64,000 nt of DNA from Solicoccozyma terricola (taxonomy: Eukaryota; Basidiomycota; Tremellomycetes; Filobasidiales; Piskurozymaceae): contig BCLD01000006.1 in assembly GCA_001600875.1 (NCBI GenBank), positions 883,017 to 947,016 on the forward strand, in the 5' to 3' direction. The stretch's first letter is position 1, and each line of letters opens with the position of its first letter. This document shows, piece by piece, positions 1 through 64,000 of the stretch. The position numbers and the translations under genes are program-made. The notes under the pieces are model-generated. The model worked only from the letters and a program-made list of their open reading frames with translations, was not told where the DNA came from and did no database searches.

Positions 1-1862
1 AATTTTGGGATGGCTAGCTGGAAGGTTGGCCGAGCCTGATTGAGCCGTGGTCATCTTGATTGGCGCGGCGACTGGCTTGACACTCTGTAAATCTAACTCG
101 GTGGCAAAGGCGTGTATCCGAGAGTTGTGAAGCTTGGAATGACTTGTTGATTTCGAAACTTCGGTTTGAGATCCCACGAGTGCAAGCCTTGTTCTTTTCC
201 GGCGGCCACTCGATGATGGAGCGTCTTCATCATTCTGGGCGACAATGACCTCGTCGATCATCGTAGTCGGGATTTGCGGCGGATCTCGTTCATCTGACTG
301 TCTCTTGCGTGAAACATCCGATTTACCAACAACCACCGAGTTCATCAGATCATCTACCAATCCTCCCACGTCACCGACTCTTTTATCCTTTCCAACACCG
401 GCGCCCACTTTCCGAATGACAGCTTGTTGTAAAACGTCGTCGGTTGTTAGATTCAAATCGAATGGCTTGATTTCTAGATTAAGCAACGCATCTTGCGCAT
501 TTTCTGCCTCTTGCGCTCTAGCTAATCTCACTCTCTCAGTCTCCTCAGCTTCTCTCAACCTCGCTGCATCTAACGAAATGGGATTCATTCCTCATCAGCA
601 TCCAACATCATTTTCAGAATCGCAAAAGACAACATCCACTCACGTCTCTTCTCAATCTCACTCTCCACCTCATCCGGCCCTTTCCCACCTCGCAAATCCC
701 ATCTCTCCTCTCCCCACCTCGCTCGAAACTCTACGCAATCCCAAAACCAACCTTCCCAAACGACATGAACGTAATCTTCCGGTGGTTCTACTTGATGTAC
801 GCTCGATGTGTAAAGTGTTGGTTGTTGTGCTAGTGCCCATTTGACTTTAGGAGATTTTACAGTCTGGTTGTTGGCGACGATTAGATGAGTGCATGTTCGA
901 TCTAGCTTTCCAGAGTATTCTCCACCCAGAGAGACAACCAGGTTTCTTATTTCGTCTCGGCGAGCTGCTGGAAGGGGGAAAATGGGATGAATACGTGGGT
1001 AGTCAGCGAACGGCGAGCATTGTCTCGAGAGACGGGGATTACACACGCGGTTCAATACCTGATATCGCTACCTTCATATCCCTGAATGGCTGGATGTCAT
1101 ATTCCTCTATGCTCTGAGGTTCACGAGAGGGTTGATCGTCAGTGAGCTTTCCGGGGGTAGTGTGACTATATTCAAAGCCGTTCAAACTAACCTGTTGGAT
1201 ATTTAGATCTGCTCCTGATAGCCATTGCTTATGAATGTCTGTTATCCATTCTGGAGTCAAGACTGTTATACCGTATTGGATGGCAGTCTGCGTACCGATG
1301 GGTTTTTTGAGAGGAATTAGCTTCGATGATGTCGATTAACCCGTGATTCATCTTGAAATCACTAACAAGATACTTTCTACTTGTAAACTCTTCCGCGATT
1401 AAGACGTTTCCATCCATCGTTAAATTAACTTCAACATCTGCTCCCATCTGCTTTAATATTTTGATAAGTGATGCTTTCCTATCCGCTATCCCTGTAAAGC
1501 AAAAGATCATATTCCGTAATGGAGCCGTTGAAGATGAAGCAGTGAATGCTGCGGTATCCAGTTCTGAAAATATCGACAAATCCCTCTTAACTTTCAGCTT
1601 CTTTTTTGTTATGTCAACTATTACCACAACATTCACCTGGATCTGCATCCCGCTCTTCCCCCTCATCATCAACATACAACCGTCTGACCATCTCTCTATC
1701 CATCAAATTCTCCGGACTTTGACTTCGGTCTCGGGCTTTGCCTTTACCATGACGAGAACCTGCTGTGGAAGATTCTGCGATTCGAGAGGGAGCAGGACGG
1801 AGCTTGACGTTGGGGATTTTGAAGGAGAGGTGGCCACGACGAGAGCGGTTGGTGCTGGCCAT
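1..1862 (-). CDS. DPB11: BRCT-repeat checkpoint/replication scaffold, Dpb11/TopBP1/Rad4 family (3' part outside window)
   Basis: This is probably the phospho-binding BRCT scaffold that helps load replication factors and activates the ATR-type checkpoint in the nucleus. The chosen start, at 1862, gives MASTNRSRRGHLSFKIPNVK, a basic N-terminus. Exons near 1230-1620 encode a BRCT domain (MIFCFTGIADRK, then LTMDGNVLIAEEFTSRKYL, then TPEWITDIHKQW). Exons near 640-1130 encode a second one, with AISGI, then LVVSLGGEYSGKLDR, then CTHLIVANN, ending in the BRCT Trp region VWEGWFWDC. A charged segment and a basic KR-rich stretch (GRRKRTRLALVG) follow and stay open to position 1, so the C-terminus lies outside the window. 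At least four short introns are needed; one has donor GTGAGT near 630 and acceptor TTAG near 573. The tandem BRCT pair with this spacing fits Dpb11/Rad4/TopBP1 better than other BRCT families. The family call is firm and orthology is inferred. Confidence 0.8.
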
Positions 1863-2353
1863 GGTGATGGGGTGGACGATGTGATTGCAGGGAGGGACGG
1901 ATACGCGACTATGAGAGTTGGGATGAACGCGATGAGAGCAGCATGACACGTCATCAGTTGCAACGGGTGGCGGGTGGCGAGGGTGGCGAGGGTGGCGACC
2001 ATCGCACCCTCCTCCATGTATATCCATCGCCCGCCCACGTCTTCCCCCCCTCCATCCTCCCGTATCGCACAGCTGTGTCTCTTGCGTCCTGTAAAAACCC
2101 CGTATGTTTCAATGCGTTCCTCCCTGACGTCGCTTTCCTCTTTGCTCGCTAGGCGGTGGTGGTGACTGCTTTGAGGACTTGTCCGGTCACTGAATTCGAC
2201 TAACAGGTAGTGAAAAGCGGCAGTCCCCATGCAGGTCCTGAGAGCATTAAATTGACTTCGACTAATAACAGCGCTAAAGAGTGAGATCGCCACTATATAT
2301 TCATAAGTCGATTCTTCCCATCCTCAACTCAATATCACTCGAAACTCGCTACC

Positions 2354-3490
2354 ATGTCTGTCCCGGGCACTCCCATCAAAATCCCAATTTCATCCCTAAG
2401 AACGGGCGAGCTACCTCTGTCACCTCCAATGGAGTATACTGCTACGTTCCAACAACTACCAGTACCTCGTAAATGCAAACACAAGCAAAGAGGTAAAGGT
2501 AAATACCGTCCTTCCTCATACAACAGAACCCTACCCCAACATCCCCATAGCGATGAGTCCGAGTCATCTGAAATCAACGACGTCATTCATTCTCTTACTC
2601 TTGGAAATCGCATAACACTTCCTTCCACGCCTCCCGAGGAGAGTATGATTACAACCACACTTTCAGATCGAGCATTGGGTAAAAATCATTCCAAGTGTCA
2701 TCTGAATTGCAGAGTAAGAAGAGGTCTGTTAATGGACAGTAGACTTTGTGGGGAGCTCAGGGAAGGTCAGTGAATCGGTTGAGAAGTGTCTATCTGTTTA
2801 TAAAGTCGACTGAGGGAGGTCGTTGGAGAGGCTACAGTTCCATTTCGGGTACATATGAATGACGCCCTATTCGATAAAGGCAGGGCGTTAGCTTCGTTCA
2901 ATGCTAGTTTCTTAGTGAGTGTCTGATTCTATTTCCATTGTAGATTAAGGAGCTCCGCTGACTTTTAGTGGACATATCGTTCAGGTGCACGTTCATCGTG
3001 ATCCCGTTACAGAATCCTCTTTTGTAGTGGCTCACGAACTGGTCAGACAGTTCTTACCATCGTTCGTTGGTAATATCGGACAGAGTCAGTGCAGTGTATA
3101 CCAGCCTGAGGGATGAGAGGAAAATTTATGAGGAAAATTTATCACAGAATTGCACTCTATCTCTTCCCTTAATCATGCGTATGGTAGAGGAAGTCCTCAT
3201 GCACCCAACGGCCAAGTACGCGTGAACGACAACCTGTGGCGGTGAGTGACTACCTAGTCCTCTCATCTAGGATTTATTTCACCCTATTAAGGTGTCCTCC
3301 CGAAACAGACGCTGGCTAGGTTGTCCTCAAGCTTTACAAGGGCAACGAGCTGATCCGACGTTTGAGAGAACGCGAATTTGGTTGATTGATGGATGGGCAG
3401 AAGTGTTGTTTGGAGCTGAGGTGAGTTCCGAATCGCGTTTCGGGGAAAAGACTCGATGCTGAATATGCTCAGTTGGTTATGGGATCTTAG
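2354..3490 (+). CDS. Hypothetical multi-exon protein (about 270 aa)
   Basis: I do not recognise this protein. A consistent six-exon model exists: 2354-2765, 2838-2914, 2985-3084, 3148-3241, 3309-3420 and 3473-3490. Its donors are GTCAGT or GTGAGT and the phases match at every junction. The first exon encodes a Ser/Pro-rich segment (MSVPGTPIKIPISSLRTGEL) with a basic patch KCKHKQRGKGKYR. Later exons look well conserved in style, for example VVAHELVRQFLPSFVG and RIWLIDGWAEVLFGAE, and suggest a small folded C-terminal domain. No signal peptide or membrane segment is evident. The last exon is only five codons plus stop and is the weakest part. Coding-like sequence near 3590-3635 (PPVISSKGKQRAT, then stop) could be an alternative 3' end. 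The gene is convergent with the WD40 gene that ends at 3709. Confidence 0.6.
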
Positions 3491-3708
3491 TGTGAGCCGG
3501 TGAGTGTCCCATAAGCCGATTTTCTTTTTGGCCCGCAAGTACAGCTGCTAAGGCGATGACCGGTGCGCCTGTCATAGGATGAATCAACGATCGCGCCACC
3601 GGTCATCTCATCCAAGGGGAAACAGAGGGCGACGTGAAAGAACATCATCAAGACGTATCGATAATCATGTTGTATATATCACGAGAATCATGCAGACTGG
3701 ACTCAACA

Positions 3709-6426
3709 TCACTGAACACGACACTCCGTATCTTCGTCGTCGTCGTCACCCATCGCAGTAATCTCAATTCCCTCACCAACTGCGGCGTTTCCACCCAAGA
3801 TCCTGAAGTAGTCCCTTAGAAGCGCCCCACGTCTGAACCCTAGGAATCGATGGTGAGGATCGGACTTGTTGGCCTTGATGATCTGTTCAGCGCGATCGAT
3901 GCGTCGGTGTGTCGGGTCATTGGGATGGGCTTGAGGTGAAAATATTTTTACGGTAGAGTCGATTCCGCTACAAGCGATGAGGGGTAGCGATGGATGCTGT
4001 TCGACAACTAGAGTATATGGTTGTTGTCAGGTGGTTGTCAGGATAGCCAAGACTGCTGGACGTGAACTCACCATTCACGACCTGACCATCGCCTTCCCAA
4101 ATACCCTCCAACTTACCCGTGAGCTTGTCCCACACGAACCAATTGCCGTCGTCCGACCCAGAACAGACCTTGTCTGAACGAACACCTAAGAATGTTACTG
4201 CGAATTGGATTATACCGCTTCAGTGCATGCCAGATAAGAACTGTTATGACCAGCTTACCATCTTTGACCGTCTGTACGTTCCTTGCCCCCGTATACTTCA
4301 TTCTCGGATAGACGTATGGGACCGAGGGATAGACATCGAGCTCATCAGATGCTGGGTATAGTCCCGTGTCCTCCATCTCATCGTCATCGTCATCGTCATC
4401 GTCATCACCATCTTCGTCGTCCTCATCACCGAGCAGCTCGAGCTCGCGACGCGCAGCTCGTGTCATCAGTCTTTCCAGGCCAGACATATTCGAGTCATCG
4501 TCCTCCCAATCATTTTCGATATCAGCGTCCTGACCAGCTTCAGGAGGGGGTTCTTCTGGTGTTGACCTCATAATCGTTGAGGAAGACGGCACGGTGTCGT
4601 TGTTCTGCACATGTTCCGTATCGACATGGCCATTGCTCTCATGCGCAGATCGCATCTTTGGCGTCTCCAAGGATGGCTCAGGCTGAGGAAGATTGACCCG
4701 CGAAGGACCCGCAACGTTCCTTTCGGTTTCCGAGAGCTGATGCTCCAGACCCCTTCCACTGTCATGAGGCGGTGAATGAGGCGAGACTGGCCCGGCTACC
4801 GGCGTACGAACGGTCCAGCGGGGTGCTTCTTCCTCGGGATAACAACTCATCGGCTGATCGTCATTATGGTGTCCATTTATCAAAGGAGGGCTCATTCTGC
4901 GAATCTCCGACCCGGTTCCAGGAGAACCTCCGCGAGACGAGGCAACATCCCAAGACCCTTCCGCTACAGTTTCAAGGCGAGGTGTCGAGGTTCTCGCCCG
5001 TTTCCTGGTTGAAGGACTGAGTGTGGAACTACGGATTGTCCTTGCAGATGTTTCGGGAGGGGAGTCATGGATTGAGAAGAGGCCCACAGAGTGACCAGAG
5101 AAGGCTGTGACATTGTACACGAGCAATCAGACACCGGTGACCACTCATAGGGGGGACATGTACTCACAGACAATGAGCTATGCAGAGGTAAGTCACAAAT
5201 CGGTGACTGTCAGCCACTGTCATTGGCAACGGATGGTATCCTTGGAATCAAACTCACATCCTCTGAGACATTTTTGCTCATCTCCACAGCAGTAACATGC
5301 CTTACCGCTCCCAATCTTCTCCTCCTAGCCGTCGTCGGCGTAGGTGGACCTTCTCCTGCATCTTCCGGTTCCAACCCAAACCTTCGAACACACTGTACTT
5401 TCCCACCTTGATCTATCCACCTCCAATCCTTGATCTCCCACTCCTTTTTAGCTGCGCTGACCATACGACGATCTTGAAGATATGCAAAGGGTGATGTTCC
5501 AGCCACCGTGAAGAGGTAGGGTTGAAGTGGTGAGACGGAGAGTGTGTATAGGGAGATGTCACCGACTGTTTCCAGTAGTGGGGTGGGACAGTTTGAGCGA
5601 CATGTATGGGTCGTACGCAGATCGTGTTGTCGGACAGTGCCGTCTTCGGAAACTGAGAGGAAGACATCAGGGTTGTCCTGGTGGGGAATGATTAGTTTGT
5701 GGTTTATAACATTGCAGGAGATTTACAGCATAATCTCACCTCTACGGATATTCGCTTTACCCTATCCGTATGACATCTTAACACTTTCACTCTATGGTGC
5801 ATGCCTTAGTGGTGGCCTCCTTTGTTCGAAAAAGTACCAATACCCACCCTGGTCCGCTTCTCCCATCGAGCTCTCCATCCCCAGGACCACCATGTACCGT
5901 CCTCTCCAACCTCTCTACGTCGAATACCCTGATTTGAGAGTCCCCAGCAGCGGATACTATAGTCGGATGAGAAGCGTTGGGCAGGAATTTTGAGCTGAAG
6001 ATGTTGGCGCGATGTCCGGTGTTGATCACGTCGGATAGAGTCAAGGGGTGTGGAGTGGATGGCGTTGGAGGTGTGTTTGCATCGGGTATCCACATGCATA
6101 TCCTGTATCCATGAAACGTCAACATCTTCCTATTTCGTGTTCCATTTTTAATCTCGAAGAGCATACCTAGTATCATCACTGCCGGACAACATACAATCTC
6201 CCGAATCGCTCCAACACAATGCATTGACGCATCCAGTATGACCATAACTCTCACCATCACCGAGCTCCTGTGAGAAGTCAAGATGTTCCCAGATAGACGG
6301 GTTGCTTAGGATGTTGGTGCGATACTGCCGTGCTCGGGATGAGCCGGCTGCTGACCTCCCTAGGTGACGATTGTGTAACATGTCGATTCGAGCCGGACCT
6401 TCGGTAGGGTCATCACTACGAGACAT
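3709..6426 (-). CDS. WD40 protein of the DCAF6/DCAF8/WDTC1 type (CUL4-DDB1 substrate receptor-like)
   Basis: This is likely a WD40 substrate receptor for a CUL4-DDB1 ubiquitin ligase. The start at 6426 gives MSRSDDPTEGPARIDMLHNR. It is followed by GHTGCVNALCWSDSGDCM and LSGSDDT, the classic first blade. The next exons give INTGHRANIFSSKFLPNA and IVSAAGDSQIRVFDVER, the signature second blade of this family. A long acidic, Ser-rich insert encoded around 4300-5050, including a run of about ten Asp, splits the propeller. The C-terminal blades read SDKVCSGSDDGNWFVWDK and ACSGIDSTVKIFSPQ, as in DCAF8/WDTC1. The tail ends in an acidic GDDDDEDTE stretch. Six or more short introns are needed. DCAF identity follows from the family pattern; binding to DDB1 is not shown here. 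Confidence 0.8.
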
Positions 6427-6666
6427 GGTCAGACAAATGAACTGATGGTGACGATGGTGGTGATGGTGGTCATGGGATGGTGATGCTGATGATGCTGGGA
6501 ATGCATGAGCAGGGTGGACGACATACATTGCATGGTGAGTTGCATGTTGCATCCTCGGTGCCCCGCCTTTCTCTGGCCAATTCGCCACCGACAGGTCTTG
6601 TTCCTCGTCATCGACCCCACAGACCCCCGGGCACAGCCCACAACGCACAGTCTTCCCCCTCATCCC

Positions 6667-7149
6667 TCAGCCCTTGGCAGCCGTCTCCTTCTTCCTCTTC
6701 TCCGCCGTGTACTCTTCTTGCATAGATGTTAATGCGAATCGTACCGTGTTGCTCAACGCTCGAATTCCAGCTGTGGGCTTCTCCTCCCTCAAATCCACCA
6801 GACACCTCAGGGCATTCCAAGAGGGTGCCAGAGGAGCAGGAACAGCATATGTGATAGTAGATCCGTTACCATGCTTCCACAAGGGCACAAGTTCATGTTT
6901 GATGAAAGAAATCGCATCAGGAGATGGTGCTGATGGGCCAAACTTTGGGTCCTCCTTCGGGGGGTCTGCCTTCGGTGGTTCCGGTACGATCCACTCGCGA
7001 GATGGAGGACCAATCTTGGGCATGGCTTCGGGTCCCTTGAGCCATGGATCAGTGATTTTGGGTGGAGCAGGCGGCACGGCACCTGGTGTTCCTGGAACGA
7101 CGGTGAACCACGCTGTTTGAGGTTGAATGATGAAGAAAGGTGCTTGCAT
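6667..7149 (-). CDS. Hypothetical protein, Pro-rich with basic C-terminal helix
   Basis: I do not recognise this protein. The open frame from an ATG at 7149 encodes about 160 residues, starting MQAPFFIIQPQTAWFTVVPG. A Pro/Lys-rich middle follows (PKITDPWLKGPEAMPKIGPP), and the protein ends in a helical, charged tail (TSMQEEYTAEKRKKETAAKG). The frame stays open upstream through the 81-nt homopolymer, where it would read poly-Gly, but no ATG-led reading across it is convincing. The real first exon could lie between 7343 and 7423, with the homopolymer inside an intron. The short hydrophobic aromatic N-terminus could be a membrane or targeting segment, but this is only inference. The gene starts about 275 bp downstream of the stop codon of the gene upstream of it on the same strand. 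Confidence 0.45.
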   Translation of the reverse strand: MQAPFFIIQPQTAWFTVVPGTPGAVPPAPPKITDPWLKGPEAMPKIGPPSREWIVPEPPKADPPKEDPKFGPSAPSPDAISFIKHELVPLWKHGNGSTITYAVPAPLAPSWNALRCLVDLREEKPTAGIRALSNTVRFALTSMQEEYTAEKRKKETAAKG

Positions 7150-7260
7150 TGGAATTGTCGTTTGGATGGTGATGTTGTTGGAATGGTCATAAAAAGTGCC
7201 ACCGTCGGTAGTATATGTGAATATGGAACTCCATCTAGCACGATGCAGCACGAGGTGATC

Positions 7261-7261
<1 letters not shown>

Positions 7262-7342
<81 letters not shown>
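7262..7342. repeat. C81 homopolymer (poly-G on the minus strand)
   Basis: Eighty-one consecutive C residues follow GATCA. The run lies just upstream of, or in a first intron of, the small unknown gene on the minus strand. Homopolymers this long are rare in assembled genomes, so the true length may differ, for example through polymerase slippage or assembly padding. Confidence 0.9.
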
Positions 7343-7423
7343 ACACATGCACCAAGCACATAAAGAGCACAAGTCGGCACAATCAAGAACCCCTCCAAGC
7401 CGACACCATCGGATTTAACTACA

Positions 7424-10400
7424 TCATCTTGTCAACCAATCCTTCATCCTAGTTCCCCAACTCATGCCTTCAGCGCGACCCATTACTTTACTGCCTTGCT
7501 GTTGCGTCGAGGCTTTCGACTCCTCCGTCCTATTGGTCCGAACTCGAGCCTTCGCGTTTGTCGTTGATCTCCTCGCTTGCATGTTGATTGATTGATTCAT
7601 GCCGCCTAAACCACTGCGTGGTAGCCCACTGAAGCCATATCGCTGTCTAGTGGTCTTATTGCGTGGTTGGTTATTTCTATCTGGTCGTCTTCGGTATTTT
7701 GAATATTGCTCGCTCCACTTGGGTGCACGATTTACGCCGGTTCGATTTCGATTGGTATCTCTACGTCTGGTGCGTGGGAATCCTACGTTGGGTTTGTCAT
7801 AAAGAGGAGCAGATAGCGTCCGACTACATGTGGGTTGATACGGGTCAGCATCTGTGAGTAGGGGGAGCATATCGTGATAAACGTACCCTCCATACGCATC
7901 TCTCGGTCGAGGTTCTCGATATGCCTGTCGCGATCGCATACCACTCAGACCGTACATACTCATCGGTCGACGAGTACGAGGTCGACGTCCATATTCATCA
8001 TCCCGAGGACGGGGCGACCAAAAAGACGTCCGATTTCGGCTGGTGGACGTCGGTTGTTCTTTGGCAAAGATTGCAGCCTGGGAGGCTGACGTGGTCGTCG
8101 TGTAGAACGTTGGTTGTTCTGTGGTGGAGACACTTCGTACTCGGTCTCGTCATGCGGGAAACCAGGCATTGGCCGACCGATGCGTCCGGATCGCTGCTTT
8201 GGGGTTTGAGCTTTCCATGCACCTACCTGCGGCCGTGGCGGACCTAGTTGCTGATTCCACGTCGGTCGAAGTTGAGAAGGATAAGGTCCTGGACCATATT
8301 CTCCTCTCGTAGTTGTGGGCCTTGACATATTCGTTGGCATTTGACCAACTCGAGGTCCCATCCTGGGTTGCGGGAACGAGTCATAGTCTTCGTAGTCGTC
8401 GTCATGGTCGGGTTGCAACCTCGACTGGGGTCCGAGCTCGGGAAGACTGATCGGTAGTCTTAGGGCCGATGGCATGGGGTGTGGTGGTAGAGATTGGCGA
8501 GGTCGAGGTCTACCCCCAAAAAATCCAAGAGGAGGAGGGGGAGCAGGCTGATTCATTGTTCCCCTCTGCTGAGACGGCAGAGTCAGTGGGCTGTCCATGG
8601 GATCGCCATATGGTGAGAGAGCTGGTGAGTCGTCATAGCGACTTTCGTAGGGGTCTCGCAGCTGATTCTCCTGCATCGCAGATGGTGGCGTCGGCTGGCG
8701 TGTGAATACTGACGGCCGCTGTTGCAATGGTGGAGCGTCGCGACGCCATGGTCGGACCAGTTCAGGGGGTGGTTGGCGCTGGCGCATCTGCTGGGCAAGT
8801 TGTGGGGGTACCGGCATGTCCTCCTCGTCATCGATCCACTCCCCATCCGCATCCATCCCTACGTTACGTCGATTCTGCAGAGATGGATGCCTTCGCATTT
8901 CTGAATCCTGATCGTTGCGGCGCAGGAAAGGACGAAGCGAGGGATTCTTGGCAAGATCGTCGACGACGTTCAATCGTTGCTGTGGTGGCGGACGCCTGTA
9001 TTGCACGTCTGGTTCCCGAAATACCTCAGAGATCCGTTTCCACACGCTTGGTTTTTGCAGGGGAGCTGCGCTATAAGCCCATTGCCTGGATTCTGGTTGA
9101 GCATAGGCGTACTTTTGTGCGACAGCCGGTTCGAACGTCGTTGATGCCAGGGACGGCAGCGACTCTTCAAAAGTTCTTGCACTCGGAGCTTGTCGAGGGA
9201 TCGGTCTGCCGGCAGACTGCCGAAAGGGGGTATTGCGTGCAAGTGGAGGTCGAGAAGGCAAAGTAGCTGATCTAAGTAGTGCCGTGTCTCTTTCGTCCTC
9301 AAGGAAAGGAATGTCCGCGTAGTTGGTGATATCGATGGGTACCTGAGTAACTGCCACCCTTATCCGAGGTTTTGGCATGAGAAGCGATCGTGCCCTTGCC
9401 AACCCGGTAAGATTGGCATTCGTTGGCGGTGCAGAAACGTGCGGAACGCCAGGACGATGATACTGCTTCGCTTCCTCGCCTTGCCTTGAGTCAGATTCTA
9501 CTGAATCTGGCAGAGGAGGGAGGGACCGGTCGAGGGATTTATCACGTTGGAAGTTTGACCGGTGCGAATTCTGAATTGAAGGAGGCTGCGTAGACGCTTG
9601 TTGAGATACTAGGGTACTTGATGTAGGAGGAATCTCCTGAGGTCTAACCGCCGACAAGACTTGCGTCGTTGATTTTTCACGCACTCTCAACGGAGCCGAG
9701 TCAAGTTTCTCCTTGCTAGAGACAGGACTAATCTGATCACGCGGAATCTTTAAAGGAGCGGCAGTCGGCGCCTTCAACGTTGATCCACTCGATGATTGCC
9801 GACCATTCGTGCTTCCCTGTATCGTCGCCGACTTTGAAACCGGTCTCATCCCCAGATGCTCAGTCCGCCGCTCAGTGAAAGGTCCGGTCAACAGCGCTCT
9901 ATTCACAGTCGCAGTGCTCACATCCGAGATCACACTTGGCGGCAGAGGAATAGCATGAGGGTTTGTCGTCGAATTTGCCAATGTCGTACTATGTCTAGCC
10001 CTAGCACTCATTGGTTGAACAACCGCTGATGAAGGTGGCTTCGAAATCACGATGACGGTTTCGGGTTCTGGGTAACGTTTTCGTGGAACACGAGAGAGTA
10101 TCGGATCCAAAATGACGACAGAGGTTCTCCTACTTCCCCTTGAATGATGGTCCTCTATTTTGATCGTGTTGGTACTCTGCTTGATTGCTTTTTCAGATCC
10201 AACAGCCGATGTAGGTGTCATGGATCTCGGAGGAACTTGCGATGCGGTATTGGTTTTCGGCGGATCAGGGACATGTCGATTTATCGAATCGTGGACATTG
10301 AGATGATTGTTGGATGTTGTAGGACGGAGAGCAGGTCTGAGAGTGGTCATTGACGGTCTTCGAGAGGGTACAGGGGAATGGGACTGGTATTCGCGGGCAA

Positions 10401-11222
10401 GGACGGAGGTAGATACGTCAGTTCTCAGTCTTTTATGGTCAAGGAACGGTGTTTTTGCCACCCTGGGTTAATGCCATTCCCAATTTCTTGCTTCAGAATG
10501 GCAGAGGAAGCACCTTGCAATCGATCACGATGTAACCCTCTCTGCTTCACTCGGCGTAAACTGCCTACGTGGGTAATAGAATCTCCAAGTGTTCACCACC
10601 TCGGGCAAACTTTCAAGCTCCTCCGTAGCTCCTTTGGACCCGAATGCGGTCCACGGTGACGAAAAACGACACCAAACCCTCCCCCCCCATCTTATCCCCC
10701 ACTTCTTCCAAACCGCATCGAAGCAGCATGAGGAAACTCCCCCCAAACAAAGAAAAACTCACTCCTACACCATCATCAAGCATATTCCCTCTTAACGCCT
10801 TCAACTCGGCTGTACTCAGACCTTTCGATCGGGTTTCAACTGGAATGTGGTGTGAGTGAGACGTTGGTATTGATTGACGTTGCGCGTGGTGATCTCCATC
10901 CGTAGGGTCGGGTGAATGGGAGTCTAGGTTACTTTTTTGTCTAGGTAACTGACCAACGGCGATATCATTACCATCACCATCGAGATCAATCGTATCATCC
11001 ATTTCCCTCCCTATGAAACTGCTCGGTGACTCTCGTACTGAAATCGACTCTCTTGGGTATATAGTATGAACAGCTGAATGGAGTGAGCCATGAGATTTTG
11101 AGGGTGGGAGTGGGGGTGGGACATTGGATGATGTGACGGGGTGGTGGGGTGGTTGATTGATGGGATGGCGGTTAGGAGGATGATTGGGTGATTGTGGTGC
11201 TGGACGTCGTGCCGGACGTGGA

Positions 11223-11253
<31 letters not shown>

Positions 11254-11593
11254 GTGGTGGTGGGATCGATGATGGTATCAAGTTCGGATTGATAACCACA
11301 CCATCCACCGTTCTCCCGCTCTTCATCAACCCAACACCCGCCTGTGACACACTCTCACCAGGAACCAACGTCTCCTCTTCCACACCCCTACTTCCTCTCC
11401 TACGAGACACCACACTCTGCGTCCCAGCTACTGTCCCAACTACTGTACCAGGTCCAATACCATACGTCCATGTGTTTATCCTGTTGTACCATCTTCGATT
11501 GAGGGATACTTCGGAGGGTGAGACTGTGTACTGGGATATGATCGATGGTTGGTGGGTTGGCGATGAGGTAGGATTGGGAGGAGGGATTGCCAT
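7424..11593 (-). CDS. Long intrinsically disordered Pro/Ser/Arg-rich protein (one gene, possibly two)
   Basis: I do not recognise this protein. The proposed start at 11593 gives MAIPPPNPTSSPTHQPS. A poly-Pro run is encoded by GGC/GGT triplets at 11221-11262, and exon 1 ends DDGVG at a GTGAGT donor near 10770. Exon 2 encodes VVNTWRFYYPRR and a frame that stops at 10525. A phase-2 donor GTTTAC near 10560 could instead splice to CCCAG near 10463, joining the 2.5-kb open frame 10461-7960. That frame has no ATG for its first 36 codons, which favours one gene. The 2.5-kb frame is disordered (QMRQRQPPPELVRPWRRDAP). Near 7960-8150 the coding style switches to another frame (SPRPRDDEYGRRPRTRRP) that runs to a stop at 7424, so an intron or a sequence frameshift is needed there. 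Motif-poor composition prevents a functional call. Confidence 0.5.
11221..11262. repeat. GGC/GGT triplet repeat coding for poly-proline
   Basis: A perfect run of GGC triplets followed by GGT triplets is read on the minus strand as about 14 consecutive prolines in the disordered protein. It probably varies in length between strains. Confidence 0.85.
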
Positions 11594-11850
11594 GGTGTAG
11601 TGGGTGGTGGGTTGTGGGTGGTGGTGATGGTGATGCTGCTGATGATGCTGCTGCTGCTGGATGAGATACACCATCCACATACCCCTACACGCTGTTCACT
11701 GCCTCTCCCGCTTTGGTCGCCACCTCCGAACGCCTTGTGCCCCGTCCGTCCGAAAAGCACCGGGTCAAAATAAATAAAATCGGGAATAATCATATCACAA
11801 CGATCGTATACTATGGATGGAATTGACCGTTGGAAATGCCTTCCCCGCCA

Positions 11851-12605
11851 TCACCAAAACCTCTTCCTTCTCTCTCTACCCTCCCTTGCAATACTCTTGT
11901 TCCAACCCCATGTCTCTTTCCGCTTCTCTAACCGTTTCTCCAATACCGTCCGATGAGCTGAAGGAGCAGGTGCAACGCGAGGGATGATGGATGATTGCGA
12001 AGCTGGGATTGAGAATCTATTAATGAGAGGTTGACCGTCGTCAGCCGGGGTAGATCTAAAACGTGGAAAGACGACGGAAAAAACGAATCAAATACGAACC
12101 GTCTCATTAAATTCCTTCTTGTCCATCTATCCGGGTCTCCATCTCTCAACACCTTGATTTCCTCACCGACCTGTTTTAATCTCTCCACTTCACCACTCCA
12201 TGACCCACTTCCAGGGCTCACTCTATTCGGTCGCACAAACGGCGCTGTAGCTTGAGGTGATCGAACCTCCGTTGTAGATCCAGCAATCCATCGAAGAATA
12301 GGAGGAACGAGTCCCGTGTTATATGATGGTGATGACGGTGCAGGGACATGATGAAATTCGAGATCAACTCCTTGTGTGTTGTTGAATACGACTGATTGAG
12401 ATGCCGGCTTAGAATGGGATGATGGGATATGAGAGACGCGAGAAGTACCAGGAGTGCGTGATCCGGATTGTTGAGGTGAAGCTGAATGTGGTGTGGAATC
12501 GAGTGGGGAAGGCTTGAATGGTCTCCGGGGTGGTCGAGCGTGATGCATGACTGAGCGTGAGAGATGTGGGGTTGCTGAGCGGGAGATGGGAGCGAGGAGG
12601 GACAT
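11851..12605 (-). CDS. MRPL20: Mitochondrial large-subunit ribosomal protein mL58 (MRP-L20 family)
   Basis: This is a fungal-specific protein of the mitochondrial 54S ribosomal subunit. The start at 12605 gives MSLLAPISRSATPHLSRSVM, an Arg/Ser-rich segment without acidic residues that fits a mitochondrial targeting peptide. The middle has the family landmark HVPAPSSPSYNTGLVPP. The C-terminal half carries the MRP-L20 signature: EVERLKQVGEEIKVLRDGDP, then WTRRNLMRRF, then RVAPAPSAHRTVLEKRLEKR, then KETWGWNKSIAREGRERRKR and a final FW. One intron is needed, with donor GTTCGT near 12097 (exon ends AGACG) and acceptor AATAG near 12016. Without it the frame runs on to a stop at 11928 and loses the conserved tail. 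The gene is divergent from the neighbour starting at 12793, with only 187 bp between starts. Confidence 0.85.
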
Positions 12606-12792
12606 GGTGTGGTGTTGGATGATTGACTGGACGTTGTGGTGGTAGAAGGCATCCCTGGTCGACGAAATAGTTTTTGATAACAGACAATGGGGGATGACGT
12701 GTAATGATTCAGCAAACAGCAAACAGGTGACTGACACTTCAACCAACACCGCCGCCTACTCCTCCTCTCTCTCCGTCCCCACATCCACACCA

Positions 12793-13403
12793 ATGTCATC
12801 CTATCAACGCATCCCGACCTCCTCGCCTCCTCCTCCATCCCCACCACCCAACTCCTCTCATCCACCACCACCGCCGCTATCCACTCCCGCTCATCGCCCG
12901 CAGGAAGCATCCACACGAGCAGCTTTCGATCCTCCTCCACCGGCAGCATGGAAACGTGTCGCGTTGGTATTCGGTATTCTGGGAATGTTCTGGTTAGCCC
13001 TCCGACTGGGTAGAGGTGATCCTTCAAAGTCGAAGATTATATATGCATCTAGGTGGGTGTATTATTTAATTGTTGTCGTCGGAATCATCGAACTGACGCT
13101 AAGCACCCCCCCGCCCCTCACACACCCCACATCGACATCGGTTCCAGATATTCAGATGAACATCGATTCAGACCCGCTGCATCTCCAATAATCACAAATC
13201 ATCTCCCAGATGGTCGAATTGTGATACGTGGAGCTTCACCTGCTGGTGTTGGGATACAACCTGGCGATCTACCGAAATCGACGAGAGAGTTGGAAAAGGA
13301 GAGAAAGGAGAGAGAAGAAAAGGCGTTGGAAGAGGCAAAGGCGATGTTGGGGATCAAGTCGAGGAAGAAGGGGAAGAAGAAGAAGAGTGGGGATGAAATA
13401 TGA
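12793..13403 (+). CDS. Small single-pass membrane protein with Pro-rich N-terminus and charged C-terminal helix
   Basis: I do not recognise a named family. The start at 12793 gives MSSYQRIPTSSPPPPSPPP. A Pro-rich cytosolic-type segment of about 55 residues is followed by one hydrophobic helix (RVALVFGILGMFWLALRLG, about residues 56-74). One intron runs from donor GTGGGT near 13054 to acceptor TTCCAG near 13147, joining ASR to YSDEHRFRP. The C-terminal part has a short conserved-looking core (LPDGRIVIRGASPAG) and a long charged helix (ELEKERKEREEKALEEAKAM), ending in a Lys-rich tail. The arrangement suggests a tail or single-pass protein of the ER or mitochondrial outer membrane, which is inference only. 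It shares its promoter region with mL58. Confidence 0.7.
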
Positions 13404-13563
13404 AACCTGTTTTTTTTTTTCTCGATTAGATGATAATGATGAATGATAATGAATTCTTTGTTACATGTTCGTTTCATAAAGATTCCATTTTATTCCTTTC
13501 CCAACCCCGAAACAATTAACCCCCTCCCCTCGTCTATGTACACCCATTCCTTCCCGTCTCCTA

Positions 13564-16500
13564 TCACTTCCTAGTAGCGAACGCATACGCATTCTGGAAC
13601 AACCTAAACCATGGACCTCTTCCAGCCCATTCCTTCCCTTGATCAACAGGGAACCAACTCATGCTTTCCCTCGTGACTACTCGTTCAGGATGCGGCATGA
13701 TGGCGAGCACACGACCGTTCGGCGTAGTTATCGCTGTGATTCCTTCCGGACTCCCGTTCGGGTTCAATGGGTATCGAGTCGTAGGTGCACCAGTCGAATC
13801 GACGTATTGTCCCACGATCAGACCAGAGTCGGTCAATGCAGATTGATCGGTACCGTTGATGAATGATACTCGACCTTCACCATGCGCCACTGCAACTGGG
13901 AGTTGAGATCCTGACATGCCCTTGAGGAAGATACACCCCTCAGCATCTTCCGTCAATCGAACGCTCGATACTCGACCTTCAAATCTCCCACTCTTGTTTT
14001 GCTTGAACAAAGGCCACGATTCCGCACCAGGGATCATAGTTCGAAGTTGGGATAAAAATTGACACCCATTGCAGACGCCCAACACGAATGTGTCCTCCCT
14101 CTTGAAGAATGTTTCGAATTCCGATCGAGCAGTCGCGTTCAGAAGGACGGATTGGGCCCATCCATTACCCGCGCCGAGAACATCACCGTATGAGAATCCA
14201 CCGCACGCCGCAAGTCCCTTGAATGACGATAATGAGACAGTACCAGAGATGATATCGGACATGTGCACATCGACAGATTCAAAGCCGGCAGCGGTGAACG
14301 CCCATGCCATCTCAATTTGGCCGTTTACTCCTTGTTCTCGCAGGATGCATACGCGGGGCTTGGGTTCGGTCGACGTTGTCGCTATTGTCGACGCAGACGC
14401 CTCGGCCAGGAAACCTGCCTTGTAAACACATGTCAATCCCTCATCCTTGTCGTCCAATATCGCATCAAACTCCTCCTTGGCGCCCATTGGATCATCTCGA
14501 ATCGCTTGCATTCGATACGACGTCTCGGCCCATATTTGTTGCAGGGCGCCTCGTGTCGACGAGTAGATCGACTCGCTTGACTGGATGAGCTGGATCGATT
14601 GGTCCTGTCGACCGAGAACCTTACCGACGACGTGCAAGTAACGTGTCGGGAAGCCTGCCTTGACGAAAGCGTCCGTAAAATCGAGCATGTCCCCCTCTCG
14701 CACTTGCATGACGGCTCCCAATTCCTCATTGAACAACGACGCAATCGCGTCACCGCTCGGACTGATCGCGTCGATGTACACCTCGACACCGGTTCGCCCA
14801 GCGAAAGCCATTTCCGCGATCGTCGTGAAGAGACCACCATCGGATCGATCGTGATAGGCGAGAACGACGTTAGGGTGATTCGCTTTGAGCAGCTGGACAG
14901 CAGCGAAGAACGACTTGAGGTCCGCAGGATCCTCGACATCCGGAGCCTCGTCACCCAGCTGACCGAACACCTGGGCGACAGCTGATCCACCTAGTCGCTG
15001 CTTGCCCCGCGCGAGATCGACGAACACCAGCGACGTCCCTTCCGGGACATCTGTCCGCAACTCGGGAGTCCATGTTTTCTCCACGTCGTTCACGGGCGCG
15101 AACGCGGTGATGATCAGGGAAAGTGGCGCCGTCACCTGCTTCTTGGCACCCTGCTCTTCCCACTTCATCGACATGGACATCGAGTCCTTGCCAACAGGGA
15201 TTCCGACTCCGAGAGCTGGGCACAGTTCCATGCCTATAGCATGAACGGCCTCGTACAGCTTCGCTCCCTCGCCTTCGTGGGACGCAGCCGACATCCAGTT
15301 GGCGCTGAGTTTGACGAGATCCAGCGATGCAACGGACGCGGCCGCAAGGTTGGTCAGCGATTCTCCAACGGCCATGCGGGCAGACGCCGCAGCACTGAGC
15401 AGTGCCAGCGGTGTCCTCTCCCCCATAGACATCGCCTCTCCAACCACCACGTCGAAACCATACGACGCGCGAGTGACCGCAACATCTGCGACAGGCACCT
15501 GCCATGGACCGACCATCTGGTCCCGGGTGACGAGACCTGAAATGGTACGGTCGCCGATGGTGATCAGGTAGGACTTGGAACCGACGCTGGGCAGATGAAG
15601 CACACGTTGCACAGTCTCCGCGAGGAGGGACGTTTTTGGTGCGCCTTGATACGTCGGCAGGTACTCCATGAGGCTAGAGTCAAAGGCCTTGCGAGGCGGG
15701 TGGGCCTTCTCCGCTGTCCTCGTCATCTTGGGTGGTTTGCCGAACAATGTCGACATGGCGATGTCGATGGGACGATCCCCAAGGAGCTTGTCCGTGACGA
15801 CCAGCCTCTCCTCTTCAGTGGCGGTTCCAACCACGCTGTAAGGACACCGTTCCCTCTTTGCCAGAGCTTCAAAGGCCTCGAGCTGTGATGGCGCGACAGC
15901 AAGCACGTAACGCTCCTGCGACTCGTTGCACCAGATCTCCATTGGCGACATGGCCGGATCATCAATCAACACATCTCGAATCTCAAACACTGCTCCCAGG
16001 TCGGAGTCGTGAACGAGTTCAGGAAGGGCGTTGGACAGACCACCTGCACCGACATCGTGGATGGACTGGATAGGGCTTGCGTCTCCGAGGCCGATGCAAG
16101 CGTCGATGACCTGCTGGGCACGACGTTCCATTTCCGGGTTTTCTCGTTGAACTGATGCGAAATCGAGGTCGGCAGAGGATGCTCCGGAAGCCATCGAAGA
16201 AGCAGCTCCACCACCTAGACCAATAAGCATACCAGGTCCGCCGAGAACGATGATTTTCGCTCCTGGAGTGATCTTATCCTTCAATGCGAATTGTGGACGA
16301 ACGTTTCCAAGCCCACCAGCGATCATGATTGGCTTATGGTAACCTCTTAGTTCCGAAGTACCATCGGCCACAGGGACATCTTGCAAGAAAGTCCTCCAGT
16401 ATCCACCGAGAGCAGGTCTACCGAACTCGTCGTTGAAAGCCGCAGCTCCGAGAGGTGCTTCGATCATGATATCGAGAGCGGACGCGATGTGACCGGGCCT

Positions 16501-17655
16501 ACCCACGTCCAATTCCCAAGGTTGTCTGAAGCCTGGTATGAGGAGATCCGATGTAGTGTAACCCGCCAGACCGGCTTTAGGCTTGGATCCTCTGCCGACC
16601 GCACCTTCATCACGGATCTCACCACCGGAACCAGTCGCGGCTCCAGGGTAAGGCGATACAGCCGTAGGGTGGTTGTGAGTTTCCACCTTGATGAGAATCG
16701 GCATCGGCTCGATGTTACTCCCGTAGACGTTCTCCCTGGCGTTTGCACCCTTGGCACCGTTGACCGAATACCTTGGAGCAGAGTACCCTTCCAAGACAGC
16801 CGCATTATCTTGATAAGCACTGAGAGTTCCCTTTGAAGCGATAATCTTCTCGGTATTCCTGATCATACCAAACAACGAGATGTCTTGCTTTTCGCCGTCG
16901 ATCGTCCATTCTGCATTGAAGATCTTGTGACGACAATGTTCTGAATTGACTTGAGCAAACATGAAGAGCTCGACGTCTGTGGGGTTACGTTTGGCATTCA
17001 AGAAGGAAGTAACGAGGTATGGAATTTCTTCGGTGGAAAGAGCGAGACCAAGTCGGATGTTTGCTTCAGCCAAAAGGGCATGAGGGTCCGATGATGTGAG
17101 AATGGGGATAGAAATGAGTGGTGAAGGGTTCGGCGGGGTTGGCGGGAAAACAGTGTTGGCTTCAGGCATGGTAATTGAGATCCGTTGAGTCATTCGATCG
17201 TGCAGTTTCGGAAGAAGAGTCGGTATTTTGTCCAATGATAGGGTAGAGGTGGCGGTGGTGATCAAGTAGAGGATTCCACGTTCTAATCGATGAACCTCGT
17301 TTCCCAAGCGACAGATTCTAGCGATATCGGTCGCTTTGGATGACCATGGCGAGATTGTTCCAGCTCGTGGGAGAACGTAGATTGGGAGAACGCTATCCTT
17401 GGCGTGAGAGACACCATCAAGGAGGAAGCTCTTTGTAGATTCCAATGCATAATCATCGCCATAAGCCAAGAGCTTGTCCAGGATTTCCCTCTCGCGTGAC
17501 GAAGCGTCGACGACCTTTGCGTCTTTAGCTGGCTGCACCAAATGGAGGTAGACGCAGTCGACCGCGGTGATCTCAGGGAGCACGGACTGGAATGATTGCA
17601 GTAGGACATCTCGTTTCGTGGGTGAGATGGCTGAGGCCCCCGGTAAGACGATCAT
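13564..17655 (-). CDS. ADE6: Phosphoribosylformylglycinamidine synthase (FGAM synthase)
   Basis: This enzyme catalyses the fourth step of de novo purine synthesis in the cytosol: FGAR plus glutamine and ATP gives FGAM. The ORF of 1363 residues is the usual full length for the large single-chain eukaryotic enzyme. The N-terminal PurS-like and linker region is followed by the first ATPase-like half, with FAQVNSEHCRHKIFNAEW and KVETHNHPTAVSPYPGAATG. The second half has GKDSMSMSMKWEEQG and AYHDRSDGGLFTTIAEMAF. The C-terminal class I glutamine amidotransferase has CILREQGVNGQIEMAWAF, GGFSYGDVLGAGNGWA, the catalytic Cys in VLGVCNGCQFL, and the His-x-Glu in IMPHPERV. No intron is present in 4.1 kb, which is unusual in this window. 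The start at 17655 gives MIVLPGASAISP. It is divergent from CEX1. Confidence 0.97.
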   Translation of the reverse strand: MIVLPGASAISPTKRDVLLQSFQSVLPEITAVDCVYLHLVQPAKDAKVVDASSREREILDKLLAYGDDYALESTKSFLLDGVSHAKDSVLPIYVLPRAGTISPWSSKATDIARICRLGNEVHRLERGILYLITTATSTLSLDKIPTLLPKLHDRMTQRISITMPEANTVFPPTPPNPSPLISIPILTSSDPHALLAEANIRLGLALSTEEIPYLVTSFLNAKRNPTDVELFMFAQVNSEHCRHKIFNAEWTIDGEKQDISLFGMIRNTEKIIASKGTLSAYQDNAAVLEGYSAPRYSVNGAKGANARENVYGSNIEPMPILIKVETHNHPTAVSPYPGAATGSGGEIRDEGAVGRGSKPKAGLAGYTTSDLLIPGFRQPWELDVGRPGHIASALDIMIEAPLGAAAFNDEFGRPALGGYWRTFLQDVPVADGTSELRGYHKPIMIAGGLGNVRPQFALKDKITPGAKIIVLGGPGMLIGLGGGAASSMASGASSADLDFASVQRENPEMERRAQQVIDACIGLGDASPIQSIHDVGAGGLSNALPELVHDSDLGAVFEIRDVLIDDPAMSPMEIWCNESQERYVLAVAPSQLEAFEALAKRERCPYSVVGTATEEERLVVTDKLLGDRPIDIAMSTLFGKPPKMTRTAEKAHPPRKAFDSSLMEYLPTYQGAPKTSLLAETVQRVLHLPSVGSKSYLITIGDRTISGLVTRDQMVGPWQVPVADVAVTRASYGFDVVVGEAMSMGERTPLALLSAAASARMAVGESLTNLAAASVASLDLVKLSANWMSAASHEGEGAKLYEAVHAIGMELCPALGVGIPVGKDSMSMSMKWEEQGAKKQVTAPLSLIITAFAPVNDVEKTWTPELRTDVPEGTSLVFVDLARGKQRLGGSAVAQVFGQLGDEAPDVEDPADLKSFFAAVQLLKANHPNVVLAYHDRSDGGLFTTIAEMAFAGRTGVEVYIDAISPSGDAIASLFNEELGAVMQVREGDMLDFTDAFVKAGFPTRYLHVVGKVLGRQDQSIQLIQSSESIYSSTRGALQQIWAETSYRMQAIRDDPMGAKEEFDAILDDKDEGLTCVYKAGFLAEASASTIATTSTEPKPRVCILREQGVNGQIEMAWAFTAAGFESVDVHMSDIISGTVSLSSFKGLAACGGFSYGDVLGAGNGWAQSVLLNATARSEFETFFKREDTFVLGVCNGCQFLSQLRTMIPGAESWPLFKQNKSGRFEGRVSSVRLTEDAEGCIFLKGMSGSQLPVAVAHGEGRVSFINGTDQSALTDSGLIVGQYVDSTGAPTTRYPLNPNGSPEGITAITTPNGRVLAIMPHPERVVTRESMSWFPVDQGKEWAGRGPWFRLFQNAYAFATRK

Positions 17656-18052
17656 GGTTGATGGAGCTGTGAAACGGGGGGAACGGATGAGCGCTCTGTG
17701 TGATGGTAAGCTGAACCGGACAAGAGGTGGATCGTCTCACCTGTCTCCGTCATGTTGAGGAGTATACGGTGATGACGGTGATGGCGGCGAGGTCGTGGAG
17801 GAGGAGTGAACGATGGACGATGGCTGTCGATGAATGCAGAATGTTGAGAGAGGAATGACTGGAAATTCCCAACTCGCGCACGTGACCAGTCGGGAGTGGG
17901 ACAGACGCGACCAGGGACCAGGGAGCGATGGTGAGCAGACGTTGGGAGGTGACATCGTCCGTGTATTGCTCCGGATCACTCGTCTCGTCACTGCGTAGGG
18001 CTGGAAGCATACATCCCGACATACCGCCTCGAATCAGCAGCGCTCGATCACC
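17656..18052. promoter_or_regulatory. Shared divergent promoter region of ADE6 and CEX1
   Basis: This 397-bp gap separates the divergent starts of ADE6 and CEX1 and must hold both promoters. I see no convincing known binding motif in it and no coding frame with conserved sequence. Confidence 0.5.
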
Positions 18053-21000
18053 ATGAATTACCTCAAATCCATCACAACAACTGTCCTTCAATCCACCGGC
18101 GTCACTTTCCCATTCTCTATAGGTGAACGAGTACCTGGACTAGATGGACAGACCATATGGGATATTCGAGAGGGTGTTAAGCGGGTTGGTGATATAAAAT
18201 CCGTCGCTGCCGATCGTCTGTCACTGATCCGTTTCACATCTCCCACCGCCTTACTCCACAATTCCATGTCATTGCCTCCACACAATAGGACGATCAAACG
18301 CCTCTAACCCTCTTCATATTCGATTCCACACTTCCTCCTTTGCAACCAGGCCACAGAGATCGAAAAGCCGTATTTGCACTGGCCAAGAATGCACTACGGA
18401 AGCTCCGAACGATACGGCATCCCCATGTGTGAGTACTTTATCCTCCCTAAACATTGTCATCGTCCTGCCTTTCTTCAAAGGTGGAAAGCTGATTTGTCTA
18501 AGCGCACAGACTCAAATACGTCGATTCTGTGGAAACAGATACTCATGTGTATATCGCTACGGAACGTGTTAGACCTCTCAACGAAGTATTAAGGGACTGG
18601 GATACGGGAACGTATGTGGCAAAGGGAGGGGGGAAAGGAAAGGAGAGGGCTAAAGAAGAATGGATAGCTTGGGGTGTAAAGAGCTTGGGAGTGAGTGATC
18701 GATAAAAGATTCGCGTACTCTGTGGGAATCTGATGCTTATTGGAAAGTACAGACTGCGATTGGATTTCTGAACGCTCCACCGTTATCAGTACATCACGCA
18801 CTCCTCCTTCCGTCTTCCATCTTCGTGACTTCAGCATTAGAATGGCGACTCGGAGGATTCGATGTCTTATCGACCAAGGAGGACGGGACAGGAGTACTGT
18901 GGTCTTCGGTTGGTGGATTTGGAGGATTGCAGGGTGGGGACTTGAGTCAGGGTGGCATGGTGGATAGATCGGGACCGGAAGTGAGAAGAGGGGGATGGGC
19001 GGTTTTAAGAGAGTGAGTGTTTTGGAATTCTTTATATGGGTTTTTGGAAACGAGTCACTGAGCATTCCCTTCTTTTGGCATCTGCAGAGCTGATCCTGCA
19101 TTATCGGATACGTATCAACTCGCTCTACTGTTGTTCTCAATATACAACCCGAACCTTCCACTTCCAAACCTATCAACCTCACCTCAACCATCGACTGTTG
19201 GAGCACTGCCGCGGTCGCTGTTCCCGATATACAAGCGAATGATCAACCCGAATGTCCGGACTCGACTGCCTACTACCTCATTTGTAGATGAAGTGGCTGG
19301 ATCTGGACTTTGGTCTGGAAATCCGTTGATTCAATTGGTAGATGGATTGGATAACTTTGAACTAGCTTCCGAGGGGGAAAAGCAAGCACTCCTTCGCACA
19401 ATCAAGGAATCAATCGATACACTTCCTCTTCCATTCTTGACTTATCGAATCCTTCCTTCCCTCCTCCATTCGCTATCGTTGCCTACCGCACCTTCATCTG
19501 CAATCCTCCCTCTGGTACTGAAGATTGGAAACTCGGTGCCGCCTCAGAGGTGGGGACAAGTCGTCTTGGAACCGGTGATCAGACTATGGGCGAGTCCGGA
19601 TAGAGGAACAAGGATGGCGTTGTTGGAAGGTTTGTCGATGGAGGGTGGGTATGGTGATAAGTTGGATAAGGCAACGGTGACCGACAAGGTTTGGCCGCAT
19701 TTAGTGAGTGGGAAATGAAAAAGGGCCGCGTCGATTCCAAGGGTCTTGTAGCTGATGTAACCGAAGCAATATCCAGATCACCGGATTTGCAGATACGGTG
19801 GCTGTAATTAGAGAGGCTACCGTGAAAGCTGTGCCGTTGTTGGCCCCAAAGGTCAGCATGCGACATTGGGCAACACCCCTTTCCTAGTCCTCTAACAAAT
19901 CCTCCCTCGTCCAGCTATCGGATCGGATTCTGAACAACGACCTCCTCCGAGTACTCGCAAAAATGCAAGTGGACCCCGAACCCTCTATACGTACCAACAC
20001 CTGTATCCTTCTCGGCAGACTCGCTCCTCTCCTTGGTCCCAACACGAAGAAGCGAGTCCTTGTTCCAGCATTCGCGCGCAGTCTCAAGGATAGCTTCGTC
20101 CACGCTAGAGTCGCCGGATTAATGGCGTTCATGGCAACTGTGGACGTTTTCGACAAGGATGATTTAGCTGGCAAGGTCATTCCGAACATGGCTTTTACAA
20201 TGGTCGACAAGGAGAAGTGGGTCTTGGAGAGCTCTTGATGGTGTGACGACGCTTACTGAATCTGCTACCGGCGATAGACTCGTTCGAGATCAGGCCTTCA
20301 AGGCGATGGCACTATTCATGGGGAAGATAGAGGCCGCCGCAGCGCAAATGGTACGTCCCACGAGTTATGTAGTACCGTCGTCCAACATGTTAACGCTCTC
20401 TTCGACCCCAGCCTGACACCGTCCTTCAAGACGCCAGCCAAATCGGGCCTGTCACCTCCTCGTCGCCTCAGACCAGCAGCGGACAAGCGAGCATGGTCAG
20501 TTCGGCTGCTGGCGCTGCCGGAGCTCTGGCAGGATGGGCGATTGCCTCGATTGGCAAACAGTTGCCGATGTCGGAATTGCATACGACGATGTCTGCGAGT
20601 ACGGGATCGGCTGTGGCACTGCAGGCATCCACGTTCCCAGGTGGAATTTCCAATGGCCAGTCGAGTTCTCCACGGTCTAGCATGAGCGATACGAAGCGCC
20701 CAGTGCGACCGGCTGCCGTGTCGAGCTTTGGCGCCGCCGCGCCGAGTAGACTCGGTAGAGGCGGTGGGATGCAGCTCGGTGGTGGGACAAGCCTGTCTTC
20801 CGCCTCCAGAGCAGCCGAATCGTCCTCTTTAGCGGACGCCCTAGCTGGAGAGTTTGAGGAGGATGGGGATGAGGTTGCGAATGCGTGGGGGCAAGGTGAT
20901 CTTATGGACGTTAACGCTGATGCGGATGATTGGAGTGAGTGGGGGAGGTGGCCACGGTGACGGGTCACGGTAGTGGCCGCAAGCAAGCTGATCACCCGGG

Positions 21001-21575
21001 TCTTGCAGGTGCATTTGAAACCGCTCCTACTCCTATGGAAGTACGTGTGCCAGCTCGAACGGCAACACCTGTCAAACCCTCAAATGGTCATGCGAATGCT
21101 GCGAAAAGTTCAAGTCAGCTTGCGTTTGGCTCACGAGCTGCAGGTGAGTCGGCTTTCGTTCGTGTATCCCCACCCGGACAGAACTGAATGTTGGAAAACG
21201 GACCACAACACAGACCCAGCACCCGTCTTCCACGCACCCGCTCCAACGATCTCCCGAGCGCCACCACCGCCCAAGCCCACTCCTGCTCCAATTGCCGCAA
21301 TCGCAGACGGATGGGACGACTCGGATGTCGCTTTCATCTCTGGACCAACGTCGAGCGCTGGCGGGGAAGAGCCCAAGTCATCGACCGTGAGTCTCGCGGG
21401 ATTAAGCAAGGAGGACAAGGAGAAGGAGATGGCGAGACGGCGGGAGGAGAGGAAGGCGGTGAGTTTTGGATTGTGGGGGTGATGGTGGTGTTGGAAACGC
21501 GGGCGTGGCGTGCTGATGATCTTCTTCGAACAGCGAATTGCAGCGATGAAGGAGCAGAAAAAGACGAAAGTATGA
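18053..21575 (+). CDS. CEX1: SCY1-like pseudokinase, SCYL1/Cex1 family
   Basis: Members of this family are inactive kinases with HEAT repeats that act in tRNA export and COPI/Golgi traffic in the cytoplasm. The N-terminus MNYLKSITTTVLQSTGVTFP with GERVPGLDGQTIWDIREG is diagnostic of SCYL1/Cex1. Kinase-like exons follow: TDTHVYIATERVRPLNEVLR, then EWRLGGFDVLS, with no HRD or DFG catalytic residues visible in what I read. HEAT-repeat exons include FLTYRILPSLLHSLSLP, ILNNDLLRVLAKMQVDPEPS, SIRTNTCILLGRLAPLLGP, and DSFVHARVAGLMAFMAT. The tail is Ser/Pro-rich with GWDDSDVAFISG and ends ARIAAMKEQKKTKV, a basic end like the COPI-binding tail of SCYL1. About ten short introns are needed; the last ends just before the exon that encodes RIAAMKEQ. 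The stop is at 21573-21575. The gene converges on RPS23 across an 827-bp gap. Confidence 0.9.
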
Positions 21576-22402
21576 AATGGTGATGAGTGAGATAAAATCT
21601 TGCTGTATTACTTCAAGCAGGCCGACGGAGAGAATCGATCTTGCAACATGAAAACCGTAAAGATGCATCCCTACAGGAACGGGCGATCTGTTGTAATTTG
21701 CCATTCTCGATTTCATATGAACGTAAAGACGCAGGGAGTAGTCTGCTATTGAATTCTGATGGTCAAACACCACATCAAACACTGAGTCTAGGACGAGAGA
21801 TCCAGGTTCGATTCGCTTTCAAACGTGAAGAGCCATCGAACAACAATCCCATTGACGGGGATCCTGCCCCTTGATGGACATTTTCAGAGAGTGATGGAGA
21901 TTCTATAGAGTCTAGTACCAGAGCCAGTCTAACAAGTCGCCATCGGGAGACAGCTGCTTCTTTCAATATCGCTGTGGATCGACCGACCAATCAGACGGGT
22001 GGCGTTGATCACGTGACTTCTGAGGAATTCCAGCGCCCATCATGCTCCTAGTCTGGACCTGATCGTCTTAAGCCAGTATAGCCACCTGCCGAACATTGTG
22101 TTACGTTGCAACCTGACAAGCACGTCCCACGACTCGATATCAACAGCATAGCATAGTCAGAGATCTAAGAGACCCCGTTTCCACCTCGTGAGAGGAAATA
22201 GGAAAAAAAGGGAGAAAAGGTCCCCTACTACAAGGGTTTGGAAAAGGGAAGTCGCTATTTCATTCCCAACTGACACCACGCCGTCGACCCTATCGTCAAA
22301 ACCCAAAACACCTGCTTCCACTCCTTCCCTCGTCCGGAATGTCTTTTTTTTGTTCATTACGGCGATCCGATGAGTTGGGAGTAGGGGAGGAGACGTTTTG
22401 AT
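21576..22402. other. Intergenic gap between convergent CEX1 and RPS23
   Basis: This 827-bp stretch lies between the 3' ends of two convergent genes. Short open frames are present on both strands, but none has conserved-looking sequence, a plausible splice structure or a recognised motif. It probably holds two 3' UTRs. I see no tRNA or clear structured RNA. Confidence 0.6.
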
Positions 22403-23808
22403 TTATGATCGTGGCTTCTCCTTCTTCTCCTTCCAGAGAGCGAGGAGACCGACACCAGAGACCTTGACGACCTTGAATCTGATAGTGGGGAGGGGGTGGA
22501 GGGTGAGCAAGCGTGGTCTGTGGGACGAGCTACAGAGAAGGGAAACTCACCGGACACCGGGAATATCACCCTTGGCCTTACCACGACGACCGAAACCAGA
22601 GATCAAGACCTCGTCGTTCTCGTCGACCTGAGATAGAGAATGAATATGTTCCCACGGGTCAGTTCGCTGCATTTGGCGGACGCTCCCCGCTCCTCGTCTC
22701 CTTCTTCGCTCCGCTTCGCTCCGCTTCGCTCCGCTTCGCTCGCGAAGTCAAAACACTCACAAAGTTCAAACAACCATCATTTGGCACGAAAGCGGTGACC
22801 TTCTTTCCGTTCTTGATGAGCTGAACTCGGACACACTTTCGGATAGCAGAGTTGGGTTGCTTGGCTTCAACACCGACCTGGATGGGTAAAGGGAAGGTGA
22901 GGGGAGATTGAGCATATGTCAGTTGACATTGATCTGATGTTATGCGTTCAAAGGCGATCGAGAAGTAGAGACACGGGAGAACAACAAGCGTAGCAGCAAT
23001 TTCACCAACGCGCCAGGCGAGAGAGGAGGGGTGGTTGAGAGACAGTCTGGTGGACCTCGGTGAAAGATGGGCAACGTCGTTGGTGGTTAAAGATAGCTGC
23101 TGATTCGACGATCATATCGTTGTCCTGTCCCATTATTGCGTCGGCACATTGCGCTTGACGATATGTAGACAGCACGGACAGCACAGCGGTTGTGGTGAAA
23201 ATATCCCGCTGTTTCTTTCTCGTATTTCCTTTGTGCGCAAAGACTGGATGTTGGTCGGTATTCATTCCGCTTAAAGATCCTCTCCAAGTGTTCTCCGAGT
23301 TCTCCTCTATGTCTCACTCCACTCGCAGAGTGTAGCTCACTCCGTTCGCGAAGAGAGAGAGAGTATTGCTCACTCCGTTCGCGGAAGACAGTCGTCTTCG
23401 CTCCGCGAAGAGATGAATGCTCGCTGCGCCCGCAGAAGCAAGCTCGCTAACGCGAGTATGGTCTTCGCTCCGCGAAGAAATGAATGCTCGCTACGCTCGC
23501 GTATCAAAGCTCGCTGGGCTCGCAAAGAACGCTCGCTTCGCTCCGACTTACCTTCTCCAAAACGATACCCTTAGCGTGAGAGCTTCCACCGGTAGGATTG
23601 GTCCTGTAAATGTTTCCCAACGCCCTCTTCTTGTACGATTTATCGGCCCATCTGTTCTCCCTCCTCGAAGTACGGAGCTTCCTAGCTGCTTGAAGACCTC
23701 TTGGTTTGCCGGCTGTGTGACGGGCGGGGTGAAGGGAAAGGAAGAAGAGAGCGAGAGTGAGTATGCGACCTTGCGACTCCCGTATGCGGAGTGATACATA
23801 CAACCCAT
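22403..23808 (-). CDS. RPS23: 40S ribosomal protein uS12 (S23)
   Basis: uS12 sits at the decoding centre of the small subunit. Five exons are resolved: 23808-23802, 23712-23552, 22877-22761, 22627-22551 and 22478-22403, giving 145 residues, the normal length. The first exon is only 7 nt (ATGGGTT, then donor GTATGT). The protein has [91 protein letters not shown] and [20 protein letters not shown]. The universally conserved PNS loop, with its hydroxylatable Pro in KQPNSAIRK, is intact. Two introns, 22628-22760 and 22878-23551 (674 nt), carry palindromic repeats close to their 5' splice sites. The second is about ten times longer than usual for this window. The gene is divergent from the antizyme gene, which starts at 24249. 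Confidence 0.97.
22705..22747 (-). repeat. Palindromic GCGAGCGAAGCG repeat in RPS23 intron (between exons 3 and 4)
   Basis: Four near-identical 10-bp units (CGCTTCGCTC on the plus strand) end in CGCTCGCGAAG. In the transcript sense the array begins 13 nt inside the intron, after a GTGAGT donor at 22760. It is the smallest copy of the family found in the neighbouring introns. Confidence 0.8.
23299..23548 (-). repeat. Degenerate palindromic repeat array in the long RPS23 intron
   Basis: About nine imperfect copies of a unit read in transcript sense as GCGAGCGNAGCGAGC followed by ATTCATTTCTTC fill 250 bp. The array begins 3 nt inside the GTAAGT donor at 23551, so the intron starts GTAAGTCGGAGCGAAGCGAG. 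Each core can fold on itself. The remainder of the intron (22878-23298) has no array. Confidence 0.85.
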
Positions 23809-24248
23809 GTTGATGAATGATGCTTGAGGATATCGGAGTAGGAGCAAACGACGAGCAGGAGGATAGGAAGGGGGCAAGGGGGGCAGGGCTTAAGCGCACA
23901 TTGAGTGGAAACAGAGAATGGGTGACACCGCGAGGCGCAGACCCGTTGGCGCGCTGACACGTGGCACCTCCGATAGCCCGCCGAAAGTTGCGCGTGAAAT
24001 AAAACAGTGCCCACCCTTATCAATTACTGGATGACATGTATTGACACGTGTACCCCACCCCAGCCCAGCCAGGTCATTCAGCCACCCCTCCCCCCCCTTC
24101 TCGCTTAGTCATCCGCCAAGTCAGTCTAGACGATCACACCATCCATCCACACCTCGTCCACCATCATCAACCATAACCACACAACAGCCACATCCATAAC
24201 CACATCCACATCCACATCCATATCCACCACAACCACCACCCTCACACA
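23809..24248. promoter_or_regulatory. Shared divergent promoter of RPS23 and antizyme with two CACGTG boxes
   Basis: This 440-bp gap separates two divergent start codons. Two CACGTG palindromes, the E-box core bound by fungal bHLH factors such as Cbf1, lie at 23958-23963 and 24045-24050 inside GACACGTG contexts. A CCACA/CATCCA-rich stretch at about 24130-24240 is probably the antizyme 5' UTR. Binding is inferred from motif only. Confidence 0.5.
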
Positions 24249-26237
24249 ATGTCTTCAAATACCAACACCCATCTCCTCTCTCTTCCCCAGTCCAACGACG
24301 ACTCGGATCCTGTTCTAGCTATAGCTAGGGTGTCCGGGGTGGGTGGCGTGGTGTACTCGTATAGGCATGATGAGGGGGAGGGCGGGGGTGGCAGGTGGTG
24401 GTTTTGAAGCAGGGTATGGGGAAATGCCTGCGGTGAGTCGCGAACGTAGTGAGCAGGGCGAGCGCAGCGAGCAATCATTTCGCGAGCGCAGCGAGCAATC
24501 ACGTCTGCATTCTTGGCGAGCGAAGCGAGCATTCATTGCTTCGCGAACGCAGTGAGCAATCATTTCTTCGCGAGCGAAGCGAGCATTCATCTCTTCGCGA
24601 AAGCCGTGAGCAATAATCTCGTAGCGAGCGCAGCGAGCAATCATTTCTTCGCGTCGCAAAGAACCTCGTCTTCCGCGAATGTAGTGAGCGTTACTCTCTT
24701 TGCGAGCGAGGCGTGGTCACAACATTTTCAAGCTCTGCGAGTATAGCTAGCGATACTCTTCGGTCGAAAGATCCACGACCTATCTTCGTGGTTGTCACGA
24801 CCAAGACGATCCATGCGCGTTGCAGAAATAGGCCGCAGAGAGATGATACCGATCTGATCCTCCTGGCGTTGTTGGTGTACTCTGTTCATGATACAATGCA
24901 TCTATTCGCTACGCGACCTCGACGAGCGATTCCTTCTGAATCCTTTCCAGTCACTGACGGGTTTTCTCATATCTCAACAGGATCTAATCGGCAGGTCGTC
25001 AACGTGGGTGACAAACGGGTTGACGCGACTTCATACTTCTTCCATGGGACACGATGGAATGAATACCTCTCCCTCTCCTTCTCCTTCTCGTTCTCCATCT
25101 CCTCCTCCTTCTCCACCGCCTCCTCTTCCTCATCATCATCCTTCTCAACATACGACGACGTCATTACCGGACGTTAGACCGACACAACATCTTCCACCTC
25201 CCACCACCCGACTACCACCTTCACCTTTTCAACCAACGACGACGACGACGACGACGACGACGACAACGACAACTACCACATACTCTGATCCTCTTCTCCA
25301 TCCACACGACCAACTCGACCGCTCCTCCTCCATCACCTCAACTTGCTCAGGTTCCTCCTATTCCTCTTCATCCGCCATCCACGGTCTCACCTCGTTACCT
25401 CGTTTCTCACCTAGCCGAGGACACGATTCCACTTCGTCTTCTGTGAATTCCGAATCATCTATGGGCGAGAGATTGGTATCTCCATCTACACCCCTTTTGA
25501 ATCTAGCAAAAGTCGGTAGGAAAAGTATGGTCAAGAGTTTCGAAAGTGGAGATGGGAATTTACTCGGGGGAACGATGACGCATCCTTTGTCATCTCGAGC
25601 GATTACCCAACCTCCAATTCGTGTAAAGGCACGACCGCCCAAACCGTCTTCAACTCGGAACCCACGATCACTCGAAACATTGACCAATTTCCTATCATCC
25701 GTTTTCCCAAATCACGCGATCACCGCTGTAAATCAATCTGAATTGATCGAACTGATCACCGCGTTCGTCGATGATTGTTGTATAGGCGCGATTGTGAATT
25801 CGGAATCCGATGGCGAAAAAGTCATGATCGTTCATCTCCCGCCGATGGGATTAACATCCTGCGACGTTGACCACGGTGACGACGACGACGACGACGACGA
25901 TGGGACGACGGCACCTTTGGATTCTCCTGGTATAGATATCCGAGATCAACTTACATCTCTACTCGACTTGGCGTCGGATTCACTACACGCTACCAAAGTC
26001 ATACTTGCTCTTCGTCGATCAGAGCGAGACGACGAGTCACTCCGTGTGCTATTACATTCATTAGCTTACGTCGGTGGAGAGGTATTGGTTTCGCCGTCTT
26101 CCGTGGGAGTCAGGGTGAGAGGGAGCGGTGGGAGGAGGATGGTCATGGGGATGGGGAATGGAGGGTGGGGTCTTGGAGAAGGGTGGGATTGGGAGTGGAA
26201 TGAGGAGGAGTGGGTGTTGGTGGGGATTGAGCTGTGA
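24249..26237 (+). CDS. OAZ1: Ornithine decarboxylase antizyme, expressed by +1 programmed frameshift
   Basis: Antizyme binds ornithine decarboxylase and drives its ubiquitin-independent degradation by the proteasome, giving feedback control of polyamines. ORF0 starts at 24249 (MSSNTNTHLLSLPQSNDDSD) and ends at TGA 24405-24407 after 52 codons. In the +1 frame the sequence continues as EAGYGEMPA to a GTGAGT donor at 24433. The 548-nt intron ends CAACAG at 24980, and exon 2 (24981-26237) continues in phase. The C-terminal antizyme domain reads LETLTNFLSSVFPNHAITAV, FVDDCCIGAIVN, VHLPPMGLTS, LLDLASDSLHATKVILALRR, LLHSLAYVGGEVL and EEWVLVGIEL. Total length after shift is about 479 residues, longer than animal antizymes because of a Ser/Pro/Thr-rich linker with a poly-Thr run. 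Without the shift only a 52-residue peptide is made. Family call and frameshift both rest on visible sequence. Confidence 0.9.
24402..24408 (+). promoter_or_regulatory. Programmed +1 ribosomal frameshift site (TTT TGA A)
   Basis: The in-frame stop TGA at 24405-24407 follows TTT at 24402-24404. Skipping one base gives GAA GCA GGG in the +1 frame and reaches the antizyme domain. This is the standard antizyme arrangement: a slow stop codon after a shift-prone codon, with efficiency raised by polyamines. Which stimulators act here is not known. Confidence 0.85.
24439..24720 (+). repeat. Tandem palindromic 27-bp repeat array in the antizyme intron
   Basis: About ten degenerate units follow each other at a period near 27 bp. 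The best copies read GCGAGCGAAGCGAGC followed by an ATTCAT or AATCATTTCTT spacer. The core is a perfect or near-perfect inverted repeat around N. The array begins 6 nt after the start of the intron (GTGAGTCGCGAACGTAGTG). Confidence 0.9.
25236..25282 (+). repeat. ACG triplet repeat coding for poly-threonine in antizyme
   Basis: A run of ACG triplets, interrupted by ACA and ACT near its end, encodes about fifteen consecutive threonines in the linker of the antizyme protein. A second short triplet run at about 25876-25900 encodes eight Asp. Confidence 0.85.
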
Positions 26238-26600
26238 TTGACGGATGGGGATTTGCTCGTCGGTGGTTGGGTGTTTGGTAGTTTTTACGAGTTTCTCTGG
26301 ATCCGGGTTGTTGTTTCGTTGTTTCTCTTCGGCTTCGGCTTCTGCTTCGTCTTCCTCCCCCTCCCCCTCCTCCCCCTTCTGCTCTACTCTCTTCTTCTCT
26401 TACTGGCCTAGGCTACATTGTATACCTCGTCGTGGCATGAGTATTGCACCACCGAATTAATTATTGAATCGATCGGGGAAAAAAAGAATCAACTGTGATG
26501 ACGAATCAGCATACGCGTTTCAGTTCGATCGATCTAACAACGAAGATGAGGAGGGATGCGTGTAACAATCATCAACTGAATCAGTAGCAGCCTATCTGCA
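26238..26600. other. Intergenic gap between antizyme and sirtuin genes
   Basis: These 363 bp hold the antizyme 3' UTR and the sirtuin promoter. A pyrimidine-rich stretch (26330-26400) and AT-rich sequence around 26455-26500 are visible. No coding or RNA gene is apparent. Confidence 0.6.
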
Positions 26601-28759
26601 ATGCGTATAACAATCCCCACCCTTCCCACGCCGTCCTCATCCAACCCCGCATTCCTCAACCCTCTTGCATCCATCACTCTCCCACTCGCCATCACTAAAA
26701 CAGCAGAGTTTCTCGAAAAGGGGAAGGGGAAGACGTTGGTGATTACTGGAGCGGGAGTTAGCGTTGATAGTGGTATAAGAGCGTATAGAGGTGATGAAGG
26801 ACATTGTGAGTAGATATTGGGTTGCGAGCGTAGTGAACAATCTGTTATGCTTGGAGCAGCGAAAGACTCTCGCTCGCATAACCAAGCTTTTCTTCCTCGG
26901 GGCGCGGCGCACCTAGGACCATGTCCCTGAGCGAAGCGAAGAATATCTCCTCTTGCGAACTCAGTGCGTTCGCAATACTCCCATTTCGAGCGAAGCGAGT
27001 GCTCGGAAGATCCTGGGAGTAGCGACGATGACCGTCTTCTGGGAGTCTAGCGAGCGAAACTGTCCGCAGCAAAGACTATTTCTTCCTGAGCGTAGCGAAG
27101 AACATTGTTTTCTGCGAGTTCTCTTTGTGTCTGCGATTGTACAAGTAGGAATAGAGTCTGCGTAGCTGAATGGTCATATTGGTTAAGATACGACGAACCC
27201 GAATTACAGGTTAGTTTGTCGAAAGGTCTATGTTTGAGAATTCGGGTAGTGTGTAGGAATTGAATCATCCCTGCCTGTGATCTTGTCAGACCGATCTTCT
27301 ATGGAGAACTCGTGGAACCTGGACCGAAAGGTTATACATTCAGGTGAGCCTGTCATCATTAAATTACTGGTCAATTTCTCGATGTACTCATTTTCTGAAA
27401 CTCTGCGAACACATCAGACAACGGTGTTTGTAGTGATTCCCTTGCTATACGATGCGATCCCACGACTAATGAGATTTTCCCTTGATCCACAGATTGGTCC
27501 CGATCTTACCTAGGTGTACGCCCCATTTTACAACCCTGCTTTCAACCTAGTTCATTGATTATCATTTTCATCTCAATCGTGTACAGTATCCACCAGTTCG
27601 AGACGCAAAGCCGAATCCAACCCATATGTATGTCGCAGCATTACAAAGCCTAGGACTAGCTCCGAACTTGATCACTCAGAATGTTAGTTCCGTCGTCGTT
27701 TCTCTCTCTCTCTCTCTCTCTCCACCCGATCGACACTTTGACTAATGTGTTGAGAATGTCCTACAGGTGGATCGCCTACATCACAAAGCATCACCATTCC
27801 CCGCGTCCGAAACTGACGACCGAATACTCGAATTACACGGAACACTTCATTTCGTACATTGCCCTTCTCATCATCATGTGAGACCAAGAGATGAGTATCA
27901 GAAGTTGTTAGGGAAGATGAATCCGAGGTGGGAGGAATTCGTAAAAGATGCAAAAGGTGGGAAAGAGATAAAGACGAATCCAGATGGTGATGTGAGGTTT
28001 TTTTTTCTTGGATTTGATCCGGTCTGAGTCGAGGGTTCTGCATGTCGCTGATGCACGAGAATTTTTGGTTCAAAAGGTCGATCTGAGAGGTGTGAAATAC
28101 GATCAATTCGTCGTTCCTGGATGTCACGAATGTGAAAAATTGGGTGTTCAAAATTCGATTGTTAAACCGAATGTGGTGTTTTTCGGGGAAACGATATCAG
28201 ATGCGGTTCGAGATCGATCGTTAGTCCGATTCAGGCTTTGTGTAGGGGGTTGGGGTTGGGTGGAAACGCTGATTGAATATTCGTGGGATGTACAGGTTCA
28301 GAATGGTATCAGAAAGTTCGAGGTTGTTGGTATTAGGAAGTTCACTGGCTACCTTCAGCGCATTTCGGTGCGTTTTGGGAAAAGTTCAAACGAAATGTCA
28401 GCTTATTTTTATTGAATGGTTGTAACCCGTCCTCACAGTCTAATCAAGCAAGCTCTGGAAACATCCAAACCCGTACTCATGATATCACTTGGACCATCAA
28501 GAGCTGATAAGTTACCAGGTGTTGAGAAGATCGAGATGAAGGCCGGGAATGTGTTGCGGGGGGTACTGGAGCGTCACGTAGGGTGAGTTGCAAGGCTGCG
28601 GTTGCGGTTGCAGTATCATGTATACGGTTCTTCTACTGATCCGATTGGCTTCCTAATAGACAAGAGCAAGGGTCACTAGAGCAGGAGGTCCGGAGTATGA
28701 TGGATCGAGGTGTTGTCAAGGAGACTGACTATGTCGAAGGTCCACGAGCTGAGGGATAG
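26601..28759 (+). CDS. Sirtuin, NAD-dependent deacylase, SIRT4-like class
   Basis: This is an NAD-dependent lysine deacylase of the SIRT4-like group, which is usually mitochondrial. The NAD pocket motif TLVITGAGVSVDSGIRAYRG starts at about residue 49. Later motifs are HMYVAALQSLGLAPNLITQN, VDRLHHKA, the catalytic His in LELHGTLHFVHC, KPNVVFFGE, and LLVLGSSLATFSAFR. The second zinc pair is intact (PGCHEC), but the first is CPSH instead of CxxC. Eleven exons give 363 residues. They include 22 nt (27188-27209), 8 nt (27418-27425) and 23 nt (27493-27515) exons that restore the conserved NPNYRPIFYGELVEPG and RQRYWSRSYLG stretches. The first intron (26806-27187) is 382 nt and carries palindromic repeats; the others are about 60-85 nt. 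The Thr/Ser/Pro-rich start (MRITIPTLPTPSSSNPAF) could be a targeting peptide. Confidence 0.9.
26822..27125 (+). repeat. Palindromic repeat array in sirtuin intron 1
   Basis: Degenerate copies of GCGAGCGTAGTGAACAATC and GAGCGAAGCGAG are scattered over 300 bp. The array begins about 16 nt after the GTGAGT donor at 26806. Copies are more diverged than in the antizyme intron, but the leading unit and its orientation match. Confidence 0.75.
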
Positions 28760-28962
28760 ATAGATAGATATAGGACCATTGACCATCGATGTGGAGCCCC
28801 GCGTCACCCTCGTCGCCCTCTTCCCCGGCTGAGAACATGGTCGACAGCCTCGTACCGTACATCCCATCCATCATCGTCGTCACACCACCGTGCGAGCAGG
28901 CATGTCAGCGCTGCAGCGCTACTCTTCCGCTACATCCACAGCAGACACACATCACATCCACC

Positions 28963-30705
28963 ATGCATCCAGTCGGCGCAGACGCGATTCGCAAGGCAGC
29001 ACTGGCTGACGCTCGCCGACCACCATCCATCGCTCCTTCCACTCTCAGCGTTAACACCAACCTCGGCGCATACGATAACAAGCTGGTAAGCTCGAGTCTA
29101 TCTCAGCTTCCGTCGGCTGGAACAGATACATCCAGTAATGCACCTTCGAGTCCTATCAACTCGGTGTTCAGCAGACCATCAGGACAAGGAGGTGTTAACT
29201 CGGCAGTGGTTGGATCGGGACGACATGATGATCGACCTAGCTTCTCAAGTTCTGCCGCTGCTGCTGCGTTGACAAGACCTCATCTTGGTATAGCTACAAC
29301 CACAACTCCTTCCTTTTCCTCGGTGGGAGGTGGCTCAAATCGACCTCTAGTGACGGGCGTGGAATCACATACTCATCCTAGCCATCCAAGCTCGCCTTGG
29401 AGTGTTTTATCACTCCATGTCTTACCATTGTTCAATGGGACACCTCTCGCTCAGTCGATCGAGGATCTCAAGTGAGTTATGACACCAACGCTGTTCTTCG
29501 TATTACGAACGAACATACAACCGTTGACCACCTTGGCCTACCACCCCAGTATCCTCGTTCGGGCACATATCGCAAATGCCAAAACTCGTTCTCCAAAGGC
29601 ATATCGATCCCTGCTATCGTCAGATCTTCAAGAACTCATAGCAACGGGGATGCTCACACTCAAGGCCAAGTTGGACTCGGTGATGGATGATGCAAAATTC
29701 TTGATGAGATTGGCCGAGGTTTGGCAATTCTATTTTGTGACACTGCCTGTAAGCAATAATTGGATGGAAACCACCACCACCACCACCACGGCCTGCGGCA
29801 CGCTGAACAATACATTATCCCTTACACAACAGTACCTCCAAGGCGTGTTCCTTCCTCTCGCATTGTTAAACAATTCCATAGATCCGAATCAACCTCCTTC
29901 AGCTCAAAGTCCAGTCATTGAGACCTCCCTTGATCCTCGATTCCTGCTCCTCTCTTCTTACCTGATCTACATCTTCCTACCGATCGTTCCTCGATTTCAT
30001 CGTGCGTTGGCCAATGAGTCATCTGTCCCTACTCCTGACCAGCTAGGGCGCCTGCAATCGATGTGTCTCATACTCTCAACACAAGCTCGGCCTTCTGGCT
30101 GTTACGTCTCATCAGGAAGAGAAGGACACGAGAACGAAGAGGATGAACATGCTCGACAACAAGTTGAAACTCTCCTCCGCATCATCTTGAAACTGCGAAA
30201 CAACGGCGATGGGACTCTTATGGACATATTATCTGGTGGCTCCCAAGGTTACTCATCAGGCATGGGAGGTCGACGTGGTGACCGAAGAGGATTCGTCGAC
30301 AGCAAGTCTTATAGTCGTGGATATGGAGTATCGCCTGTTACTTCCCGGAGCATACTGGGTATGGAATCATCCACAATTAATGAACGCGATGCCTGTTACG
30401 AGTTGTCTGCCAATCATCGGAAGGAAAGTTCAGCACGAAACCAGCCCTCCTCGCCGTTACCCGACGACTCGGCATCGGAAGGGGAGGATGATAGGTATGG
30501 GACTGCGAAAGCAAGAGATGCTCCAAGGAGAAGAGAATTGGGTGACGATCGAGCAGGTCGAGGCATAGATACGGCGCAATCGACGTATGACGACATGGGA
30601 ATGCCCATATCCGCAACAAGTACGTATTTTTCCACAATGGCAACTCCGGCGACTGTCACTGGGCTATCAGACACGGCGAGGGATTCAACTTTGAGAGCGA
30701 GATGA
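28963..30705 (+). CDS. TORC2 subunit of the HbrB/Bit61/PRR5 family
   Basis: The HbrB domain protein is a non-catalytic TORC2 subunit that acts in cell wall, actin and polarity signalling. The start at 28963 gives MHPVGADAIRKAALADARRP; an earlier in-frame ATG at 28789 gives no conserved sequence. A Ser-rich N-terminus precedes the domain: WSVLSLHVLPLFNGTPLAQ, then SIEDL joined by splicing (29472-29549) to NILVRAHI, then a helical core ending LTQQYLQGVFLPLALL and LDPRFLLLSSYLIYIFLP. The junction codon is completed by the splice, giving the family-typical IEDLN. The C-terminal 200 residues are disordered, rich in Arg/Ser and Asp. Only one intron is needed. The name Bit61 refers to the yeast relative. 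Confidence 0.85.
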
Positions 30706-30826
30706 TGGATCGATCAAACGAGGCATGGATTATATAGCGATGAAACTTGATCATTTCCTAGCTCTCTTTTACAAAATTCTTTCAAGACACGGCGGCGTAG
30801 CATGATGAGCATGACTCCCAACTCCT

Positions 30827-33800
30827 TCACTTTTCGTGATGCATCTTGGCCTTGATCTGCGGAAGAAAGTTCACTGTTACACACAAGTCCCCTTCGTCCG
30901 CACTCCACCAACTGCACTCACCTTGGAGAGGAACCCGCTCTTCTTACCACTCGAGCTGGTGCTTGATTCTCGCTTATGACCATGCATGCCAGCGACAGCG
31001 GAGCTCTCTGTGGCATCGGCCTGCTTGGCAGGGATAGCGCTGGCAGGCTGACTGGTGGTACCATGACCAACCGCTGCAAACTCTTCCTTGACGTCCTGGT
31101 GAGGTTCCGAGTTGACGGTGGTCTTGTCCGTCGGGGTGGGAATGGCATCAGCGCTGTCAGCAGAACCGACTCCTTGGCTGGCATGACCTGGAGCCTTGGA
31201 TACAGCGTTGAAGGTGTCGGCCTGATGGGTAGTGGTTGGCTTAGGAGTAGGAGGCAGATCTGAGGCAGGTACTTAGGACCGTCAGTGCTTGACGCGATCA
31301 TGTCTATGACCGAGAGCTCACCTTTCTGTTCTATGTCATTCAATCCGTCGCCCAGCCCAATACCAGCTCCTCGGAAATTCTTGTTATGGAGATCGCCGGG
31401 TTCACCATGCCTGATGGCGGTCACGCTGGTGGTCGAGTTTGCACGATCATTCGCGGTTATGTGGCCAGGGCCAGACATGTGACCGGGAATAGCAGAGGCA
31501 GGCTCTGTAGACGCGAAACTACCATTGTTGGTACCACCGCGACCGGAATCTTCAGAAGCACGTTCGGTGCGAGCCGAAATAGGAGCCCCCGCAACACCAG
31601 CAGCGCCGGCGATACCAGCTGCACTGAGTACTTCGATGGGCAAAGCTGGGTTACCAGTCTCCCTCGATTGGTGCTCGTCGGCAACGGGGACGACCTCTAC
31701 TGGCTTTGCATCGATGGCGGTGCCGATGGATTCAGCTTCCGGAAACCCGTGTTCGGTTTTCGAGCTGAATGCCGACGTGGTAGGAGTGGATTCTACGAAA
31801 GCGCCAAGGGCGGGAGCTAGACCGGAACTGTGGGAGTCAGATGGTACAGACCCCCCGGTGGCGCCGGTACCGAGAGTCTCTTGAGTGGCGGAAGTAGAGC
31901 CGACGTTGGTGGGAGGAACGTAGGTAGAGTCGACCTGGGTGGACGAGGGAAGCCTATCTTCGGAAGCGGCGGTGGATGGTTCTGCGACACCGGTGATGAT
32001 ACCGGATGTGGCGCCGGTTGAGGACGAAAAGCCATTGATACCTTCTTTAGCTGGGGAAAGGGTTGGTGTAAGGGGATAGCTGCCAAAGTCTGTTGATACC
32101 GCCACATATTTGCCACTCACCCTTGACATCAGGAGGAACAGCAACACCAGTTTCGTCAGGACCTCCAGGAAGGTCTCCAACACCCGATGGCAAGTCTACA
32201 TTGGCGCAACACATCTGTATGAGTAAATACAGTTGAGAAGGTAGAGAATTGCGACAACTCACTCTTCTCCTCTGGAAGAACAGCAACTCCCGTCTCGGTC
32301 GAGAGACCTGGCAGCGCGCCGACACCGGTAGACCTGTCTCCCGGCTTGGCACCCAATGGTTCCTCCGATGGCAAGCTCTTAGCTGGAGCGACTGGAATTT
32401 CAGGTAGAAGATCAATTTGGGGGAAATCAAACAGAAGAATCCATTTTCGCTTACTAGCTGTAGTACCCGATGTTCCTGCCGCGCCTCCAACGCCACCAGC
32501 AGTAGGATGACCAGTAAGCTCCTCCTTGAGAGCACCTACGATGTCTTGCATGAACCCTTTAGCTTGATGGAGGACGGAACCGTCTGATCCAGCTGTTCCG
32601 GGTACGCGCGGAAGGTCAGACTTGGATGCACGACCTAAGTTCCGCGAAGCGAAATGAAGGGGAATACGAGAGAAAGGGATAGGTATCGTCTCGATTATTA
32701 GACGTTTTATTCGGTCATGTTTCATTGAGGGTCGTAGGAAAAGGGTAGGGAATAGGAGTCGTCGGGAATAAACTCACGTCCGGTTGTAGTAACTCCCTCA
32801 GAGCCACTCAAGATATGTTTAGCTTGATTGAATAGACCGCCCGACTTAGAGGGCGAAGTCGCTGTGATCATGTCTTCTTTTCAGCCAAGGTAGTTTTATG
32901 GATTAAGATGCTAACAAATCCAGTGACTGCTCACTCGTATCACTAGTACTGGTCCGGCGGACTTTGTCCATCAATGAAGGTGGAACTACAGCAAAAGCTG
33001 CTTGACCGACTCTATCGAGTGCATGAGTTACATCCTTGGGGAATGAGATGTTTAGCTACGAATTGAAACTTGAGTTGGTCGAGAATGAGATGAGAAAACG
33101 TACTTCGTAGATTGATGTGGTAGGATGAGAAGCTGAAGTACCCGGAGCAGGAATAGGTTCAGTATCTACCCGGAATGCAAGTAATCGTCAGCTATAATGA
33201 TTCACATTATGACACCTTTCAACGGTTAAAAAAGAAAAAAAAAAACTCACGTCCCCAACCACCCGGCAATTCTTTACCCGGAGTAATGGTCCCACTCGTT
33301 CCAGCTGCCAATCCAGTAAGGATACCTAACTGAGCTGCGGCTTGTTCTCTTCCTGACATCTCTTCGAGATGTTTACCAGTCGCTTGTTCCGCTTTCCGAG
33401 CGTTGAGTTCAGCTCGAGTCAAACCCTCCGAGTGACCAGCGGTGGGTAGAGCAGCTACATTAGCAGATGTAGCCAGTCCCCCACCTGTTACTGGAGCGAA
33501 AGTGGATGAAGAAGGATCGACGCCACCAGTGGACAGTGATGCCATCTTGGTGGTTATTGGAATATCTCCTGATGCATGTTCGCCACCAACACCAGAGTTG
33601 AAGCCGGTTGGACGTGGGATGTCACCTGAAGCATGTTCACCACCGAGACCGGCATTGAAACCCGATGTTGGAGCATCGGTGTTAGGGGCAGGGGTGGAGG
33701 AGTTAGGGAGAGCGTCGGTTGGAGAGTCACCGGTCGCGGTAGCGTATCCGCCGGTGGAAGCTGTTGGTGAATTGACAGCAGCAATGAGTTTATCACCCCA

Positions 33801-33983
33801 TTCCGCTGCCTGGAGGAGTGAGAGGCAATGAAAAAGTCAGTTGTGTTGAGACCGAGGCATTGGAGTCGAGTTTAAACGCTGGCTGTAGCTGCTCACTGGA
33901 GTGCCGACGCCGGTGGAGGAAGGTGGCATGGTGCCTAGGGATCCTGGAATGCCAGTTGTATTGGCGGTGTCTGCACCGCTCAT
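30827..33983 (-). CDS. Repetitive disordered protein with ETGVAV modules, basic C-terminus
   Basis: I do not recognise a named family. The start at 33983 gives MSGADTANTTGIPGSLGTMP. At least ten exons are needed. The N-terminal exons carry tandem near-copies (GFNAGLGGEHASGDIPRP and GFNSGVGGEHASGDIPIT). Then come GLTRAELNARKAEQATGKHL, AQLGILTGLAAGTSGTI and TPGKELPGGWG. Exons near 32120-32450 repeat a module: GVGALPGLSTETGVAVLPEE and GVGDLPGGPDETGVAVPPDV. The long exon 31320-32030 is rich in Ala, Thr, Ser and Gly. The protein ends SGKKSGFLSK, then IKAKMHHEK, a basic tail. No membrane segment or signal peptide is clear. The style resembles hydrophilic stress-type proteins, which is only an impression. 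It converges on the HbrB gene, with 121 bp between stops. Confidence 0.65.
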
Positions 33984-34218
33984 TGCTACTACTGTATAGC
34001 TGCTGGACGAGTTCTGTGTGTGGGATGGAGAGATGGAGTGGAGTGTTGAGGAGGAATGACGAAGACTGAGTACTGCCCACGACGGTGGTGGCCCATACTG
34101 CCCATGACGCGGGAGTGGGCGATCGATTCGATGTCGTCATAGATCACACACCGCGGATTCAAGCGCAGCAGTCGTCGGCGGGTAACCCATACAGCTCATC
34201 GCTCATCGCAACTAACAA

Positions 34219-37200
34219 TCACGACGTCTCCGACCGCGCCTGCGCTAGTAGCTCCGTCCACTCCCTTACAAGTTCGCTCATCTCACCGGATCGATCAACT
34301 GCTTCATCCTTTGTCAGCCTTCCAATACCGGTCGAATCTCCTGGATGGCAGCGACTCTCACCTATAAAAACCGCCACCACCTGCTGGAACAAGTCGCGCT
34401 TCGACAGCCCGCACACCTCAGGCGACCACCCATCATCCCCTCCCAGTTGACTGCAATGCTCATATAATTAGCATATGCGACACTGCGTCAACTACGCCCA
34501 TCCCCCTCAAACCACCACTCACCGATAAACCGGGCCATATAGCTCCTTGAGCAACTCATCCGCCTTATTCACATATCCATGATTGGCTATTAGCTTCGCA
34601 TATTCCAACAAATTCGCTCGATACTCCGCAGGCGAGTGAAGTAAGGCACACGCATGCAACTTCGTCTCCAAATGTCCTAGAGTTATCGCCTCGCCCCACC
34701 ATGCTTCCTGCATGTGAGCTCCTGGACCCTGATGGGCATTCGCTTCGATATTTCCGACGATCTCAGCACTTCCTCGTGCAAAGGTCGAACTTGCAAAGAT
34801 CGGACTATTCGCAGCCCACCACGCCGTCGACACCTCTTCCCATGCGCGGAAGGCGGCATCGTATGCGCATGCCAGACCTGATGATAGCTGAATTAAGGGC
34901 GTTCCGTTGGGTCTGATAGTTGCGTTGATGATGGTAGGAGTGGCGGATGTAGAGCTTGTTGGAAGGTCGGCGAGAAGTGTAGAGACGTTGACGGGGTCGA
35001 ATAGAGCTTTACGGGTCCGAACGTTCCTGGGGATGGAAATCATGTCCTTTAGTATATACTAGTGGTAATGCACCCAGCTACAATTGTTCACTCACCACGC
35101 ATGCAACATTCCCCTAGATGTGATCGCCATGACGTAGTATTTGCAGACGTCCACATATGAGACCACAGAATCGAGCTTGATTGTCGGTAGCTTCCTGTCA
35201 GAGTATGAAGAATCCAGTCGGTGGTTATTCTACATGGAAAAATGGACCTTCGCACCCACCTAACTCCACTCGATGAGTATATAGTCAACGTCCCATCTTC
35301 TGTGGCGACCGCCGACAAGACACTTGATGAAGCGATAGCAACGACTGCACTGCCAATGACATCTGCCCACAGAGTCTTGCCAGCGGCTCGGTAGGTAAGC
35401 GTGGTTGGTCCTGTGAGACAGCGGATGTGTGAGCGGCATGAGCGATAGTAAGTATGGGATTCCACCAGCTTTTTCGAACGACACTCACCACCTTGCGCAT
35501 CGTTCTCCGCCGTCACAACCACATTCGTCGCATCCACCGCTGCAACTCTGACCATCGAATGCACTTTCGGAACAGGAAGTATTGGACCACCTCGTTCGCC
35601 TCCGGAGGTAGGCATTGTAAACGCCGGTCTCAGTTCTCGCGCCGGACCGGAATCCAATGCATGTTGTCCACCTAATATCCTGCCCCTCACTTGTCCCACT
35701 GGCCGACTCCTCAAAACTGCCAGATCTCCCGTTGCCGCGTCGACATCCTTCAGCATCGACAGACGAGACTCGTCGATCCTTGACTGACTCTCTAAAGGTT
35801 GTTCCGCAGCAGCAGCGAACGCGCCAGCCGTATTCTGCATTGTCACCGCCGGCTGATAGTGCGCTTGGTTGAGGGCCTCGGTACTAGCCAGTGTTGCGAC
35901 AAGAGAGGGTTGAATCCTTCTCTTCCCGTTCGGCATGATGGTGACTTTCTGCGGGACGGGTTTGGTGGATAAGATGTTGACTTCTCCAAAGCCGTTGCTC
36001 GGCGGCTTGTTCAACCCAGCAGGGGTAGGAGCGAATGCAGGAACGGCCCGCATGGCTGAAGGATGGCGAACGGGTTTCCGTTGAGTGTATCCGAACTTTT
36101 CTACTGCGGTTTGAGCTGCCTCGGGTCCCATCAAGGAAGGTAATTCTGCCGCGTCGAATGTGATCGCGCATATGGTTCCATCTGAAGAACAGCCATAGAC
36201 AGAGAGTCCGTCATTGGACCTAAACACAGGAAAGTTCCACATCAGGTGTGTACTCAAATCTCGCGACCTTAAACGAACGGAAGGAACATCGCTCACCATG
36301 AAAGATCCAGAATTTGCCTCTCGAAGATGTCCTTGACCACGACCAGAGGCGCGGTGTGGGAGTTCTTCCATATTGAGATACTATTATCATCCGCACCAAG
36401 AGCCACCATCGACGTTGGATCATCTTTTCCCTCTTCCGCAAACAAACGTGGATTGAATGACTGCATACGCGCTTTATTAGCCCCCGATCTACAGCCTTGG
36501 ATAAGAGCGCCCCCTCCTACTCACAGCCACCTGAATAGTGTTCTCATGACCCACAAATGAAATGTCACTATCCCATATCTCCCTATCAATCACAGACGCG
36601 ACAAAGACCGGGCCATTCATCGCGTTCGAAGCTGCTATGAAAGATCCTTCAGGCGACCAACTCAGTCGACGGAAGAAAGTGTTTGCGGGAGAGGATTGGA
36701 AGGGTTTTTCAACCGTGGCGATCAAAGACCAGTCTTCTGTGGACCATATTTTCACCGACTTGTCGTCGGACTTATGGGGAGCATACCATACCAAAATCAG
36801 CGTCTCCCATAACATCTATATGCGATAACATACCTGAGTGGCCAAGTATTGTCCAACTGGATCCCAACAAACTCCTTTAACAAATCCTTGGTGTTGATCT
36901 ATCCTTCTGATGCGATCTATGGAAATTCCCGGTAGTCTTGAATTAGTACGCACGTTGCGCACATCCACACTAGCACCGAAGCTCACCGAACGAATACCCA
37001 TCCCAAATGAAGATAATACTATCTAATCCAACCGATGCGATCATCGAATCATCCATGTTCCATGCTAGATCAGCCACATCTGTCAACGAGTGGAAGTAGG
37101 AAGAATCAGTCGGATATTGCTACAAATGTTAGGTCAGGATGCGACTTACCGGATTCATGTCCTACCAATCGCTTTAGTGGTTTCCAATTTTCTACATTGA

Positions 37201-37813
37201 CATCATCCGAACCCCATACTTTCCCACCTCCAGACCTAATATCAAACACTCAGACAACTCTCAGCTTACGCATCCACCATCAGATAATGTCTCCAGGCTG
37301 ATCAACTCACGGATCCAGATCCCAAACCATTACGACCCCGTCATCACTCCCACTAGCCAGATACCTCCCATGATGAGCCCATCTAACTGTCAACACCGGT
37401 CCATTATGCAATGCCAATGTGCAGAGTAGCTTGGGGTTGGCGTCGTTCTGAGCAACAGATTCGGAGAGTATAGGAAGGGTTGACCAGATTTTGATCTTGG
37501 CGTCTGGATGTTTGTAGGAAGGGGAAGAAATGGTTAGAGGAACTGGTTAGGGAGCGTTATGGAGGGCGGAGGAAGAGACGTACCGAGTGATCCGGTGGCA
37601 AGTCTTGAGCAATCAGGATGAACGGATATACTGAAGATGGTACTCTTCTTCTTCTTTTCATCTGAATGGAGCAGAATGTGGCCAACAACGTCAGGGGACT
37701 TTTGCAAACGACTGTTGTGCTCTGCCGGCGCGAACGCCACGAGTAGCGTGGGAAGACGATATGGAGGTGTGCTCACCTTGGTGGACGACCCATGACGGCT
37801 TGACTACGTGCAT
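34219..37813 (-). CDS. HIR1: HIR complex histone chaperone subunit Hir1/HIRA
   Basis: Hir1/HIRA deposits H3-H4 independently of replication and represses histone genes as part of the HIR complex in the nucleus. The start at 37813 gives MHVVKPSWVVHQ, the classic N-terminus. It is followed by spliced exons with IFSISVHPDCSRLATGS and further WD40 blades: HQGFVKGVCWDPVGQYLATQ, SDDKSVKIWSTEDWSLIATV, FRRLSWSPEGSFIAASNAMN, and SNDGLSVYGCSSDGTICAIT. The C-terminal Hira domain includes NGTPLIQLSSGLACAYDAAF, RAWEEVSTAWWA, HLETKLHACALLHSPAEYR and LIANHGYVNKADELLKELYG. The last exon (34219-34450) encodes CGLSKRDLFQQVVAVF and ends LAQARSETS. Around twelve short introns are needed. The B-domain motif region (RRIQPSLVATLAS) near 35900 is present. 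Confidence 0.9.
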
Positions 37814-38154
37814 GGTTAGCACCGGGGTGTCCCGTAGATGTAGCCAGTCAGATGGGTCTGGAGAGGACGGTGTGGACGTTGACGACCTTGGTTACTATGC
37901 ATGGTTGGTACAAGACCCGTCGCGCTAATTGAATCAGAGGTAAACAAACAAAGTGCCACGTAATATTCTTCAACAGCGCAATGCTTTCATTTCTGCAGAC
38001 CTGCTCACAAATCGAGCGGTGGAATGGCTTCACAAGTTGTACTACCGCGAGGGTGAGGCATGTTAATGAGGAGGAGGAGGAGGAACAGAGAAGACAAGTT
38101 GTCTTTGGGAGTTACCTTCTTGGAGAAAATAAGGTCTTTCTAGACATGAACACC
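37814..38154. other. Intergenic gap upstream of HIR1, before the tRNA gene
   Basis: These 341 bp hold the HIR1 promoter on the minus strand. A GAGGAGGAGGAGGAG-type purine stretch is at about 38070-38090. No coding frame or extra RNA gene is visible. Confidence 0.5.
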
Positions 38155-38249
38155 CGTTCATTAGTATAGCGGTCATTACACCAGATTCTGATCGCCTCAA
38201 ACGTCTTCATGACTTTCTGGTAACCCCGGTTCGATCCCGGGATGGACGT
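38155..38249 (+). tRNA. tRNA-Gln (CUG anticodon), with intron
   Basis: A tRNA cloverleaf can be read from the sequence. The acceptor stem CGTTCAT (38155-38161) pairs with ATGGACG (38242-38248). The D-arm region reads TAGTATAGCGGTCATTAC. The anticodon stem is CCAGA with TCTGG, and the T-arm is CCCGG-TTCGATC-CCGGG. With T32-T33 before it, the anticodon is CTG, for CAG codons (Gln), followed by A37. About 23 nt of intron sits at the canonical place, one base 3' of the anticodon. Box A- and box B-like elements (TAGTATAGCGG and GGTTCGATCCC) are intact. The gene lies between HIR1 and AP-3 beta. The isotype rests on my fold. Confidence 0.8.
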
Positions 38250-38604
38250 CGATTTTTGCCGTTTTCGTTTTCTTCCGTGTGCTTGACTTTTGAGAACAGC
38301 AAAAGACTTTCGTATTGATTGCTTGTCTATGTGTCTTTTTTGACTGTGCCGAGCCAACAATCAACGCTTGCTCGTACTACTACCACAGCGGACAGACACC
38401 GGGAGTGTGCCCTGCTGCTCAATCGTTCAACTGTCTTGGAATGCATTGAATTATGCTGCCGTCAAGCGTTTAGACCCACGTGACCTTATCCCAGGTGACG
38501 TTCCTCGGCCAGCAGCGATGGTATTCCACATCAGAGGGATCGCTACGTCGGCTACTGACACAGAGCAGTCAGCGAAGAAAGGGCGAACAGGTCATCGAGC
38601 AGTC

Positions 38605-41600
38605 ATGGCATTCCAGTCCCTCGCCAATAATGCCACTCGGCTCTCACAGCGCATACAGGAGAATTTCAAGGTGAGCAGCAGGTCGCAGCGAGGTATTTTA
38701 ATCGACCTTGGCTCGAGGCTGAATTTCCTTCTCCACCACATAGGAGTCAACGCGAGATCTTCCAATCCTTCAAGGGACAGCTGGATCATCAGCTGCGTAC
38801 TTTGATTATTCGGATGACAAGTTGAAAGATATCTCCAAGTTGTTGGAGAGTCGGTTGGATCAGGAGCGATTGGAAGGCATGAAGCGGTTGATAGCTGTGA
38901 GTGGTGCCTGATCAGTAGCTTACGGTCCTTGATCTCATCTTGTCGACATAATACAGATGATATCAAAAGGAAGGGATATGGAGGCTTTCTTCGCTCAGGT
39001 AGTCAAGAATGTTGCGTCACCATCTATTGAAATCCGGAAGCTGGTGAGTTGAATCAATTAAGATGTCGCTCTTGGACATTAAATGACGAACACCGAGATT
39101 ATAGGTCTACATCTACCTTTTAAGATAGTAAGCGTAATGTTAACTTTCAGCAGGCGGCCACGAGGCTGACAAGAGCAATTACAACCCACACAGTGCCTCC
39201 TCAAACCCTGATCTCCTCCTACTATCTATCAACACATTCCAAAAGGATCTATCCGATCATTCCCCACTGATTCGTGCGATGTCATTGAGGGTACTGACGT
39301 CAATACGATTACCCGTGATTCAAGGTGAGTAGATGTCGGTAGGCTGCAGAGATTTATTGGTTAAATGTTGCGCTTGCGACACCAGGGATTGTGATGATTG
39401 GCTTGAATAAGTTGGTCAAAGATCGGAATCCTTGGGTAAGGAAGAGCGTCGCCGGTGGTCTTGCAAAGGTCTACGAGTGAGTGTCAATAACACTTCGGGT
39501 TTTGAATATGAAAGACCTTTCTAAAATCCCTCTGCTTTCACAGCATGGACACCACGACACAACCACTCCTCCTACCACTCCTCGAAACCCTCCTATCCTC
39601 ACAATCCCCAATCACGCTAGGCGTAACCCTAACGGCATGGCATGATATCTGTCCCGATAATTTATCGTTGCTTCATCCGTATTATAGGCGGATATGTCGG
39701 ATACTCGTCGATGCCGATGAATGGGGACAGACCGTCGCTCTAGACGTGTTGTTACGGTATGCAAGAGCAATGTTGGAAAAACCAGAATTGGCCGGATCAG
39801 TCAAGCCAGACGAGAGTAAAGATATAAATGGGGAGGTGCAGGAGAACGCTGAGAAGGCCAAGGAATTGGAAGAAGGGGAAGAGGAACAGGAAGACGACGA
39901 CATCGATCAAGACATCTACCTCCTCCTGTTCTGCGCAAAGCCACTTCTACAATCCAGGAACCCTGCCGTTGTTCTCGGAACAATCAGGCTTTTCTACTAT
40001 CTCGCACCTGCAAAACACTCGGAAATCGCCCAGCCTCTGCTCGTCCAACCTTTACTGAGACTGGTGGATGGGCTGGTCAGACCGGAGATCTCATCGCTTG
40101 CTGTGGAGGTTTGCCAGGAAGTCGCGGAGCAAAGACCTGTGAGTTTCCCTCAGTTCATTGCTTCATGTGTCAACCTGACAAAGACGCCATGGACCTTCTT
40201 TAGTGGCTCTTCGAGGGTCTTCATACGCGATTTCTTCTACGGGCAACGGACTCCGTCCGCGTCAAAAGAGCGAAGATATCGATTCTTCGTGACCTTGTAA
40301 ACGCCGAGACCGCCCCGTTTTTGATACGGGAGTTCAAGGTGAGAATGTAGGGAGCTCTAATGTGAATTCGTGGGGTGCTGACATACAGACTATTTTGACT
40401 AGCAATATGGTCGCATTCCGGAAGTTGCAGTATCTCAAGATGCCATCGATGCAATCGGGTATTGTGCTTCGACACAACCAGAGGTCCATGCCTTCGGCCT
40501 AGGGTTACTCATGCAGCACTTGCGCAGTCTGAGAGGTGCGTCTGAAGTGACGCATTCTTAAGTGCCGGTCGATTGATGGGATGAACGAAAATTGCAGATT
40601 CATCGGTAGCTCAAGCCGTCATAGTCCTCAAATCTCTCATACAAGCAGCGGAGACTTCTGAAGCGGCCCCAAGTTTCCGCAAAGTAGACACCGAGAAACT
40701 GGTCTCAAGACTCGTCCGGCAATTAGATAGTATCAGCAACCCAAATGCTCGATCTTGCGTGTTCTGGTTAGCGGGGCAATATGCGGCGAGACAAGGCGGG
40801 ACGGATACGGATGCGTCTGGGAATTTCGATGGAATAGCTCCTTGGGCGCCAGACACCCTACGCAAGGGTGCGAAGGGCTTTGCTGACGAAGTGAGAAGCG
40901 TTTCTCTGCAGCTTTCGGCCCAGATTTTGGTTGACATTACTTCCTCTCTCATAGGCGGCCATTGCCAAGCTTCAAATTCTCACTCTCGCTGCGAAGCTTG
41001 TTGTGCTGTGCCCTGCCAAGGAGATCCAGCTGTTGTCACAATATGTGCTGAGTCTCGCACGATATGATGCAGACTGGGATGTACGCGACCGCGGAAGATT
41101 CTTACACGGACTCTTGCGGGGGATACGCCAAACCGCGTCAGGAGAAAATGGCCAGGGCAAATACGACAGCGAAGAGGAGGAGGACGAGGATGTCGGGGGT
41201 GTGACATTGAGAAGAGAGCAGGTCAAGTTGGTTCTGCTAGGGGACAGGACGATGAATGTAAAGGCACAAGGACCACGAGGTGAGTTTCTCGAGCGTCTTA
41301 ACCTCCCACGCACTACAAACGACGCAGCTGACCCGAATATCATCAAAGCATGTGAGCAACGTGAAGAGCTGCCGATAGGATCATTATCAAATTGGAGTGG
41401 TAGGAAGCTTCAAGGGTCTGAAGCCTTGCCTGTTTGGCCCGAAGAGCCGTCAGATCCCAGCTTGAGAGAAACTGAGGTGAGGGGGCGAAATCCATGCCTT
41501 GGGAAAATCCCACCCTTCTCTGACTTGGTACTCGTCGTTTAGGAGGACAATCCCCAGCCAACGCCTACACCACTGTTACAACGCAACTCTTCTTTCCAAC

Positions 41601-41993
41601 CATCTCCAAGCCTAGCGAGTCCTGCCTTTACATCTTCCCAGCTACCATCATCATCAGGTATGGGCACACCTACTGCGCCGAGTCACACTGTCTCAAAGGG
41701 CAAATTCAAGGATTTGGATGCGTTCTTGGATGAAAGTAGCGAAGAGGAGAGTGAAGAAGAGGAGGACGAAGAAGAAGAAGTTGCGGTTGTTGAAGTGATG
41801 TGAGTGGGTCTTACCATTCAGTTGTGTGCTGGATCTGACCCCATTCACCGGGTCTACCAGGCGTAAAGCCCCTCAGGCACAGCCCACTTCGTTTGTTCCT
41901 CGTTACGAGGAGGCCGACTCAGACGCCGATCTCGATAACGAGACTAGCGAAGAAGAATCAGAGGAGGATGCTGGACTTACTCGACGTCGATAA
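38605..41993 (+). CDS. APL6: AP-3 adaptor complex beta subunit
   Basis: AP-3 beta is an adaptin of the complex that sorts cargo from the Golgi to the vacuole. The chosen start at 38605 gives [20 protein letters not shown]; an in-frame ATG at 38518 would add 29 residues. Adaptin trunk motifs follow: [105 protein letters not shown], and further HEAT-like exons to [20 protein letters not shown]. An acidic serine-rich hinge ([18 protein letters not shown]) follows. The protein ends in an acidic segment and TRRR at 41993. The hinge occupies the very end and I see no C-terminal ear domain, so it is shorter than animal AP3B and closer to yeast Apl6. About a dozen introns. The 355-bp gap upstream of the start holds its promoter. 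Confidence 0.9.
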
Positions 41994-43301
41994 ACGTCAC
42001 AAGTATCAATTAGTTGTACATTTGATCAGTGTATTCAACACTCGTACTTTCAGTCGATGACTCAGGACGCTTGCTCGCGTCGTTGAGAAGCTTCAGACCA
42101 CACTGATTTACAGTTCGAGGAGGTTCCGAACAGCAAGAATCAACCTCACAAGACTTTTAGGTAACCTTGGAGGTTTGCTCTACAAGTAGTGCAGTATCCA
42201 CGCACAGCAACCTCTTCAGCGCCATGGAGCATGGTGATATTCCGACTGGTGGGAATGTAAAAGTCGTCGCATTCGACTCGGAATACGTGCAGCGCTATCC
42301 AATATACCCAGCCAGCGTGTCCTGCTCCTTTTTTTGGGCGCCGAGAGGATGTAACAAGTAAGACCCCTTGCGAGCTGTCTTGAAGTATTCACAAACGACT
42401 CCAATCTACGTAACCTTTGTAACAATGTGTCAACGCTCGCAAGCCAACCTGCTATTTCATGATCTTCCCCATCCCGCTCCAGCTTATCAGACCTCACAAT
42501 TGTGCCGAGCCAAAGAGCAAGGCAGAATCCCTTGCTTGGAGCTGGATCGCTCTCTGCAGACCTTTCGTAGGATAATATGGCGAGAGGAATGGCTTTGATG
42601 CGGTCCTGTGTCTTCCCATACCTGGTTCGGACAATTTATGTCAGTTTTTGCCACTGTGCATGAATGAATGGTCTAGACGGATATGAGGGTGGATGCTAGG
42701 GACGACTGGTGTATGATATGAGACCGAATCGTATAAGGTTCCTTCCCAGAGTGGACAACCTCACGTATACGATGGCAAGAGTTTCAGTACGAAGAAGGAT
42801 CTTGGTGGTTAGATTTCAATCACCATGCGGACGGAAGGAATCACCATTAGCGTGTTGTAAGATCCCACATTCGTAGCCTGATGTAACAGCTGGGTTTCAA
42901 TAATCGATGATCGTATAATAACAGATGGAGAGCAGACGTCTTTACGCTGCGGTATGCGCCGCTCGGTGATTCGCTTCACAACGATGGAATATGCGTCAGT
43001 GCTGACTCTACCCACCTTACAAATGTGGCGACGAAGGGAGCGACTTTGAAACGACGTTGCTGGAAAGGGGGGGGGGGGGGGGCAAGAGCACAGGGTAGAC
43101 GAGCCTTCTAAATTTCGCTATCCCATCGTCCATCTCCTCGCTGAAAGACACCCAGAACACACCCAGATAATAAATACAACGAGAACGTGAAATCATACAT
43201 CATCAACTCTACACCGATCGTCTCGGATTAAACATCCCCACTAAAACCAAACATCCCAACCCAATCATCACGTAACATCTCTCAACCCCAACGTTCCCAA
43301 T
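41994..43301. other. Largest gene-poor gap, with a possible small unassigned gene and a G16 tract
   Basis: This is 1.3 kb without a recognised gene. On the plus strand an ATG at 42223 opens MEHGDIPTGGNVKVVAFDSE and reaches a GTAAG donor at 42358. A following stretch (42432-42570) can be read as a second exon with CYFMIFPIPLQLIRPHNCAE and a stop. The sequence has no family match that I can see, so I do not call a CDS. A run of 16 G lies at 43067-43082. The remainder is AT-balanced without long frames and includes the AP-3 beta 3' UTR and the DAD1 3' UTR. Confidence 0.4.
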
Positions 43302-44197
43302 TCATCTCTTTGTACCGCCTGCAACTGAATTCCGACCTACTGCCGAAGACCCAATACTTCCAGTTCCTGGAACATGAGTTGTATTTTGTTGTTGTGCGAT
43401 GAGAGAGGTTGTTGATGCGTCTGGATCTTGGATTGGATCGATCTGGTAAAACCGGGGTTGGGGAGGGTGGAGTGGGGGGAGGGGAAGGTTAGTTGGTGAG
43501 GTGGGGGGTTGGGCCTCGGGAGGTAGGGAGAGACGTACTTTTTGTTCTCGGATTAGGGAGTTGAATTTCTGTCAGAGGTGGAAGAATGTGTTGGGGATCA
43601 GTATCTGTTGAAAGGATTTTGAACCTCTAGAGTCGTAGGACATGACAACTCGAGTGAGAGTGTACACGACTACCGCTACGAATGTCTTTGCCCTTGTTGG
43701 GTGATATCAGGAGGATATCACCCAATAGTCACAACAACAAGCCGAGAGATCCAAAATTCCCCCCACTCACTCCCCATAAACTAGCAACAGTTTCAAACTC
43801 CCTTCCTACTCCGAAAACTTCCTCTAATTTTCGATTCAAAACATTAGTCGAACTCATAAGCTCTTCAAAACCCTGAACCAGGAAGGAAAAGCAAAAAAAA
43901 CAAAAAAGGAAAAGAAAAAGACGACGACGGCATCCGAAATGCACACAGCAGATATTCAGCATCATGAAGGGATATCCAAAGACTCGTGATAATACCACCC
44001 ACTCCTGAAATCTCCTCTATCAATCTCTCCCTCTCTCTCTCGAAGAAACTGGCATCAGCACCATCCCGAGTTGGACGTTGACTACCGAGTGGAATACCAC
44101 TTGCTGCGTTTGTGGATGTGGATGGACCGGCGCCGGGTATGGGATCTGCGATGATGGTTGGAGCTGCGTTGATGATTGAACGACGATTGATGGACAT
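43302..44197 (-). CDS. DAD1: DASH/Dam1 complex subunit Dad1
   Basis: Dad1 is part of the fungal DASH ring that couples kinetochores to microtubules. The start at 44197 gives MSINRRSIINAAPTIIADPI. A disordered start of about 50 residues leads to FFERERERLIEEISG. A splice from near 44010 to near 43875 joins it to GFEELMSSTNVLNRKLEEVF and GVGREFETVASLWG. The next exon gives KFNSLIREQK. The last exon adds IDPIQDPDASTTSLIAQQQN and ends VAGGTKR at 43302. The heptad pattern and the VGxEF-xxVxxLW core are the Dad1 signature. Length (about 140 residues) is longer than the yeast protein because of the N- and C-terminal extensions. It is divergent from the HIT gene. Confidence 0.85.
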
Positions 44198-44582
44198 GAT
44201 GGGTGTGGGTGGTGTGGATGTTGATGGTGGTGTTGGTGGACGGTGAGGACGGTGAAAGTAAACAAACCAAGCCACGCGTAGGTGGACTCGGAGACTCGAA
44301 GACTCGTGCAAAGAACCGGATGGGAGGGGGGGAGACGATGGTGGGGAGGGGAGATGGGTTGATGGGCACTCCATCATTGCGCTTACATACTCCGACACCC
44401 CCGACGTCCACACCCTTGCACTCCGTCGCTACCGATACTATACCATCCTGCTCTTCTGACCATCTCATCGCATCCATCCACCTCTTGGCTAGGAGTAGTC
44501 CCGTACGCGTTGTCATTCCCACCACCACTTTGAACAGAAACCGTCATCCCTCCCTCCCTCCCAACTTCCCACACCACTCGTA
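44198..44582. promoter_or_regulatory. Shared divergent promoter region of DAD1 and the HIT gene
   Basis: This 385-bp gap between two divergent starts must hold both promoters and 5' UTRs. It is GGTGT/TGGTG-rich near the DAD1 end and CATCC/CTCCC-rich near the HIT end. Open frames through it are low complexity. I see no known site with confidence. Confidence 0.45.
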
Positions 44583-45906
44583 ATGACTTCCTTCATCCTC
44601 CAATCAATCAATGATCGTCCTCCATCATTCCCATCTCTCTCTTCTTCCTCCAGTACCTCTTCAACAAGAGCATCAACAAACGACACTTCATCGCTACAAC
44701 TACTACCACATGGAGATTGTACATTCTGCGATATCATAGCTGGATATACAGATGCTTGGAAAGTATATGAAGATGAAATGGTAATTGCCTTCCTAGGTGA
44801 GTTTTACCCCTCCCGGCTCCCCGCTCCTATTTGTTTCATGATTCCACCCAGGAAAACCTACGACCTAACTTTTGATAACTTCTTTGGTTGGAACCCCCCC
44901 CCCCCCCCCCCCTCTGGCATCAGACATCTATCCACTCCGCGAAGCTCATACGCTTTTAGTTCCCAAATCACATCATGCACGAATAGCAGATCTTCCTAGA
45001 GATATGGGATCAGCTTTAGGTAGTGTGATGCCTTCTATTGTTCAAGCGATTGGGGAAGGTGAGTTTTGAGGTGGACAAAACGGGTTGTGCGGCAACGATT
45101 CGCCATGATGAGAATGCGCCAAAAGTTGATTTTTTTTGGAGGGTGCGTTGGGGGGTGGGGTGGGGGGGGTGGTTAGCGATGGGAAATAGGGATCTTAATA
45201 TTGTTTGTAATCAAGGTGAGAGTTTCGATTGGCCCCCGGGGGGGGGGGGGGGTTTGCCTTTCCATGTTTTATGAAATGTGATCAAAAAGACAACGGTGTT
45301 GAGGGTGTGTTGATACGACTTGCTTTATTGATATTTGGTTTCATTTTAGGTTATGCACAAGAAGTCCATGTGAGTCTCCTTTTTTTGGGCTTTGAGTCGG
45401 TTCTGGGAATCGTATACGGGATGTTAATGATCCAAAGGTTCTTTGGAAATCCAGCATGTAAGGGGTGTTTATGAAAACTTCATCTTCATCGATATACCTT
45501 CCAATTCATCTCTTTTTTTTCCCTCTTTTCTTGCATACCTGATAATCAACCATCATTCATTCATTAGGTCCATTTCCACCTTATCCCAGCTCCAGTATTT
45601 GAACATGAAAAGCCAATCACTTCTCGATCATATATAAACGTAAATCAGAATATACCGTCTAATTCTGAGATCTCAATCACAACTATCGATGGTGTCGTCG
45701 ATGGTGTCGATGATAATAACGAAAAGATACCATCGGGGAGGTCTATAATATCACCGTCGCTTGCAACAACGACGACAACAACAAGATCATCATCATCATC
45801 ATCCCCAACTCACGGGTGGATGAGGAAAAGGGAGATGTATAAGAGAGAGGAATTAGATGAGGATCGAGCTGATGAATTGGTTCAAAGGATAAAAAGTCGA
45901 TTATGA
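44583..45906 (+). CDS. HIT-family (histidine triad) nucleotide hydrolase
   Basis: HIT proteins hydrolyse or transfer nucleotides from AMP-linked substrates. The start at 44583 gives MTSFILQSINDRPPSFPSLS. The domain begins GDCTFCDIIAGYTDAWKVYE, then DEMVIAFL, then by splicing DIYPLREAHTLLVPKSHHAR, then IADLPRDMGSALGSVMPSIV. Short exons encode LNIVCNQ and GYAQEVH. The final exon starts VHFHLIPAPVFEHEKPI, so the triad HVHFHL is rebuilt across a splice site at about 45370/45569. After the domain comes a Thr/Ser-rich segment and a charged tail ending ELVQRIKSRL. Two introns contain pure C or G homopolymers (C19 at 44894, G15 at 45238). It is related to HINT-type proteins; the exact subgroup is unclear. 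Confidence 0.85.
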
Positions 45907-46191
45907 AAAAGTCTGTATACGGTTTTTCGAGGAAGGGAAGAGAAGAGAAGAGAAGAGAAAGAGAAAGGGAAACAAGTTTTTTGTAAATAACAGATGTTTG
46001 GCGTTTTAACAATGAAGAAAAAGCATGTGAATCATCCACTTTTTTTTATTTCAAGTAATGCGATGAACACCCAATTTTCATACCTATGATAATACAATCT
46101 CCCCCCCCCCCTCCCCCGCGCCTTTTCGCCACACACACACACACACACTCCCAATCCAGATCCAATCTCCACCCATCTTCACATCCCATCT

Positions 46192-47434
46192 TCACATCCC
46201 ACCCATCATCCTCATTCTATCTGGGTTAACCATCGGTCTCGCAGGTCCACTTGCAGCTGCAGGAGCTCCCATACCTTGTGGAGGAGCATTAGTGAATCCT
46301 TGTTGTCCGCCACCCATTCCATCTGGTATACCATTCGAGGAAGGTTGGAATTGTGGTGGTGGTGGTGGTGGACGTTGCTGTGAGAATTGAGGTGGTGGTG
46401 CTCCTCCGTTCATGAAATTCTGAGGTGGTCGATATGGTGGGAAATTTGAAGGTGGAGCGTTAAAGTTTGATGGTGGACCGTTGAAATTCGGTTGTGGCAT
46501 CATACCCATACCTGAGAGGAGGATGTTGTTGTTAAAAGTAAGAATAAAAATAAAATGTCAGTATCAGGTTTTTTTATATCATTGCAAGACCTCCCAACGA
46601 TGAGGACGGAGGACACCCTCCTTCCCCCTTCCCCCCCCCAACCGCGCCCCCCCCCACCCACGGCGACTTACCTCCTTGAGGCATGAATCCAGGAGGCCCA
46701 GCAGATCTCATCACCGGAGGTCCACCCATCATACCCATACCCATTCCCATTCCCCCCATAGGTGATGGACCACCTTCATATTGTCTTTGAATCCTATTGA
46801 TTTGTTCTTGAGTTTGATCCGTACCGAGACCTGGGTCGATGGGGGGAAGGAAGAGGAAGAGGAAGAGGGAAGGAGGGGGGATTTGAAGAGGGGGGGGGGA
46901 GGAAGGGGGATCGTTAGAGGTTCGTTATTTGAGGAAGGATCGAGGGGACACCGGGGGTGTTTGACTCACTCATAAAGTATTGTACAACATTCTGTTGATG
47001 ATTTCTACCAGAATTATGTGCTTTTCGAACTGGGGTTTTTTAGAAAGAAGGAGGAGGAGGAGGAGGGGGGGGGGGGAAGGNGGGTTTCGTTCGGTTAGTC
47101 GTTTGAATACTGTACACGAACAAGGCCACGCGCGTGCGAGACGGGACCGTTGGGTGAGAAGCGGGCGGACTCACCGTTGAGAGAGTCATGTGTGCTAGTT
47201 TGGAGAGTGAGCAGTGGATGAAAATGATCAGTACCGTATTCGACGCCCGGGGGGTGGTCTTCGTCGTCGTCGTCGTCTTCGTCGTCATATCACTCACAGA
47301 TAAATATCACCTGATAAAAACCCGGGGGGGGGGTGCACACCAAACCGTTATGGTTCAGTACCGATGTTTTGAAATGAGTGTGGAGAGTAAAGATGGGGGT
47401 GATACTCACAGTAATCGCAGTAGTGTCTACCCAT
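46192..47434 (-). CDS. YHC1: U1 snRNP protein C (U1-C)
   Basis: U1-C helps the U1 snRNP recognise 5' splice sites. The first exons are tiny: the start at 47434 gives MGRHYCDY, then a 13-nt exon near 47300-47312 completes CDIYL, then THDSLN, then VRKAHNSGRNHQQNVVQYFM. Together these make the C2H2-type zinc finger with Cys-x2-Cys and the two His of the family. The remaining exons encode a Pro/Met/Gly-rich tail (GMGMGMMGGPPVMRSAGPPG and PPPPPPQFQPSSNGIPDGMG) ending MRMMGGM at 46192. The finger departs slightly from the usual SPSVRKAH as SLNVRKAH. An intron contains the only ambiguous base (n at 47081) and G-rich tracts, so read quality there is uncertain. The gene is same-strand with the DUF4112 gene upstream, 163 bp away. 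Confidence 0.9.
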
Positions 47435-47596
47435 GTTGAAGCGTGGTTGTACTGTGCTGATGGGATTGTGCGGGGGGGGGGGTATGGATGGACGACCGGT
47501 GTGTGTGAATCCAAGTGGACTGGGAATAAATATCACGTGCAGGGGGGGAGGGGAGGGGAGGGGAGGGATGGGTGGCAAATGAGGGGGCTATATCAT

Positions 47597-48921
47597 CTAT
47601 AACAGCACAGTCTCCTCCTCAGTCATCTCCCAAGCAACACCCTCATCAAGTGTCATCCTTCTAGTTCTACCACTCGCAGCTCGACTAGCCGTTTCTCTCG
47701 TTTGTTTATTAGAAGATCGCCATGATGAGAATGGAGTTGAACGTCGAGGTTTAGGAATGAATGATTTGTCTTTGGATAATGGCATTAAAAGAATGGAGAA
47801 TCGAGTTGCGGATGGGTCGTTGAGTAGCCAATCCTGATGTGGGAAGGAAAGGAGGTCAATAAGAAGCCCATTCAGAAGAAGGTGTAAAAGAAAAGGGTGG
47901 TATGGAAGGATGTTACGAAAGTTATGTCACTTACTTCCAACATTTTCAAATTACGTAGATTAGCTTTAAATAAGAAATCTAAATAATCTCCTAGAATAGG
48001 AACGATTCCAACCACCGTATTCAAAATAACATTCCCAATCTGCCCTTGCCAGCCGCCTTCAGTTTTACTATTTCCAACAAATTCCAACACGACGACGACG
48101 ACGAACGGACTTACCATCCAACCTAACAATTGCCATCCAACACCGAACAAAAAACTCAAATAGACTTGATATAGTTGAAGTATAGCAGCTATTAAATCAC
48201 CATAAATAGGTACTAGACCGATTACTTCACTCCAACCGGCCTAAAAAGGGGGGCCGGGGGGTGGGGGGGAGAAAAGACATAACGGTGGTGGTGGTTAGTG
48301 AGAACGGTTTGAAAGGGGGGTTGGAGATGAGGATGGGGAAAAGTTACTTGGAAAGGAAGACCGAGATCAGAGAGAAGTGGAGCAGCGTCCAACCAGAATG
48401 CGACTGGTAATAAAAGATAGTTGGTCGGGGGGGGGGGGGGGTAAGGGGGTTTACGTCGTCAGGGATTTCGAAAATTCATGAAAAGATGAACGATTCCCCC
48501 CTCGATCGTGTGCAACTGCTCACCAGTTCTAATATGATTATACAGCCTATTTAATCCATCCACACAATTCCAAGCCAAATCATTAACGAAACCCCCCCGG
48601 GGCCACGAAACAACCACCTTCTTACGTACTTTTGTGCCTCTATGTTATCTCTAGGTCCACGAATTCCATACCCAGGAGGGAAATAAATCGGTTCGAATGC
48701 TCCGAATCGTTGTTCCGATCTTGAAGATCTGGTGGTAGAGAAGCAGAAGAAGAAACGTTTTCATAAAGCAAGTCAGGGAATTGGAGTCGACTCGTTACGA
48801 GGTGGGGGTAAAAGAGAAGGGGGGGTTTGGATATGGGTAGTGGAGAGACTGACGGCTGTTTTCGGGCATCTGGGTTGAATGAACGGAGGACTGGCCAGAT
48901 GGCTTTGATGTAGGATGTCAT
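47597..48921 (-). CDS. DUF4112 membrane protein
   Basis: This family of small integral membrane proteins has no established function. The start at 48921 gives MTSYIKAIWPVLRSFNPDAR. Exons near 48480-48680 and 48360-48420 encode a linker and VAFWLDAAPLLSDLGLPFQ. The domain proper follows: GWSEVIGLVPIYGDLIAAIL, QLYQVYLSFLFGVGWQLLGW, IGNVILNTVVGIVPILGDYL, and DFLFKANLRNLKMLE. The paired G-x-V/I-P-I-x-GD motifs and the FKANxRN motif are the DUF4112 signature. Two or three hydrophobic segments are visible. The tail is basic (FIPKPRRSTPFSSWRSSNKQ) and ends WEMTEEETVLL at 47597. Four or five short introns; one near 48430 contains a G15 tract. Confidence 0.8.
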
Positions 48922-49109
48922 TGGTGTTGGTAGGGATTAGAGTGGATGGAGTGGATGGAGTGGATGTGTGGATGTAGGGATGTGGTGTATGGTGCATGGT
49001 GTTCTGTTGAATGGGACGGTGTGACGTCATCGTGACACCCAACCATTTCCTGTTCAAGGGTCAAGTCATGCATCAACATCTCCTCAGTCGTACATAGTAT
49101 CGCACAGCA

Positions 49110-49725
49110 ATGCACAAACTCCCGTTCAGGTCATTCTCCACTTCATCTACCACCACTCAACATCGATCACTAGGTACTCGATTACCAAGACTCACGTTGT
49201 ACACCGGCGGCAAGGAATGTAGTTTATGCGAGGTGAAGAAGAAAAAAAAAAGGAATCATACCGTGTTCCGCTTTTGTTTGATTTATATACTCAAACCGTT
49301 GTTACCTTGTTCCTCCTCCTCCTCCTCCTCCTCCTCCTCCTCGTCGTCATACAGGTAGCTAAGGCTGATTTGGCAGTAGTCAATGTACAACAACCATTCA
49401 TACTTGATTTATTCAACATACGAGATCCTCCAATAGGTACTGAACAAAGTGAGGTAAAGAAATGGAAGAGACTTTATCAGTATGATATTGTGAGTAGGGG
49501 GGTTTTGTAAACCGGGAGAAACGATCAATGGGCTTCAATTGATTGGGAATCGAAAAAAAAAAAAAAAAAAACCCCCCACCACAGCCGGTATTGCACATGG
49601 AAGGAAAATATATCCAGAAACATCGGATAGACAAGACGAAGCTATTACAAAGTCTTCAGGCTTGGAATGAGCAGCAAAAGGAAGAAAACGTTGCATCATC
49701 GAATACGACACCGAAAATCGAATGA
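49110..49725 (+). CDS. Glutaredoxin-like protein (C5orf63/YDR286C type), probably mitochondrial
   Basis: This is a thioredoxin-fold, glutaredoxin-like domain protein. The start at 49110 gives MHKLPFRSFSTSSTTTQHRS, a basic Ser/Thr-rich segment typical of a mitochondrial targeting peptide. The core reads RLTLYTGGKECSLCE with a CxxC pair, then by splicing VAKADLAVVNVQQPFILDLF, NIRDPP, KKWKRLYQYDI, then PVLHMEGKYIQKHRIDKTKL, including the cis-Pro (IPVLH). Two introns run near 49231-49353 and 49490-49584; both carry low-complexity sequence (CTC-type triplets and an A-rich run). It is shorter than 150 residues, normal for this group. Redox substrate and function are not established. Confidence 0.85.
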
Positions 49726-49913
49726 GGGATAAGTGTCTATCTCCGAATTGAACCCTCGGATTAGGAACTCGTTATCCTTTCTGTGATCTAATGAATCACG
49801 ACAACCAAGGAAGATTTGGAACAACCCGTACGTTTTATCATCACGACATAGGAAACGATACAAGTAAACCCCCCATTCCCCCGCCCTCCCTCCCAACCCT
49901 GCCTCCAACATCT

Positions 49914-51750
49914 CTACAACCCGCCATAATCAAGATCAAGATCCAATACTCTCCTTGTCCCACTTGTTAAATATTGATTGAGTGCCGCGTCGGTATCACC
50001 ACCGTCCGCATCTTGATGTTGATGATGACTGCGATACGAATCGACATTGACTTGATCCAACGATGGATCTATCAACTGATCATCATGATCTCCCATCCCC
50101 CTATCACCACCACCACCATCATCACCACCTTCATCATCATTCAACCTCAACTCATTCGATAACCCAGAAGGTCTAGTCGGTTGATGAGATTCCAATGTTA
50201 ATTCCATCCTACCCGGTCTTCCCAACCTCGTTCTTGCACGTTTAGATGGACTATCTTCATTCGTATCTTCCATTCCATCTTTCGACCCACGTTTTCGTCG
50301 ATTAGATGGTTTGGGTGAATCTCGAGCGGGTCGACCACGACGTTGGGGTTCAGGTAGTGGGATGGGTTCGAATCGGTCTGGAAGGGTGAATGCGTCTTCA
50401 GCGGAGAGTGGAGAGAATACGTAGGATGGGTTGTAGTGCTGTGAAGAAGAATCAATTGAAGATCAGGACCCCCCCTTTTTCCTCAAGTCGCCATTCGATC
50501 CATGGGGACCACATCTCATCTCTCGAACTCACATTCAATAACAACTCCACTCTCGCTTTCACATCCGTCAACGCCTTCTCCACCGTTTCCCCTACCGCTT
50601 TCCCCTTCCCACCTTCCAGATCCGAACCTTCAACAACACCAGACGCACCACCATTCAATTCCAACTTGAGTCTTTCCCTCCTTTCTACCGCGATATCATT
50701 ACTCTCTTGCATCCTTCTTGACATATCACGTAGGATAATGATCTCAGGTGGAGTTTCATTGAGTTTCGGTGTATGGATAATGTCGAGATCAGATGGATCA
50801 GTCAATGATAAAGGAGGCAAGGTTGATAACTTTTCTTGTAGTTGTGCGAGTTCAAGTCTGAGAAGAGCTTCGATTTCTTTGGTTAATGGTTTCGTAGTTA
50901 ATCCTTGTAATGGATCAGCGAGAGTTGGAGATTGATGAAAGGATGTACCGGTTGGTTGTTGTCCTTGTTGTCCTTGTTGTTGTTGTTGTCCGTCGTGTTG
51001 GTGATGATCTGCTAATGTAGGATCAATATTTCGAGTTCCAGCAGCTTCAGCTGCAGCTGCGAGTTCAGATAACGCATTGTTGTTGATTCCAAGATGAAGT
51101 AAACCATCGATACCAGCGTGTTGTGAGTTCGAGTTTGCAGCTGTGATCAAAGCTTCTCTATCTTTCGAAGCTTGATCGTCAACGCCAACAACGCCACCAC
51201 CACCTCCTCCACCTGATTGTCTAAGATGTTGAAGAAGCGCTTCTGCTTCTGCATCGTTAATCTCCGCAGCTTCATCGCTCTCCAACTCTCCCCGAATAGA
51301 ACGACCAGAAGGCATGATGATGGCTTTAACTAAAGCTTCCAAACCTTCTGGTGGTACTACACCCATCGCAACGAGTTTCCTAACCCTTTCCTTGAGTGCC
51401 ATATTCTCTTCAGCTAGTCCTTTAGCCATAGTTTCAAGGATCTTTGCGCGTTCCCCTTGTCGAACTCGAGAACGTTCGGCTGCAAGTCGGTTTGCTTCAC
51501 GTCGTTCGGCGGAGATTACTACTGGGGATGCACGGGAAGTAGGGTATCGTTTTCCAGGGGTGGATGAGCCACGAGATTTGGGGATGGTGATTGGGGAAGA
51601 GGACGAGGCAGCAGCAGCAGCAGCAGTACCACCACCACCACGACCACCTCGTCTGGAGATGGGAGTCCTCATCGTGGAGGATGATGCGGTGGGGAAACCG
51701 GATTCGAGGTCGGTCAGCGGGGAGTCTGACTCGCGGTCTGATGTAGCCAT
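49914..51750 (-). CDS. bZIP transcription factor
   Basis: This is a nuclear sequence-specific transcription factor with a basic leucine zipper. The start at 51750 gives MATSDRESDSPLTDLESGFP. The basic region is SAERREANRLAAERSRVRQG, with the N-x2-A-A-x2-S-R core, and the zipper runs on as MAKGLAEENMALKERVRKLV. Downstream segments are rich in Gln, Gly and Asp with an Ala-rich stretch (LSELAAAAEAAG). One splice (donor GTGAGT near 50536, acceptor near 50443) adds NHYNPSYVFSPLSAEDAFTL, then two basic KR-rich patches that may be nuclear localisation signals (SNRRKRGSKDG and PSKRARTRLGRPG). The protein ends DLDLDYGGL at 49914. Its regulon is unknown. It is divergent from NDUFB3 across a region with two TGACGTGG elements. 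Confidence 0.9.
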
Positions 51751-52084
51751 GGGGGTGTGGGGGATGTTGTTGACGATGTGTGCGTTGTTTGATCTGATGT
51801 TGTTGTTGACGATGATGATGTGTTAATAGGGATGCTGTGAGGTGTCATTGACCATGCTCTTTTCATCCGGATCAGGAAATTGATAAGGGCGATTATCAAT
51901 AAATGACGTGGATGTAATATACCATCAGAAATTGATAAGAGCGATTGATAATAAATGACGTGGATTTGCAGTAACACACTTCATCGAACACCCCCTCTCG
52001 AGCCCCTCCATCTCCCCCTCTACCTCCCTCCCACAACCACCACACACCCACACACCTACCCACCCACCACCCACCACCCACCAA
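51751..52084. promoter_or_regulatory. Divergent bZIP/NDUFB3 promoter with a duplicated 36-bp element carrying TGACGTGG
   Basis: Two copies of a 36-bp element, each ending AAATGACGTGGA, lie at 51877-51912 and 51929-51964, 52 bp apart. The copies differ at only a few bases. TGACGTGG (51904-51911 and 51956-51963) is a CRE/ABRE-like core recognised by many bZIP proteins. The site sits upstream of a bZIP gene, so autoregulation is possible. A CACACACC-rich stretch lies before the NDUFB3 start. Confidence 0.6.
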
Positions 52085-52460
52085 ATGTCCGGTCCTCTCT
52101 ATCGCGATCCATGGGCGAAACGTGAAGCATGGCGGAAATCACCAATATTCGCCAATCGTGCCATGTTCCGGTAAGTTCCGGCCTGATATCAAAGGTCGGA
52201 GTGGGGGAGGCATTTTATCTGATGGTTCTGCTCTTCCGTACAACTTTGCTTCTCCCCGCCTTCTCCATCGCCTTCTCCCTCCTCGTCACTCTCACTATCA
52301 CCTACCGACAACTCCCGGCGAATCTCCCTGGTAAAATAGCAACCTATTCCCTGGATTCGGTATCGCAGTGGTGGCGTTCTCAGCATTCGTACTATACGAC
52401 AACGTAGTTGCAAGTGCATCAAAGCAAGTTCATACTAAAGAGGAAGGTCATGCGCATTGA
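52085..52460 (+). CDS. NADH:ubiquinone oxidoreductase B12 subunit (NDUFB3-like)
   Basis: This is an accessory subunit of respiratory complex I in the mitochondrial inner membrane. The start at 52085 gives MSGPLYRDPWAKREAWRKSP, then IFANRAMFR. One intron, with GTAAGT donor at about 52171 and acceptor AAATAG near 52339, joins it to NLFPGFGIAVVAFSAFVLYD, a single membrane helix. The matrix-side tail is NVVASASKQVHTKEEGHAH. The start DPW-x-RxEAWR and the GFGxAxxAF helix match NDUFB3. Total length is about 69 residues, slightly short but normal for fungi. Its presence implies a canonical complex I. Confidence 0.85.
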
Positions 52461-52984
52461 GGAAGTTTGAAGCGTGGGGAGAATGAGGGTGAGTGGTGGT
52501 TGTTCCAAGGGAATCTAGAGATCGGAGTAGATCGTTGATGGTTGAATGGTTTTGGGGGGTTTTTTTTTGGCGTTTACCTTTGGGTTATAGTGGGGATTTG
52601 TGTAGATTTTGTTGGAAGCTGGGGATCGAGGGATTAGACGATGGGACTCAATTGATTGAGAAGAGACTTGAAAATCATCCACTCCGGAAGACACAAACGT
52701 TTTTTGTAAAATTCATTATGCGGGCGCGGGATATCACATCAATGATATTATACGACCTTTTTGTCTCGTCTCGTTTTCATACGGGGATCTCGGGACTTCG
52801 ATGTATTTTGATTGAACGCTGCGCTCAAAAGGTAGCGTTGCACAGAATAGAAAAGAGGGATCAATGTCATTCCATCAATGATACCCACCTTTTTGCATTA
52901 CACATGGATTTAAAAAAAAAAAAACAGAAGACAGACGAGACACATCGTTTCTTCCACCTCGGTAAATCGCCCTAAATCTTCCCA
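52461..52984. other. Gap between convergent NDUFB3 and CTK1
   Basis: This 524-bp stretch lies between two convergent stops. A plus-strand open frame (52493-52975) covers most of it, but its composition is not coding-like and it has no family similarity. It contains poly-T and poly-A runs at 52559-52568 and 52913-52924, consistent with 3' UTR sequence. Confidence 0.55.
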
Positions 52985-55900
52985 TCAAGGTAAATCCCCT
53001 TCCCCAACCATCGCCACCCCCGTCTGATCATTCTTCACTATACTATCTCGATGTCTTTTCCTCGCTCTTTCTTGCTTTGCTTCCATCTCATGCCATTCTC
53101 CTTGGATTTCAGCGATACTGAGAGATAGAAGGGGGTTTTCCCAAGAGCAGGATGATTAGAATGTAAAATGTTGGGCGGCCCGGAGGTTACTCACTGTGAT
53201 GGGAGTTCAGGTGTGGGATGTTCGGTAAAGTATGGCATGGAAAGTGCTTGAGTTGCTGAGAGACGACGGGTTGGATCCATTGTTAGGAGACCAGATGCAA
53301 CATCCATTCCAGCTGATGTGAGATATCTGTTCGCAAGACAATGACGAGGGATTCGCATCAGTGTTTCTGGCGATGCGAGAAAAAGGGGTTGATCATTTCT
53401 TTGTCCTCATTTTCCAACTCACTTCCCGGCGTACTCGACAAATCCAGATTCAATCGTTGCTTTGGGCTTGACTAGTTCCCACCATGGTAACGTCGCCACT
53501 CCAGGCCAAATGTTCTCGTTTGGCGTACCCATCAGACAGTAGATTACGTCCAGTTGGGAGATTTCATCTTGGCCCTGGAAAATTGGTTTGCGAACAAAGA
53601 GCTCGAGCATGATGCATCTGTGAGAGTTTGTGCATGTTAACGCCGGCGCCGGTGGGGATGCGGCGAGGGATTAGGAAAAGGGAAAGAAGAACCCAAAATG
53701 CTCACCCTGCACTCCACATATCCACAGATGATCCGTACATGGTCTCACCCAGTAGTAGCTCCGGACTTCGATACCAAAGCGTAATCACCCGGTTGGTATA
53801 ATCATGCTGCCGCCGTTTATGATAAACCCTCGCCAATCCGAAATCCGCCAACTTCAACTCGCCTCGACTGTTAAGAAGGATGTTGGAACCCTTCATATCT
53901 CGGTGGAGAATGGAGTGGTCGTGGAGGTATTCAAGACCAGATAACATTTGTTGACAGAGTGATTTAAGATGTTGCTCCTCGAATTCGAATTGCGGTTGAG
54001 ATAGGATACCAGTCAGATCGTGGTCCATGTACTCCAAAACCATGTAGACGGAGCCTAGATGGACATGCCAAGACAGATTAGATCAACGACAACCAAGGAC
54101 TTTCTGTCCGACTCACCCTTCGACACCATCATCTCGTGCAGCTTGACCACATTCGGATGATCAATCCCTTGAAGTAACCTGATCTCCCGCATCGCAGTCA
54201 CCGGGAACCCGTCCTTCTCGCCTTCCATGCGGATCCTCTTCAGTGCAACCAGGCTAGCAGTCTCATTGCTACGAGCCTTGTACACCTTGCCATAGGTACC
54301 TTCACCAACCTGTGCCAATTTATGGTAGGCCTCGGACTTGTCTGCCGATCGACCTACTTCCGCACCCTGAGCTTTGGAGATCGCGTTGTCCCGAGCGGGG
54401 GTGCTTGCGATAGGGCCGTCGACCGAGTCCACTTGAAGGTCAGACCGAGCTGTACGAGGCGAGAAAGTTACAGGCGTGATGGGAGGCTTGCGTTGAGAGG
54501 CGGATGACCCGGCCCCATCGTTCGCGTCGACACGTAGTGGGCCCGCCTCGGTGCTCTCGGTCAACTTGGCCACAGTCTGCCTCGCCTTGTTCACCTTCTT
54601 CGCGAGCTCACGCTCCTTGGCCTCCAGTCCTGTGATTCCTATGAACAGACCTTGCAACGTGCGTAGCGTTATGGTATCTGCTGCCATCGGCGGGCGGCGA
54701 AGATGGTCGCGTAGGAAGGCTTCCGGCGCTAGAGTCATCGAGGGATCAGCTCGCACCATTGCGTCGAACGCTGAGCGAATGTAAGGGCGAGCAACCTCTT
54801 GCTCGTGGTTGAATACGCGGGTCTTCGCCGCTAGGACAGAGCGCAGATTCGCCAGTTCCTCTTCATCTGAAGGAGGCTTGACTGGTTCATTGATAGAAAA
54901 TGCATTGGGCGTTGATGTATTGGGCATAGATGACCGGCTCGACGAATCGCCCTTGAGTGAGAACTTGACCGCCGAGAGGCGTTGTTGTGGTAATCCTTCA
55001 GCGTCCATCATCCCTGGCTGCACCGAAGCCGGCGCTGTAGACGCTTCATCATTCGCAAAATTGTCGAATGACGTCGAAACGTCCAAAGCTTCTTCGTGCT
55101 CCGCTCGATATCGATCTTGATTTCTGTTCCACGATTCAGGCCGTCTCCTTGACGAGGAGCGCCGACGCCGATCTCGACCACGGTTTCTGTCACTCTGAAA
55201 GATATCTCCCTGGTCTGCCAAAGCCTCACGACGTGGCGGTGCATTACCATTCGCAGCTGGAGAAGGCTCATGCCGAGTTGGTGCCGCTGAATCTGACCAC
55301 CGGGATGCTTGTTCGTGTGTTGGTGGAGGTGACAAAGGTAGCCTAGACTCTGGTGGGGACCTTGGACCCCAACGTCGCATTGGAGCGTCCGGTTCTTGAC
55401 GAGAAGTGGCCAGAGTTATCCGCGGAGACGGCGATCGAGGAGAACGTCTACTAAGATTTCGCCGGGGACTCCGACTCCTGCTGACGTCTACTCTCCTGCG
55501 CGACGGTGACCTTGACCTCCGGTTGAGAGCATGCTGCCTCGATGGGTGGATAACGGGACGCGAATCAGCTCGCGAGCCATTCTCAGCTGATGCAGAAGGT
55601 CGTCGTCGATAGGCGTCATCTGAGCCATCCTGCCTATCACGACTCCTCGATCTGCTGGGGCTGCGACGATGTCTCTGCCTCGAGCCGTCTCGATTTTCCT
55701 TCCGGCGAGCTGCAGCAGGTCTTGGTGAAACTGATCGCCTTGGAGGTGGCGGTCTGGATGTATCCCGTCGCGAGGGACGTCGAACACCGGGGGTTTCTCT
55801 AGGTGGCCCACGATGCGGTGGTGCCGCGTTTCGATGGCGGGAATGAGCGAGGTGCGGAGGCAGCTCTCTGTCGACCGACTGGTTCGCTGCTGACCCCTCA

Positions 55901-57118
55901 TCGTCGCCATTTCTGCCAGTCCCACGGCCAAGATGCCTCGTGTTGTCCCTCGCGTCCTCATCTCGACCCCGCAGGTTTGACCCTTCTGAGCGTCCATCGG
56001 ACCGATGATGACGAGAGTGTGATTTTCTTTTCTCCGATTCTGCTCTTCGGTCGATATCGCTATTATCCCTGTCATCTGAGGAAACAGACATCGACCTCTT
56101 TGAGCGCGAGTACCGTTTCGGCTCGTCCTTCCGTGTGCTAGAAGCATCCCTTGCCCTCCTTCTACCATGCTCTCGGTCATGGTGACTTCCATGCTGGTCC
56201 TCGTCATGTCTGCGTGGACGTGAGGACTGTTTTTGTCGCCTCGAGTCCCGGTCATCATCGGAATTTTCCGATTGCGAATACCTGTACCGCTTTGCAGGTG
56301 GGCGTTCATGATCGGATGATGTCGAGTCGCGGCGGTCGATGGAACGTTTAGGTGCCGAAGGGGACCCTCGCGCAGGTTCTGGACTACTAGAGCTTTGGTC
56401 ACGTCGAGATTGAGAATCTCTACCACGACGTGGCAATGATGAGTCCCCTCGCGTGGATGCTAGGTTCGAGGTAGGTGTTGGAAGTAGCTCGTCAGGTGGA
56501 GGCGGAGCAATTTTTCGCCAACGAGCTCCAGGTGCTGCACCTGGAGACTCATCCTGCTGGTTTCGAGGCTGTATGTTAGTCTGTGAACTTGGACCGGACG
56601 GGATGCTAGTTGTGATGAAAGTACATTTCAGCTGCAAAATTCTTCGCCGGACGACGAAGGAGTGTTCCGCTTTGAACTCACTTGATCTCGCGGCCTCCCC
56701 ACTGCCGAGTCGGTCCTGGTCGCGTGGACAGCGCAGCTTCTCGACTTGGACCACCGAACGAATGATGCTCGCGCATACTGACTGTGTGAGGCGCCGGCAA
56801 TGGTGCAGCAGGTGCCAGTTTCTTCCAACCACCTCGCTGAGGCTCATTTGCATCTGCTCGCGGGCCTTGTCTTTCCATTCCACCCACGGGCTGTATAGGG
56901 GCCATCGGTCGGGGAGACGACCTCCCTGCCATCGGCCCACTAGGCGGTCCATTCCTCATGCTACTCGGTCCTGATGGAGATCCTTGCCATTGCGAATTGC
57001 CTCCAAACCGTTGTCCACCACCGTCGAAGCCATTTTGAGGTCGGTAGGGAGGGCCTTGAGGATTGAAAGGTTGGCCGTTCCCTCCCGGGAAGTGATTCCT
57101 TGGATGTTGCGGTCTCAT
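52985..57118 (-). CDS. CTK1: CTD kinase catalytic subunit Ctk1/CDK12-like
   Basis: This cyclin-dependent kinase phosphorylates the RNA polymerase II C-terminal domain during elongation. The chosen start at 57118 gives MRPQHPRNHFPGGNGQPFNP. A long disordered region follows, first Gly/Pro-rich, then RS-rich over several hundred residues (SPSRSRSRDRQDGSD), as in CDK12/13. The kinase domain begins YHKLAQVGEGTYGKVYKARS, then SLVALKRIRMEGEKDGF, the PVTAMRE helix (PITAIRE-like), VLEYMDHDLTGIL, HRDMKGSNILLN, and DFGLARVY. ITLWYRSPELLLG marks the activation segment, and PIFQGQDEISQLDVIYCLMG with WPGVATLPWWELVKP follows. Catalytic Lys, Asp and the DFG are intact. The PVTAMRE helix and the RS region favour Ctk1 over Bur1/Cdk9. 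About six introns. Confidence 0.9.
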
Positions 57119-57520
57119 GACCAAGGGCGAGAGCCGTAGTTTTATCGCATACCGCTGTCTGCAAGGAGAAAAATATCACGCATGAGCTTGCAATAGGCTC
57201 TTGAATATCAGCCAGACGCCTCTCACGGCTTACCGTGTTTGTGAAAAAGTGTGTGAACCGCGATTGGGATCCGATTACCTTTCTTGACTCCCGGGTAAGC
57301 TACAGGTCATGCGAATCCTGCAGGATGACCTGATGGAGCAGAGCTTGTGGTGCTGTTGAGACTGTGATGGTGCTTGTGAAGGGTGTGGATAACTTGGCCT
57401 GAAGACTGAACTTGGCTGCAATCGTAGCGTGTCTCGTCATTTTCACGTGGAAATTGCCACCCGGGCTACAGTGAACATCGTATACATATCGGGATATATC
57501 TTGTCTCGTGTCAATCACAA
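57119..57520. other. Intergenic gap upstream of CTK1, downstream of the BRD8-like gene
   Basis: These 402 bp hold the CTK1 promoter and the 3' UTR of the BRD8-like gene, both on the minus strand. No coding or RNA gene is evident. Confidence 0.55.
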
Positions 57521-60500
57521 CTACGACCTGGACATGTGGTGCTGCAGATTCCTCATCTCCCCAATCTGCTGCTCACACCACACCATCATCTCTTCCGCCA
57601 TCTGATGCACCGACGTGCCCTCGGCGTTGTACAGCAAGGCATTTCTAAGTGCACAAATCAGATCACGTATCAGTCTAGACGCTCTCGTGGGCGGGCATTG
57701 GTCCACCATCGTCCACTCACGCAAACATGGTTAGCATAGCGCTGTGCATGTCGTCCAGGTTTGCAATGCTGCCGTCCTTGATCTTCTCCTTGATCGTCTT
57801 CAGGTCCATTGGCCTTTTGACGATGTCGTAGTATCCAGGTGCATCACTCTGCAAGACACACCGAGCGTCAGTACAAAATCGCGAACGCAGGTACGCTCTC
57901 TCTCTTTAGCTTACCTCCTTGATGGGCTTGGCAAATATAGGCCCATACTTGTGAGTCGACGCGAGGTTGAGAAGTTGAGTGAGAATCGCCTTGGATCCCT
58001 TGTCATCAGGCGTAAATCCTCGGTTCGCCCTCCGAGTGCGTGGAACAGGCTCTATCGACTCGCCGGTACCAGCGCGCAGCTCTGTTGGCCAATGCAAATG
58101 GGTTGACACATAACAATAGTATAGACAACAATTGATTTGCACTCACTGCTGCGAGGAGTCGAGCTGGGTTCTTCACTTTCGCCTGCGAGCGACTGAACTG
58201 GCCGGCCATAAAAGAAAGCTCAGCTTTTGACAACCGGTGCAGTCGATCACGTCCGGCTACCAGAACACGGACCTTCCTTTGCTTGTTGTTTCTCACTATC
58301 TTTCTTTTTCGCATACCTCAATCGATCTCTCTCACGCTTGTCGTCAGACGTCTTGTACTTCTTCTTCGGCGGCGAGGCGTCCTCGGCACCGTCTTCTTCC
58401 TCCTCATCTGCGGTAAGGTCACGCTTCCCTCTAGTGCGCCGAGTCTCGCGGCGCTGTGCGGCAGACTCTTCCGCGTCCATGTCGTGGTCCTCGGTGATAG
58501 GGTCGCTGGCGTCCGCGCCTGCCGCTCGTCGAGAACGGCGGAGTTCTTTCCGCTCGGTGCTGTGGAGTAGGCAAGGTCAGCGGAGCATTAGTAGGCTTCT
58601 CAGGAAGAGCACTCACGCTTCCTCCTCAATCGGGGAAATTTCTCTTCCTCGCTTGTGTCTTCCGCCCACATCTCGCGGTGCCGGCTCAGCAACATCATGA
58701 GATCGACCTCTCGTAGCATCTGATCTGGCTTTCAAACCCTCTTCGCTCCCTCGTCGGCCTTTGGAGGAAGTAGACATCGCTTTCGCAGCCTCGGTTGCGT
58801 CATCCTCTTCCGCATTTTCTGGTTCGCTTTGTTCTTCTTCCACGGTACCCCGTCGAGTTCTCGCGGAAGATCTGGTCGGCTTCTCCCTCGACTTGTCTCG
58901 TCCGCGATCACTAGACTCAGGTGCAGGAAGAGGCTTTTTTGGTGGCAGAGCGGGAGACATAAGTGGCGGCTCGACATCTGAAGCTGAGGGAGACGCAGGC
59001 GGAGGAGTAAGATCGTTATCCGAGTCGCTTTCATTCGCTGCTTCTGTAATGGTCTTAACAGGTGTTCTTCCTGCTCTGGCCGGAGTCGCGGAAGGTCTGT
59101 TGCGGGTGGACCGGGGTTCCGTTCTCTCAGACGAGCTTCCACTCGCGGCCTTGGGAGCAGGCTTATCTTCCTCACCACGTAGAGACCTCTTCGTCGATCG
59201 TCCCGCTTCCTCCTTTTCGGGTTCTCTTGATATAGTACGAGACATCCTCGAGGTCGGTGCTTTCGACTTGCTTGATCGTCTATCCAGTGAAGCCTCCCTA
59301 TCCGCTTTACCACCGAGGGCTAGAACGTCTTCGTCATCATCGTCATCTTCTTCCTCCATTGGTTTCTCATCCACGCTCGGACTAGGAGTAGAATCCACAG
59401 CCAACGCATCAACAGCAGCTTCCTCGTTCTCCATGTCTTTCATATGGAAGTCCTGGTCCTGGTCCTCTTCGGCTTCTGATAATCGCGCTTGATCAGCAGC
59501 TTTGATTGAACTTTTCGAAGTTTCAACAGCAGATCGAGTTGCTCGCGATGCAATTGTCCCTCTAGAAGGTGATATCTCGCTAGGTCTCCCCCGCCTCGTT
59601 GATTCCGCCGTGACAGACGATGAAGAGGTCCTCGCACCCATTTTTGGTTTCGATGGACCCGCATCATCCGAAGTTGACATTGAAACGGACGTGGAAGCGA
59701 TTGGAGCCTCCTTTGCATTCTCTACTGTGAGCGTATCTACTGTAATAGAGTCCGGAACAGCACCCGTCGTCCTCGATTGAGTCTGAAGGGGAAGCGGTGA
59801 CACTGATCGCTGATCAGAAGATTGCTCTTGTTGTTGTTGCAGATGAGTCACAGATTCAGGTTCAGGCTGAGGAGTCTTGCGAGAACGAGATGGTCGTGCC
59901 TTGGTCGGTTCAGTCACAACTTCTAGACTATTCGCACCGTCATCCAAAGATGGTGAATCGACCGGCAATTCCTGCACCTCCTCAACTGCTTCTTTCTCAT
60001 CACGAATGATATCTTCGTTGTCCACCACCATCGTTTCCTCGGGACCAGCCATCTCCAATGTTGGCACCCACTCCTCTCCCAGTTTCCTATCTGGGTGTTT
60101 AGAATTCCACATCTCTCTTATGCTCAAAATGACGCTCTGAGCTAGGTTTGTGGTTGGTGTTGTGATGTAAGATGAGGACTTGATTGAATCGATCTCTTGG
60201 ATGAGGGTACTAGAGGGTACAAGCCAGTCCATGTACACATATGAGAAAAGGGATACAAATTCAAAACGGCCATCAGGGATTTTGGTCGTACAGAGAGCGC
60301 AGCAGAGGGAGGAGGCTTACCGGAACTGCGATTCTTGTTCCTCGATCTCAGACTTGAGTTCTTCCATCCTCATCTTGTAAAAGAATTGAGCGAGCTTGAG
60401 GTGAGGCGGAGCTGATGACATGCAGAGAGAAGTCAACAACGTCTGGCACATGCTAATGGTAAAAAGACGTGATGACGAACCATTTGGCGACTCGATACCT

Positions 60501-60933
60501 GACAATCTTTCAGGACTGAAATATGAAGGTAGTAGTCTATGAGACGTGGAAGTGAATGCCCACCATCCTGGTGGAACGTACCTCGGCAAACCAGCAGCTG
60601 AGAGTAGTTCCCTGTATATGGTCTTGCACGTCTGAGAAGGAAGAGCAATCTGTTCAATCCCAGAATCTTCTAAAGCCAAACTCAACTTGTGCTCACTTTA
60701 ACGTTCCAAAACTCCCTCTCCCGCTTCACATCTCCCTCCACCAACGGACATACAGCCAGCAAGTCTCCCACCGCTTTCCAGTTCTTGTCGTTGCCCACCC
60801 CGACCTTATGTACCGCCTGTGCGAACAACAGCTTTTCTCGTATAGTGAGCTGCTGGGAGAGGGGTGGTGGTGATTTTGGCCGTGGTGTTTGCGCCTGAGG
60901 CTGGAGAATAAAGGATGGAGTGTCGACGTCCAT
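57521..60933 (-). CDS. BRD8-like bromodomain/SANT subunit of the NuA4 acetyltransferase
   Basis: This is probably a chromatin-binding subunit of the NuA4 histone acetyltransferase. The start at 60933 gives MDVDTPSFILQPQAQTPRPK. A SANT/Myb-like segment follows: LTIREKLLFAQAVHKVGVGN, then DKNWKAVGDLLAVCPLVEGD, then TCKTIYRELLSAAGLPRYVP, typical of BRD8. A coiled-coil segment (FFYKMRMEELKSEIEEQESQ) comes next. About 500 disordered acidic/Ser-rich residues are encoded around 58620-60180. The C-terminal bromodomain has GSKAILTQLLNLASTHKYGP, IFAKPIKE, DAPGYYDIVKRPMDLKTIKE and NALLYNAEGTSVHQMAEEMM. The acetyl-lysine pocket residues (Tyr of GYYDIV, Asn-Ala-LLYN) are present. It ends HHMSRS at 57521. 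About eight introns. It is divergent from CSN7 across 219 bp. Confidence 0.8.
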
Positions 60934-61152
60934 GATGGGCGCGAGGAGACACTCCGGCCTATGTGGACGGCGGGTGACTGGGTAGCGAGGCTGTTGTCTG
61001 TGGACACTGTGGATGTGAGGACCTGTGAACGAGGTAGTTGAGGTCGCCGACCCCGCGAATAAATTTCTCACGATGGGCGAGGACGGCAGGGAACATGGGT
61101 CAACTCAACTCAACCAACCACCATATCCCGACGTCGTTCACAGCGCAGCACC

Positions 61153-62473
61153 ATGGCCGACTCCTCCTCCTCCCGTCTAGAGCCTTTCCTCATCATGGCT
61201 CGCTCCACAAAGGGAGCAGCAGCCGCAAAAATCGCATCAGACGCAACCGCAGCGGTGAGGAAGCACGCTTGGGCTTAGATATGGGAAGACCGGGCTGATA
61301 CCTGTCCTTGTACTCTCGCAGGCTGGTGTCTATCAATTCGGGCCCCTGTTAAACATGCGGAACATTCAGGATGTAGGTGCTGCGGGAACTGTCCGAGTCT
61401 TGTATTATGGCCGCGCCTGACTTCTACCTGCACGCGATCGATCAGCTCAAGCAGGGCAACGACGAGGCAATGACCAAAGCCTACAATCTCATCGAGCTGT
61501 TTGCATATGGGACGTATCCAGACTTCACCTGTAGGTGTCACTACCAGATCTAAATCAGTATATCCTCAGCTCACGTATGTGATGATGTCACCAGCCGTAC
61601 CCTCCAAGTACCCAACTCTATCACCTTCTCACATCCTCAAGCTCAAACAACTAACCCTCGTCTCTCTCGCCATGTCATCCCGCGTGCGTCCTCTGGTCCC
61701 AGATCTTATTACCGAACGCTAAGCAGAACCATATTTTTAGACTCTCACGTACGAATCACTCGCCGCAACACTCTCCATCCCTTCAACTCGCGACCTCGAG
61801 GACCTCATCATCGATTCGATCTACGCTCGGCTTCTCTCTGGCAAACTGAGCCAAAAAGACGGGGGTGTATTTTCAGTCGATTGGGTATTCGGTAGAGATG
61901 TTGATATACGATCCAAAGAAGAACGCTCAGGCGAAAGAGCCGGGGTGGAAAGCTTGGAGTTGGGTGATCTGCATGATAGATTGCAAAGTTGGTGAGTATT
62001 ATAGTTGAAGGCGGTTGGTTAGTCGTCATGTTTGACTGATGGGCTTGAATGACACTGTATCAGGTGCGATATGACTTCCAATCTTCTCGGGGAAATCGAT
62101 TATAGAATTACAACTGCTCGTAATGAATCACTCTCCGAAGCTCAATATCGCTCTTCCTACCTCTCGAATCGAGACGCCGCTCTCTCCGCCTACTGGAGCG
62201 ATTCCTTGAAAAAGGGAAAGAAAGCGAACAACTCGAGTCGATTCGGAGCGAGGAATGGGCTAGGGAGGGAGAAGGATGAAGAAGCGCAAGATGAAATGAT
62301 TCCTCAGGCGAGCGAGTTGGAGGGCCCGACGGAGCAACAAAGTAGGCGAAAGTAGGTGTACGTTCTGTTTCTAGCACCGCAGGTGGAGAATCCTAAGGCT
62401 GATGGATAGTGCCTCTTCCAGAGCGGCTGCAGATACAACTTCAGCTTCTTTGAAACGTCCACGTTCCAACTGA
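61153..62473 (+). CDS. CSN7: COP9 signalosome subunit 7 (PCI domain)
   Basis: CSN7 is a PCI-domain scaffold of the COP9 signalosome, which removes NEDD8 from cullins. The start at 61153 gives MADSSSSRLEPFLIMARSTK. The first intron follows SDATA. The PCI domain reads AGVYQFGPLLNMRNIQDL, DEAMTKAYNLIELFAYGTYP, SHILKLKQLTLVSLAMSSR, LTYESLAATLSIPSTRDLED, LIIDSIYARLLSGKLSQKDG, then VFSVDWVFGRDV. The pattern FGPLLxMxNIQ, then LFAYGTYPDF, is distinctive for CSN7/eIF3m-type PCI proteins, and VDWVFGRDV fits CSN7. A helical tail (DRLQSWCDMTSNLLGEIDYR) and a charged end finishing SASLKRPRSN follow. About five introns. Its presence, together with a DCAF-type WD40 gene in the same window, fits an active cullin system. 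Confidence 0.9.
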
Positions 62474-62668
62474 GATTCCTTCTCCACTAGTGATCCAGAT
62501 GCGACGCAACCCTTATGACTTTTCACGACTTTCTGCGACGATTGTAAAATGGACTCCCAGTCTCCAGCCGCTTCATGCGATGCCTATGAATAATCTGTTT
62601 CTCAAACATCTATCGTCGTTACGACAATCCATCATACAAGTTCATTCGATCAGGGGAATATGAGAGTG

Positions 62669-64000
62669 CTACTTGGCGCTTATGGTGGTGTTTCGGTATA
62701 AAGCGGATAACAATGACTTGAGGTTTTTCCCACCCTTGCTGCAGTTCTCCTCGAGCCAACTCTCGAACTCGCCTGAAGGCATGGCAACTTGATCGTCAGG
62801 CTATTCGTACAATGGAGGCCAGCGTGCAGATTCGACTCACCTCTGATTTCCGCAAGTTTGTCCGAGGGTGGCATTACTTGTGTCGCTAATCGCGAGTTGA
62901 GGCACAGATCAAAGAGCTTCGTCCACATGTCGCCTTGCCAATACTGCAGAAGTGGATGGTTAGGTATAGGTGTTTGAGTGCAAGGGAAAAAAATGTCTCC
63001 ACTCACCCTTCGTAACTTCTCGCCTGAGATTCGGTATCGCTTCTGCATTCCGTCCTCTGGAAGCGACGGCGCAACTTCTGTCGATATGTACTTGCCGAAC
63101 AACATGCAGTAACAGATACTGGCGACTCCATGATAATCCGCTTCAAAGCTCCACGGTCGACCCGTGCGGATCTCCTGACAATCTCGATCGTCAACTGGCC
63201 AGTCGGCGATGAAAGTTTGCCGTCGACCTTCGGGGTAGCACTGCAGATCGATAGCGCGACCAAAGTCTATCAGTCTGATACCCTTTGCCGACCAGCCATT
63301 TTGTCCGGTCCGGTCGTATTGGCTGGACCATCCGCGGCACTCATCGAGCCTGACAAGGCAGTTGTCGATCTTGAGGTCTCCATGGATGAAGTTGGCTCGA
63401 TGCAATCCTTCCACCAGTCGCATGAGCTCGATAGCGAAGAAAACGGCGGCGAGTTCGTCGATACCGCCAGGCGCACCAGAAGCGGCCGAAGCCAGTCCCA
63501 TGCTCTGCGCCTTGTTCACGGCATCCAGAAGAGTGCCTTGCGAGTGGTAATCCAAAACCAAGAAACTTTCGTCCTGGTAGCAATAGAGTCCTCTTGATCG
63601 AATGACCGAAGAGTGAAGCGTTGTTGAAAGGCGCATGCGGATACGGGCAAGAATAATAGCTTCCCAAAGATTAGGAGGATTCTCGACTTTCAGAGCAACC
63701 GTGCTCTTGCTGGACCCATCGAGCGCCGCATCATCCTCATCCTCGTCGTCACTAGCATCCAACTCGGCTTCGTATGCAGCAACGTCGACTCCCTTGAACA
63801 CCGCACCGAATCCTCCCTCACCGATCTTCTCCTTGATCTGGAACTGCTTGCCACCGATTTCCACCTCCCACTCGCCCTGATCGTTGCTCTGCGATTTGCT
63901 GAGACTCGAAGAAGAGTTCCGGCGCATGCGAGATTTGGCGACCTTTTGGAGGTTTTCCAAATTTCGGCCTTGGGTATTTCGTAGATCTGTGAAGGCGGGC
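62669..64000 (-). CDS. BUB1: Spindle checkpoint kinase BUB1, C-terminal kinase part (5' end outside window)
   Basis: BUB1 is the kinetochore kinase of the spindle assembly checkpoint, which phosphorylates H2A. The gene continues past 64000. Visible sequence begins with a basic segment (NLQKVAKSRMRRNSSSSLSK). The kinase follows: FQIKEKIGEGGFGAVFKGV, STVALKVENPPNLWEAII (catalytic Lys in VALKVE), DESFLVLDYHSQGTLLDAVN, IELMRLVEGLHRANFIHGDL, KIDNCLVRLDECRG, and GIRLIDFGRAIDLQ. FIADWPVDDRDCQEIRTG, then WSFEADYHGVASICYCMLFG with KYISTEVAP, is diagnostic for Bub1/BubR1 kinases. The HGDLKIDN and DFG motifs are intact, so it is probably active. Two introns near the end give YWQGDMWTKLFDLCLNSR and GEFESWLEENCSKGGKNLKS, ending NTTISAK. 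The stop is at 62669-62671. The N-terminal TPR and GLEBS regions are outside the window. Confidence 0.92.

Follow-up and report, generated by a model that had tools for sequence, protein, structure and literature searches.

Results

A short DNA unit that covariation marks as a noncanonical mini-hairpin is repeated in tandem arrays across the 23.9 Mb genome of Solicoccozyma terricola, and in the loci sampled these arrays nearly always lie within introns, on the sense strand and mostly close to the donor. In 40 sampled loci, selected for holding an exact core of the unit, and in the window (the whole 64,000-nucleotide stretch of DNA analyzed here), 53 of 57 arrays were in or overlapped a predicted intron on the same strand. 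Tentatively, we interpret the arrays as a DNA hairpin repeat, dispersed and amplifying, which colonizes introns at their donor end in the sense orientation. The rule of intron, strand, and donor was sharp in every sample and is easily tested, and it bears on how introns lengthen and on how a noncoding repeat comes to be confined to one side of a splice site and to one strand.

Repeat arrays in introns of three adjacent genes

A pattern scan of the window allowing up to three mismatches gave 26 matches, compared with 4.1 ± 2.2 expected, and none of 100 shuffles reached 26. A covariance model, built partly from window units on which it was then run, returned 18 matches at E < 0.01, all of them in the 674-nt intron of RPS23 (−), the antizyme intron (+, 24433 to ~24994), and the sirtuin intron (+) (Table 1). 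The next match (E 0.012) also belonged to the RPS23 array; outside the arrays, the best match was at 1003 (+), with an E of 0.014. The coordinates, unit direction, and intron location given in a preliminary description of this DNA were correct in the window. It had placed the unit in four introns, which holds for three; the fourth, RPS23 intron 22628-22760 (−), contains a related but different decamer array scoring only 11.5 bits with the unit covariance model. The first unit begins 6 nt after the opening base of the intron in RPS23 (22878-23551), 7 nt after it in antizyme, and 18 nt after it in sirtuin, and the antizyme units become less perfect toward the acceptor.

An alignment of 143 residues with solved uS12 chains ran without gaps and confirmed the boundaries of the RPS23 introns; intron boundaries in NBP35, which has 89% identity to Naganishia cerealis, were likewise fixed by homology. 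In the antizyme gene, PF02100 was found in the exon downstream of the intron, a position that does not fix the acceptor. No Pfam match was obtained for the sirtuin, whose acceptor at 27187 is weakly supported, and the gene model put the sirtuin intron elsewhere (26791-27289). We did not detect any Rfam family in the arrays; the single match in 22400-27400 was below threshold and outside them.

Table 1. Introns, repeat arrays, and companion hairpins in the window
Feature	Position	Strand	Basis and remarks
RPS23 intron, 674 nt	22878..23551	−	Donor GTAAGT 23546-23551; junction K/VGVEAK ungapped against uS12 chains
RPS23 array, seven GCGAGCGNAGCGAGC-family units (≤3 mismatches)	23312..23545	−	Pattern scan, covariance model
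Companion hairpin TTCGC-GGA-GCGAA, GNA loop	23464..23476	−	Loop/stem scan; second copy 23397-23409
Companion hairpin TCGC-GTTA-GCGA	23444..23455	−	Loop/stem scan; compensated variant of GCTCCC-GTYA-GGGAGC
RPS23 second array intron, 133 nt	22628..22760	−	Junction V/DENDEV ungapped against uS12 chains
Decamer array, 3.8 copies; three d(GCGAAGC) mini-hairpin sequences on sense strand	22704..22741	−	
Antizyme intron	24433..24980	+	Donor GTGAGT 24433; acceptor 24980 (preliminary description) or 24994 (gene model)
Antizyme array	24440..24754	+	11 pattern matches, some overlapping; 9 covariance-model matches at E ≤ 0.03
Sirtuin intron	26806..27187	+	Donor GTGAGT 26806; acceptor by eye from reading frame
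Decayed sirtuin array	26821..27103	+	Units 26821-26841, 26924-26944, 26983-27003, 27083-27103; covariance-model E 1e-5 to 2e-4

Genome-wide spread and placement of the arrays

The core GCGAGCGNAGCGAGC has 532 exact occurrences genome-wide, compared with 14 for the pattern read backwards. Allowing one mismatch, there are 978 sites, against 341 for the backwards pattern, which overlaps the repeat's own period, and a covarying AT form has 234 sites, against none. Because the core is repeated 532 times across the genome, the proposal that the repeat is restricted to about 4.5 kb is wrong, and regional spread or local gene conversion is ruled out by the listed sites, which occupy at least 20 of the 33 contigs. 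Similar arrays are found in unlinked genes on different contigs. By extrapolation the genome contains about 250 arrays, and a couple of hundred introns probably carry them.

The first 20 sampled loci were the first regions by contig order among 135 candidates, one overlapping region being skipped, and the second 20 were hand-picked from listed clusters on C3-C14, nearly all multi-site. Gene models came from a purpose-written, self-trained gene finder that gave a median intron length of 77 nt; it over-joins genes (9% intergenic), so its intron fraction and intron ordinals are inflated. Its errors include a misplaced donor in the Rab gene at L012, which was set right by eye, the sirtuin intron, and several introns ended inside arrays, and the gene strand at L048 is probably also wrong.

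Placement in introns, sense orientation, and nearness to the donor, for which the preliminary description had proposed a genome-wide search, hold in the sampled loci. In the first set 30 of 33 arrays were in same-strand predicted introns, against an (inflated) intron fraction of 34% (p = 2e-11), and in the second set 22 of 24 were in or overlapped such an intron; opposite-strand placements amounted to 4 of 57, and one or more of these reflect an error in the gene model. In a test free of annotation, GTRAGT was found within 60 nt upstream of 38 of 52 arrays of at least two units, and three controls gave 0 to 1. Measured from where the donor motif begins, the median distance was 14 nt (41 of 52 arrays, with GTRAGT within 100 nt), and two arrays of the 52 (L018 and L029) had no evident donor. 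First introns made up 11 of 28 array introns compared with 68 of 693 (p = 6e-5), the ordinals being inflated as noted.

Arrays have no defined ends, and their units are most decayed at the acceptor side: across 45 introns, the first half of the array was the cleaner in 30 and the second half in 6 (p = 2e-4). Introns differ widely in the number of units they hold. In the listed introns, inspection by eye showed the first unit in no fixed register to the donor, as microhomology insertion would leave it, and the seed GCGNAGC was not sense-enriched in other introns (11 sense, 20 antisense).

The unit as a strand-specific mini-hairpin

The unit can be written GC-GA-GC-[GNA]-GC-GA-GC, repeated head to tail as in a minisatellite of 10- to 60-nt units, with spacing peaks at 23 and 27 to 28 nt and a tandem period of 27. 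The preliminary description had called it palindromic; in the Watson-Crick sense it is no palindrome, and covariation points to a mini-hairpin instead. Among 224 distinct units, mutual information was highest between columns 5 and 11 (GC 150, AT 48, GT 8, AC 5), in a collection made at up to four mismatches to one consensus and hence with inflated conservation. Cells changed on both sides numbered 26, compared with 9.9 ± 2.5 in shuffles, and the covariation score was 0.373, compared with 0.263 shuffled (0 of 500 shuffles reached either value). Two of the five covariation measures were not above shuffles (pairs with change on both sides, 3 versus 3.2; pair types, 8 versus 8.0), and the signal could stem from a few inherited double changes. 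The paired percentage was based on 68 hand-picked units of 110 distinct cores and is raised, since the 42 excluded cores include many of the most degenerate. Exact unit forms genome-wide were 532 GC, 234 AT, and 41 mixed, where ~350 mixed would be expected. Perfect structural matches numbered 111 sense and 1 antisense in introns and 1 in exons; the reverse complement of the unit is unable to form the same structure, making the mini-hairpin strand-specific.

Companion hairpins within the arrays carry GGA or GTYA loops. With stems of at least 6 bp, GGA accounted for 21 of 26 three-base loops and GTTA or GTCA for 16 of 28 four-base loops; with stems of 5 bp the commonest four-base loop was CGAG (27 of 90), which represents an alternative, competing folding of this repeat. 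Folded alone as RNA, the companion hairpins reached about −10 and −12 kcal/mol (z −3.9 and −4.9), and the GGA-loop companion folded as DNA reached −7.3 (z −4.2). Energy models do not support the unit or the array: the antizyme array gave z-scores of +1.4 to +2.0 (RNA and DNA), less stable than shuffles. The 15-mer unit did not surpass its shuffles either, at −2.1 kcal/mol when folded as RNA and ~0 when folded as DNA, and the AT form was worse. Nearest-neighbor energy models may treat noncanonical motifs of this kind poorly.

Close structural counterparts are the d(GCGNAGC) mini-hairpins (PMC4686876, PMC6479982). The cited part of PMC4686876 describes DNA mini-hairpins that combine a GNA or GNNA loop with two G-C pairs as extraordinarily stable, and by sequence both the GC-form unit, whose center is literally GCGNAGC, and the companion hairpins, whose GTYA loop fits GNNA, have such loops closed by two G-C pairs. 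The AT form of the unit (234 exact sites) departs from these mini-hairpins, which need two closing G-C pairs, in being closed by one G-C and one A-T pair. The mini-hairpins are known from oligonucleotides; in the cited sections of both sources, a loop of this type appears in a single intronic G-quadruplex sequence (chl1), and no repeat arrays are mentioned.

Discussion

Under our tentative reading of the arrays as an amplifying DNA hairpin repeat, the hairpin would be required for copying and not for host function, and multiplication would be restricted to hairpin-capable units; compensated variants would thus persist while old units rot, because only hairpin-capable units multiply. The strand copied would be the sense (non-template) strand, single-stranded during transcription and presumably exposed most frequently in 5′-proximal introns. 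Mini-hairpins on it may drive slippage or template-switch repair, leaving new units beside the donor, and the same process might now and then seed other introns. The array would then be removed by splicing, so that introns would be lengthened and not created. Strand exposure alone does not account for the anchoring at donors. It is conceivable, at somewhat less than even chances, that the arrays represent selfish DNA of a new class, in which noncanonical mini-hairpin arrays recognize donors via transcription or splicing, insert and grow at donors alone, always in the sense orientation, and expand existing introns genome-wide; with its spaced pairs in viral, bacterial, and archaeal contigs, the hairpin would then be a generic self-amplifying structure confined in this fungus to donor ends. 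If the hairpin drives amplification, a motif known mainly from oligonucleotides would have an in vivo role; if it acts in splicing, it would be a new kind of donor-adjacent structural element.

The second possibility, a role of the sense RNA hairpins in splicing, whether they compact long introns to bring donor and branch point together, present the donor, or bind a protein, appears to us only somewhat less likely. It fits the sense orientation and donor adjacency of the arrays, the covariation of the unit, and the prevalence of GTGAGT donors in array introns (33 of 46, compared with 209 of 693 other donors); RNA, like DNA, can form tandem G·A and GNA loops, and both suit the compensated AT form equally. 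However, the array as RNA has no excess folding stability, acceptor-side units decay, copy number differs widely between introns, and the extra intron length to be compensated is caused by the arrays themselves. A GTYA loop is not a GNRA loop, which also counts against an RNA-level role. When RNA hairpins acting on splicing were first proposed, the hairpin was well judged, as covariation indicates; the action on splicing is not borne out, and the loop types match DNA mini-hairpins as well. Neutral tolerance, in which an ordinary dispersed minisatellite lands anywhere and selection spares only copies in the spacer that separates the donor from the branch point, we regard as improbable. The short introns of this genome would admit insertions only in that spacer, and distal units do decay, but copies in intergenic DNA or antisense within introns need not harm, and yet arrays lacking a same-strand donor (2 of 52) or on the opposite strand (4 of 57) are rare. 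Distances of up to 45 nt are, moreover, skewed toward the donor, 14 of 36 falling within 10 nt where 12.5% would be expected if uniform (p = 6e-5).

Mobile introns whose copies create new introns were suggested by the "introner-like" label of the preliminary description. Such an origin would suit arrays that are intronic, long, structured, present in many unlinked genes, and, like introners, within genes and sense-oriented (53 of 57), and fungal introner-like elements are said, in the cited part of PMC8469720, to have stable predicted secondary structures or inverted repeats. A comparison of 46 array introns argues the other way: of 1369 BLAST segments between them, 22 extended to 12 nt or less from the donor in each of the two introns, and none came within 40 nt of the acceptor. 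The last 100 nt yielded only five pairs, all weak and short, and one of these involved an intron model ending inside its array. The donor side is common to copies and the acceptor side is not, which is one defining test, and the internal tandem units vary in copy number; copies are not whole introns alike at both ends, and on this test we reject an introner, to which we assign little probability. Equally slim are the chances that local duplication, intron by intron, turned the donor GTGAGT into the arm GCGAGC. Two T-to-C changes separate arm and donor, GTGAGTG opens many arrays, and at L014:4996-5111 a predicted 116-nt intron has a single unit fused to its donor, an instance that would fit a splice-site-derived expansion, also raised previously. 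Against it, units, spacers, and companion hairpins are common to unlinked introns, which makes independent origin unlikely; the distance from donor to first unit shows no constant register by eye in the listed introns, and GCGNAGC has no sense excess in other introns.

Among the best matches listed, no description of such arrays was found in the openly licensed literature, and the exact unit sequences were likewise absent. Bacterial REP/BIME palindromes are, like the arrays described here, short dispersed hairpin units present in many copies and often arrayed; REP sit between genes. Minisatellites share tandem units of ~22 to 30 nt and variable copy number, whereas the present arrays are dispersed to many loci under an intron, strand, and donor rule. 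According to the cited portions of PMC4457414 and PMC9860276, introners and the fungal introner-like elements of Dothideomycetes are also intron-resident, occur in many unlinked genes, and are longer than ordinary introns; the arrays differ in sharing the donor side only, with unique acceptor halves, and in their tandem mini-hairpin units. Internally symmetrical stwintrons of Hypoxylaceae (PMC8469720, cited in part) are proliferating fungal introns that are suspected to propagate by means of their palindromic structure; repair of double-strand breaks is among the routes proposed. They are whole introns with 45- to 55-nt terminal inverted repeats, in contrast to the many small tandem hairpins found here.

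The same hairpin in prokaryotic and viral contigs

The unit is also present as spaced pairs in prokaryotic (bacterial and archaeal) and viral contigs and can thus be repeated without splicing. Raw enrichment is modest, since the real pattern gave 54 viral stretches compared with 28 for an arm-swapped control and 8 for an ANG-loop control. No single orientation was seen: the upstream neighbor was co-directional in 14 and opposed in 7 cases in prokaryotes, and 5 and 30, respectively, in viral contigs. Prokaryotic pairs were in open frames of at least 150 codons in 109 of 140 cases, a count that says little because the genomes are GC-rich. In viral contigs, 13 of 56 real pairs were in long open frames, compared with 9 of 9 for the ANG-loop control and 26 of 28 for the arm-swapped control. 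Back in the fungal genome, among the 143 clusters listed, neighboring opposite-strand clusters no more than 5 kb apart were divergent in 10 cases and convergent in none.

The Repeat Is Dispersed through the Genome

The repeat lies at the places given for it in the preliminary description, and with up to three mismatches the 15-nt core matches the window 26 times (4.1 expected). A covariance model of the unit, trained partly on the window's own units, was scanned across the whole window and returned 18 matches with E < 0.01, all inside the three long introns (see table). The proposal that four introns share one family stands for these three, but the short RPS23 intron carries a different though related array, a decamer repeating d(GCGAAGC). 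Restriction to about 4.5 kb proved wrong: the window is a 64-kb stretch of contig C6 in a 23.9-Mb genome, and the exact core occurs 532 times genome-wide vs. 14 for the pattern read backwards. At one mismatch or fewer there are 978 sites, vs. 341 for the backwards pattern, although this control overlaps with the period of the repeat itself. Clusters that include an exact core, whether GC or AT at column pair 5-11, number 25 on contig C1, ~10 per Mb, which extrapolates to about 250 clusters in the genome. Among the 143 clusters listed, opposite-strand neighbors within 5 kb were divergent in 10 cases and convergent in none, as expected if divergently transcribed genes carry the host introns close to their starts; four neighboring clusters were on the same strand.

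Coordinates of features in the window and in two other loci
Feature	Locus	Coordinates	Strand	Remark
Poly-C run	window	7262-7342		81 nt
RPS23 short intron	window	22628-22760	-	
RPS23 long intron	window	22878-23551	-	
Antizyme frame	window	24249-24432		
Antizyme intron	window	24433-24980	+	
Sirtuin intron	window	26806-27187	+	
One-unit intron	L014	4996-5111	+	predicted, 116 nt
GC and compensated AT forms in one stretch	L203 (viral contig)	~1586-1825	-	

Arrays Lie in the Sense Orientation behind Intron Donors

Twenty regions of 10 kb and 20 of 2 kb, every one picked for an exact core, were annotated with a small, self-trained gene finder, which predicted 80 genes and 721 introns (median 77 nt, donor consensus GTGAGT). 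By these models, of the 33 arrays found in the 10-kb regions or the window, 30 lie inside a same-strand intron; of the remainder, one overlaps a same-strand intron, one is in an opposite-strand intron, and one is in an opposite-strand exon. The second set places 18 of 24 arrays in a same-strand intron and four more overlapping one, with two opposite, of which one (locus L048) is preceded by a plausible sense-strand coding start and GTGAGT. After inspection, L029, L018, and L011 stay as possible exceptions. The intronic, sense-oriented placement first described holds in the sampled loci, as does proximity to the donor. Without gene models, of the 52 arrays with at least two units, 34 are preceded by GTRAGT within 30 nt, 38 within 60 nt, and 41 within 100 nt, vs. 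0-2 in three control sets; these 41 arrays lie a median of 14 nt from the motif's first base. In the gene models, nine of the other 11 follow a donor of a different type or one that lies farther away, and two of the 52 (L018 and L029) have no evident donor by either approach. Introns near the 5' end are favored: 11 of 28 array introns come first in their predicted gene, vs. 68 of 693 other introns.

The array introns are real, since RPS23 aligns ungapped with solved uS12 chains across both of its array introns, and NBP35 (L028), spliced across two, aligns ungapped with two tremellomycete proteins (89% identity to Naganishia cerealis and 85% to Cryptococcus decagattii). Domains in other host genes include guanylate kinase, polyprenyl synthetase, UBA-like, condensin Cnd2, BCS1, NmrA, 2-hydroxyacid dehydrogenase, cytochrome b5, and Rab-type GTPase (PF00071). 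The window's two other host genes are less well backed than RPS23: the antizyme acceptor has a 14-nt ambiguity, and that of sirtuin was placed by eye, the gene having no Pfam match and, as its sole match, a short PDB stretch to the first exon. A TGA within TTTTGA closes the antizyme frame shortly before the array intron, a context that we take to resemble a +1 frameshift site.

Covariation Indicates a Mini-Hairpin

Judged by covariation, the unit is a mini-hairpin: positions 1-15, 2-14, 5-11, and 6-10 form Watson-Crick pairs, 3-4 oppose 12-13 as GA against GA, and 7-9 read G-N-A. Column pair 5-11 has the strongest association of all pairs (GC 150, AT 48, GT 8, and AC 5 among 224 distinct units); genome-wide, its combinations number 532 GC, 234 AT, and 41 mixed, where ~350 mixed would be expected under independence. 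Pairs 1-15 and 2-14 change jointly in the CTGAGCGNAGCGAAG form. In an alignment of 68 rows, hand-picked out of 110, 26 cells are changed on both sides vs. 9.9 ± 2.5 in shuffles and 1-8 with the pairing slid; pairs with a double change (3 vs. 3.2) and pair types (8 vs. 8.0) show no excess over shuffles. Position 8 is free, and both GA dinucleotides and A9 are conserved at 94-99% in units chosen at four mismatches or fewer. Because the reverse complement gives C.T mismatches and a TNC loop, the structure is confined to the sense strand, and perfect structural matches number 111 sense and one antisense in introns and one in exons. A sheared G.A pair is typical of GNA loops according to PMC6479982. 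The geometry of the unit's tandem G.A is probably sheared.

The arrays also contain companion Watson-Crick hairpins. In 46 array introns, stems of at least 6 bp enclose 26 three-base loops, 21 of them GGA, and 28 four-base loops, 16 of them GTTA or GTCA. The stem GCTCCC-GTYA-GGGAGC has compensated variants GCTCGC-GTTA-GCGAGC and CTCGC-GTTA-GCGAG, one of each. With 5-bp stems the commonest four-base loop is CGAG (27/90), a competing fold. Companion hairpins fold well on their own, unlike a single unit. The complete antizyme array folds worse than its shuffles on both strands, whether modeled as RNA or DNA.

Arrays Decay Distally and Are Not Whole-Intron Copies

Array introns of unlinked genes share long segments (L028 and L041, 79% over 457 nt; L032 and L047, 81% over 403 nt). 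Among known kinds, fungal introner-like elements and minisatellites come closest. The introner-like reading originally offered names one of these, but the whole-intron similarity of such elements is lacking: of 1,369 shared segments, 22 approach the donor to 12 nt or less in each of the two introns compared and no segment approaches the acceptor to 40 nt or less, and the introns' last 100 nt gave five weak short pairs. Minisatellites are exceeded in the placement rules. Among the openly licensed papers listed in literature searches, none describes such arrays.

The cleaner half was donor-side in 30 and acceptor-side in six of 45 introns with at least four units. Most of this loss falls in the last fifth, where 33% of units are perfect vs. 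62-67% elsewhere. The commonest spacings between units are 23 and 27-28 nt. At L014 the predicted intron has just one unit, fused to its donor, and is perhaps an early stage of an array. Long poly-C runs also lie inside array introns of four loci (L010, L016, L026, and L028); those of L010, L026, and L028 are a short way ahead of the acceptor.

Amplification or a Role in Splicing as Possible Explanations

Given the strand, place, covarying structure, dispersal, and distal decay of the arrays, the best explanation, tentatively held, may be a hairpin repeat amplifying at intron donor ends. Units that do not fold would cease multiplying, so that structure would be kept by amplification and not by host need; the copied strand would be the sense strand, exposed in transcription, and slippage or repair would place new units beside the donor. 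DNA mini-hairpins with GNA or GNNA loops and at least two G-C pairs are reported in PMC4686876 to be extraordinarily stable (GCGAAGC melts at 78 °C). The unit's GC form fits that description, whereas the AT form, with a single closing G-C pair, differs. This failure lowers the weight of amplification and raises that of the main rival, an RNA-level role of the arrays in splicing, which we still consider rather unlikely. The core also occurs as spaced pairs in prokaryotic and viral contigs, and the hairpin is thus repeated elsewhere without splicing.

Spaced pairs of the core occur in at least 117 prokaryotic-contig stretches (L049-L165) and 54 viral-contig stretches (L166-L219); pairs or arrays were found in contigs of actinobacteria, Verrucomicrobia, Bacteroidota, Oligoflexales, haloarchaea, and viral contigs. 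Long open frames contain 13 of 56 viral pairs vs. 9/9 and 26/28 for two control patterns, themselves not rare (8 and 28 stretches), and 109 of 140 prokaryotic pairs, among the matches listed, lie in open frames of at least 150 codons. By simple ORF calling, there was no consistent orientation to the upstream neighbor, which was co-directional in 14 cases and opposed in 7 among prokaryotes, vs. 5 and 30 among viral contigs. As far as tested, the donor rule is peculiar to S. terricola. The AT form occurs as pairs in six viral stretches.
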